Shown here piece by piece: positions 1 to 64,000 of a stretch of DNA of 64,000 nucleotides. Below the pieces are notes generated by a model, which was not told where the DNA came from, did no database searches, and saw only the letters and a program-made list of their open reading frames with translations. Source of the stretch: Lutjanus erythropterus (lineage: Eukaryota > Chordata > Actinopteri > Lutjaniformes > Lutjanidae). The translations under genes and the position numbers were made by a program. Position 1 is the stretch's first letter; the number at the start of each line of letters is the position of its first letter. The stretch lies in NCBI GenBank assembly GCA_020091685.1, contig CM034594.1, positions 32,980,433 to 33,044,432 on the forward strand, in the 5' to 3' direction.

Positions 1-643
1 CAGGTCATCAAATACAGAATGTCCCAGATACAGCAAAATTATGAGAAAACAAGAAGAGTGCACTTTGCTTTACCAGACCCCTGATAAATATAAATCTAAG
101 GCTAGCAACCCCGTAATCTAGTGCCTCTCCCTGCATGTTGTATTAGCTTACTGAAAGGTTGACAAGCGAGAGTGAAGATTAATCTACTTTTAGTCCCAAA
201 AGTTTGAAACATAAACTCTGAGTGCTCCTCCTGCCAGTAAAGGAGTCTGCATCAGAAAAAATCAGTGTGACTCCGATGTGTTTTCCTCCGTAAGCTCCAG
301 TCTATCCCCGGCTGTCTCCCCCAAAGCTCCCCGGCTCTCAGCAGTTGTCTGTCAGCTGTGTGCCTCAGCTCCGCCCTGGTCTTCTCCACACAACACCTGG
401 CAGAAGCCCTGCGATAGATGCACATTTTTTGCTGTGTGTGGCAAGTAGCTAAGCTCTAAAATGCGTACAGGTGAACTTCAATAATGAAGCCAACAGTCGG
501 TGTGGGTCAAAATGCCATAACAGGCTATTTTATATACTAACATCAATTACCAAAGGTTAAAAAGTAGAATATCTCGCTGCAGGGAGGGTGGCACACCAGT
601 CAGCAGGCTGAAGCACTGGAAATATACTATAAGTGGAGAAACC

Positions 644-663
644 AAAAATAAATAAATAAATAA
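644..663. repeat. (AAAT)n microsatellite
   Basis: About five tandem AAAT units in an A-rich context. Confidence 0.85.
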
Positions 664-1827
664 CTACCAAAGCTACAAAACAAAATAAACCCTCTCTTTA
701 CCCAAACTAATGCCAGTGCCACAGGAAACCTTAAAATGATAGCACTGAACATCAACAGGTGAACCTGACAAAGTAAAACTTGAGATTAACAATATACTCA
801 AACTACTAAAACTCAATAAACAAAATCCAAATAATCAATATAATATATGTTGTAAATGGCAACCAGCACTTTGTCTTGCCACTGCCACTATTCTTGGACT
901 TTTCGGACCCAAGGAAGCATGTGCACAGGGGTGAACTCATGAGCATGAGTGAAGCTTACGCACCTTAACAACTCAGGTGCTCTCCTCCTGATTGTACCTG
1001 AATCCTAGTATCCCCCTGCTACAATCGTCTTTATGCTTTTTCTCAGTTTTTGTTCCTCCTCTGCGGTTGTTTTTCAGCGATCTGTCTGCCCGATTCAGTC
1101 AGTCTCTCTTCCCTCGTCTCCCCTTCTCTTCCCCCCATCCTGCACATGAGCATGAACGTCATCTGTTGCTGATTGGCTGGAATAGTGTTGTGTGGCTCAA
1201 TCCAAGTCCAAGTTAGAGGACATTAAGAAGCTGAATTTTGATTTAAAAAAAAAAAAAAAAAGTGTATTGGATCAGAATAGCACACCCCACCTTTAAGAGG
1301 AGTGAGGATTCAGTAGTTTGTATAGGTTATGTATAGATTTTTATCAAGGTTTCACAAAAACTTCCACAAGTATACAATCATAAACGTACACAAAAACTTT
1401 TAGCTTTCTTGGTCGTTGATACACACACAGACAGACACACACAATCGACTTACAATAAGGGAAGCGTCTCTGCAGATACAAACACCATCACATACTTCTC
1501 ATGGGTCATAGGTGATGATTCAATCAGATTGAAATTACATACAAAACCTGAAAAGATGCTTGAATATATTGAAGTACCCGGTAGTATATGAAATAGTTAA
1601 ATTAGCTCCACGTCGACTGCAATAGACCATTAAAATGCAGTTCACGCTCTCTAACTCGTCATTGTGCTTTAAATATTTGGGGTGCTTGGCCAGTCGTGTC
1701 CCTCCTCTGCCTCAGTCACTGGTGCACCTACAAGGCAGTGAAGATAAAGCTCATATTAGACGGACACACGGAGGACACTGTAGTCTTTGGTCCTGAGAAT
1801 AATTTTTGCTGACTGGCTGGAAAGCAC

Positions 1828-1850
1828 AGAGAGAGAGAGAGAGAGAGAGA
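1828..1850. repeat. (AG)n microsatellite
   Basis: An uninterrupted AG run of about 11 units. The 99-residue open frame across it contains an artificial Arg-Glu run and is not a gene. Confidence 0.9.
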
Positions 1851-2863
1851 TGGGTAACAAAGCCTCCCTGATCTCTGCCCCATTGTGCAGCATCGCCTGC
1901 AGGAACAAATTTAACTCAAGTAGCGAGTTACCCCAACCCCCCTTCTCCTTTTTATTCTCCTTTTTTCTTGCTCCATTCCTTTCAGTTTGGGGAATTTCTG
2001 TTGCATATTTTGAAATTTTGAAAGTTTCTTTTCAAACATTTGCCATCTTCCTGTACCCAGACAGTATACTAAATTATATAGTGTAATATATAGTATTTAT
2101 TGATCATGTTTAGTGTTTTCTCCCATTCTCATCATGGTTTATGTCCTCACATCACACAGCTTTTCTTTGTGTCTCTGTCCCTGAGCAGCCAGGCTTTGAC
2201 CTGTCAGTGTACCTGTAGTTTATGACAGGCTCTGCTCCAGAGCTGTCACTGAAATGTAGGGATGGTTTTATCACTGACTCACTTCATAACACAAATGCCC
2301 AACATACCCCAGCACTCTGTCACATAGGGTTACATCAGTATTTTATCCCCTGTCATTTTTCCTGTAGGTTTTTGTTTGCATATAGAATGATATCAGGATA
2401 AGTTTCATAACAAAAGTTTAGCTACGTGATTATTGTGTAGTTAAAAAGCTCTAAAGAGAAATTATTTGATCCTCTAAAATGTCACCGTTTTGTAATCCAA
2501 GGCACGTCAGATAGCTGCCAACACCAGTGATGTTCTTCAGGCATTTCTATTTCTCATCATTGATCATTGTGTCAGAGTAGGTTTTAGATTTGCTGAATGC
2601 CTAATTGTGCAAGACACCGCTCATTTAATTTGATATTTTCTAAAGGTAAAATTAGACAATATTTAATAGTTTGTGACTAATGTATCAATAAACAAAACTG
2701 CAGCAATCCTAGCAGCTCTGTAAGATTCTACAGTTTGTTCTCATCACATACCAATGATTTGTAACCGCCCATTGGTGACTCATGAAGACGTACACGGTTG
2801 TTGTATGAGACACACTTGCCTTGACGTAGCATAAAGAGGGATAAGGCCACATATGGAGGAGGT

Positions 2864-3540
2864 GGGGTGAACTGGCAGCTACGGGTGTGGTTTTAGGTGT
2901 GATGACAGCAAGAAATGTCCATGGAGGCAACTTGTCTAAAACAAACAATGCAAACTCCTGAAAAGGTTAGCATAGATACTGCAGTAGCATCAGTTATATA
3001 AGAAGCAGAGAGGGAAATGGAAAATGTGTTTTCACTCACAGTAGATTACAATTCCTTTTTGCGACAGGCTTCGGCAAGAGTTTGATTTGATTGGTTGAAG
3101 TTAGCCTGTGTTAGATGTGATAGACAGATGGTTTATCCAATCACCTGTCAGATGTTTCTTGAAAGTGCTTGCCCTTTTCCAAACAGTTTCTAAGGACGAC
3201 TTCCCAGATGGTTCTGTGTAATAAACCATTTGGCATGTCAGGTCACGTCTAACATGGGCTAACTTCAACCAATCAGATCAACTCACTGATCCGAAGCCGA
3301 AGCCACCTGGAACAAGAGTGAAAACATCTTTTCCGTCAACAGAAGCCTTCAGGGCTGTTTGTTGCTGTTCTTTCAATTAAGAAATACTCTCCAGTTCTGA
3401 TACAAACTAATGCAATCGCAGTATGTATGCTAAGATCTTCAAGAGCTGTCACTGTTTGTGCAACACTGGTTGTTTCTATGGACACTTCTCGCTGTTGGTG
3501 CACCTAAAACCATGCCTGTAGCTGCCAGTAGTCCCTCTGA
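2864..3540. mobile_element. Palindromic (foldback-type) MITE
   Basis: The outer segments 2,864-2,940 and 3,463-3,540 are inverted relatives: both contain a phrase close to 'cacctaaaacca' next to 'gtagctgccagt', on opposite strands. An inner inverted pair lies near 3,078-3,118 and 3,246-3,285 around 'gattggttgaagttagcc'. Both pairs centre near 3,190, so this reads as one long imperfect palindrome. No open frame suggests a transposase. The exact ends and target duplication were not resolved. Confidence 0.6.
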
Positions 3541-4912
3541 GGATGCTGATTGGCTCGCACCACTTCTGGCGCGGACACGAACGGATAACTTGGAGCCTGG
3601 CAAGATAGATTCTTGCATGATCTGGCAAATCCAGCTGCCCCGCAAGGCAGTACTAAAGTAAAGTCAGGGGATCACCAAAAAAATCATTAGGATTTATTTA
3701 CTGAGCACCATGCATATCTGTACCAAATCTCATGGCAATCAAAGCTGTATGAGATAAAATATCAGACACATCACTCCGCTTTAAAAACTAAACATTCAGT
3801 AACTATTTCAGATCATTATCAGGTAAATGCAATGATTAATGCGGCCTCATGTTCTCAAAGCTGTCCTGAATAATATCACACAGTTCCTTTATCTGATCTT
3901 ACATGTACAGTGTGGTCAGGTTATGTCTGACAGCCAGCACAGTTTTCTCTCTACATGATCTGTAGGAGGGAAAACTGATTCTCACTAATGCTATATGATC
4001 TATTGGAGGAGGTGACGCTGAGTCCCCTGCCATCTCTTTCATTATGGTTACACTCACTCCCAAAGAGGCCCATTAACAGAGCAGAAAGATTGTATTACAG
4101 TGGCCTGTAAGAAGAGTGACCCGTTTGATTATCTACAGTGGCCTCTCTTGAAATTGTTTTTCATTAATGGCTTGCAGGAGGAAGATCAATGGGCTGCTCT
4201 ATATATATTGGTCCCTTTCCCTTATCCACTGAGCCTCGGGTTCACTGTGAATTTTTCTCTTCCTCCAGATGGTCAGTGTTGTGTTGCATCTCATTAATAT
4301 TTTAAAACACAGCCCAGTTCAGCTAAATATTTCACTTTGGCCTGGAATACAATTTACAGTAAGTTCACTAATCAGAGCCTGAGTCAAAAATGCCATCTGC
4401 TTTTCCTGATTTGTGTAGTTTGTTGTTGGCAGCAAAGTATTCCTGATGAGCTCAGTGAGAAATAAGCACACAAAGAACAAGATGAATCGCCTCGTATCAG
4501 TGTGAAGTACAGCGGCAGCGGTAATGTTTGCTTGTCTGCTCACTCGGGGGGGTTTGACGTCAAGTCAGTTGTTGGTTCAAAACATGTGACACGCTTGGAC
4601 AGAGAAATCTAAGCAAATCACGACTTCAGTGAAAACTCTGACAGTCACATGTGGCTTCAATGTCCACAATTGCTCCCTGCTGTTTCATTTGACTTCTTCA
4701 AAAAAATTTTAACAGACTGGTGACCTTTAAGATGTTCTGTGAGGTGTTTTTTATACTCTTTAATCATTTCTAAATTGATAAGGGTTACAACATTTAGGGG
4801 AAAACCCTGATTTGCCCTTTTGCCGAGAGTTAAATGAGAAGATTAATACCTCTCTAATGTCTGTAGGCCTGAACTGTCTGATAAATATTACCACCACCAG
4901 CAGCCAGTTAGC
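3541..4912. other. Non-coding, nothing recognised
   Basis: Single-copy-looking AT-rich DNA. Short open frames on both strands lack splice context or protein resemblance. Confidence 0.4.
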
Positions 4913-5313
4913 TAACACTCTCAGAAATAAAACTGCTAACTGGAACCATACAGGGTTCTTCGGCTGGTCCCCATAGGAGAACACTCTTTGTATCAAGTAG
5001 AACCTTTTATAAAGGCTCTACCTAGAACCCTTTAAGAGTTCTACCTAGAACCCAGGCTCAGGAATGTACCTAGATCCATCTGTGAAAGCTTCTTCCTATA
5101 AGGGGTTTTACAGAGAACCTTTCTATGGCACAATGTTCCCAGGCAGAACCCACTCTGGAGGTTCTATCCAGGACCATACCACATTTTAAGCATGTTTACA
5201 AGAACCCACCTAGGGAGTTCTACCAGGAATGATTTTATATATTCCAATGGTTTTATGTACAACACAGTCAGTTCAACCGAGAACCATTTTATATTCTGAC
5301 GTTTTATCTAGAT
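4913..5313 (+). mobile_element. GAACC-rich DNA element, 3'-truncated copy
   Basis: It begins TAACACTCTCAGAAATAAA and carries many 'agaacc' and 'ggttcta' words. This is the same family and orientation as the full-length copy at 20,736-21,298. It stops abruptly at 5,313, where the hAT-like terminus of the large inverted-repeat structure begins. The missing part does not resume at the far side of that structure (after 14,660 or 14,801). Confidence 0.75.
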
Positions 5314-6853
5314 CAGGGGTGTCAAACTCATTTTGGTTCAGGGGCCACAAACAGCCCAATTTGATCTCAAGTGGGCCGAACCAGTAAAATTAAAGCATAA
5401 TCTATCGATTATTCTGCTGATTAATCGAGTAATCAGATAAGAAATATTGCGTGTTCTTTTTTCTATTACATTACTTTTGTTTTATTTAAGAAAAATGGTA
5501 ATATACAAAATAGAAAATAAGACAGGTCTATTAAATGAACAACTATAAATTGCTTAAGTAAACATATTCAGAAAAGTAACTTTACTTTTAATGTAGATTT
5601 ACTTTTACTGTATTTACTTTACTTTAGCACAAAGGTAAAAGTAAAGGTAGTAATGTTTGCAGAAACCACAAACAGAAGAGTGAACTAACTCTTTTAACTG
5701 AAACAGTCATCAGAATGTTTTGTTAACATGTTAAAATCACAGCATTTGTCTTCTGGAGCAGGACAGGCGCTCCCAGACCCCCAGAGGACAGAGGACTGGT
5801 TTACCAACATGACACCTTTTTCTCCTCTTAGGAGTTTGCAGGTCTGTATTTAGTCATCAAAAATAACAATAAGAATACCATTAAAGTACAACAACAGCAA
5901 TAAAAATGTTGATTTTTCAAACAATAACATGCAAAATATTTAAATTGTAATTAAGTAAAAACACTAATACCACAATGTAAAAATACCTAAGTAAAGAATG
6001 TGAGTATTTTTCCATCACAGCAGGTCAGTGATCAGTGTTTCAGTGACTCTCTGTGGAACAATGAATAGTGTTTTATTTATGGCGGCCACCATTAAAAACA
6101 TCGGCACCATGACATGATTTTCTATTTTTGGAGCTGCACCTTTTTCGGTCGTGTCTAGAAGGTAACTCTTTTTGCACAACTCTCGCGAGATTTGTTTCCG
6201 TTATTTCTACTAAAATAATCAAACTCGCGCGATCTTTCTTGAGGTCTAGGGTTCCCTTCTAGACACGACCCCTGTCTCTCTCTGTCAAACTACAGACAGA
6301 CTGTCTGTAAACAACACGATGTTACACTCTGCAGTGTTTCATAAAAGACTTTATTTGTGTGGACATCCAGGTTTGGTTGTCACCAATTTTGGCATTTTTA
6401 TTTTTACTCAGTCCGAGAGAACGACGGTATCAGTGATTGATTAGTGATCAGTCTGCCCTCCTCTCCTCCTCACCTGTTCACTCTGCTGTGAAAGGTCTGA
6501 ACGTTTCTCACAGAGAAACACAGACTCTCCTGTTTTACGTTTAGGCCTCTTTATACAGTTGTTTAATTTTATAAGAGCATCTGGTTGGTGTCGATGTCAT
6601 TAACCATCACGTTAGTTTCTGTTGTAATAAACTCCGTCATTAACAACAGTCTCCTCCACACGCTTCTCTGCAGTTGGTCTGTGCGTTTCTGATCACTAAA
6701 CCAGCGCCGGAAAGACTAGAAAAGTTGCGCCAGTTAAAATAGAAGCGTCCCGTCATAAATTAAAATTTCTTAATAATTTGTTGGTTATAGGTCGAGTCCG
6801 TATAGGACAGCATGTGAGTCGGACTCGGACCGCGTCCGCCAGTTAGGACCCTG
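5314..6853 (+). repeat. Left arm of giant inverted repeat (hAT-like)
   Basis: The arm runs from CAGGGGTGTCAAAC to GTTAGGACCCTG and pairs along its whole length with the reverse complement of 13,158-14,660. Differences are many small indels and substitutions. Both ends start or finish with CAGGG/CCCTG, so each arm alone has the look of a complete non-autonomous hAT element of about 1.5 kb. Its interior is AT-rich in the outer half and has no long open frame. A 124-bp inner element with 20-bp inverted ends lies at 6,147-6,270. Confidence 0.8.
6147..6270. repeat. Small inverted repeat nested in left arm
   Basis: GGTCGTGTCTAGAAGGTAAC at 6,147-6,166 is matched, with one mismatch, by its reverse complement at 6,251-6,270. 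The same structure is present in the right arm at 13,741-13,839, so it predates the arm duplication. Confidence 0.8.
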
Positions 6854-6893
6854 TAATATACTTTTGTGTTGGTTGTGTGGTTTGGTTCACTGC

Positions 6894-6990
6894 TACACAC
6901 ACACGCGCGCACACACACACACATTCACACACTCGAACACGCGCACACACATTCACACACACACTCGAACACGCACGCGCACACACACGC
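6894..6990. repeat. (CA)n / CA-CG-rich microsatellite
   Basis: Imperfect CA tract broken by cgcgc, 'attcac' and 'actcgaac' words, of which the last two recur. It explains the His/Thr-rich and Arg/Val-rich open frames on the two strands. Confidence 0.9.
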
Positions 6991-7024
6991 CAGCGCATCG
7001 CGCACATTGCACTGCACAGTCACA

Positions 7025-7061
7025 TGACGTCATCAAGACTGACATTCCTTTGATGACGTCA
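7025..7061. promoter_or_regulatory. Palindromic pair of CRE boxes upstream of kinase relic
   Basis: TGACGTCATCAA at 7,025-7,036 and its exact reverse complement TTGATGACGTCA at 7,050-7,061 frame a 13-bp spacer. Each arm contains the full consensus cAMP-response element TGACGTCA. It lies about 300 bp before the recognisable kinase coding sequence, so it may be a promoter that came with the kinase. Promoter activity is inference. Confidence 0.55.
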
Positions 7062-7076
7062 CAGCCTCCACAGCCC

Positions 7077-7129
7077 CAGTCAACAATACTCTGGCTATAC
7101 AACAGAACCAGCCAATAGACACTGCAGCG
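7077..7129 (+). repeat. Isolated upstream copy of the 115-bp minisatellite monomer
   Basis: The words 'cagtcaacaata', 'ctctggctata', 'agccaatagacactgcag' occur here in the same order as in the array at 8,671-10,390. Monomer sequence is thus present on both sides of the kinase relic. Confidence 0.75.
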
Positions 7130-7299
7130 CGAGTGCTTAAAACCACCCACCAACAACATATCTTGACACAGGAATTTTGAGAATTCACTTCCATCACAAT
7201 CTCACAATCTCTGAGTGCACAACAAATCTTCAAACTTAATCACAACAGCAAGTGGACACAAACTTTTGGATAGAAAAATACTCACAGTAAAACATCCGT

Positions 7300-8367
7300 C
7301 TAAATGGCAATGCACAATAGATTTATGCTGCCTACAGGCATTAGACTCGGACGTTGCTTTGAAGTGGAGGCCTATCTGGACAGGGCGGCTTTGGTTTTGT
7401 ATCCCAATGCATAACGTTCAAACAGGCGAGAGGTGGCCATCAAAGTTAACAAAAGTACCCCAATGTTGTTTTACCACCAGAAGAGAAATTGCCATGATGA
7501 AGCGGCTACGCTGTTTGGATCCAGACACTTGTAATATTATCAAGTGGAACAGTTTTCTTTGACAAGGAGCAAATATGTCTCAACTTGAACTCCTTGATCA
7601 AAGTCTACGTGAAAATTACTGCGGCGTGAAGACTTCCTATGACAGAGCTCAGACCAATTGTTCATCAGCTGACAACAGCCTTTTACCACCTGCACTCACT
7701 GAGAATTGCTCATGCAGACCTCAAACCAGACAATATTATGATTGTGGACCGTCAACAGCAGCCATTGAGGTCAAGCTGATTGACTTTGGCCTGGCGCTGC
7801 CATCATCAGAATTCCAGCGTGGTCAATATGGGGACCACCTGCTACAAGCGCCAGAATTAATGCTACATGCTCCTTTTTGGGAGGCTATAGACATGCTCTG
7901 GGCGTAATTGCAGAACTGGCAACAGGAAAAACCCTACCCTGGGAACAAAGACTATGATGTTCTAAACTTCATAATACAGACTCAAGGCCAGCCAGAGGAT
8001 GAGGTGCTGGACCTGGGAAGACGTACTCCTTTTATTTCAAATCAGAAAACAACAGCCAACGGCGCTGGAGATTCAAGACCGAGAGGAGTTTGCAAAGGAC
8101 TCAGGCTACTATGGCATGGAATCGGGTTACTGTTTTATTAGCTCTCTTGATGAACTTGAGCAGCATGGTGTGGGACACAGAGAGCCAGAGTGATCAACGT
8201 CTGTTGGTGGACTTGATTAAAGGATGCTGACCTGAACTGACGATCGAATCACAGCCCAGGAGGCTTTGCAGCATCCTTTCTTTGCTCAAGTGTCCCACAG
8301 AGCTCCCACTGCCGACTTGGACAATATTGAAGAAGCTGAAGAAGTTCAGCAGGGCTCTGGTATCTGA
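7300..8367 (+). pseudogene. HIPK-like serine/threonine kinase relic
   Basis: Reading across several frames recovers a protein kinase of the homeodomain-interacting protein kinase type. A glycine loop GQGGFG lies near 7,380. VAIKVNK with the ATP-binding lysine is near 7,435, and EIAMMKRLRCLDPDTCNII lies at about 7,485-7,540. The catalytic loop IAHADLKPDN is at 7,705-7,734 and the magnesium-binding DFG at 7,782-7,790. APELMLHAPFWEAIDM follows, then YPGNKDYDVLNFIIQTQGQP near 7,935-7,995, and the frame ends at TGA 8,365-8,367. Family members phosphorylate transcription regulators in the nucleus. At least five frame shifts or stops break it, for example TGA after NSFL at 7,559-7,561 and TAA at 7,905-7,907, so no intact kinase can be made from this sequence as given. 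No intron interrupts it. Most lesions are losses of 1-3 bases, so sequencing or assembly error cannot be fully excluded. The start is uncertain. Confidence 0.85.
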
Positions 8368-8670
8368 GCACAGGCTCAGAAAACTGCGGTGGTGCACCAG
8401 ACAATGTTCACTGCAGGATTGAGAGCTCCCCTGCTGACACCTAAGTAAACTAAATCAACAGTGTTCTGACCATCACACTGCAGGACACAACAGGGTTGAG
8501 AGATCCAGTACGAACAAAGGCAGAGAGACAGACCCCAAGAAGGAAGACCGGACACAGTGGCCAATCTTCATCAGATGAGACAGTAGAAAGGAAGAATTTT
8601 CATTGCAGGATTAAGCGCCCTCTTTCCGACACCTGCAAGAGAGCTACCAGAAGAAGGAAAACCAGAACCC
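8368..8670 (+). repeat. Degenerate minisatellite monomers after the kinase
   Basis: After the kinase stop the sequence carries weakened versions of the array monomer, such as 'caatgttcactgcaggatt', 'tcaacagtgttctgacc' and 'cattgcaggattaagcgccc'. They lead into the regular array at 8,671. Confidence 0.6.
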
Positions 8671-10390
8671 AGTCAACAATGTTCTGGCTATCATACGGCA
8701 GGACAAGCCAACAGACACTGCAGAGTCGAGGCCCCACTCCTGACATCTGCATTGAAATACCGGACTCTGAAGAAGCATCGAACCCAGTCAACAATATTCT
8801 GGCTATCGTACAGCAGGACAAGCCAAGAGACACTGCAGTGTCGAAATCCTCCTGACATCTGTACTGACATACAGTACGAGCAAACACCAGGTCCCAGTCA
8901 ACAAAGTTCTGGATATCATACAGCAGGACCAGTAAACAGCCACTGCAGAATCAAGGGCCGCATCTAGACAACTGCATTGAGACACAGGACACTGGCAAAC
9001 ACAGAACCCAGTCAACAATGTTCTGGATATCATACAGCAGGACCAGTAAACAGCCACTGCAGAATCAAGGGGCCGCATCTGACAACTGCATTGAGACACA
9101 GGACACTGAGCAAACATCAGAACCCAGTCAACAATATTCTGGCTATCATACAGCAGGACAAGCCAACAGACACTGCAGAGTCGAGGGCCCCCTCCTGACA
9201 TCTGCATTGAAATACCGGACTCTGAAGAAGCATCGGAACCAGCCAACAATATTCTGGCTATCGTGACGCAGAACAAGCCAAGAGACACTGCAGTGTCGAG
9301 GAAATCCTCCTGACATCTGTACTGACATACAGTACACCGAGCAAACACCAGGTCCCAGTCAACAATGTTCTGGATATCATACAGCAGGACCAGTAAACAG
9401 CCACTGCAGAATCAAGGGCCCGCATCTGACAACTGCATTGAGACACAGGACACTGAGCAAACACCAGAACCCAGTCAACAATGTTCTGGATATCATACAG
9501 CAGGACCAGTAAACAGCCACTGCAGAATCAAGGGCCGCATCAAGACAACTGCATTGAGACACAGGACACTGAGCAAACATCAGAACCCAGTCAACAATAT
9601 TCTGGCTATCATACGGCAGGACAAGCCAACAGACACTGCAGAGTCGAGGCCCCCTCTGACATCTGCATTGAAATACCAGACTCTGAAGAAGCATCGAACC
9701 CAGTCAACAATATTCTGGCGCGGCAGGACAAGCCAAGAGACACTGCAGTGTCGAGGAAATCCTCCTGACATCTGTACTGACATACAGTACACCGAGCAAA
9801 CACCAGGTCCCAGTCAACAAAGTTCTGATATCATACAGCAGGACCAGTAAACAGCCACTGCAGAATCAAGGGCCTGCATCTAGACAACTGCATTGAGACA
9901 CAGGACACTGAGCAAACATCAGAACCCAGTCAACAATATTCTGGCTATCATACAGCAGGACAAGCCAACAGACACTGCAGAGTCGAGGCCCCCTCTGACA
10001 TCTGCATTGAAATACCAGACTCTGAAGAAGCATCGAACCAAGTCAACAATGTTCTGACTATGCGGCAGGACAAGCCAATAGACACTGCAGTGTCGAGGAA
10101 ATCCTCCACATCTGTACTGACATACAGTACGCCGAGCAAACACCAGGTCCCAGTCAACAAAGTTCTGGATATCATACAGCAGGACCAGTAAACAGCCACT
10201 GCAGAATCAAGACCCGCATCTAGACAACTGCATTGAGACACAGGACACTGAGCAAACATCAGAACCCAGTCAACAATGTTCTGACTATTATACCGCAGGA
10301 CAAGGCAATAGACACTGTAGCGTCAAGGGCCCGCATCCAAACACCTGCATTGAAATACGGACTCTGAAGAAGCATCGAACTCAGTCAACA
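8671..10390 (+). repeat. 115-bp minisatellite with higher-order A-C-B-B structure
   Basis: The landmark 'agtcaacaa' (once agccaacaa) recurs at 8,671, 8,786, 8,896, 9,010, 9,126, 9,241, 9,357, 9,473, 9,589, 9,702, 9,812, 9,928, 10,041, 10,152, 10,268 and 10,383, giving periods of 110-116 bp. Three monomer types can be told apart. A has 'attgaaataccggactctgaag', C has 'ctgtactgacatacagta', and B has 'ccagtaaacagccactgcag'. They run A-C-B-B, A-C-B-B, A-C-B, A-C-B, A. The period is not a multiple of three, so the long open frames here (up to 181 residues) rotate frame from unit to unit and are repeat artefacts. Confidence 0.9.
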
Positions 10391-10989
10391 GTATCTGTTC
10401 CTACCATATCAGATGTCAGTACCAGAGAACACTGACTGCACACTTGAGCTCCCAGGGTCGACGAAGAAAGTTCACCCACCTGGATCAGAAAAGGACAGGA
10501 TGTCCAGCCTAAGACCAATGCTGACAGATGGTTATGGCGTCTTGTCAGATGGAGTTTGGACACCGTGTTACTACCTCCCTGCATGACTGGTGGCTACAAT
10601 CCCCAAAGTCAACCTCCACGCCCCATCCTCTTAATCCAACAGATCTGCTTTCAGAGCCACCACCACCCCAATGCTTACTCATGGTGGGAACTGACTTGAC
10701 CACTGTCACCTTACAGCAAGTATCTTTGATCACTTTCCATCAGTTACGCTGGCTCACCGATTGTTACCACATTCAACAATTATTTACCCTTTTTGCTGAT
10801 ATGAAAATAAATTGGCTTCACAAATCAATCGTGGCAAAGACCTAAAAAACCTTTCTTTCATAATGAATGCCATGGACCTTTCTCAGGTGTTTTGTTATTT
10901 GAATTTGGACCGTCGTGTCTGAGCGTTGCTCAGGCGGTTCAGTGTTCTCACTGTGGCCTCACACAGCAGTGGTCAGGTTGGACTCCACG
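10391..10989 (+). other. Unique 3' segment after the minisatellite
   Basis: Non-repetitive sequence between the two arrays, ending the putative captured transcript. No recognisable protein. The segment 10,830-10,990 has a partly similar counterpart at 12,570-12,775 ('gcaaagacctaaaaa', 'cactgtggcc', 'ctcaatctatg'), so the second array is bounded by related direct repeats. Confidence 0.45.
10806..10811 (+). terminator. AATAAA polyadenylation signal
   Basis: Canonical hexamer in a T/A-rich setting downstream of the kinase relic and minisatellite, on the kinase strand. It could be the 3' end signal of a transcript running kinase, minisatellite, tail. No transcript evidence is available. Confidence 0.4.
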
Positions 10990-12775
10990 CCTCAATCTAT
11001 GTATGTAGTTTCTATACAGTGTTGGTGATTTTCTCGGGTGCTCGGTTTCTCCCATAACGAAAAAACAACCCTTCAGGTCTTGCATCGCATGCAGGACCTG
11101 AAACTCTACCGTGTTGGTGTGGATTTTCTCCGGTGCTCGGTTTCTCCCATAACGAAAAAACAACCCCTTCAGGTCTTGCATCGCATGCAGGACCTGAAGG
11201 CACCTCCGTGTTGGTGTGGATTTTCTCCGGTGCTCGGTTTCTCCCATTGAAAAACAACCCTTCAGGTCTTGCATCGCATGCAAGACCTGAAATTCCTACC
11301 ACGTGTTGGTGTGGGTTTTCTCGGTGCTCGGTTTTCTCCATAACACAAAAAGCAACAAAAAAACAAACAAAAAACTCTAACCAACCCCTTCAGGTCTTTT
11401 CGCATGCAACTGCGGCAATTAAATGACCATCTACCACTTTCCCTGGCCCTTAGAAATGAATGAAATCCCTTCACATGGCAGACATCAACCTTTTTTCACT
11501 GTGCCATCCTTCTTCACATCATGAGCAACCATGATTAAATGACCATCTATGCCTATCTCCCCGACTTCTTTTAACATCTTGATACACACCACATTCATCT
11601 TGAAGAAACAATTTAATCGGCTGACAAACCATCGCACCTTCCATCTCACCTGACCTGTCGTGGGTCCCAGTCTCAATCTATGCTGAATGGAGTTTCTATA
11701 CTCCGTGTTGGTGTGGATTTTCTCCGGTGCTCGGTTTTCTCATAACACAAAAAGCAACAAAAAAACAAACAAAAAAACAACAACCCCTTCAGGTCTTGCA
11801 TCGCATGCAACTGCTGCAATTAAATGACCATCTACCACTTTGGCCCCAGAAATGAATGAAATCCCTTCACATGGCAGACATCAACCCCTTTTCACTGTGC
11901 CATCCTTCTTCATCATGAGGAACTGCCATGATTAAATGACCATCTATGCCTATCTCCCCGACTTCTTTAACATCTTGATACACACCACATTCATCTTGAA
12001 GAAACAATTTAATCGGCTGACAAACCATCGCACCTTCCATCTCCACCTGACCTGTCGTGAGTCCCAGTCTCAATCTATGCTGTATGGAGTTTCTATACTC
12101 CACCGTGTTGGTGTGGATTTTCTCCGGTGCTCGGTTTCTCCCATAACGAAAAAACAACCCCTTCAGGTCTTGCATCGCATGCAAGACCTGAAGACCGTGT
12201 GTGGGTTTTCTCCGGTGCTCGGTTTCTCCCATAACACAAAAAGCAACAAAAAAAACTAACAAAAAAAACTCTAACCAACCCCTTCAGGTCTTGCATCGCA
12301 TGCAACTGCGGCAATTAAATGACCATCTACCACTTTCCTGGCCCTTGAAATGAATGAAATCCTTCACATAGCAGACATCAACCCCTTTCACTGTGCCACC
12401 CTTCTTCATCATGAGCAACTGCCATGATTAAATGACCATCTGCCTATCTCCCCGACTTCTTTTAACATCTTGATACACACCACATTCATCTTGAAGGAAA
12501 CAATTTAATCGGCTGAAAACATCGCACCTTCCATCTCACCTGACCTGTCGTAGGTCAAATGAGGTGGAGCGTCATGCAAAGACCTAAAAACTTGTCTTCC
12601 CTCAGGGCGACTGCCATCAATAGACTTTTCTCACAGTGGAGTTTGTGTTCCATTTAGGTGTCTATGAGCCACATCTGACAAGTCAAACTGTCCACTGTGA
12701 GGCGTCCAGCTACCGAAGCTCAGTGTTTTATCACTGTGGCCAGCCTCAATCTATGCTGTATGGAGTTTCTATACT
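10990..12775 (+). repeat. Hairpin-bearing tandem array with higher-order units
   Basis: Units of about 93-96 bp read 'gtgttggtgtggattttctc', 'cggtgctcggtttctcccat', 'aacgaaaaaacaacccc' and then a palindrome built on CTTCAGGTCTTGCAT. Copies lie at 11,020-11,345, 11,700-11,800 and 12,100-12,300. They alternate with a unit of about 300 bp ('gcaattaaatgaccatctac' to 'acctgacctgtcg'), seen three times (from about 11,400, 11,810 and 12,305). The landmark 'caatctatg' recurs at 10,993, 11,674, 12,071 and 12,747. The phrase 'gggttttctccggtgctcgg' resembles a very common vertebrate dispersed-repeat motif. Minus-strand open frames of 109-131 residues are products of this repetition. Confidence 0.85.
12161..12193. 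repeat. Perfect 15-bp hairpin, best example in array
   Basis: CTTCAGGTCTTGCAT, then the three-base loop CGC, then the exact reverse complement ATGCAAGACCTGAAG. Near-identical hairpins with zero to one arm mismatch lie at 11,071-11,103, 11,167-11,199 and 11,260-11,291. In three other places (11,389, 11,787 and 12,286) the second arm is replaced by 'caactg', which starts the long unit. Confidence 0.9.
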
Positions 12776-13157
12776 ATACTATAAAATAAAATAGAAAAAA
12801 AAATAAATAAATAAATGTAATTTTTAAAAAAATTAAAACATGTTTCTTGTATGTTGTGTTTTAAATAGTTATAAATACTAAGCTCAAGTTGACTTTAAAA
12901 GAAATGTTGGCATGTGTGCATTAAAGCTGACAAACCCTGGGCTGAGCATGCTGCATTAGCTGAACTCTTTTTAAGATTCTTTGTCTGATAATTCCATTTT
13001 ATGGCAACTTTTCCCAGAGGTTTCTGACACTGAGTCAGGTCTCACCGACAGAACATGCAGCTGCACTAGTACACTAGTAGAACAGCCAGTAGGAACACCC
13101 GTTTGAGAAGACCTGTGACTGGTTTAAATCTACCATCACGGGCCAGATTCTCTAAAG
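12776..13157. other. AT-rich segment before the right arm
   Basis: An A/T-rich tract (12,780-12,840) with AAAT-type repeats, then about 300 bp with no recognised feature, up to the inner end of the right arm. Confidence 0.4.
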
Positions 13158-14660
13158 CAGGGTCCCTAACTGGCAGACCAGCGATCCAAGTCCGGACCAC
13201 ATGCTGTCCTATATGGACCCGGACCTATAACCAATAAATTATGAAGAGATTTTAAATTTTGACGGCACCTTATATTTTAACTGGTGGCGACTTTTCTAGT
13301 CTTTCGGCGCTGGTTTAGTGATCAGAAAGCGCAGACCAACTGCAGAGAAGCTGCGTGGAGGAGACTGTTGTTAATGACGGAGTTTATTACAACAGTCGAA
13401 CTAACGTGATGACATCGACACCAACCAGATGCACTTATAAAATTAAACAACTGTATAAAGAGGCCTAAACGTAAACAGGAGAGTCTGTGTTTCTCTGTGA
13501 GAAACTTTCAGATCTTCTCACAGCAGAGTGAACAGGTGAGGGAGAGAGGAGGGCAGACTGATCACTAATCAATCACTGATACCGTCGTTCTCTCGGACTG
13601 ATTAAAAATAAAAATGCCAAAATGGTGACAAACCAAACCTGGATGTCCACACAAATAAAGTCTTTATGTGAAACACTGCAGAGTTTAACATCGTGCTGTT
13701 TACAGACAGTCTGCTGTCTGTAGTTTGACAGAGAGACAGAGGGCGTGTCTAGAAGGGAACCTAGACCCTTGAAGTCATGCGAAGTTTGATTATTTTAGTA
13801 GAAATAGAACAAATAAAGAGTTACCTTCTAGACACGACCGAAAAAGGTGCGCGCTCCAAAAAAGAAAATCATGTAGTGGTGCGATGTTTTTAATGTGGCG
13901 GGCCGCCATAAATAAAACACTTTCACTGATCCAAGAGTCACTGAAACACTGATCACTGACCTGCTGTGATGGAAAAAATACTCACATTCTTTACTTAGGT
14001 ATTTTTACATTGTGGTAGTGTTTTTACTTAATTACAGTTTAAATATTTTGCATGTTATTGTTTGAAAAATCAACATTTTTATTGCTGTTGTTGTACTTAA
14101 TGGTATTCTTATTGTTATTTTTGATGACTAAATACAGACCTGCAAACTCCTAAGAGGAGAAAAAGGTGTCATGTTGGTAAACCAGTCCTCTGTCCTCTGG
14201 GGTCTGGGAGTCTGTCCTGCTCCAGAAGACAAATGCTGTGATTTTAACATGTTAACAAAACATTCTGGTGACTGTTTCAGTTAAAAGAGTTAGTTCACTC
14301 TTCTGTTTGTGGTTTCTGCAAACATTACTACCTTTACTTTTACCTTTGTGCTAAAGTAAAGTAAATACAGTAAAAGTAAATCTACATTAAAAGTAAAGTT
14401 ACTTTTCTGAATATATTTACTTAAGCAATTTATAGTTGTTCATTTAATAGACCTGTCTTATTTTCTATTTTGTATATTACCATTTTTCTTAAATAAAACA
14501 AAAGTAATGTAATAGAAAAAATGCAGAACACAATATTCTTATCTGATTACTTGATTAATCAGCAGAATAATCGATAGATTATGCTTTAATTTTACTGGTT
14601 CGGCCCACTTGAGATCAAATTGGGCTGTTTGTGGCCCTGAACTAAATGAATTTGACACTG
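13158..14660 (-). repeat. Right arm of giant inverted repeat (hAT-like)
   Basis: It starts CAGGGTCCCTAACTGGC at the inner end and finishes with a diverged 'gaatttgacactg' at the outer end. It is the reverse complement of 5,314-6,853 over about 1.5 kb, including the 20-bp nested inverted repeat. The outer terminus has lost part of the GGGG run that the left arm keeps. Confidence 0.8.
13741..13839. repeat. Small inverted repeat nested in right arm
   Basis: Counterpart of 6,147-6,270: 'gtgtctagaagggaac' at 13,745-13,760 faces 'gttaccttctagacacgacc' at 13,820-13,839. The loop is about 25 bp shorter than in the left arm. Confidence 0.75.
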
Positions 14661-14801
14661 ATATACACGTTGATACAACTATGACACTTCTTCAGTGTAT
14701 ATCACTCTCATAACACAAGTTAGACATTATGATGTTCTGGACCTTTGCTTTGGGAAATTTTCTCTAACTGGACCTCTTTGAATTTTAGTTGAATACCCCT
14801 G
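14661..14801. mobile_element. hAT-like 3' terminus outside the right arm
   Basis: The stretch 'gggaaattttctctaactgg' followed by 'cctctttgaattttagttga' and ATACCCCTG resembles the opposite end of a hAT element with CAGGGG/CCCCTG termini. It raises an alternative outer boundary for the large structure (5,314-14,801). No matching 8-bp duplication is visible (ATCTAGAT against CCCTAAAG). Confidence 0.4.
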
Positions 14802-15178
14802 CCCTAAAGAAACAAGTTTTAGCCATACTTACCACCTACTGTCCTGATTTTCCCAGGGTCACATTTCTCCCGTAATTCTCCCAATCTCTGAAAATGTTTC
14901 ACACCTTTTTTTTTTTTTTCTTTTAGTTATCACAACCTTTTTCTGGCACTGTGCAGAGTGCCACAAAGACCACAACTCTAAAAATCTGCTGAACACAGCT
15001 ACAAAAAAAAAATCATTTCATGATTTGGAAGCAAATATATGCTTGCAGTTTGCGCTCTACAGTGAGTGACAAATGGAGAAAGAAATGGAGAGCACAAAGA
15101 GGCAGAACTACTCGCAAATTTCTTTAGACAAGACCAATTCCTGTTTCTTACGGAAGGTTTTAAAGGAAAAGGACACAA
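14802..15178. other. Non-coding, nothing recognised
   Basis: Contains a T-run near 14,908-14,920 and an A-run near 15,003. No exon of the downstream WD40 gene was identified. Confidence 0.4.
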
Positions 15179-15318
15179 CATTTTCAGTATAATGTCGCAG
15201 TAACGTCGTGGCAACCTAACGTTTTAAGTGCAATGTTGCAGTAATGTTGCAGAAACTGGAATGCAACATTTTAAGTGTAATATTGTAGTCACGTTGCTGC
15301 AACCTAATGTTTTAAACT
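15179..15318 (+). repeat. Three tandem copies of a ~45-bp unit
   Basis: Units starting 'acattttcagtataatgtc', 'acgttttaagtgcaatgttg' and 'acattttaagtgtaatattg' each continue with a 'cagtaacgttg...gcaaccta' type end. They read as an imperfect tandem triplication rich in 'aatgttgcagtaa' words. Confidence 0.7.
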
Positions 15319-15632
15319 ACTTCTTAAAGGTTGTGTGTGATCTGTAACATAGGCTTTATCTGTTAGAAAACTAGACCACACTTGCTTCTAAAGAGGAGAT
15401 GATCAAAATGTTGCACTGCTTTTGCCAGTTTTTGAGGTAAACTTTGAAGCTTTAACACATCTACACAGTTAGTTAAAACACACTGAAGTTCTTGGAAATG
15501 TAATACACTGGCCTCTATCATTTCTTGTGCAAACAAAGACAGAAATCCTTCAAATGGACTCAGTCATGGCTGAAATGGAAATAAAATTGCTGTCGCCTGT
15601 TGACCTGCAAACTCATTTTGACATGGCTTTGA

Positions 15633-23486
<7,854 letters not shown>

Positions 23487-23818
23487 GCTGAAACTGTATT
23501 GATCGCAATGGGAAAACTGGGTCATGGCAGCACCCAATGCCATGAAGACAGAGCAAGGAAACATTTCATAGAATGAAATAATGGAGAGAATTAGGTGCAT
23601 ATACACTCTATTTCTGTGCACACCATCCACCTGACAGGTGTAGCACACAGATGCTGATTAAACAGCAGGATTATTGTTACATATTTGTTTCATACATATG
23701 AGATCAAATTGCAAATCTATGATTATATTCATCAGGTCAAATGTTAATACATTATAGAGCTGCCCATGTATTATTCTATGACTAGTTCCAAAACTACAAA
23801 CTATGGTTTTACTTTTAC

Positions 23819-23824
23819 ATTAAA
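23819..23824 (+). terminator. ATTAAA poly(A) signal candidate of WD40 gene
   Basis: Variant hexamer 333 bp after the stop codon, in an AT-rich context. No better AATAAA lies between it and the stop codon. Confidence 0.35.
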
Positions 23825-24360
23825 ATGTTACTCCAGTAACCCAGTCTGTGCCTTTTAACATAGAGCTTGTGCTAGTAGCCCTATTGCTGTTAAGCTATTA
23901 CACATCACACCAAAAGGAGACCTTCAGATGTAGCTTTATGTTAAGTTGCTGGTGACATTGAATTAAGTGCAAGTTGAAAGCGTGAGTTGATAATGTTCAG
24001 TGAAAAGGTTGCATGTATTGTGTTGCTTTGCAGACTGTGTGGTGAGGACTGGGTGGAGCAAAGGGCCACTCGTCCACTGATAGCTGCTGAGCTTTGGAGG
24101 AGAGAGCCGGGGACAGAACAGAGTTGTACCCCGAGTTGTATCGGCTTTTGCTACTCCCTTCCTAATATTTTGTCTTGGTTTTATTTATTGAAGAAGACGT
24201 CAATAGATTATGTCCTAATTTTTGTTATCATAAATTACTTTTTATTAAGTTTTTGTCTTGTTTTTCGTAAGTGAAAAAAATACTATTGACAAAAACTATG
24301 AAGAAATTTATAAGTGAACGAAATGAACAGTTTTGCCTCTGACTAGTTCTTATTGCCTTC

Positions 24361-24390
24361 GTTGGTTGGGTTGGGTTGGGTTGGTTTGGG
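24361..24390 (+). repeat. (GGTTG)n short tandem repeat
   Basis: About five imperfect GGTTG units. Confidence 0.75.
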
Positions 24391-26039
24391 CATGAGGAGT
24401 GATTAGGTAAGGTGGGTCATGACTTTGCTCTACTGTCATAAAAAGTAGGTATCTGTAGCACTGAAACAGACATAGTTCAACTCCTAACAAATTTCTTTTT
24501 TCAAGATTAGACTGCACATTTTAGAGTGTCCTTTTATTGTGACCAGTTCAAAACACCCCTGTGCAATAATCCTGCTGTTTAATCCGCATCTCTACATGCC
24601 ACACCTGTTAGGTGGATGGATTATCCTGGCAAAGAGCAGTGCTCATTAACCTGGAATTTGACAGATTTGTGGACATATTTTGACAGAAATAAACCTTTTG
24701 TGTGCTTAGAAGAAGTCTTTAATCTTTTCACTTCAACTCATGAAAAACGGGAGCAAAAACAAAAGTGTTTCATTTATATTTTTGTTGAGTGTATAATTAT
24801 ACCCAAATGGCTTTTTCAACATCAGACCATGTGAAGTAAAACAATGCATGAATGAAAGTGTGACAATACCTGAAATGATTTCATTAAAGACTGCATGAAT
24901 GCCCTTGGTAGGTTTTGCAGCTGCTCGCGTTAAAAAAGGGAACGTGGTAACCTGTTTTCCAGTGTGCTATTCCACAAAATTGCTCTTATTTGCATTTTCA
25001 AAACACACACAGGTAACACACAAGTGAAAAGGGGTCTGGAACTTGTCACCATTACAACAGAGCGCCAATGATAATTTTGAAATTCATGACCTCCAACTGT
25101 GAGGAAGATTAGCACATTTTGTTTAATATCCCTGAGAATAAATCGGACCAATTTAGTGAGTGATTTTCTACAAAAACTCACAATGATTGAAGCCACAAAA
25201 AGGCTGATCTTAAATGATTACAACCTTGCCTAATATTTACAGGTGCAGTAACTGATTCTAGAGATATTTACTTCATTGTTGAGTCAAATTCTGATGTTTT
25301 GGCACAACAATCAAATATCTTACTCTTTTTAAGCTAAGCACGTCATAATTTCTACTGATACTGAACTTTAGTCCTTCATATTTTAAGTGGCTGTATTCAA
25401 TATTTTTTATATAAACACTGACTTCTTTTATGTGAAACTCACAGTGATAAAACCACAGAGAATTATTCCCTGACCCTGCAGTTCCCTTCAACTCTGAGCA
25501 TTACAGTAGGGATACTCCTGACAACTAATTTTCCTGTTGATGAAAACAGAATTTTAAATTTAGGGTAGTAGCCGACTGGGTCAACCAGGGCAGTTTGTTT
25601 TATTTCTGGCAATTAAATGTCGGTACATGTTGGGATGCTACTGAAAATGGCAACATGTGGACCATATCTTCCCACCAAATGAGGCTTTCAATAATTTGGA
25701 AGAAGAAGATGCTGTTCATAATATTTGGATACATGATACATGACGTGTTTCTCGTTTTATTCTATGTTTTTTTCGGCATCACACACTATAAAAAATATTA
25801 ATAATTTGTTTAACCGACTAGTATTTCTGGTGCCAACCAGTGAGGGCAGCAAAGCTTAATCAATTTGTCAACTAATCATGCACATCCATATTTGATAGCA
25901 TCTTTAGGCTCATTATTTTGACTTACTGGTTCGTAACTTTATTGTTTTTCTTCACTCCTGAGGCTCTCATAGTGTTGTTTTCAGTTTTTTCAGCATCTTT
26001 TTTCTGTGAAAAAGTACAAAATGTTCAACCGTAGTTCAG

Positions 26040-26225
26040 AGAGGTGACTGTGACATCAACGGTCAAAAGTAACTAATACTCTGAGTAGTTCTTGCAATGA
26101 ATACTTTGTACTTTTACTTCAGTATTTTTCCAACACCAGTACTTTTACTTGTAAGTGAGTATTATTTTAGCTATGTAACAGTACTTGTACTTGACTACAG
26201 ATTTTCAGTACTCTTTCCACCACTG
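26040..26225 (+). repeat. Dispersed repeat with 'tacttttactt' words, copy 1
   Basis: 'gtaactaatactctgagtag' through 'tttccaccactgg' matches 40,130-40,312 in order and orientation ('ccagtacttttactyg', 'atgtaacagyacttgtactt'). Confidence 0.75.
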
Positions 26226-28195
26226 GTTGTTTCCCAGTACTATTCATTTATTATTTGTAATAATAAACGTATGTATTCATTAAGATCCTGTGTCCATGTA
26301 GCATTTTTTCTCTGTCAGCAAATTGCTGGCAGGGTGTTGGGGAGCATTCCCATGAATCATGTTTACTGTGAGAGAGAAAAAAACCCCAAAAAACACTGCA
26401 CATAGGTTTGACATTAGCTAGTAAGCTAACTTAATGCTGCATTAACAGAGGGTCGACTTCACTAATAACAAGGAGCTTACAACACACAGGATGATGAAAG
26501 CACAACACTCACCAGCAACGTTCAGTGTGCAGCTGATCTGCTCCCACAACTGGGCTTTTCTGTCTCTGTTATGATGAGTTTCTGTCTGACATAAAGACAG
26601 ACTCACCCAAAACAAGCTTCTCCTCAATTTCCTTGGTTACCAAGGTGACGAGTCCCATCTAATATATGATTGGTCGAAGAAAAAGCGACAGCCACAATGC
26701 CAGCACCTATTTGAAAAGTTCAAAGACTTTCAACAAAAGGCGCACAAATAAGGCGGAGCATTCGGAAAAAAGACACTGGGCACAGCGCCTTTTCTCAAGG
26801 TGCTCCAATATTTCTGCATACGCTCTCTCCTGAGTGGGAACAACAAAAAGAGATGGTCTGATGCAGATGCTATGTGGACATGGGGTCTTAATAAACTTGC
26901 AAATACAGGCTGGCATAAAGAGAATTTAAAAATACTGAGCCAGGAAAGAGAAAACATATGTTATCCTGTGATTTCAGTCTTCAGGATATGATGAATTATC
27001 ATTTTTTAAATCAAATTAATCATATTTAAAAATGACATTGTAATGCTGATTTCTCTATTCTCTACCTGCTTTGTAACTTTCAATGATTAAAGAAAGTGAG
27101 ATATCTGACGCTGGAGTTCGCCACATTAAACACCGCCTGTCCAAGCTACAAAAGAGAGGACAGAGACTGTCATGGTGACTAATATACTAAATAGTGAGGG
27201 CAGTAATATTTTAAAGCACATGACAGTGGAGATTAGGTGTGCACTGTGTGAGTAAGAGAAACGTGAGATGTCAGCCACAGTCATGTTTGGCCAGTATAAA
27301 GTGTGACATATAATGAGGGAACGTGTTGTACATAGTGCACAATCATCCATCAAGTAAATTGTCACGGTGGTATTTAAATGCTGTTGGGTGACCGTTCATG
27401 GAAATCATACCCACGGAGATCTTGAAAACCTGTAATTTATCATCCTTTGTGCACAAACAAATAAACGCACACTCACCTGAACACTCCCCCTCTTCTCGCC
27501 GGGAACGTATGAGGGCATGCAATTTAATGTTAACAAACAATAATTACAGGAGTAACTCCAGGGAGGTTATACACACCACATTTATTTTTTGATTACACTA
27601 ACTATTTAGCACTCGGCCCTACCCTATAACCTAATTACCCACACAAAGTCAACGCCGTGGGACGTCTGAATTATGCAGGAATGCTCAGTGAATACAAGCA
27701 CCTTTACAGAGAGAAGGAGTAATTTTTGAAGCCAGAAATATTCTGGGTGGGAAACATTGCAATTATAGGTCACAGCTCTCCACAAATCCACGTGCTTCAG
27801 TTTCACCCTGGCTAGACAGAAACAGCCTGACGTTAGAGTGAAAATCCATCTTAGAAAACTGAAATCTATGATGGACTGTAGAAGCCATAATTTATTCTGG
27901 TCTTCTCACATACAGACATTCTCCTTTCACAAGCATATACTGTCACTTTCACATGTGTATATACTTAGACACTCACATGCATGTATTTTGTCTCTTTTTG
28001 TCTCATTGTTTTGGTTCCCAGTACATGGGAGAAGTTAGTGCTGAAGGCCGTCTGCCAGAAAACCTTTCTAACATGTAGCTAACGGACAGTTTTAACCCAA
28101 ACATGATCATTTCCTAAATAGTTTTGTTGCCTAAACCTGACAAAGTTGCGACTGAAAACTAAATTAATTTAAAAAAAAAATGATAATAAGTCAAT

Positions 28196-28290
28196 GAAAT
28201 CTAAAAAAAAAAAAAAAAAAGCCACAAATAAGCTTCACACAGGAGTCAAACCCCAGTATTTTCAGTGGAAGTCCTGTGCTTAACCCATTT
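28196..28290 (-). mobile_element. tRNA-like SINE fragment
   Basis: Minus-strand copy. A box B-like GGTTTGACTCC lies on the minus strand at 28,242-28,252, with the A-tail as an 18-T run (A on plus) at 28,203-28,220. The upstream box A is not clear. Could instead be part of the adjoining foldback element. Confidence 0.4.
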
Positions 28291-28880
28291 ATCCACCTCA
28301 ACCTGCTCCTGGTGTAGACAGGGCTTTCTGCCAGAAAGTCCTGAAGGGTAACTTCTACCATGTGCTGGTATCCATTACCTTTCACTGACACAGGAATTTC
28401 CTCCTTAAGCAGGAGCAGTTAAGGGGTAAAGGGTTAAGGGGAAACTTAACTTACATTGCTAAACAAAAATTAAAATAAATAATTCAACAAAGCGTAAAAA
28501 TAAATCAGCAATTCCAGAGAAACCAGCGACTCTTTAAGGCATGCTTCCATTTTTGTGAAACCTTTATTCTATTAGTGAAAAAATTTAAAAGGGGAGATTT
28601 CACTCCATTTTTCACATCTAGACCACATTGGATTGCATCCAGATCAAATCTGACAAATTCAAAAATGGGCTTGAAGTAGTGTAAAGCTTTACCTGAAATG
28701 TCTAACATGCTTTCACAACAGCAAGAGAAATGGAGGATTGGTCACTTAGAAATTTAAGTTAATTTTCCCTTAGCTGTCCTCTTAACTGCTCCAGTTGCTC
28801 CTGTTGGACTGGTAACTGATACCTGCACACAAGAAAAGCTAGCCTTCAGGACTGTCTGCCAGAAAGGAGAAAGGCTTTGG
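28290..28880. mobile_element. Foldback element with imperfect inverted arms
   Basis: 'aggagcagttaaggggtaaa' near 28,410 faces its diverged reverse complement ('cttagctgtcctcttaactg') near 28,770. Outside these, 'tttctgccagaaagtcctga' at 28,325 faces 'ttcaggactgtctgccagaa' at 28,846. The 300-bp centre has no coding potential. Confidence 0.55.
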
Positions 28881-29144
28881 GATGTCAGATGAAATAAAGA
28901 GCAACAACATCTCCGGTAGAAGCAGTTTGTGTTAGATTAATGGGTCAAATATGAGGGGGGTTTCTGGGAGACTGGGCTTTGACTACCATGTGAAACTTAT
29001 TTTTAGACTTAGTTGACATATTATCAGTTTTTTAACATTAGTTTCAGTTTTCTGTCAGTTTGGTTAAGTTCCGACAACAAAACTACTTGGTTGGGTTTAG
29101 GTAAAGATCATGTTTTGGGCTAAAATAGACGTTTATTACACATC

Positions 29145-30125
29145 TGAGTGGACAAAAATGACCAGTGGAGTTCCCCTGGGCTCCATTCTGGGGCCCCCTC
29201 TGTTCAATATTCACAAGCTCCCATGAGCTCAGATTTTAGAAAATTACAAAATATGATACCATAGTTATGCAGACGATGCACAGATTTACATAACCATATC
29301 ACCTGGGGACTATAATCTCATACAAGCACTCAGTAGTTGCATTGAACAAATCAGCAATCGGATGTGCCAGAATTTTCTTCAATTAAACAAAAATAAAAGT
29401 AATTGTTTTTGGAGCCAAGGTTGAAAGGATTAAAAGTCAGTGCTCAGCTTCAGCTGGTAATGTTAAAAACCACAAACCAAGACAGAAATCTTGGTGTAGT
29501 CATGGACTCAGACGTGAATTTCAACAGCCACATTAATATAATTGCAGTCAACCTACCAAAAGAATATGTCAAGAGTCCCTTTATAGATCTCTGCTCCTGT
29601 TCTCACTACCAACCAAAAAAGTGCCTCACATCACTCCAGTTCTGAGGTGTTTACACTGGCTTCCTGATCTCAAAATACTGCTGTTGGTGGAATGGTTTAG
29701 GGCCAGAATGCATTTCTGATCTTCTGCTATGTTTTGAACCATCCTGACCTCTCAGGTCAGTGGGGAAAATGTCTACTTTCTGTCCCCAAACTCAAAATGA
29801 AACGTGGAGAGGCAGCATTCACTTTTTATGCACCACATATCTGAAATAAATTGCTGTAACTCTCATTTCTTTTAAATCAAGGCAGAAGATTTTTCTGTTT
29901 GCCTCTTCCTTTCATTAAAACACATCTGAGGCTTTTGATTGATATCTTAAAACTTTTACTTGACTATTGTATCTTGTTTTTTTATTTTCTATTCAGCTTT
30001 TTTGAATGTGATGAAATGTCTTTTGATATTACCTTGTGTTCCTTTTGAATTTTGTCTCGGTGACTTTTTATGTTTGATGTGAAGCACTTTTACTTGCCTT
30101 ATTGAAATGTGCTTTACAAATGAAC
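29145..30125 (+). mobile_element. Rex1/CR1-like LINE, 3' fragment
   Basis: A broken reverse-transcriptase reading gives SGVPLGSILGPPLFNI near 29,165. It continues with YHSYADDAQIYI (the catalytic YADD box) near 29,260, then CQNFLQLNKNKSN and LGVVMDSDVNFNSHI near 29,495. Later pieces (HITPVLRCLHWLPDL-like, GEAAFTFYAPHI-like) continue to about 29,850. The 3' end 'gtgaagcacttttacttgcc' and 'tgaaatgtgctttacaaatg' near 30,080-30,122 is typical of this fish clade. Part of the RT is deleted, and stops and frame shifts make it dead. Clade placement is from recall. Confidence 0.8.
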
Positions 30126-32259
30126 TTTCCTTTCCTTGCCGTCAGCCACATGTTAGCCTTGAAGGCTAATTTCTCTCCAGTTTCTGTGCTGTATATCAAA
30201 AAGGATTCAACAAAATACATGCATCTGAATGTCAGGTATGTGAAAGTGACAATATATGTGCTGTATTTGTGTGAGAGTGCTCCTAATATAAATCTGAAGT
30301 TAATTACAAAGATATTCTTGCAGTTTTAGGCAGATTATCAATATTTATGGACATGACTAACTCTTCAAAAAGCTACAGAGCTGAGGTTTTCATCACACAA
30401 AACATGTAGCTGCTTCAGTGACAGTGAACCGTAGACATTTTGCTTCTTTTGCCAGCAGTCATGAACCAGAAAATCTGACTGTGTCTCTGTAAAATCAAGT
30501 AACCGTCACTGTCCACAAATCTGCTCTTTCATTTACTGTCAGTGGAGAGAAATGCAGGGTGACGCTGTCTTGGTTTTCTTGTTTCTTGCTGTGGGAAAGA
30601 CTTGTTCATAGTCACAAATCTGGACTGATCTGTCAAAGTGCATCTGAATGAATGCTGCCTTCACAGGATATCGGAAATGCTGTTTCTACAGCTGCACGTG
30701 AAAGAAAACCTATTATTATACAGCTGTGATCTTGATAGTTAGACCATGATTTCATATTTTTGAAGTTAAAGCATTGCACTTGTATTTTCAATAGATTATG
30801 GAAGAAACACAGTACAAAATAGAAAGAGACAATGTGCATGATTTAACGCTCCTTCTCCATCATTTAATAGCAAAATCAAACCAGTGGGGGTTGAACTTAA
30901 ACATTTCTCTCATTTCCACAGGATCATTAAGTTGTCAGCTTCATTACAGCCCTCAGAAAGCCATTCCCATCTAATTATGTATTTCACAACTGAGCAAATC
31001 TGTGAAGGAAATGTAACATTTATCCTTAATCTCAATGCATTAGCAGAAGATCTTTGCACACTCCTGTAGGCAGGTGTAACTAAAATCACGGATGCTAAAA
31101 TTAGGTGTCCCAGTAAGCCCATATACAAAATAGCCCAGCAACAACTAAATGCATTCTAGTTTTGACAAATTGTTCCCTGTGGCTTCTCAAACTGATAAAG
31201 TAAAATCATTAAAACTGTTCAGGGACAATACAACATAAAACACAACAAACATTTTGACTCGACATTGCAAACAAAGCACAGGTGTTACTTATAACATCAA
31301 TGATGGCTTCTCCATGGAGGGACCACCGGCATGGCTGATAGGGAACCATCATTCAGTTACACCTGCGCTTTTCCTGCTGTGACAAGACACACTGTGCATT
31401 CCAAAACCCATACTGCCATACTGTTTAGTGTCCCAGTACATAGTATATCAAGGCAGCATGTCAAAAATACCAGGATATCTTTCTGCACCCAGTCCCATTT
31501 TGCAATATAGGTGTTTGGCAATGGAGGTCTGGAGACCACAGCAGCTTGTCAGTGGGCGCTGCAAACAAACGTTTAATGGTTTTGAAGCCATAGACGCCAC
31601 CGATTTCTCTGAAAAGGTTGTGATCCTGTCTGGAATCCTGGTCAACTTGAGTCGACCAGTAGAATATCGATTCTGACAACTGTACACGCAACAATCAAAC
31701 ATTTTGGTGAAGGTAAAACGTATTCAATATTTGCAGTATAAAGTACAAGCAAAAAGAACTTTATGCCTCAATATAGTTTAAAATAATAAAATAAGATATA
31801 ATAAATAAAAAAAACAACCCCCTCTTAAGCTGGGGCCTAATGTTGATTTATTGTGGCGGTTCTTGACATGAAAACATTTGTGAACCCCTGAATTAGACAA
31901 CTGATCAATTATTTGGTCAACAGAAAATTTAATTAAATGAAATTACAGCTTTTGAATTATGATGCTTTGCTGCTTTGCTGTGTTTTAATATCGCTGCAAA
32001 TTGAATATAATTGTTTTTTGGACTGAATTATTGATAATGAAAATAATCATTGTTGCAGCTCTATTCCTGACCTCAAACTTAGGTAATAAGTCATTATTAT
32101 GAGATAAAGACTCGATATTATGAAATGGAGTCCTAATTATGAGATAGTCATAATGAGGAGAGTTGCAGCTGTGAACAAACTTTGTAGACTAGTTATTTTA
32201 AAATAAAATAAAATAAAATGCCCCCCAGAAAAGTGTCCATTTTGTCATTACATTGTCCA
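30126..32259. other. Intergenic, nothing coding recognised
   Basis: AT-rich. Near 31,890-32,070, words such as 'caactgatcaattatttggt', 'gataatgaaaataatcattg' and 'ttgcagctct' are the worn ends of the 'gctgcaac...attaatcgat' MITE family found repeatedly further on. No exon seen. Confidence 0.45.
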
Positions 32260-33070
32260 AAAATCCAGGCTCAGCGGGAGCATACTTCCTCTTGAAGTGC
32301 TCAGAAATAAGAGTTTCTCAGGAGCACTTGAAGGCAGCAGCAGCTCTGCCTGTGAGCGGAGCTCGGTCAGTGAACTCATCCCGCCAGCAGAGCGCGTCCC
32401 TGCGCCTCGTACAGAAACCGGGGATGCCTCCTACCGGAGCACAAACCCACTCCCCGTTTTCAGAGAAACTGTGAAAAGGAAAAGCCCCGCTGTTGTGTTT
32501 TTTTTTTTTGTAACACTGTCAGAAAGCCCATGCACTGCGAGCTTTCTCCACCTCCTTCGCCGCTCGCAGGACTCCTCCAGGATGCTGTCGAACAAGCCGC
32601 ACATCGGGCACAAAGTGGCCGGCTGTTGGCTCGTCCTCTCCCTCTGTAAGTAGGACTCACTTTACTTTCTAATCTTCGTGTCAGCGGGCTCCGGGGCAGC
32701 TGGATTGAGACTCAACAGTACACAGTTTGTCCTGTTTTTCAGAGGTGAAGCTCGTGTTTTCGGACAGAAGCGACAGTGTAGCGCTGACAAACACGGCGTT
32801 TCCGTCGAGCTGTGAGTGTTTATTTCCACAAACTGTCGGAGAAGTGCGGAGCCATGATCCGCCTCAACTTCCTGAGGAGTTCAACGGCGATATTTGCACG
32901 TTACAGTGCTGCTTGTTGCCATGTGGGTTTGAGCAGACTCTTAATGAGAAGTTAAACTGAGAGTTAATCACGGGGAAAAGGGTTGGCAGCCCTCTGCTTT
33001 CTGCTGAAATGTGTTCCCAGTCGTGAAGTCTCTTCTTCCTGACACATCGGCGGTGCTCTGGTGGGAGTGA
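32260..33070 (+). promoter_or_regulatory. CpG-rich promoter region of signal-peptide gene
   Basis: CpG dinucleotides are clearly denser here than anywhere else in the right half (for example 'gcgcgtccctgcgcctcgt', 'ttcgccgctcgc', 'gtcagcgggctccggggc'). The segment surrounds a first exon with ATG and consensus donor, so it is most likely a CpG-island promoter and 5' UTR. No TATA box identified. Confidence 0.6.
32582..32645 (+). CDS. First coding exon of secreted/membrane protein, unidentified
   Basis: The ATG at 32,582 is followed by 21 codons and one base up to a strong donor (ctct|GTAAGT). Encodes MLSNKPHIGHKVAGCWLVLS plus L: a basic start, then a hydrophobic core that continues in exon 2 at 53,309. 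Together they form a convincing signal peptide. The same frame is open back to an ATG at 32,297, but the segment between is of low complexity and includes a phenylalanine run from a T-tract. The later ATG gives the proper signal peptide and is preferred. The gene could not be named. A very long first intron and small second exon are common in adhesion and receptor genes, but that is only context. Confidence 0.65.
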
Positions 33071-33809
33071 AGCCCGAGGATGAATGTGCCTCAGGCTACA
33101 GCTACTGTAAGCTTCACCAAGTCAGGTTTTCCTCTGTCACTGTGCATGTGCACCGGGAATTCACAAGATTAAACACACAGCCGCAGTTATGTGATCCATA
33201 CACTGATTTATTCCTCTTTTTGTTGCCACAGGAGGGGAAAAAAATCATATTCACAGTCCAACCAGACACTTTACTGTGTGTTATTGTACTTTATTTAAAA
33301 AAAAACCCAGTTACATTTGCTACAGAAATATTATATTTTTACTTTCTTCCATGGAGCAGATTAGTTAATTAGACAAACACTTAATGGCTTAAATGTCAGG
33401 CTGGGCAATATATATCGATATTATGTCATATTGTGATATAAGACTGGATACTGTCTGAGATTTTCAAAACTGAACTTACCAGACTGCTCTGATCTATTAT
33501 ATGCATTTACCCACTTAGAGTGGGTTGCACCAAGAAAGACTGGTTTACTCTAAGATTAGTTTAATCAAAGTTTAATAAAACTAGATTTTAAATTTTTCAA
33601 GATTTTAAATTAAGCAGAGCTTTGTTGCACAATTCAAAACTTAAGTAAGTATAGTAAATCAAGTTTAGTGATGTAAACAGATATTAAATGTTTAACCAAC
33701 TTTTAAAAATTAAAATAAATGTATAGAAAATTCATTTGAATGCTGTTGGGACTTAAAAAGAACCCATTAACATTCAGCTGCTCTGTATTCCTTATCAAAA
33801 CGTTAATTT

Positions 33810-34030
33810 TTTTGCTAGCTAGCCACAAAGTTAAGGACAATGATACATTGTTTGCTGGCTAGCTAAAAAGTAAAACAAACAAACAAACAAGCAAAAAACG
33901 TTATATTGTTTGCTTGCTAACCAAAAAAGAAGGTAAAAATTTGCCTATATTGTTTGCTAACTAGCTAAAAAGTAAACAAAATGTTACAGTGTTTGTGAGC
34001 TGGTTAAAAAGTTAACAAAATGTTAGTTCG
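33810..34030 (+). repeat. Imperfect tandem units with 'gctagctaaaaagt'
   Basis: About four degenerate units of 50-70 bp sharing 'tgtttgctggctagctaaaa' and 'agtaaacaaaatgtta'. Confidence 0.65.
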
Positions 34031-34062
34031 CCTACTCACTATACTGTAATGCAGCAACGTCT

Positions 34063-34348
34063 AGAGCTGCAACTATTAGCTGATTAATTGATTAGTTGTT
34101 GACTATTGAAGTAATCACCGGCTATTTAGATCTGTTCAGTTTCTTAAATGTGAATATTTTCATATTTTTTGTCCTCTAAAACTAAATATCTGAGCTGTGG
34201 ACAAAACAAGACATTTGAGGACAACACTTTGGGCTTTGAGAACCGGTGATCAACATTTTTTTGACATTTTATGGATCATACATCTGATTGATTAATCAAG
34301 GGAATGATCAACAGATTCATTTATAATGAAAGTAATAGCGGCAGCCCT
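34063..34348 (+). mobile_element. 'gctgcaac/attgattaat' MITE, copy 1
   Basis: From 'agagctgcaactattagctg' to 'gtaatagcggcagccct'. It contains the family landmarks 'ttcttaaatgtgaatatttt', 'gtggacaaaacaagacattt' and 'ctttgggctttg'. Ends are inverted (agagctgc / gcagccct). Confidence 0.75.
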
Positions 34349-35048
34349 GATCACGTCTCATATCACAATATCAGTATATTGCTCAGCCCTAAGCCCACTT
34401 AAATGTCAGATATTTTGGGTGAATTTCACAGGATCAAAATCACTTTTTAACCATTTGCATACAGCGCTGTGTTTCACTGTAGAAGAATCAGGCTCTCTAC
34501 ATACAGTATTTTTCCATGCATATGTTCTGCACATACAGAATATATTCAGTCATGTCCATTGAGTGAGATGCAGCTCACACTGTGTGGCTGCAGCTGTGGA
34601 GAGAATTACAGTGAGTGACCAATATTGCATCGGCCCAGTGTAGCATGTGGATGTCCTCCTGAGCAGAATGAGATAAATGCTGAGCGCAGGAGACTCTGCC
34701 TGCCTGCCTCGCTACAGGACTGAAAATTGGCACAATGTAATAAAGGAAAAAAAAAAAAAAAGACCAGAATGCACGTGAGGATCTGCAATCTGCAAATATT
34801 TCAGTACTGCAAGAATGGGCAACATGTGCCTGTGTCGAGTGAAGACCACAAACAGATTACAGGTTACAGGCTAACAGAGTATCTATGAATCTTAATGCTG
34901 CAAGAAATTGCCTGCGGTCACACTGATTTATTATTAATTGGATTCGACCTCAGTTTTTAACCCACACTTTGACACTTGTACATTTCTCTTCTGCTTAGTT
35001 TACACCTCACCATGCTTGTGTCGTGTAAAAAATCAGCTGGTTCTCTTT

Positions 35049-35525
35049 TAGAGCTGCAATGATTAATCAATTAGCTGTCAACTATTAAAGCTGCAACAAG
35101 GAGCTTTCATATTTTGTTGATTTTGGAAGTTGCAGTTTTCCATCCCAATAACAACAAAATGTGACACCAAAAATGAAATTATTTCAATAAAAATCTCCTC
35201 CTGCTTCTCTTTAACTAATTAACGTAGCTTTGCCAGGGAAAATGTTAATGACATGTGCTGTCTGATCTGAAGGAGAATCCAACCTAAATGCTAGTTATTT
35301 TTATAATCAACTAATTGGTTTGCATATTTTTTTAAGGAAAAAAAAAGTCAGATGTCTGTGATTTCGGCTTTTTAAATGTGCATATTTTTGCTTCCTGTAG
35401 TCCTCTATGAAAGTAAACTGAATATCTTTGGGTGGTGGACAAAATAAGAGATTTGAGGACGTCATCTTGGGCTTTGGGAAACAGTGATCAACATTTCTCA
35501 CAACAACTAATTGATTCATGGCTCA
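35049..35525 (+). mobile_element. Same MITE family, copy 2, with internal insert
   Basis: Begins 'agagctgcaatgattaatca', is interrupted at about 35,090-35,300 by sequence starting 'aagctgcaacaaggagcttt', and resumes with 'ctaattggtttgcatatttt' through 'cttgggctttgggaaacagt' to 'actaattgattcatg'. Confidence 0.65.
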
Positions 35526-35944
35526 ATGTCAATGTTTTTTTGTTTTGTTTTTTTCACTTCCCTGGTCGGCCAAGTTATTAAATAACAACAAAGACTAAAA
35601 TTAGTTATCATGTTTAATCTAAGACTTTGGCATTGATAAGAAAGAGAGAAAATAGGGAAGAATGTCCAACTCTGTTTTTCAGAGTCTGAGGTGATGTTGT
35701 AAAATGTCGTTTTGACAGTCTAAAACTAAAGGATATTCAGTTTGTTAAGATAACAAACTGAGAAAAGTAGGAAATCTTCACTTTTGAGAGCCTCAGAGTG
35801 GCATTTTCTGACATTTTTGCAGTCAGAAATGAAAAATTTAAAAGATAATTCAATTCTTTTTTACATCTTGCCTGTCAGTTGTGAGATTTACTAGCCCAAC
35901 ATGGCATTTAACTTATCCCGAACAATCGGGCAATTCTTATTGTT

Positions 35945-36478
35945 GAGCCCTGAGCTACGGAGTATTTTCATTATCAATTAACATGCCGATTATTTTCATG
36001 AGTACTCAAACACTCATTTAGACAATGAAATGTCAAAAAAAATGTAAAAAACGCTCATCAGAGCTCAAGGAGACATCTTCAGATTAGGGCTGAATGATTT
36101 TGAAAAAATATGTAATTGCAATTATTTTGACTGATATTGCAATGGCGATATGATGATTAGCGATATTACAGGTAATGATTTTTAAATCTGGACATCCCTG
36201 CCTTACAACATTCATTAGTTTAAAAGATTTTTGATACATATTTTGCCTTTAACAAACATTGCACCTCCTGCAGAAAGCCATATTGCAGTTTTGATAAGAT
36301 TTAGATTAATTGTGCAGCCCTACTTCAGATTGCTTCTTTTGTCCAACAAACAATCCAAAACCCAAAGATTCTTCGTTCACTGACAGCAAATCATCACATT
36401 TAAGAACCAGCAAAAGTTTGACTTATTTGCTTGAAAAATGTACTGTTAATTGAGTACTCACTGCAGCTCTATATAGAA
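35945..36478 (-). mobile_element. Same MITE family, reverse copy, host of a hAT MITE
   Basis: 'tgagccctgagctacgg' near 35,945 and 'actcactgcagctctat' near 36,475 are its ends. It is split by the element at 36,085-36,322. Confidence 0.55.
36085..36322. mobile_element. hAT-like MITE with perfect 8-bp target duplication
   Basis: Starts TAGGGCTGAATGATT and ends TTGTGCAGCCCTA. CTTCAGAT stands on both sides (36,077-36,084 and 36,323-36,330). An 8-bp duplication with TAGGGCTG/CAGCCCTA ends is diagnostic of a hAT-type insertion. It is 238 bp and non-coding, and 55,561-55,876 is another member. Confidence 0.9.
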
Positions 36479-37372
36479 GGCAAGAGAAATTGTCACATAT
36501 CACTCAGGATCACCTTTCGCTCTCAATTCCAGGTTTTGGGTCAAAAAACTGAGGCTTGTCTGAGTTTAATCCACAGTGAATAACTGGATATGGGTGAAAT
36601 GTTGTATTTGAGCTCCCCTGAGGATGATGCACATCGAAGAAAACAGCCACTATTCAAGCTTGTGGATATGTCAGAAATACAGTGCAGTCTGGGCAGAAAG
36701 AAGAGCCAGGGTCACTGCTGCAATCCAGCGGTACGTGCACAGGGTACCATGTATTTGGCACCGAGTCAAGCACGTTTAGCCAGGCATCAGACTCTGACAA
36801 GGCTGCTTGTCTGCTCCCCCCTGTATGTAATATTCATGGGCCTAACATCAAGGCACAGCCAAGGTCTGGAGAGTGTCCAGTTTGGTGACAATTAGGGTGC
36901 CACCTCTGCTGCTTTTCAATGATGTCATCCATCAGGCTTCAACTGTCATCTCTGATGTGCACTGGAGCATTTCACAGCTGGGCGTGATGAGGAGAAGCAC
37001 CTCGAAGTCCAACTTTGAGGCTCCAGCACGCTTTCGGAGTCAACACGGGCCGCATTTCAATTGTGGCACGACTGTGGGGCACTCCACAAAGTCTGCATTT
37101 GATTGTTGATATAGGGATACTATAATGATGTACAGTGTTTGGGGTAGAGAATGTACTGTACACAAGTTGTGGATTAGATTTTCAAACAGAAATCTGGAAA
37201 AAAAAAAGAAAGAAAATCCAGACATTCATATGCTGTTATTATGTGGGTGGTGAAACACTAAAAGTGGCACAATTATTGCAGTTGGAGATGATCTTCATAC
37301 TTTGCTACTAAGAAATTACCATTCAACATATTTGCTAGAAAAACTAACTGTTACTACTTTGTTATCTTAACT

Positions 37373-37640
37373 TAAAGGAGTAGTTTGGTGTATTTGAAGA
37401 GGAGTTATATGAGGTCAGCGTATTACCCACAGTAGACGGCAGTTTGGAGAAGCAGAGAGGAGCATGGTGTAAGAAGCTAAGCAATGTAGTGCTGTGCACA
37501 GGGTCAGCAGCAAAATGTCAGAAAAATCTATATCAGTTTACGCGTATGCTATATTTAGAATATTTGCACTGCTTTACCTTCCCTTCAAACAGCTTTTTCC
37601 AACAGAGCAGCAGCTCAAATTGTCCTGCAGCTGCCTGAGA
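37373..37640 (+). repeat. Dispersed repeat 'taaaggagtagtttggtg', copy 1
   Basis: Shares, in order, 'tagtttgg', 'cagtagacggcagtttgg', 'gagaagcagagaggagca', 'gctgtgcacagggtcagcag' and 'atatttagaatatttgcact' with 54,012-54,280. RC end pieces of the same family occur near 40,330-40,380 and 56,155-56,230 ('cctcttacagccccacttca'). Confidence 0.75.
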
Positions 37641-38599
37641 TCTGTCGTTGTCTGACTGAACAGCCTCGTGGAAGTGATGTCTTACAAGTCTTCATATTGT
37701 AAAATAACACAATCCGTTAAAGCAAGTCATTTGGTGTTTTCAGAGTCATTCTGTTAACTGAGACAGATTCCATATTCTGTTCGCGTTCAGAGCCGACGGG
37801 TAGAAGGCTGGCACCATGCACATCAGATACAGACATCCTGATAAGTGATCACAACATTATAAAACAAAGCTATGAAAGAGTTCTCACTTACTTGATGTTA
37901 TTTTTTGGATCCGTCTTTCTTCGCTGCTCTGAGAGAGTTGCATTTCACCACAGCCTGCTGTCAAGGGTAGATCAGTCATCTGCAGCTACTTCTGCCAGTT
38001 GGCTATTTCACCCAGAAGTCTTTTATATAAAGTATAAATTCAGTGTTCTCGCGTGCTTTGGGCTTTCACTGGAATATTATCTGAGATTTTAAATGTGGCA
38101 GCAAACAACAGCGGCGCATTTTATCCCTCGTGCACATGGCACTGGGATGATATGTTGTAATAAAGTTGTCATACTGAGGACAGTCAGGAGAAATCCTGTG
38201 AAGGTTAAACCTAATTTAAAGCCAAATAAATAACCAGAGTAGTAGGCTGATGTGGGACTTCACAGTTACTTTGTGTGTGAAACTTCACACTACAGCGCAG
38301 CTTAGCTGGTTTAGTTGTTAAATTAAAGCCCCTCTGCTGTGCAGGTTATGTGTGGCTGCTGCTGTATGTAAATGTACTGACAGACCTGCACTATTGTACT
38401 TTTATTTAAATACTTTGGGTATTCTGCCAAATAAATGTGGTTGAGATGCCTAATCCAGCCTTTGCCCGACTCTGAGAATGAATTACATTACATGTTCTAA
38501 TTAACGTACATTATGGGGCAGACTGCTTCTCACAAAAGGACTAAACCTCATTTGTATTTCTTTTCAGAGCCAAAAAACACATCTGTTTTTTTTATTAGG

Positions 38600-38722
38600 T
38601 AGTTTAATGTTTGAAGCATAAATCATTTATTGTTTTTGTAATACTGTGATATAATATCGTCACAGCGAAAAATAAAAACAAAGGAAAACGCGATATAAAT
38701 TGTAGGTCATATCGCCCACCCT
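38600..38722. mobile_element. End fragment of 'ctgggcgatat' MITE family
   Basis: 'gtgatataatatcgtcacag' and 'ggtcatatcgcccaccct' are the right end of the family whose left end is at 33,400. Confidence 0.5.
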
Positions 38723-40129
38723 GACTATTTACTGTAATAATACCAGGAAGTATGGAAGTAACTAATTACAAATACTCATATTATTGTAATTAACTTTTTT
38801 ATATATGTATATACTTTTATACTTGTAGTTTTATGAGTAGAAGTCTGTACTTTTACTTATACCTAAGTATGCATTACACTATGTAATCTTAGTTGCTGTT
38901 AAAATTATAATTGAATACAAGTTGAATTAATATCCAAACCTTTCCTCTTTAGCATTTTAGTAGCTAATAATTAGTGATATGTGCAATTAGTTGACTATAT
39001 GATTAAACGTTGTCACCCTCGCTAGTCGGCACCAGAAATACTAGTCATTTAAACTATTTACCTGCACTTCATTCATGCACAATGCTAATTATCTGCCACT
39101 AAGATCTTATGCAGCCACCTGCCACTAGTCGGGGCTGCGGCCCCATCAGATGGCAGCCCTTCTCGCCGTACACTGTAAGCACGTATGGCCTGATGGCCCT
39201 GGATGTTTATATCAACAAAGTGGGACGGATGACAGCTCCTAAAACCAGCGCGGTTTGGCAGTGTATTAATTTAGAAAATGGAAATAATGTTGAATGTAGG
39301 CTACGACAAAATTAACTGGTATATAACCACTCGACTGGTGCAACATGTGACCACATTCAGCACAGACACGGACATTAACTTGCAAGCAGAGCAAGAAAGC
39401 TGCTGCTGCTAGCACTGCTAACGTTAGCCACACTTTATGGCAGGCTGGCAGCTAACGTTAGCTCCGGGTCATTCACCCACTGGCACTGTAATTCTCTTTG
39501 GTCTGAAAGGCTGAAGCCATGTTTTGTACGTTAATGGGGAATGTTTATATTACACAGCGCAAAGTAGCACACATTTCAGTTGCATTTAAAGTACAATTTG
39601 ACGATTGTAGACTGTGATTAACGGCTTCAAATGGCTCTCAATATGCACCTTTTTTTTCTGCTCAATTTTAACTGCTTTCTGAGTGTTTTCTTAGTGTTAG
39701 ACTAGTCAGCTAGTCTAAATTAAATTTTATGTTTAATCAACAGGGAAATTAGTCACCAGGATCATCCCTGCTAATAAGGTGATTTGATCACAAAACAGGA
39801 CATATAACTGGAAAAACAACACTGAACACTGCAGCAGCACTCCAGGTTTGGAGTAAGGATGTTAATGATGAGTTATTAATTAGTCAACCAATTAACTAAC
39901 TGAAAATGAATTCATGGATACTTAATTAATAGTCTAGAAATGTCAGTAAGTGCACCTCATCTGACATTGTTTTGTCTGGCTGAGAAAAAAAAAGAATAAT
40001 TAGGAAAAAAGGTGTTTTGTGTCTAATGAATTGTTAATGATTAATTGCTTGTTACTGTTTTCAACTATCAGTTGAATTGCAAAATTGCAAACTGTAAAAT
40101 TTGCAACCGCAGTTTGGAGAGGTGACTGA
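38723..40129. other. Intronic, nothing certain
   Basis: AT-rich with a somewhat GC-richer patch at 39,100-39,260. The open frame there (39,109-39,315) has no splice support or resemblance. Confidence 0.4.
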
Positions 40130-40312
40130 AATTACAAAACAAGCTGTTAAAAACTAACTAATACTCTGAGTAGTTTTTGAGATGAATAATTTGTACTTTT
40201 ACTTAAGTATATTTCTAACACCAGTACTTTTACTCGTAATTGAGCAGTATTTTAGTCATGTAACAGCACTTGTACTTGAGTAAAGATTTTCAGGGCTCTT
40301 TCCACCACTGAA
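40130..40312 (+). repeat. Dispersed repeat with 'tacttttactt' words, copy 2
   Basis: Partner of 26,040-26,225, ending 'ctctttccaccactga'. A reverse end piece of the 37,373 family follows immediately ('cctcttaaaaccccacttca'). Confidence 0.7.
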
Positions 40313-40544
40313 TAATGCCCTGACTAATGATAAATACCTCTTAAAACCCCACTTCAAGTAATTTGAACTGTCCCTTTAAGGTTGAGCATGATGTGGAAAG
40401 TTACAGATTACCATTTTATCTCAAAAAAGGGAAAAAAGTTATCTTTCCCCCTCTGCCCACCTTGAGAGACACCTCCATTCAGGTGTCTTGTGGTTTGACT
40501 CAGAAGTGACAGTTAAAAGGATTGTGAGATTGATGACAGGAGGG

Positions 40545-40945
40545 AGAGAGCTGAGCCACAGACAACAGCTCTCAAACAACTGTCTTTACTCTGACCATCA
40601 GCGCTGGTCACAAGTTTTGGATAGCAACTGAAGGAATGAGATTGCAGACGTGAGCCGCCACGTCGAGTTTTCTCTGCGAGCTGGATGGCCTCGCTGCAGA
40701 TGAGAGGGTGAGGAGGCATGTGATTCAAGAGGACGTCAGCGCCCGGCTGCTCCTGAGGCTCCCGCACGCTGAGAGGAGCCAGCTGAAGTGGATCAAGCAC
40801 CTGGTAAAGATGCCGACCAAACAGGCCAGACTCGTTGAGATCCAGGATGTGCCGGAGAGATTATTTTGTATCTCTGGGAGTGTTTGAGGATCCCTCAGGA
40901 CGAGCTGAAAGCAGCAGCTTGTGGCTATAAGGATGGATGGATGAA
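40545..40945 (+). mobile_element. Non-LTR retrotransposon 3' end fragment
   Basis: The phrase 'gctgagaggagccagctgaa', 'gtggatcaagcacctggtaa', 'agatgccg' and then 'agagattattttgtatctct' follows the order of the reverse-transcriptase tail of a very common fish LINE (peptide of the RSQLRW..HLV.MP type). It ends in a short GGAT repeat at 40,930. Heavily decayed. Family not named. Confidence 0.6.
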
Positions 40946-43841
40946 TGGAGGTCTTAGTCATATTATCAACATGAATCATAATTAGAAAACTTTAATTCAA
41001 CTTCAACTTACTTAAAAGAGGCTTAGTTGTACGAGGATGCAACTTTAATATACAGTATAAATTGTCGACTGTCATAGACTTTGCTGTATCTCTCCCTTTA
41101 ATAACTGTGGTTGTATTAGGTCAGTGTGGACAATGCTGCAAACCGTGTCTTCTCTATTCAATGAAAAGTTGTTCATGAAATGCCAGAGAATAGTGAAACA
41201 TGCCTATTATAAGTTTCCAGAATTCAAGGTGACAACTTCAAATTGCCCAAAAACCCAAAGAGATTCAGTGTATTATTATAGAAAAGAAAGAAAAGCAGAA
41301 AATCTTCATATTACAGCAACTGCAAAAAAAAAAAAAAAACAGTTTTGGTATCATTTATCAGAAACATTGGACCTCATGCAAGAACCACTCGTACAGATAG
41401 ATTTGTTCTTAAGTGGTGTGTAAGAGGGATTTAAGAGAACTTGTCATTTTCACCAATTTTCTCATATTTTGAATTTTCTTTTAGATACGAACACAATTTC
41501 CAAGTGGTCCAGACCTGTGGTAGGAGTCATGTGCAGTCAGTCTGCTGTTAACCAAACCAGTGTTTTTCACTAATGACTGTATATTTCATTAGTTTGAAGA
41601 CATTTTGAAAAATAAATTACACTTTTATACATATGTCGACATTATCCTGTTTGAGTACATTTCAAATTATGATATAATTGTAAATTTACATATAAAGCCT
41701 ATTATTACCTTGTGTCAGGTGTATTGGTCGTATATCAGCACATACAGGTTTATCAAGTCTCTGTCCAGGCGAACATCCTCACTTTATTCCATCCTGTTTC
41801 TCTGGGATGAAAGGTTTCCTTTAACCCTCTCTTCTCGCTGCAGTCATCAATCGGCCCTTATTGTAGCTGTGGCGAGTTTTTTTTTTTTTCTCTCTCTGTG
41901 AAGTCATTTTCATATCGAGACATTTCTTCTTTATTTCAGTGGTGGTCCGACCCTCAGATAACACGGCATTAAAAGCACTCGCGTTTCCCGTTTCTTTGCT
42001 TTAGCAGGTCTTTTAATTCCACTGCTGACGCTGTTAAAATGACAAATCTTCCTGTATGGATCTCTGAAAGCAGGACGTCAAACTTTCACGAATGAACACT
42101 TCCTGCGCAGCCTTATATGGTATTATTGGGGCATTAGTTGTGCTGATTTACAAGTTTCATGCACGTGCAGTCAAATATGCATAGGTGGATCATTTTCAGG
42201 GTTTTTTGAAGTCACAAGCGTTTGTTGAATCTGACGTGGCGTTTTCGTAAGAAAAAAAAGAGAAATTTAAGACAAGGATATTAAAATGTCCTTGCATGAG
42301 GCCCAATGTCTGACAATGGACTAATAAATTAATCAGTGATTAATTGAGCAGTTGATTAATAGCAAGACCATTTTCTTGCAACAGTTTAGACAGTTTTTGC
42401 ATCAATGTGATCGAGTAGTTTGATTTGTTCAGTTTGAGTTTTGAGTTTCATAAGCCTAAAACAGACATTCATGTCTTGTTATTTTGTCAGTTAATAATTT
42501 CCCAAATTTATTTCCCACAAAAATAAATGAAAGAGTGCTGTCTAGACCTGCTCTGTTTGAAAAGTGCCCTGAAATAACTCTGTGACTCTGTTACACATGA
42601 TATGCCACATAAAGAACAAAGTCTGAGAAATAGATGCAGTAGGAAAACAGAAACATGGAAAACGGAGAGAAAGATGCATGAGGACACCCAGTAACTAGCA
42701 GTAATAAGAGTACCAAAATTACACCATTACATTATTCTTCTTGCACACCCCCTAGAGACCGCTGGCGGCACCCTGGAGGGTGCACACATCCCACTTTGGG
42801 AAACCCTGTTGGAGATAAATTGATATATGGTATTTTCGGCACCATACACAATGTTTTTCAGCTGTTTCCAAAGTTGTGCCCATATTAGCTATCATATGGT
42901 ATAAATTTGTATATTTTTGAAAAAGTATGTTTCAAAATACCTGAGGACATCGCATTTGAAAGCATCCCCAAGTTAAAAACAGGATGGTAACTGTATTTAA
43001 ATAAAAAGATCCTATCAAGAGAGAGCTCCAGCTAGAAACTCCAGCTGGGTGAGGAGTTGCTAGTATGGGTTCTAGATGGCTGCTGGCGGTGCTTGAGTGG
43101 GAATAAAAAGTTTAAATTTAGTATGACACAATGCCAGATGAAGCCTGTGCCTCCTGCATGCCTAACAGTTTGCAGAGCAGTTTTCATAAGATACAAATCA
43201 GATGCATTATTACAACTGTATGTGCAGCGCAAACTGTGAGCCATCTGTGCCATTTCTTTGAGGAGCTACTTTCATTATGATAGTGTTTGCTGCCTTTGTC
43301 CCCACAAAGAGTTCTCATTTTTTCATTATAGCAAGAAATATTTTGTAATGAACTTCACAGAGTTTTTTTTCACCAGCAATGAAAAATGGTTAAAGCAGCC
43401 TTAAGTCAATTTTTTTTATTATTAAGGACCAGAGAGTGGAATCCAAAAGTCACAGTAATAAACCTTTTATTACATCAACCTATTATCTTCTTAAAATATA
43501 TTCAAGCAAGCAGATTTCAAAGGGAGAGTGATCACAGACAATGGGGAAAAAAGCAAACAGACATGGATTTGTCCTCTGCAGCACAAATTGAGGTCAAGGC
43601 AGGTCTGCATGAGTTGAAAATGTTTCTCATTGAGCTTTTCGACTCTGCTCTTTGAATGCACGAGAGAGAAACGAGTAAAACTGAGAGGGTTCATAACAAA
43701 AGAGAGTTGGTGTTCTTCATCAGTTCTTCTGAGTTCAGTTGTTCAGTCTGTCATACTTTCACAGGTACAGACCCTGTCAACAGACAAGAGTATCTGTAAG
43801 TAATACACTGACAATGTGAACAGAACGATTCTGTAAAACCC
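40946..43841. other. Intronic, weak repeat traces only
   Basis: No exon recognised. 42,300-42,440 has worn 'attaatcagtgattaattga' words of the MITE family above. A-run at 41,325-41,339 and T-run at 41,879-41,889. Confidence 0.4.
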
Positions 43842-43842
43842 C

Positions 43843-44250
43843 AGGGCTCAGCATTAAGGCTTGGCCGCTCGCCCGGAGCAAGTAAAACGCCATGTCAGAC
43901 ATGTAAATCTAGCAACTCAGTCGTGCTGAAAAAGAATGAAAGTATTTTGATTAATGATTAAACATTAAAGTAATTTTCATGCAAAAGTTGGCAGAAAATG
44001 CCGTTTTCAGCCTCTCAAATATGGGGATTTTCTGCTTTCCTTGGCTTGTTATCATATTAAACTGAATATCTGGGTTATTGACTGACAAAACAAAACATTT
44101 TAAGACATCATCTTGGACTGTGAAAAACTGAAATGGATATTTTTAACTATTTCTGATGTTTCATAGATGTTGCAGCCCTACATTAAACACGCCAATAACT
44201 TCAAGTAGATTTCTGACCCACTTGCCTGACCTGGCAATTGAAAAAACATT
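43843..44250 (+). mobile_element. Repeat 'agggctcagcattaa...cttgcc', with nested MITE, copy 1
   Basis: Starts 'agggctcagcattaaggctt'. Contains 'catgtaaatctagcaactca' and then an 'attaatgattaaacattaaa'-type MITE ending 'gatgttgcagccct', then 'gtagatttctgacccacttg'. The same order recurs at 51,660-52,135. Confidence 0.7.
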
Positions 44251-44377
44251 AACAATCTCTTCAAATACACACTGAGTCTATTTTTGATGGCTGCCACAAC
44301 AAACTGCACAGAGCAAATCGAGCAGGCAGGAAGTTTGATGCAGAAAAAGCAGAGGGAATCTGGCAATCAACTGGTTT

Positions 44378-44545
44378 GAGTAATTTATAGATAAAAAGAT
44401 AAAAAGTCACATTTCTGTGATTCTACCTTCTTAAACATGAATTTTTTTTTTTGGTTTCTTTACTCCTAGATGTCATCTTGGGCTTTGGGAAACACTAATC
44501 AACATTTTTCACCATTTTATGGACCAAACATCTAGACTTTCATAA
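44378..44545 (+). mobile_element. Partial copy of the 'cttgggctttgggaaacact' MITE
   Basis: Middle and right part only: 'gtttgagtaatttatagata', 'gatgtcatcttgggctttgg', 'ttatggaccaaacatctaga'. Confidence 0.65.
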
Positions 44546-45788
44546 TGGAAAAGCAGCTGCTACCTGTTACCCAACTTTTTTGTAGGTACCCACAGTTATC
44601 TGACCTTGTGCACAACTCTGTTCCCAGTGTTGTGAAAAATAGCGATTTGTCGGCATATATCAATTCTGAATATTTAAAATGGTTTCGATGCTCATTTGTC
44701 AGTTTTCACAGTCTCCCTCTCCCCCTCGCAGTGAGTTGACAGCAACTTTCATTAATTTATAAGATTATTTATATAATTTAGTTACTTTTAAAAGTCTGAC
44801 CTAATGAGAACAAAAACAAATTTCTCTAAAACATTAATTTAGTAAAAACGGCTACAGCTAACCTTAGTGCTGTCAGTACTTATGCTGTTGTGAATGTGGA
44901 CTGCAAAAACTCATTAAATTTGAATGAATAAAGCAAAATCAACTTTGTGTTAAATTTTAACACACCTTAATGGCAGAAACACAGCGACATGAGAGTCCAC
45001 TTTGTCACCTCCAGTAGAGTTGAAGTCCAATACTCGCTCGCATTTTATCTCTGATTTAATTTGCCAACTCTAAAGGAAAAGTCTGAGTCTGTTTGGCCTG
45101 CTGAATGTGTGACGGTCCTCATCAGCCACTCCACATTGTTTTGTGCCGTGCAGATAGCGTTCTTGTTTAAAGTCGAGTGCTGGGAGCTGCTGTCCGTGGG
45201 TTTAGGATGCTTTGGTAAGAGGTGAATCCAGGTTTAATGGTCCTCAGCTTGTGGATGTTTGTGCACTGATCTCAGAAGAGTTTCCTGGATGGCAGCCTGC
45301 ACCATAAATATCTGCATGTTGTGACGCTGACGTGATTTTACTTTCATTGTCTTTGCCACATTGAATATTTTTGTTTTTTGGGGACCAGTGCAGCTGCTGT
45401 TTGGGGCTCGTCACTATTCAGCTTCTTTTGAAGCCTTTAGTTGTCTCCTTTTGCTTTGAACATTTACACACGGACGTAGTGATTATCAGAGCTCTTTTTA
45501 AGCTGACACTCACTGCTGATTAGCATTCAAGTTAATATAATACACCTGCGAAGCTGCCTTTGTTAATGTAATTTAGTTACTTCAAAGTACTTTCATGTGG
45601 CGTCTCCGTTTTTTTCCCCACTCCCTCTGCACCCATTAAATCCTGGATGAAGAGGAAAGTTAAGTCACACAACAGCCAACTGTCCAACGAGCAAATCATT
45701 GCTTAATTACAATGAATACATCAAGATTTTGATGCCCCCCACGCTGATGACAGCCAGAGGTATTATGTTTTCAGGTTGTCCGTCTGTC

Positions 45789-46160
45789 AGCTGAAGTAAG
45801 AACTGTTATTAGGAGTATGAAAACTAGGAAGTGGGCTGGTATAGACGGATTCCCAGCAGTGTATTCTCAGAAATGTATAGATATGCTCTGTCCAATATTG
45901 ACAGAGGTTTTCGTAGAAGCATTGCAGTGTGGTTTGCTCCCAGAAAGTTTCAACGAAGCCATAATATCACTTATACCAAAAAAAGACAAAAACTTAACAG
46001 ACTCAACTAACTACAGACCTATCAGCTTAATCAATGTTGGCTACCTGCCTGTTTTAATTTACTTTATGTTATTTTATTTTATTTTGTTAGGTTTTGTTTC
46101 TCTTGTGTATGTTATGATTATAACTGATAAAACCAAGAAAACTTCAAATTCCACAGGCTA
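45789..46160 (+). mobile_element. L1/Tx1-type LINE reverse transcriptase fragment
   Basis: One open frame reads LSAEVRTVIRSMKTRKWAGI, then DGFPAVYSQKC, then LLPESFNEAIISLIPKKDKN and TNYRPISLIN. This is the N-terminal RT block (the PDGFPAEFY...LIPK..NYRPISL pattern) of L1/Tx1-clade elements. Coding similarity stops near 46,036, before the catalytic YxDD. A similar 10-mer (tccgtctgtc / tccatctgtc) flanks it, but the host is itself repetitive there. Confidence 0.8.
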
Positions 46161-46226
46161 TCCATCTGTCCGCAATGCAATGTCTCAAGGACACCTTGAC
46201 TGAATTTGTTCATATTTGGCACAAAC

Positions 46227-46376
46227 TGATGTTCTTGTCACTCTCTTGACACATATACAGTGTCCTCAGCAGCGGTCATGGCCCTGTGCCAGCCTGTGGC
46301 CCTTTGCCCCCCCCCACCATTTCCTGTCTGTCTCAAGCTGTCCTATGAAATCAAGGATAAAAAGCCCCCAAAATAA
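46227..46376 (+). mobile_element. SINE with 11-bp target duplication
   Basis: TTGGCACAAAC lies at 46,216-46,226 and at 46,377-46,387. The 3' part 'ctgtctgtctcaagctgtcc' and 'aaggataaaaagccccc' matches the tail of the SINE at 57,600-57,801. The tRNA-like head is degraded or replaced. Confidence 0.75.
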
Positions 46377-46534
46377 TTGGCACAAACATTCACTTGGACT
46401 TGAGGAAGGTCAAGGTCATTGTGACCTCATGTCCATCCCGTTCTTGTGAATATGATGTCTCAGGCAGACCTGGATAGAATTTCTTCAGGGTTTTATCAAA
46501 TATCCACTTGGACTCAAGGGTGAACTGATTAGAA

Positions 46535-46850
46535 GCAGAACTGCAACAGTTAATTGATTAATTGATTATGAATCAATTGTTAAATTAATTGCCAACTATT
46601 CTGATAACTGATGAAGTGGTTTGAGTAATTTTTTAAAGAAAAAAGTTCATATTTTCTGATTCCAGCTTCTTAAATGTGAGTATTTGTGGGTCTCTTTAGG
46701 CCTTTAAACTGACAGTAAGCTGATTATCAATTGTGGGGAAAACACTTTTCACCATTTTCTGACATTTTACGGACCAAACAATTTCTTGATTAATCGAGAA
46801 AATAATTGACAGATTAATCAGCAGTGAAATGAATCATTAGTTGAAGCCCT
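46535..46850 (+). mobile_element. 'gctgcaac/attgattaat' MITE, copy inside host repeat
   Basis: From 'cagaactgcaacagttaatt' to 'cattagttgaagccct', with the family middle 'tgattccagcttcttaaatg'. Flanks gATTAGaa and aATTAGgt hint at a decayed duplication. Confidence 0.7.
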
Positions 46851-47220
46851 AATTAGGTCATTGTGATCTCTCAAAACGTGTTTTTGGCCATAACTCAAGA
46901 GTTTATATGTTAAGTATGAGAAAATTTCACACAAATGTTTAATAATTCAATTTATATTCAAAAGGTCAAAGGTCAACCTGACTGTGAGATCATAATGCTC
47001 AGCTCTCTGTCAGTCCAGTGTGAAAATAGTCTCTAAGCATGTCTCTCAGTGGAAATTATTCACTAGAATCATACATGTCGACATATTGATGAAAAATACA
47101 CTTAATACCTTTTATTAAATTCCATGAAAATCTTCAGTACGCATATTATAATTAGTTTGAACCAACATGGATGTAAACTGAAACTTGACTGGATGGCGGA
47201 GGCATGCAACTGCAAGGCAG

Positions 47221-48423
47221 TCATTTATTTTTATTATTTATAGACAAAGAGGAATTGTGATTCTGTAAAGCCCTGTATGTACCCACTATCTATACTGTCT
47301 TTGTTGTGAGAGTCTGTGAATTGTGCAAAGACACCAGCGTGACTCCCCCCCCATTGTTATGAGCACAGTGTTGCCTGGCTAATTGTATCGGACGTGTGCT
47401 TTGATTACAATGACAATGTAAATTTAGATTCTTGTTAAGAAGCATTCAGCTAAACCATTCAGAGATTTCAGCATGTAGAGTGATTTCCTGAGTTCCTGAA
47501 ATCAAAGCAAACAAGTTCCCTTCAGTGCCGCTCAATTGAAAACATGGTTGGAAACAACAGACTTGATTATGCAGGCTGAGGAGGCGATGAGATGGAGGTG
47601 CTCCCATCGGCGCTCCTGACATTATGTAGGGAGTTACTCCCACCCTCTCCTCTCCCTCTCTGTGTGTCTCCGCTGCTCCCTCTCCAGTGTGAGCCATGAA
47701 AAGATGGGAAGTTTGAGCAGATGTAGCAGAACGTATCGTGAACTTGAATGTATTCCTGTAGGAAGCTTCATTTCACGCCAAATGTTGCATTTTTAATACC
47801 GACAGAAACTGTGATGCCAGATGACAATGTAGTCGTTCTCCTCGCTCCGCAGAGCTCATGATTTGCGGGATTGGATTTTATGTTTGTGAACTTCACACAG
47901 TAATTAGGATTCATGGACGTTAGATAATAATGTGTTTACTGCTGCTTGATTTTGGTTTAGCTGGTGTTGTGTTGCTGATAAAGAAAGGATGCAAATTGTT
48001 ATTAGATTTACCACATTGTACAATTTAGTTGCTCCTTTATCAGTGAGCGCAGGCTTTTTCTTTTATTTAGGAAATAATGTTGTATATAAGAGATAGAGAG
48101 CAGTTGATATAAAATTAATTTAATACTATGTAATTGGTGTTTAAAAAAGCAACTGTAGTTTGGAGATAGTTAACCAAACAAGGTCCATTTATTTACTTCA
48201 CATTATTCTAAACACTTTTATGACTTGAGCTTGACAGTTCATCCATTAATCAATGATATTAGCAATATTATCGTAATTATTATGATTATAATTATTACTG
48301 CACTGTAAAACAGGCTGGTTCAGCTTAAAAACACAAAGCCTCCTTCTGTCTTTTGAATGTGAGTTACCTGAACTTAAACTGAATGGTTCAGTGAGCTTGA
48401 GAAAACAAGTTTAACTTTAGAGA
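47221..48423. other. Intronic, nothing recognised
   Basis: No gene, no clear repeat. The 83-residue minus-strand frame at 47,446-47,697 has no support. Confidence 0.4.
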
Positions 48424-48600
48424 TGATCTTTTTTTGGCTTTTGACTGTCTGGGACAGGACGGGTGAAGACAGACAGGACAGGTGGTAACAGAGAGGGGAC
48501 AACATGTTGCAAAGAGGCTGGAATCAAACCCAGGCTGCTGCTGTTCAGCAGGGATTCAACCTTCGGTACATGATGCACACCAAGTGAGCTCCTCAAGTTC
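48424..48600 (-). mobile_element. tRNA-derived SINE, minus strand
   Basis: Box B GGTTTGATTCC is on the minus strand (48,520-48,530). The tail ('ctgtctgtcttcacccgtcc', then 'agtcaaaagccaaaaaaag') matches the family of 57,600-57,801. Open frames on both strands here are SINE sequence. Confidence 0.75.
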
Positions 48601-48856
48601 AATAAATGTAAGATGTCAAGTTAAATCAACAGCTGAGAAACATTCAGTCAAGACTGATTTCCATTTTCTTCAGTCTGAACAATCAGCTCTTCATTTGAGA
48701 CAAAGAACTTATAGCTGTGACTGCTGCTAGATGCAACATGTGAGGCTGCTCCCAGTGACATTAAGTAAATTTTAAGCATACGGGGGAAGGAACTGACTTT
48801 CATACTAACTTTCATCATTGTTTTCTGTATAATGAGAAGAAATAACCTTGACTTAT

Positions 48857-49131
48857 ATGTAGAATAAGCAGGATTTTTCAGTTTTCTGTTTGTAAACGCA
48901 TCAGAAAGACAAGTTGATTGCTGAGTCTCATTCCCAGGAGGTTTTGGGTTGTTAAAGTGTCCCAAGCACAGCAGAATAATGAGAGGAGGAGAAGGTACAG
49001 GCTGAGGGTGGGGTCTCTGTAGATTCAGGAACTGCCACTTCTGATGGGTCGTGGGTGATGATTGACAGAGTTTATTTTTGTATGAGTCTATGCCTTGTTT
49101 TTTGGAAAAACCCTGTATAATTTGCCTTTAA
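48857..49131 (+). mobile_element. MITE with 'gcaggatttttcag ... cctttaa' ends
   Basis: Starts 'tgtagaataagcaggatttt' and ends 'ttggaaaaaccctgtataat' plus 'ttgcctttaa'; the ends are diverged inverted repeats. Relatives are split across intron 5 of the WD40 gene (17,247 and 19,345-19,441). Confidence 0.65.
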
Positions 49132-51659
49132 CTTAAAATGTATTAAAGACAGCATGCTTAGGGATGTCACTGTTCCCCAAATCCACAATTTGATATGGCT
49201 TTCGGTTTTAAGGTTGCGATTTAATAATATTTTTTGATTTCAACAGTGTTTTTGCGCTGACAGTTATGTCATTGTGAGTCTATCAAGTCATGATTTGTAA
49301 AGATCAACACATTTGGTTGGTTGGTTGGTTTTATGACCTGACAACTGTCATTTTATAATTCTACGCTGAGTCATCTTTAAAGGGTTGTTGTTGTTTTTTT
49401 TCTTCAGACGTGCACAGGATGATGCAAGTTGGCAGGGTGGAGAGATAAGAAAATACTGTGAGAATCACTGATTCTGCCTTTGATTTTGTTTATTGAATTT
49501 TAAAGTACATTTCAGTGGATTTTAATGTTGAAATTATGCCTCCCCTAATCATGAGGTGAAATCATTAAAACAGTTTGATCTCCAGAGAATTTTAACTCTC
49601 ACACACTGAAATTTATCTCTCAGCAGTACATTAATCTAACTCATAATTTCAAGCCAAGAGACTTCATGTCAGAACAGCTCAAGCTTTAAGAAAACATTTT
49701 AAAAAATCTGCTCAGATTTGCTTAAAGCAGCAATGTGCAATATGTAACATTTCTGCATTAAAATGTCTAAAAAAGACACAGGTTATATATTTTGTGGAGT
49801 TGTGTTCTTACATGATTTTAAATATTTCCAACAATCCATAATTTATTCAAAGTAACGGGGCATGTCCTGCTAGCTGTTCCTGCTGGTTGCTATATAAAAC
49901 ATGGGATACATCAGACAGCGAGAAAGGAAGTCAGTAAACATGACTAAAAATAACATGAATAAAACTTATTTCAATATCACCTCGTCCATGAACATGATTT
50001 CTGCCTGAGTCATGTCACATACATCATGAAACAGTTTTAGTTATAGTTTTAACATGAAGGACCTCTAGCAGCAGAACTTGCATATTGTGCATTTAACTTA
50101 TCATGAAGCACACAACGAAATAAAGGTTGTAGTCCCTTCATGCTGCACAGACATATAATATATAGATAATTAAACCAAGAATAAATCAATTAAATTAATA
50201 AGATACTGTATACAGCAGAAACTTTTTTCTCTGTTTTTTTTTTCATTATTATTTGATGTGCAGGATCAGCAGCTCTTCTCTGTTTTCTCCATATTTTGTT
50301 CCCTATTAAGCATATTCTGAGCTGTCATCACAAAAGGACTCCATTAACTGCAAACTGCAGTGAACAACAGTGTCCTCTTGCAGCAACAAACAAAAGAAAT
50401 TTTTGAAGTGAGGATGCATTAAAAACTGCGTGAAAATCAGATCCTCTCCTTTGGAAAATTCTGTGGATTGTTCTGTAAAAGTTGGGTGCACTCACTACCT
50501 TAATGTGGGTATTTTCTGCTCTTATAAAGACATTTTTTGTGTCGTCTTTGGAAGGAAACATGGAAAAATAACACTTGTCTGGTTCGGTTGGTAAATTTGG
50601 ACTGTTTGCAAACTGGCCTGGGTCCATTGTTGTTTTTTTGGTTGCCTTCATGAGTGAAATAATTAGGTTCATTACATTGTTCGTTTGTTCTGAACTGGTG
50701 GCTTTACTCCAGGCTTTACACACTGGAGTGTTTTGAAGTTAACTCAGCTCTTTGAATAATTTAAGAAAAGGGTTCCCTTGCATGGACGGAATTAATATCT
50801 GACCAAATTACTGCAGATTGAGTCATAAAAGCAAAGTCACAGAGATTGCATTTATGAAATATGTACCTTTTTATATTGGACTTTTTTTTGTGTGTGTGTG
50901 CGTCTGATATTACGTGCAGCCGTAATTTCGACTGGCTTGTTCCTAGAAAACATATCTGCTGCTTTTAGGTCTGAATCAACACTCTGTGCCCTTTAATGGC
51001 TGCTGCAGCGAGTCAGGAGAGGCGATTTAACTCTTTCTCGGCTCTGTCACCTCATTAAAGTCAAATTTAGAGCTGAGTGATGTTGGAGTGCAGGCAGCCT
51101 GATTTAATATAAACTACTTTATAAATTCATTCTCAGCGACACTGCTGTTTTTTGATGTATTGATTTGAAATCCTGGGAATCTCTCTGTGAAGATTTTCTT
51201 GTCTCACAATCGATGGCAATGTAATTGGAAAGAAGCTCTCCTGGCTCTAATTAAAAACTTGGATAGATGAATTGTCCTCTTGGAGACTCAGCACGAAGGA
51301 ATTTAGGCGCTGTTATAGTTTAAATATTTAACCCTCCATGGTATGCATTGTGATGATGCCAGTTGGCATTTTCTTGTAAGCAGTAATTAGTTTCAAGAAA
51401 TAAGGGGCATCCTTTAGGGTTTGTTACTTTAAACCATCTGAGCACCATAGTGGTAGGGGATGAAAAAAGAGAGTAATTGTTTAAAATTTAACTAAAATTT
51501 CTCATAATACTAATATATAATTATCAGTTGCCTCAGCAGTTTAAAATTTATGTCATTTGAAATTGAAAAAGATGAAAAAAATAAACTATTTCCAAATGTT
51601 TGTTTGTCTGGAGATCATGGCATATTTCAGCAAACTTTACATGAACAGTCTATTAAACC
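49132..51659. other. Intronic, nothing recognised
   Basis: AT-rich. The 131-residue minus-strand frame (50,328-50,723) is the longest non-repeat frame. It has no start or splice context I can support, and no motif. Confidence 0.4.
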
Positions 51660-52135
51660 ATGCAAGTAAAAAGCCTCAAGCATTATGATTATGTAAATCT
51701 AGTAACTCACTTGCCTGACTGGGCAAATGGTAAAAAAAATGAACTAAAACATCAAGCTATTTCGATAATTGATTAATCATCAAGTAATTTTTCATGCAAA
51801 AGTGGCTGAAAATGCTGTTTTCATTCCTTAAAATATGGAGATATCCTGCTTTTCTTCATTTATTAAATAAACTGAATATATTTGGGTTTTGGACTGACAA
51901 AACAGGACATATGAAGACGTTAACCTGGAGTTTGAAAAAACCAAGATGGACATTTTTCACTATTTTTTGACATTTTATAGATGTTGCAGCCCTAGATTAA
52001 ATGTAAAAATCAACTTTAGTCGTTGTTATTTAATAATGCTAACAAATAAAACAGTTTGTACAGGGGCAAGTAAAAATTGACTTTGGGTAAGTAGATTTCT
52101 GACCCTCTTGCCCAAATGGACAAGTGAAAAAAATT
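51660..52135 (+). mobile_element. Repeat with nested MITE, copy 2
   Basis: Parallel to 43,843-44,250: 'tatgtaaatctagtaactca', 'cttgcctgactgggcaaatg', a MITE ending 'gatgttgcagccctagatta', then 'aagtagatttctgaccctct'. The two loci share the same nested order. Confidence 0.7.
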
Positions 52136-52444
52136 AAAAATTAAAAACTATCTTAAGTTTTTTCCAAACAGAATAGTGAGTCACATTCAGTGTGCGACAT
52201 TTAAATGCTTGTTTTCAGTTTCCTGTGTCCATGATTTGTTGTGCTGTTGCCATCTTTGGTTCACTGCTTATGAGTTAAAATAAAATAAAAGACAGTAGTT
52301 ATCAATACATTTTACACTCTATCTTTTATTAGCTAATCTAAATATGCTAAATACTAAAAATGTCATGGTGCAAATCCATAATGGTACGGTGTTACTTTAA
52401 GGCAGCATTTAAATTTGAACAGTTTTCTATTGCAGACTGTTACA

Positions 52445-52445
<1 letters not shown>

Positions 52446-52475
<30 letters not shown>
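52446..52475. repeat. (GTT)n microsatellite
   Basis: Ten GTT units. Read on the minus strand it gives the asparagine run at the end of a spurious 117-residue frame. Confidence 0.95.
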
Positions 52476-53308
52476 AGCAGTAGTTGTAGTCGAGGCTGAG
52501 ACTGAACCTCGGTCTGGAAAGCTTGAGTAGTTTGTGTAGTGTAATTTATGTAATGGCGGGGTCGCTGTAGGATTCTGGCTTGTGACATTCATATGTGTGC
52601 AACTGGCTGAGAGATGCCTCTCATTTTCCACAATGCATTGCTGAGAGTTTAAGGTTGCTATTTTATGTTCCAGAATAGAAATGTTAGTGTTTGTAATGTG
52701 TCTGTCATGTGTTTGTTCAGAACATGGTGATATATGTTTGGAATCATCTTTTTTGTGCAGGTTTATTGTCCATGAGTGACACGTGACAAACAAGGTGTTA
52801 TCAGTGTGGTGAGTCCAATACTCGATGAATGCTATACATCAAAATGGGACCCCTATACTGATCTTGGATCAGATCGGTCCCATCTCTAAAATAAAGTACA
52901 TTAAACTTTTGAAGTTAAACTTTACTAATCTATTTAAGTGAATCCAATTTTCCAGATTGGAAAATGACAGATAAATATGTTTTCAGAGCATTTTTTGTGG
53001 AAAGAGATGATGCACTTAAACCATGTAAGGAAGGTCACAAAAAAGGGTTTCTGCATGGCCTCCAGGGAGTCATGTGACAAATGAAAACACTGCTACGGGT
53101 TTTTAGGGCCCTGCATCTTTTTTAAAGTATTGCACCTTAATTGAGGATGTATTATGTCAGTGTAAAAGGTCAAAACAGGCATGTTACTGTACCAGTGACC
53201 CAGCCTGAAGAAAAAAATAGACAATTTATGGTTCAGTTTTTTCATTTAGTTTAGTGATGTCTTTATTATTACCCAAAAATATAATTTTTCTTTCTCTGTT
53301 CTTTACAG

Positions 53309-53352
53309 TTCTTATCAACTTCTCTGCTGGCAGCTCAGGAAAAGGCTCACAG
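53309..53352 (+). CDS. Second coding exon of the signal-peptide gene
   Basis: A 44-nt exon between a strong acceptor (tctgttctttacag) and donor (cacag|GTAAGA). With the single base carried over from exon 1 it reads FLINFSAGSSGKGSQ: the end of a hydrophobic signal core, a small-residue cleavage region (FSAGS-SG), then the start of the mature chain, ending in phase 0. Phase match and signal-peptide completion are the support. No later exon was identified up to 64,000, so the domain content stays unknown. Confidence 0.6.
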
Positions 53353-54011
53353 GTAAGACAAACAGTTCACACACGATTTTATTCTTGCAAATTAGCCTGA
53401 AACCTTGCTCTACTGCTAGTGTTTTCTTTTTTTGTAATTAGTGTTAATCATTTATTTCCTGATCTCCTCACCTCCATTAAAACCTTAATTACCTTTACCA
53501 GCAGAAATTAATGACCATGTTTTTCCTTTTTAAATGGATTGATTATTGGCCTCAAGAACAGAAGTTTAATTTACTCCTACATACAAATAATCCACTCGCT
53601 CTTTCCTCAAGTGCAAAGATGATTTTCCTGCTGTTGCATTTTCTAAGTCTGCAGTTGCAGCTCGATAAATAATTAACATGTTCAGTTGCTCTACTTCTTC
53701 TCGGGGTGAGAAGATGTTGACAGTAAGCCTCCTGGCAGAGGTGCTTAGCATCACAGAAATGGGAAATTACTGTCTTGCCTTTTACTGATGTCAACCGCCT
53801 CTCTCCCTGCAGAGGAAGTTTCACCCTCTCGCTTTGTCACTTTTTTTTCATCTTTATCATATTGTTTTGAAGGATTTTAGGCAGAAATTCTCATCAGCTA
53901 CGCCTCCAGTGTAATCTAAGTGAAAATTAAAAACATCTTGAAACAAAATGATTCTCTGAAGCACACAGAGATAGTGGCCTCTAATTTGAACACAAACCTA
54001 CAGGGTTTGCT
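53353..54011. other. Presumed intron 2 start, nothing recognised
   Basis: Minus-strand frames of 62 and 90 residues at 53,552-53,824 overlap each other in different frames and have no support. Confidence 0.4.
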
Positions 54012-54330
54012 TAAAGAGATAGTTTGGATGTTTTTTTAAGTGGGGTTGTTTGAGGTAGTTATTCATAGATTACATACACTAGATGGCAGTTGACATGCTC
54101 CCAGTTCAGAGAAGCAGCAGGAGTACTGGTGTAGGAAGCTGAACAGTGTACTGCTGTGGACAGGGTCAGCAGCGCAACTTATTTTAGCCACCTAACAAAA
54201 TCAATTTCAGTTGAAGTCTACCCTATATTTGAAATATTTTCACTGCTGTATCCTGCTGTCAGACAGCCTTTTCTGACAGGACTTGGCATGTCAGCCCAGC
54301 ACAGCAGGGAGTCACATCTCCATTACAGGG
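54012..54330 (+). repeat. Dispersed repeat 'agatagtttggatg', copy 2
   Basis: Aligns with 37,373-37,640 in order: 'actagatggcagttgacatg', 'ggaagctgaacagtgtactg', 'ctgtggacagggtcagcagc', 'gctgtcagacagccttttct'. Confidence 0.75.
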
Positions 54331-55560
54331 ACACCTGCTTGAAGGTCTGTCTTTAACTGAAGTCGAGCCTTGTTTGAGTCGAGCTGCTCTAAAGCTGCAA
54401 ATAAACACTTAATTTTCTGTATATATTTCACAATGAAAACGTTGTTATTTTGAAGTAGCAATATTAGGAAATGTTGACTTTTTTGTTACTGGTAACTGAA
54501 CACAACTCCTACCCATTTGAAAGTGAACATGAAACAGTAAAATAAAGCAGATACCTGAAAGTACAAACAGCGATGCAGGAGAGAAACTAAACTTCAAACC
54601 ACAGAGATCCAGTTAAAAGCTACAAAAGCACTGAGAGCTGAACACACAGATGGCTTAAAAATTCTCGCATGCTTGGGCCACACTCTGGAGATGACTCATC
54701 TCAGATGCGACTCAGCGCAGCTCTGTGTGTTATAAGAGATAATGGAAATGCACTGACTTTGCCCAGCTAGAGGTGCAAGTGGAAAACCTTAAATATCACT
54801 CCAAACCAATCAGACTCCACTGGAAAAAAAAAAACAGTGATCTCCTCACAAAACACATGAGCTACTGGTCACCACTGCCTTGATTTGTTGGTTTCTTTTT
54901 GTTATTGTGTGACTTTGGTGTTTTAAAAGGTTAGTTTAAATTCACCTAAGTCACACAATAACACAAACTAACTAACTGATGGAGGCAGCTCCTGTGTTGT
55001 ACAAGCTAAAGGAGTCTGGTTGCTTTGGAGAGAGCAATATTTGACTTTCCATCTTCCCATATTTAATTTTCCATCAGAAGAGGCTGTCTGATGGCAAAGT
55101 AAAGTGGGAAAACTATTCTAAATGTAATATAGAACTGCTAACATCATTAAACTGCTACTGATTTTTCTATAGCTGGTCCTTTTTTAAGGCGGCCTAAATA
55201 TATCCTTCTGCATCCACAAACTGGGGGCATGCCAACTATGTTTGCGCCACATCTATTTCTTTATACCCTCTTGACTATTATGATGGCACTTGTGTAAAAT
55301 GGCTCGACTCGACTGTACTTCACTGCAGATGGTACTCCTTCAACATAGGTGGAGCTGATCGGCATGGCAACGCTGTGCAACACACACTCAGGAGCTCTGC
55401 TTTTGTTTTGAGAAGCTGCAGCTTTCATTCATTGACAAACTCAAAACTAAACTGTACATTCACTGCCTGACTTCCTTTCTCAGTGGACATTCACTGTCAC
55501 TCTCTGCCGCTCGCCCACCTAAATTTACACACTGACTATGCTACTGTGACCAATCAGGAG
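54331..55560. other. Presumed intron, nothing recognised
   Basis: No exon or clear repeat identified. Short A-run near 54,823. Confidence 0.4.
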
Positions 55561-55876
55561 TAGGGCTGCAGAATTAAATTTTATCGAAATCGCAATATGG
55601 TGTTCTGCAATTTTCAAATTGCAGGATGTGCAATATTTGTTAAAGGCAAAATGTGTGTCAAACATTTTTAAATGAATGAATGTTAGATTGTACAGACATT
55701 TCCATTTGATACAAAGTCCTGCAAATAAAATCACACCATAGTCATTTTAGCATATTTTTCAATCAAAATAAATTACTGATGTAAAAATGATCATGAGCTC
55801 TAATATCACAAATCATATCATAGTTGCAATATCAGTCAAAATAATTAGATATTTTCCTCAAAATTGTTCAGCCCTA
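55561..55876. mobile_element. hAT-like MITE, second member
   Basis: Starts TAGGGCTGCAGAATTAAA and ends TTGTTCAGCCCTA. Shares 'caatatttgttaaaggcaaa'-type and 'atcagtcaaaataatta' words in inverted order with 36,085-36,322. Flanks (atcaggag / ctcagtaa) do not form a clean duplication. Confidence 0.75.
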
Positions 55877-57572
55877 CTCAGTAATCTGCAGTTTTTGCTG
55901 GCTTACCTTTATCATCAGGACAAAACCAAAATACTCCCAGTCAGGAGGCAGAAGCATTTTTCTTTTTTTACTTACATACTTTAAATTACTGTAACTTTAT
56001 CCCCCAGACATCATGGCCACTACAATATACACCACCATCCTATCAATTTAACAGAAAGAGGAGCACCTGTATTTATGATGGCATTAAAAAATCAACTATG
56101 AGGATTTTTTAATACACTGTATGCTGTAATAATCTCTTTATATTGTCCAAGCCTGGTGCCAACTGCCATCTGACCATGGTTAAGTACCTCTTACAGCCCC
56201 ACTTCAAGAAATCCAAACTATCACTTCAAGTCAGTTCTCTTCCCTGAAATAATTGTGTCCCTTTAAGAACGGCCACTCAATCAAAGCTTTTTTTTTTTCT
56301 TACTCTAAAAGAGCGATTAGGGACAGCTGCCTGTCAGAGTGATAAAGCACAGATTTAAATGACATCCATTCAGGAGAAGAAACTCTTTAAAGGAATGAAA
56401 AGAGCTGTGTTTTTGCAACAATAGAAACATAATCTGGAATAAAAGTCATGTCTAATGTGGTGGAAAAAAACGCATTATAAATGCTGAGAAACTAGTTTAT
56501 GGAGTTCCTTTTTGTGTGGAAGTGGTACAATACATCTATTCTTGGACATAAATGTCTACGGAAAGCATCAGAAAAACATATTTTTCTGTCCTCTCCTCCG
56601 TTCTTGACCCTGACACGAGGCTTTTGAGAGCTTGTTGGGAGGTTGATGCCTGGTTACCATGGGAACACAGAGGTACACATGCCCTGTGCTTATTAATGCA
56701 TTCACAAATAATTTTTTAACGTCAGTAAACTTTGACAGGTGTGTCTCAGGCAGAAATTAGGTCCAAAATGTGTTGTACACCTTGTATCAGAGGTTTGTTG
56801 TATTCTGTGATGTTTGTCGTGTTTTTCTCACCAAGCTCGACTGCAAACTGGAAACCAGGTTGTTGCCCCCTTTTTAGCTCTCCTGAGCTGAGGAACAACA
56901 TTAACAAATTAGAAAGGAATACAAATTTTTAGGTCATGGAAGCGCTCCAGTTTAGTTATGGGAAGTCATGGAGTTTACATCAGGGTCATGGCAGGAGGCC
57001 TGGCGCTCATTTACATACTGAATACAACAATTTGCAACACATGCTTGTAAATTAGTGGACTCTCAAGTAAACACACTTGATTTATTATTTCAGAAGTAAG
57101 CAGTCACTGAAAAAAGCAATTAATTATTACTCTTTCCACAGAGGATTATTGACTTTCTAATAAAGTCGCAGACCTTTTTTCAGTTTTAAAGTAGTTTAGT
57201 AGCAACAAATGAAGAGTTACACGATCAAATACAATATAATAGAGCTTCTGGATCAATTTTTGTAGTTTGGACAATCCGAATCAAAAATACTTTTATTGCC
57301 ATCTCCAATCTTTGTTAATAACAATATATTTTCTAAGATTGTTTTTGTTAGTGCCAAATAATTCTGATATTTGGTTCTCGGGAACATCAGGGCACAACAG
57401 CCATAATTGAGTTGTTAAACAAATCAAACATTGAAGATATTAGATCATTAGATCATACAGAATTGCTCAGATAGCATAGACAGGTAGTTCTAAGTAAATG
57501 AAGACCACATATTTGCCTAAACACGGGATATGCCACATGTTTCGATCATATTGGTGTTTTAATTATTTAGCC
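55877..57572. other. Presumed intron, nothing certain
   Basis: Reverse end piece of the 'tagtttgg' repeat at 56,155-56,230. Otherwise unassigned AT-rich DNA. Confidence 0.4.
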
Positions 57573-58160
57573 CAATGGTGTCAAACTCATATTAGTTGAG
57601 GGTGGCCTGGTGACTCCATGTGCTGAGGCTGTGGGTCCTCAGCACCTCTGCAGCTGCTGCAGGTTCGACTCCTGCCTGTGGCCCTGTGTTGTGTGTAGTC
57701 CCCATGCTCTCTAACCCCCCCACCCCCATTGTGTCTTCAGCTGTCCTATAGGTAGGGGCATAGAGGCCCAAGAAAATATATGAAAAAAACAAACAAAAGC
57801 GTATTAGCTGAAGGACCACATACAGCCACTTTGATCTTAAGTAGGTCAGACCAGTAAAACCACTGCATAATAAACCATTGGATAATAATCATTTAAAAAA
57901 CAATTTTCCCTGTTTTGTAGAAGAAGAACCCTCTGAAAATGTTCAAACCTAATGAACCATCCATTTACAAAACCAAACTGTTGTTGAACAGTCTGAGATG
58001 TCTTAAGAAAAATAACTGCAGTTTCAACAATGTCTCAGTTTTCCCACATTCAGTCATTACAGAATGCCATTAAATGCGCATTACAAGAAACAGATGACAG
58101 TGGATCTGCAAATGCAAGACACATTTATGTATTTTGGAAGTGAACATTCATGATTCAAAC
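57573..58160 (+). mobile_element. hAT remnant of the same family as the 5,314 terminus
   Basis: 'caatggtgtcaaactcatat' then, after a SINE, 'aggaccacatacagccactt' and 'gatcttaagtaggtcagacc', 'agtaaaacc'. This is a worn copy of the sequence that begins the large inverted-repeat structure at 5,314. Later 'gatgtcttaagaaaaataac' and 'cagtggatctgcaaatgc' fit the interior of this non-autonomous family. The right end is not clear. Confidence 0.65.
57600..57801 (+). mobile_element. tRNA-derived SINE with target duplication
   Basis: The head contains box A-like TGGCCTGGTGACTCC and box B GGTTCGACTCC (57,662-57,672). The tail has 'cagctgtcctataggtaggg' and 'catagaggcccaagaaaa'. TATTAG(T/C)TGA flanks it at 57,590-57,599 and 57,802-57,811. 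Inserted into the hAT remnant, so younger than it. Confidence 0.85.
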
Positions 58161-58556
58161 AACTCGTCAAGATCTAGACATTCTTTTAATTTTCTCTTGC
58201 CTTGCTGGCAAAGCACAACAACAACTAAAGTGGAAGCTAATTTACAAGTCAAGACATTTAAAAGTCAGAAGTTTTGGCAGTGCCTTAGCAACTGGGCTCT
58301 ACTAGTATTATTTTAAGATAGAAGTCTGATGCAGATTATGTTGAAGCTGCTGATTGACATATTGAGCATAATGCTCAATATCTTTAAATTTGACCTCAAG
58401 AAGTTTCATTCTACTCAGGAGTGAATGACTGCCCTGCAATTTTTTACACTTTGCAAAGTCACCCAGTGGGCTGGATTGAACCCTTTGGCAGGTCGCTGCT
58501 TCCATTGGCTGAGCGTCTCTGCTAACGTGCAGAAGTCAGATGTTCATTCAGACATC

Positions 58557-58771
58557 ATGGCGGAAGGCTCGCAGCCAAAGTTAGCTAAATTAGCTTATGA
58601 GACAGAAAAGAGACACAGAGCGTTTCTCCCTTCGTGGAAAGAAATATATCCGTGGGTTTAGTACAATGCTACAGTACCAGCTATGTACTGCACTGTCTGC
58701 AGAGAGTTCCTGGCTAAAGCCAATAAAAATGGATCATTTTTCCGTGGCTTAAAGAGGGCACGGAGGGTGTA
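58557..58771 (+). pseudogene. BED-like zinc-finger fragment (hAT transposase-derived)
   Basis: From ATG 58,557: MAEGSQPKLAKLAYETEKRH, then AFLPSWKEIYPWV, a stop (TAG 58,659-58,661), then YNATVPAMYCTVCREFLAKA and a diverged end. The W..YPW...Y.....MYC.VC pattern is that of BED/TTF-type zinc fingers at the start of hAT transposases and domesticated relatives (KIAA1586/ZMYM-like). Only the first finger half is present and it carries a stop, so it is a relic. An element terminus begins six bases later at 58,777. Confidence 0.65.
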
Positions 58772-58776
58772 ACCAG

Positions 58777-59173
58777 TAGAGTTGGGCGATATGTTGAAAT
58801 TTTCCAAACAATCATCGTCGGCCCATCGATTGGCGATATCTTCGTCCCCCTCCCACCTCCTCCCGTCCTCTCAGGTCTCAGCTGGGAGATGTGCACAAGT
58901 GGCGAATTCAGTATGTTATGCATGCTGTGTGTGTTCACTACGTTCAGTAGACAAAATAAACTCACAAACTGTCCAGAAATTATATGTTCTCACACTTATT
59001 TTCCATTTGAAATGGAGAAATACAACCGTACACCTTCTGACTTCAAGTTTCTCTCTTTTACTGAACTAACACGAGCTTAATTGGCTCGTTAACTCCTCGT
59101 AAAACACACTCAATTCAAACCTGACAGAAAAACATGTAGAACTCACCAAAACCATCTTTGTTAGTCTGGTCAC
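58777..59173 (+). mobile_element. Partial element, inverted relative of 62,484-63,173
   Basis: Begins TAGAGTTGGGCGATATG. Its whole length matches the reverse complement of the right half of 62,484-63,173 ('caaacaatcatcgtcggccc', 'gcacaag', 'aaatacaaccgtacaccttc', 'tggctcgttaactcctcg'). The match stops sharply near 59,173. Confidence 0.8.
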
Positions 59174-61499
59174 CTTAACGTCAGACCCTGCATTTGAAAC
59201 CTTTAATAATTATACCAGCCTGCCTTCTGAGAAGGTGAGAAAATGTGTTGCTGAACCCAGTGTTGGTTCACACCACCTGATTGTACCTGTGCACGATGGC
59301 TGAATGCTGCAGCTGGCACGCCTGTGGTGTCCACAAAGATTGTGTTTTTGTTGCAGGGGGAATCTTCCTACATTGAGATTGGAGAGGAGTTTTGAAGAGA
59401 AGAAAAGAGCTGTATTCAGAATGCAATCAGTGATTTTCTCCCTCATTCAGAGAAGGAGGGAGGAAGAGAAAAGAGAGGGAAAAAAAAGAAATTCTGTCGT
59501 TGTTTTTTAATGTCTGTGACATATTCTACAGATAGAAACAATTAAACTGCAGTGAGACATGTCATGTCACTGGTATGATGTCAGTAGATCATTTTCCCTG
59601 TGTATTTTTGCTGAGAAACACTCGTGACATGTAGGCGAGCCTCCAAATGTCTATTTGAAGTGTGGCTGCAGCCACATGTGAGCTGTGCAGCTCATTCAGT
59701 ATGTGCTGCGGCTCTAATCGTATGTTCACATTACTGGTTGCGCCACAGCTACAAAATGGTCAAACATGGCGGCTACATTGTTGCTGAGCCTGAGAAAAGG
59801 TGCGGCCAGCTCTACTTTGATTTGTAGCACGTCACACCCAAAGCACAGCAACAGTGTTTGACGTCAGTTTCTGGCTTCAGGTTCCATTGAACATGACTTG
59901 TAGCCTGATGCTTTGTTTTCGCTGGTTTTCGCTTTGTTTTCGCTGGTTATCTGAACACACTATAACCTGTAAATTTGGGTGCCAAAATAAAAACCAACAT
60001 GTAACACCATGTACACACGCTGCTCGAACATGTAGCGTGAACTGGCCAATAGACATTATAATGCATTGGAAAACCGACGGTGATGAGGTGATGTAAACTG
60101 CATTGAACAGTACTATATACTGTATGTTTTGCATTTAATGGGGTCAATCCACTGTAGCAGGCCTTAAAACCAGTGTTTGATCAGAGCTTATTTCACCTGA
60201 TTTTGGTGCCAGTGGTCAGCACAGAATATCTGGCAGTGAATTAGAGAGGATTCCCCTCCTGACTTCAAACAGCTGGGCACATCCCATCACAATTAAAATC
60301 TGGCTGAATCTGCAGGGCCTCCTGTACTGTGTGATTGGGGTAACACTGGACTCAGAATGCAAAGCAGCTACAGCCAAGTAGGATTAAACTCACAACAGCA
60401 TGTTTATAAAAGTCATTGTCAGTGGCTTATTATTTGTGGAGGAAAAGATCATCGTCTATTTAAATTTTCAGTCGGTATTGAAATGTTACTCACTCTTTGA
60501 TCAATACTGTGTCATGTAACGTTAATACAAAAGGCTTATGATATGTAAAGCAGCAAACATGGCTGCAGCAGTAAACATTAAAGCGTAATTTTCAGTGGCT
60601 GTCTTTGAACACAGTCCGTGGCTTGCATATGGAGCAAGTTTGAGCATCTCCGCCATCCTTTGAAGACAGCCCGAAGCCTCTGATGACTGGCATGAGTTTG
60701 AACTTAGAATGACTTGGAGAAGTTGGCGATGGCAAGCGCAGGTACCGTGATTATCTGCTGCTTCGGGGCTTCATAAACAGCCTAAACAACAAGTGTACTT
60801 CCAAGTTTGCTAATGTAAGCAGAAGTGCCTTGATCTCTTGCACTCAGAGGACTCAGAACAGTGAGAGGATGCATGATGAGTACTACACAGTGTGAGAAAT
60901 TATTTACAGACTCCAGCTGAGGGTCGTGCAAAGCCAGCTTCAACTAGTTAAAAGTACATCTGACACGTCCTGACAGTTCGCCACCGCTCGGGTCCTCTCA
61001 AGAAACATGAAGGCCATGGGAAAAAAAAATCTTTGCATTTTTTATTTTGTTTGGGGCAACGATGACACAATCATTGTTATTTATTTCAACAGACTTCATA
61101 GTTTTTTAATATAGACATATAGCAAAATGGTTGAGATGTTGCTTCAGGATAAAAGCATCAAATTACATTTACAAATACAAAAAAAAAAAAATTGACAAAA
61201 AAAGTCAAATAAAAAGCTCACTTGTAGAGGAGATAACTCAGACTTACTGATCTGTGAGATGGTTCAACAACACAAATGCTTTGAGGTTTATTTAATAAAA
61301 AAATGCTAATTTATTATCTTAGCATTACTCCTTTCATCACTAAAGGAGAATTTAACCATGTTTTTAGACAGTAAAAAAAAATCACATTGTCAATTTTACT
61401 TGCATTAGTTTAGCTTTGCTATCTTTACTGTAAAATGACACATGGTCTATTAGGTACAGCATGTTTTTAGAGAATTATTTGCCTTTTTTTGTTGTTGAT
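59174..61499. other. Presumed intron, nothing recognised
   Basis: No exon or repeat family assigned. 59,917-59,945 holds a short 'ttttcgctgg' triplication. A-run near 61,181. Open frames of 60-85 residues lack support. Confidence 0.4.
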
Positions 61500-62029
61500 C
61501 AACCCCCATTCCAGAAAAGTTGGGACATTGTGTAAAATGAAAAACAATAACATGCAAATCCCTTTCGACCTTGATCTAATTGAAAACAATGTAAAGACAA
61601 GATATTTAATGACCAAACTGTTAAACTTTACTGTTTTTTGTAAATACAAACTAATTTTGAACACATTACAAAAACATGGCAGCAGCATGTTAACCTCTGT
61701 GATACTGTATGTGTGCTTCTGACAGAGCTGGTTGGATATACCGTGAGTAATTTTGCGCACTTCAAACTTCAGAAACACTTTCAAATTCAGTTTCCTACAC
61801 CTGCAGGAGTGTTAGCGGGACGGAGGAGTGAGGATGGGAGAAGGAGATGAGGATAATATATTGGGCGCTCTCACGCTTTCACTTCCAAAAGGTGATGAGA
61901 GCCGACTTTCTGTCGGCTTATTGCATGTTCGGTCTAAACTCGCCGGTGAGTTGATGAGGGCACTCGGGCACACCTGATAGGTGTATCCTGCTGTGCGCTG
62001 GTGGCACAAGGGGCAGGACAGACCACATC

Positions 62030-62436
62030 ACACTTTTCCACTTTGGCCTAAGCTGAGATAAACTGATGCAGAAAATTCTGCCGCCTTTCTGAATGTTGAT
62101 GATATCTGACTTTGCATGAAGGAGTCTTAACTTGCATTTGTTGATGCAGCGGCAAACTGTGTTTACTAACATTTTTCCAAAGTGTTCCTGAGCGTATGTA
62201 ATATTCTTCACACAATTATGTGGGTTTTTAATGCAGTGCAGCCTGAGGGGTCAAAGGTCACAGACATTTAATGTTGGTTTTCCGTCTAGCCCGTTATGTG
62301 CAGAGATTTCTCCAGATTTCCTGAATCTTTTAATGATATTCTGGATTGTAGATGTTGAAATCCTCAAATTCTGTGCAGTTGTGTGTTGTGAAACATTGTT
62401 TAAACTGTCAAACTGTTTGTACAGGCACCTCACGTT
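62030..62436 (-). pseudogene. Tc1-like transposase N-terminal relic
   Basis: Minus strand from about 62,433: a helix-turn-helix stretch NVSQHTTAQNLRISTSTIQN then IIKRFRKSGEISAHNG and KPTLNVCDL, a stop at 62,248-62,250, then HCIKNPHNCVKNITYAQEHF, VNTVCRCINKCKLRLLHAKS and KWKSVMWS. This is the DNA-binding and linker part of a Tc1-family transposase. The catalytic DDE part is gone: resemblance ends at WS, where the family would continue with the first catalytic Asp region. Confidence 0.8.
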
Positions 62437-62483
62437 TTTACCTGTCTAATGACCCAAACAGGTGTTTTTTGAGTGTCCCATCC

Positions 62484-63173
62484 TAGGGTTGGGCAATTGG
62501 GTGAATATATCGTCTATTGAAGATGGGCTGAATCTGTTTGCTTGCTTTTTTTGGCCGATTGAAAGGGTGATATTTGTCATTGTATTTTGTCTGTCTGCAG
62601 TCTGCAGAGTGACAGCCTCTGCTCTGCACCATGTTCTCATCCAGCAGTGCAGTCCACACCCACCCAGCCGACCATGAGTGAGCTAAGCTGGGTGACGAGC
62701 GAGAGGAAAACAGCCTGCAGAGTCAGACTCTTTAAACTCTTTTCATGCGGTGAATTAAGGATTTATTTTGACCAAACCAGAGTTGGTGATTGTTGGATGA
62801 GTGGACAGACTAACAAAGATAGTTTTTGTGAGTTCTACATGTTTTTCTGCCAAGTTTGAATTGAGTTGTGTTTTCTGAGGAGTTAATGAGCCAATTAAGG
62901 TCGTCTTAGATCGGTAAAAGAGAGAAACTTAAATTCAGAAGGTGTACGGTTGTATTTCTCTGTTTCAAATGGAAAATAAATGTGAGAACATGTAATTTCT
63001 AGACAGTTGGAGTTTATTTTGTCTATTGGACTTAGCTTCGCTGCTTGTGCACATCTTCCAGCTGAGACTGGAGAGGACGGGAGGTGGTGGGAGGAGGGAC
63101 GATGATATCGCCGATCGCTGACGGATTGGCTGATGATGACTGTTTGGAAAATTTTAACATATTTCCAACTCTA
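62484..63173. mobile_element. 690-bp hAT-like element nested in the Tc1-like element
   Basis: Ends TAGGGTTGGGCAATTGG and (reverse) TAGAGTTGGAAATATG. The flanking 8-mers TCCCATCC (62,476-62,483) and TTCCATTC (63,174-63,181) agree at 6 of 8 positions, consistent with an aged 8-bp duplication. Tc1-like sequence continues on both sides. Its frames (71 and 90 residues) show no transposase motif. Confidence 0.75.
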
Positions 63174-63345
63174 TTCCATTCTGAATAATTCCATTCACAA
63201 CTTTCTAAAACATGTCACAGGCATCAAATTCAGAGAGAGTGTATATTTACAAAGAACAATAAAGTCAATCAGTTAGAAAATTAAATATCTTGTCTTTGTA
63301 CTGTATTTGCAGTTTTGCACAACATCCCAACATTTTAAGAATCAG

Positions 63346-64000
63346 AATTGTACATTAGTTTAGCTTCACTACCTGAAAACACAAATAATTATTTGGCCCT
63401 TGTTAGACTTTTTTTTGTCGTATCAAGTTACATAATTCAGTCCACTGAGACCTGTGAACCGATAATTTGTCAGAAAAATATGTCTACTTTTGAAAATTAC
63501 TCTGGACTTCACAAGTGATGTGTTAGAGATGGCTCAATCAGGTTGAGTTAAGTTCAACACATTTTTAGATAAAGCAGCTCAAAATGTGCTCTACCAAACA
63601 CTTGAACAGAACGGTAAAGGGTCAAAAAAAACGTCACAGGGCCCACGCTTAATTTTGAAAGGGGCAGCTTCACCTTGAGGCGTTGTTCCTGGATGCAAGA
63701 AAACACAACAACTAGTCATATGTTACACACAGCAACACAACCAGTACAGCAGAAATAATTGAAGGTGCTGATCTTTATGAGTCATTGAGTTATTTCATGT
63801 GTTTTTGAGGCTAAATGGCTTCACAAAGTTACATAATACAAACATTTTCTTAGGGTCATCTTCAGGGCTGTGCAGCAGAAATAGGTGTTTTAATTCAAAA
63901 TGACACCAAAACTGCACAAAACCGTATCCTTCCACCTTCGTACCCCCAAATAAAAGACATTAACACATCTTATATGCCACCATCTCAAACTCTGCTCCTC
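63346..64000. other. Right margin, nothing recognised
   Basis: AT-rich DNA with no gene or repeat that I can name. Confidence 0.4.

Follow-up and report, generated by a model that had tools for sequence, protein, structure and literature searches.

A HIPK-like kinase copy between two inverted hAT elements in the Lutjanus erythropterus genome

At positions 5314 to 14660 of the window, i.e., the whole 64,000-nt stretch analysed (C4:32980433-33044432), two hAT elements in opposite orientation enclose a kinase gene copy that belongs to a dispersed family. The best explanation, held at a probability of roughly three in four, is a nested arrangement in which the hATs act only as homology, and not one transposon with 1.5-kb termini. 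The genome searched comprises 937.6 Mb in 444 contigs. The features of the region are as follows.

5314..6853, + strand: left arm, hAT short form, 1540 bp, with outer end CAGGGGTGTC and inner end GGACCCTG, lacking any ORF of at least 120 aa.
6854..6861, + strand: TAATATAC, which borders the left hAT on its inner side; the kinase copies K4 and K8 have no hAT here.
6854..12782, + strand: kinase unit, a member of the dispersed family, i.e., a CA-rich upstream stretch, the kinase frame, coding repeats and a downstream array.
7304..8450, + strand: HIPK-like kinase domain; compared with five intact copies, its frame is interrupted by a nonsense codon and by 21 small deletions.
8655..10397, + strand: first array, 116-bp units (about 39 codons); the match in K8 begins inside the K8 open frame.
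11012..12556, + strand: second array, units of about 95 and 396 bp, downstream of the frame, from repeat detection and self-comparison.
12783..13157, + strand: left part of the dispersed repeat T; its continuation, called "R", lies in sister copies on the right side of CTCTAAAG.
13150..13157, + strand: inner copy of the target-site duplication of the right hAT, CTCTAAAG; a single copy is present in K5, K9 and K10.
13158..14801, - strand: right hAT, long form, 1644 bp, composed of the arm (13158-14660) and the outer end (14661-14801; CAGGGGTATTC on the - strand).
14802..14809, + strand: outer copy of the target-site duplication of the right hAT, CCCTAAAG; R follows it in K1 and does not follow it in the window.

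The arms were compared by self-BLAST of the window. Positions 5319-6853 aligned with 14658-13158 in inverted orientation over 1556 columns at 91.8% identity (E-value 0.0), with 52 mismatches and 52 gap openings. This confirmed the inverted copies at 5,314-6,853 and 13,158-14,660 that had been predicted. By sequence reading, the left arm spans 5314-6853 (CAGGGGTGTC...GGACCCTG) and the right arm 13158-14660, and the right element extends to 14801. At ungapped sites the arms are 95.1% identical, i.e., about 5% of these sites differ. The two-arm arrangement is present at a second locus, K1, whose outer flanks are unlike those of the window. Neither arm is a simple assembly duplicate of the other, given this divergence, the distinct inner flanks and outer forms, and the repetition of the arrangement at K1.

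The assignment of the arms to hAT held, as they belong to a high-copy family with 8-bp target duplications. An 801-bp piece of the left arm gave 1083 first-look candidates, and all 40 of the 40 scored matched at 90-100%. Elsewhere, a complete copy of the family begins with CAGGGGTATTC, ends with GGGGACCCCTG and measures about 1.63-1.65 kb, and the arms carry these CAG-type short terminal inverted repeats. Seven family copies were fetched. The three with both ends in view (g3, g6, and g7) all have target duplications identical at 8/8 letters; the other four had no matched 5' end and were therefore not counted. Neither arm contains an ORF of at least 120 aa, and a hAT transposase gene is thus absent from both. 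Two end forms occur on one body, i.e., a short form starting at CAGGGGTGTC and a long form starting at CAGGGGTATTC, about 135 bp outside CAGGGGTGTC. Among eight loci read, five have the long form, two have unrelated DNA directly before CAGGGGTGTC, and one is truncated. Searching with the long end, 38 matches besides the window and K1 stop at query positions 82-96, where 82 corresponds to 14801 (40 scored of 533 candidates). Searching with the left end, 39 matches besides the window begin at query positions 52-66, where 65 corresponds to 5314 (40 scored of 837 candidates). Each arm is a hAT copy of its own, from a high-copy family that is non-autonomous; the two lie in opposite orientation and are not the termini of one element. 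The CAGGGGT...ACCCCTG ends, the 8-bp target duplications, the many copies and the lack of an ORF of at least 120 aa are shared with non-autonomous hAT elements, whereas the presence of two end forms (CAGGGGTGTC and CAGGGGTATTC) on one body is a difference.

The insertion site of the right hAT was recognized from its flanks and from sister copies. The flanking sequences CTCTAAAG and CCCTAAAG agree at 7 of 8 letters. K5, K9, and K10 have no right hAT and read without interruption through ...GATTCTCTAAAG directly into GYTGAAAAC.... Twelve further loci were picked from matches of R. In nine of them (L039-L046 and L048), CTCTAAAG is intact and followed by R with no hAT between; the CTCTAAAG motif is missing from L047 and altered at its last base in L049 and L050, and the hAT is absent from all three. 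L040 adjoins a kinase copy, and the other eight empty-site loci have no listed kinase match nearby.

Among the 40 matches scored of 762 candidates for the right inner junction, seven cross it fully and K4 crosses it partly, i.e., at least eight places carry it. The others end exactly at 13157 (18 matches), end earlier (one) or cover the hAT side alone (13). As the junction recurs at one identical site of the kinase unit, the eight copies inherited a single hAT insertion. New DNA stands directly beyond the outer hAT terminus in four of these eight carriers (K4, K7, L051, and L053), and nearly so in L052, where the end is decayed. K6 has lost the outer end, and only the window and K1 retain the duplication.

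The left hAT gave a different picture. Its inner junction is crossed fully only by the window and K1 (40 scored of 469 candidates). Among the copies read, the left hAT is whole only in these two, and K7 retains a remnant of the left arm. Its flanks are unmatched, i.e., ATCTAGAT outside and TAATATAC inside. No target duplication of the whole unit was found either when ATCTAGAT before 5314 was compared with CCCTAAAG after 14801 or with ATATACAC after 14660. The sequence ATCTAGAT at 5306-5313 was also considered as one half of such a duplication and rejected, since no second exact copy lies within the 64-kb window. The outer flanks of K1 do not match each other. In the twelve other kinase copies read, both arms are present in K1, the right arm and a left remnant in K7, and parts of the right arm only in K4 and K6; eight copies have neither arm. 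Within 5 kb left of the kinase match, K4 and K7 showed no left partner duplication with two or fewer mismatches at a hAT-like end. K4 has two matches with two mismatches left of the kinase, which precede other sequence and not a hAT-like end. For L051, the 4 kb to its left contained no partner duplication beside a hAT end.

The original prediction had proposed that arm-interior junctions found at several loci with different outer flanks would support mobility. Among the scored candidates, the right junction occurs in at least eight places and the left in at least two, with differing outer flanks, and so the contrary outcome, junctions found only once per genome, fails. However, the recurrence on the right reflects one inherited insertion.

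Two further observations concern the borders of kinase units. A second hAT-like end (CAGTGTTTCCCC or close to it) was seen at L033 near 4500, K9 near 4177, K10 near 8090 and L063 near 3477, where the K9 and K10 positions were counted on reversed L035 and L036. Copy K3 is flanked by broken direct repeats of about 1.2-1.5 kb (L023 1851-3334 and 8450-9611). An LTR reading of these repeats is doubtful, as they begin at a different repeated sequence on the border of the unit.

The enclosed kinase is HIPK-like, as had been suggested. In the window, one open piece of 49 residues matches HIPK2 at 7.5e-10. The intact copy K8 was compared with solved structures and matched HIPK2 at 1.1e-78 and HIPK3 at 1.5e-74, followed by DYRK1B at 4.7e-43. 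The K8 protein matches Pkinase at 2.6e-51, and in the Pfam search only kinase-type families were hit, within residues 19-339 at best. K8 residues 15-341 align to HIPK2 and HADLKP is found in both, whereas in the family described here the whole domain lies in a single uninterrupted frame, repeats of about 39 residues follow it, and the copies are many and dispersed. In the window, two TGACGTCA motifs, which we take to be CRE-like, were seen at 7025-7061, upstream of the kinase frame.

Kinase places were grouped by hand from match rows, and copies K1-K12 were read. The region 6990-8650 matches at least 40 places, whole or fragmentary, on 18 contigs (40 scored of 55 candidates). Six of the 40 scored places, i.e., C6:9738149, C22:20228934, C4:34727326, C1:40891203, C4:35233725, and C7:2356435, have no stop from residue 1 or 8 to residue 343 of the query domain. 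At five loci (L033:5161-7491, L021, L023, L027, and L035), frames of 549-776 aa are open and contain the HIPK-like kinase domain followed by the repeats. Pairwise dN/dS (NG86) among five intact copies was 0.39-0.77 in nine of ten pairs, and in the pair K2-K3 dS was 0. Between the window and K1 it was 0.87 over 299 gap-free codons, and between the window and eight other copies 0.57-0.84. These ratios suggest at most moderate constraint on the kinase family, the five intact copies having been chosen for being open. Expansion of the HIPK family was also described in another fish, Lophius litulon (PMC7729161). The likeness is a HIPK family expanded in a fish genome; the available passage of that paper differs in that it mentions neither transposons nor single-exon copies.

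Both enclosed arrays that had been predicted were found. Array detection placed the 116-bp units at 8663-10390, and the 95- and 396-bp units of the second array at 11027-12158, with related sequence to 12556. In K8, the sequence matched by the first array lies within the reading frame and extends a little beyond it; the array is therefore at least partly a C-terminal coding repeat. The T repeat occurs also where no kinase match is listed, as in L062, with none in the 4.1 kb to its left. Its part R is a high-copy repeat with 5361 first-look candidates, of which 40 were scored. The L062 frames of at least 80 aa were viewed by eye for the identity of T/R, and nothing was recognized in them. Positions 20468-20553 of the window were considered as a displaced continuation of R. 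The likeness is just 77-85% over 53-89 columns and R is high in copy number, and so this candidate was rejected and taken as another dispersed copy. Elsewhere in the window, an open frame of 150 aa at 45751-46203 resembles, by eye, a piece of LINE reverse transcriptase.

The K1 kinase lies at C4:33575861, 0.59 Mb from that of the window, and its locus is colinear with 5309-14658. The window and K1 share 5314-14660 with different outer flanks, and K1 is inverted and retains the flank R. On each side, the inner flank of K1 matches the inner flank of the window on that side. Outside the left arm of K1, read in reverse, the long hAT end is followed by CCCTAAAG and then by R. In K5, K9, and K10, R lies to the right of the kinase, and in the window the long hAT end is on the right. 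Since the long end, CCCTAAAG and R stand to the left of the K1 kinase, the K1 interior has the opposite orientation to that of the window, and also to the order seen in the three other copies. The K1 interior thus appears inverted in the assembly, as expected of recombination between inverted hATs, unless it was misassembled. The right outer flank of K1 is unlike the left flank of K4 and K8.

Informative events in the four arms were counted by hand, and several of them are gaps located where deletions are in excess. Inward of 6296, ten events were same-side, two cross and three within-locus. At 5945-6270, five were cross and three same-side, and at 5453-5617, four were within-locus. Although mixed, this pattern would fit exchange and conversion between the arms. 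According to an excerpt of PMC8225341, homologous recombination between inverted elements leaves non-identical flanking duplications, and K1 shows this mark. Inversion by recombination between inverted transposons, as that excerpt describes it, is resembled by K1 in the flipped interior, the non-identical duplications and the partly homogenised arms. The present case differs in that paralogous loci and not alleles are compared, extra breakage occurred at the outer borders, and the inversion possibly belongs to the assembly.

Small deletions are in excess in some stretches. Relative to the majority of the five intact copies, the kinase domain has 21 deletions in the window, 17 in K1 and 12 in K10, with no insertions in any of them, and 0-4 deletions in each of the other ten copies. 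The deletions in the window, K1, and K10 are of 1-7 bp, and sister copies at similar substitution distance have far fewer. Nonsense codons within gap-free codons number one in the window and zero in K1 and K10. The ratio of gap openings to mismatches was 0.75 (302/401) for window-K1 and 0.85 (64/75) for K9-K10, compared with 0.19-0.58 for the window or K1 against the ten other copies and 0.05-0.28 when K2-K9, K11, and K12 were compared with one another (45 pairs). In the arms, deletions were counted from arm base 250 on against the majority of all nine. The window arms have 18 and 25, the K1 arms 23 and 17, and five other copies 1-6; insertions in the four arms number 1-5. Some arm deletions are common to the window and K1. 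Common ancestry was considered for the small deletions that K10 has in common with the window or K1, and it was rejected, as K9, the closest copy, does not have them; these deletions are therefore recurrent or systematic. Poor consensus in these stretches of the window, K1, and K10 is the simplest reading of the excess, with real deletion-biased decay as the alternative. The kinase had been called a relic. Its frame is indeed broken, but the breaks are nearly all small deletions that are possibly consensus errors. The architecture is independent of the cause of the excess, whereas the relic label depends on it.

The same small gaps in the window, K1, and K10 (ratios 0.75 and 0.85) are a sign of poor consensus and could point to an assembly artefact, in which either one arm was duplicated or K1 was assembled in the wrong orientation, the latter by an inversion across the 1.5-kb repeats. 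This is very unlikely, because the arms differ at ungapped sites, have distinct inner flanks and outer forms, and occur at two loci with different outer flanks. Long inverted arms with a gene between them would be accounted for by a foldback transposon that had captured a kinase and had inverted termini of 1.5 kb. This reading is scarcely credible here, as the element of each arm is found alone at many places, eight of the twelve other kinase copies were read with neither arm, a common target duplication is absent, and the sites without hAT contradict it. Any single element with 1.5-kb termini was rejected on the strength of these hAT-free sites and the unmatched outer flanks.

A composite or macro-transposon, in which transposase used two hAT ends to move the kinase cassette, or one end repeatedly (alternative transposition), is doubtful. 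In its favour, K4, K7, L051, L053, and the decayed L052 carry different DNA directly after the right-hAT outer terminus, the left arm of the window begins at a hAT end beside ATCTAGAT, and some kinase units have their left border at another hAT-like end. On the other side, neither the window nor K1 has a matching duplication at the two ends, and no left partner at a hAT-like end was found in the 5 kb left of the kinase match in K4 and K7 or in the 4 kb left of L051. K4 consists of the kinase and a right hAT remnant without a left arm. In addition, the outer ends of both arms are the same end type, and hAT elements are not known to pair like ends. The original prediction of a composite or foldback transposon was thus not upheld, given the lack of a common 8-bp duplication, the right hAT's own duplication and empty sites, and the eight armless copies. 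Its other option, a host locus trapped between two inverted hATs, was right as to the trapping. It was wrong as to a single host locus, since the kinase is one copy of a dispersed family.

Under the preferred nested arrangement, the right hAT would have inserted first at CTCTAAAG and the left hAT later. Recombination between the inverted hATs would then flip the interior and make parts of the arms more alike, an effect expected of long inverted repeats in general. The most likely way for the kinase unit to have multiplied is segmental duplication, in which hAT ends may or may not have helped. The unmatched flanks of the left hAT and the absence of R directly after CCCTAAAG in the window mean that at least one further rearrangement is needed. 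The new flanks at the right hAT terminus (K4, K7, L051, and L053, less cleanly L052) are not explained by plain duplication. The search for a left partner duplication covered 5 kb beside K4 and K7 and 4 kb beside L051, which leaves room for hAT-mediated spread. It is an unlikely but real possibility that hAT ends were repeatedly the borders in kinase cassette copying, so that alternative or macro-transposition of an ordinary non-autonomous hAT family carried an intact host-type kinase around the genome.

Among the open-licence PMC papers listed for a limited set of terms, none dealt with a HIPK-like kinase carried by a hAT or with this arrangement. The texim genes are multicopy fish genes associated with Helitron, according to the portion of PMC4021074 that was available. 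The multicopy fish gene and the association with a transposon are alike in both cases, whereas the gene and the transposon are others than in that portion, and the kinase here has no demonstrated transposon carrier.

The arrangement in the window is ordinary in kind. When hATs are nested, they can look like a transposon with long arms and a gene as cargo, and sister copies free of the insertions distinguish one case from the other. Of more interest is the dispersed HIPK-like kinase family itself, with several open single-frame copies.
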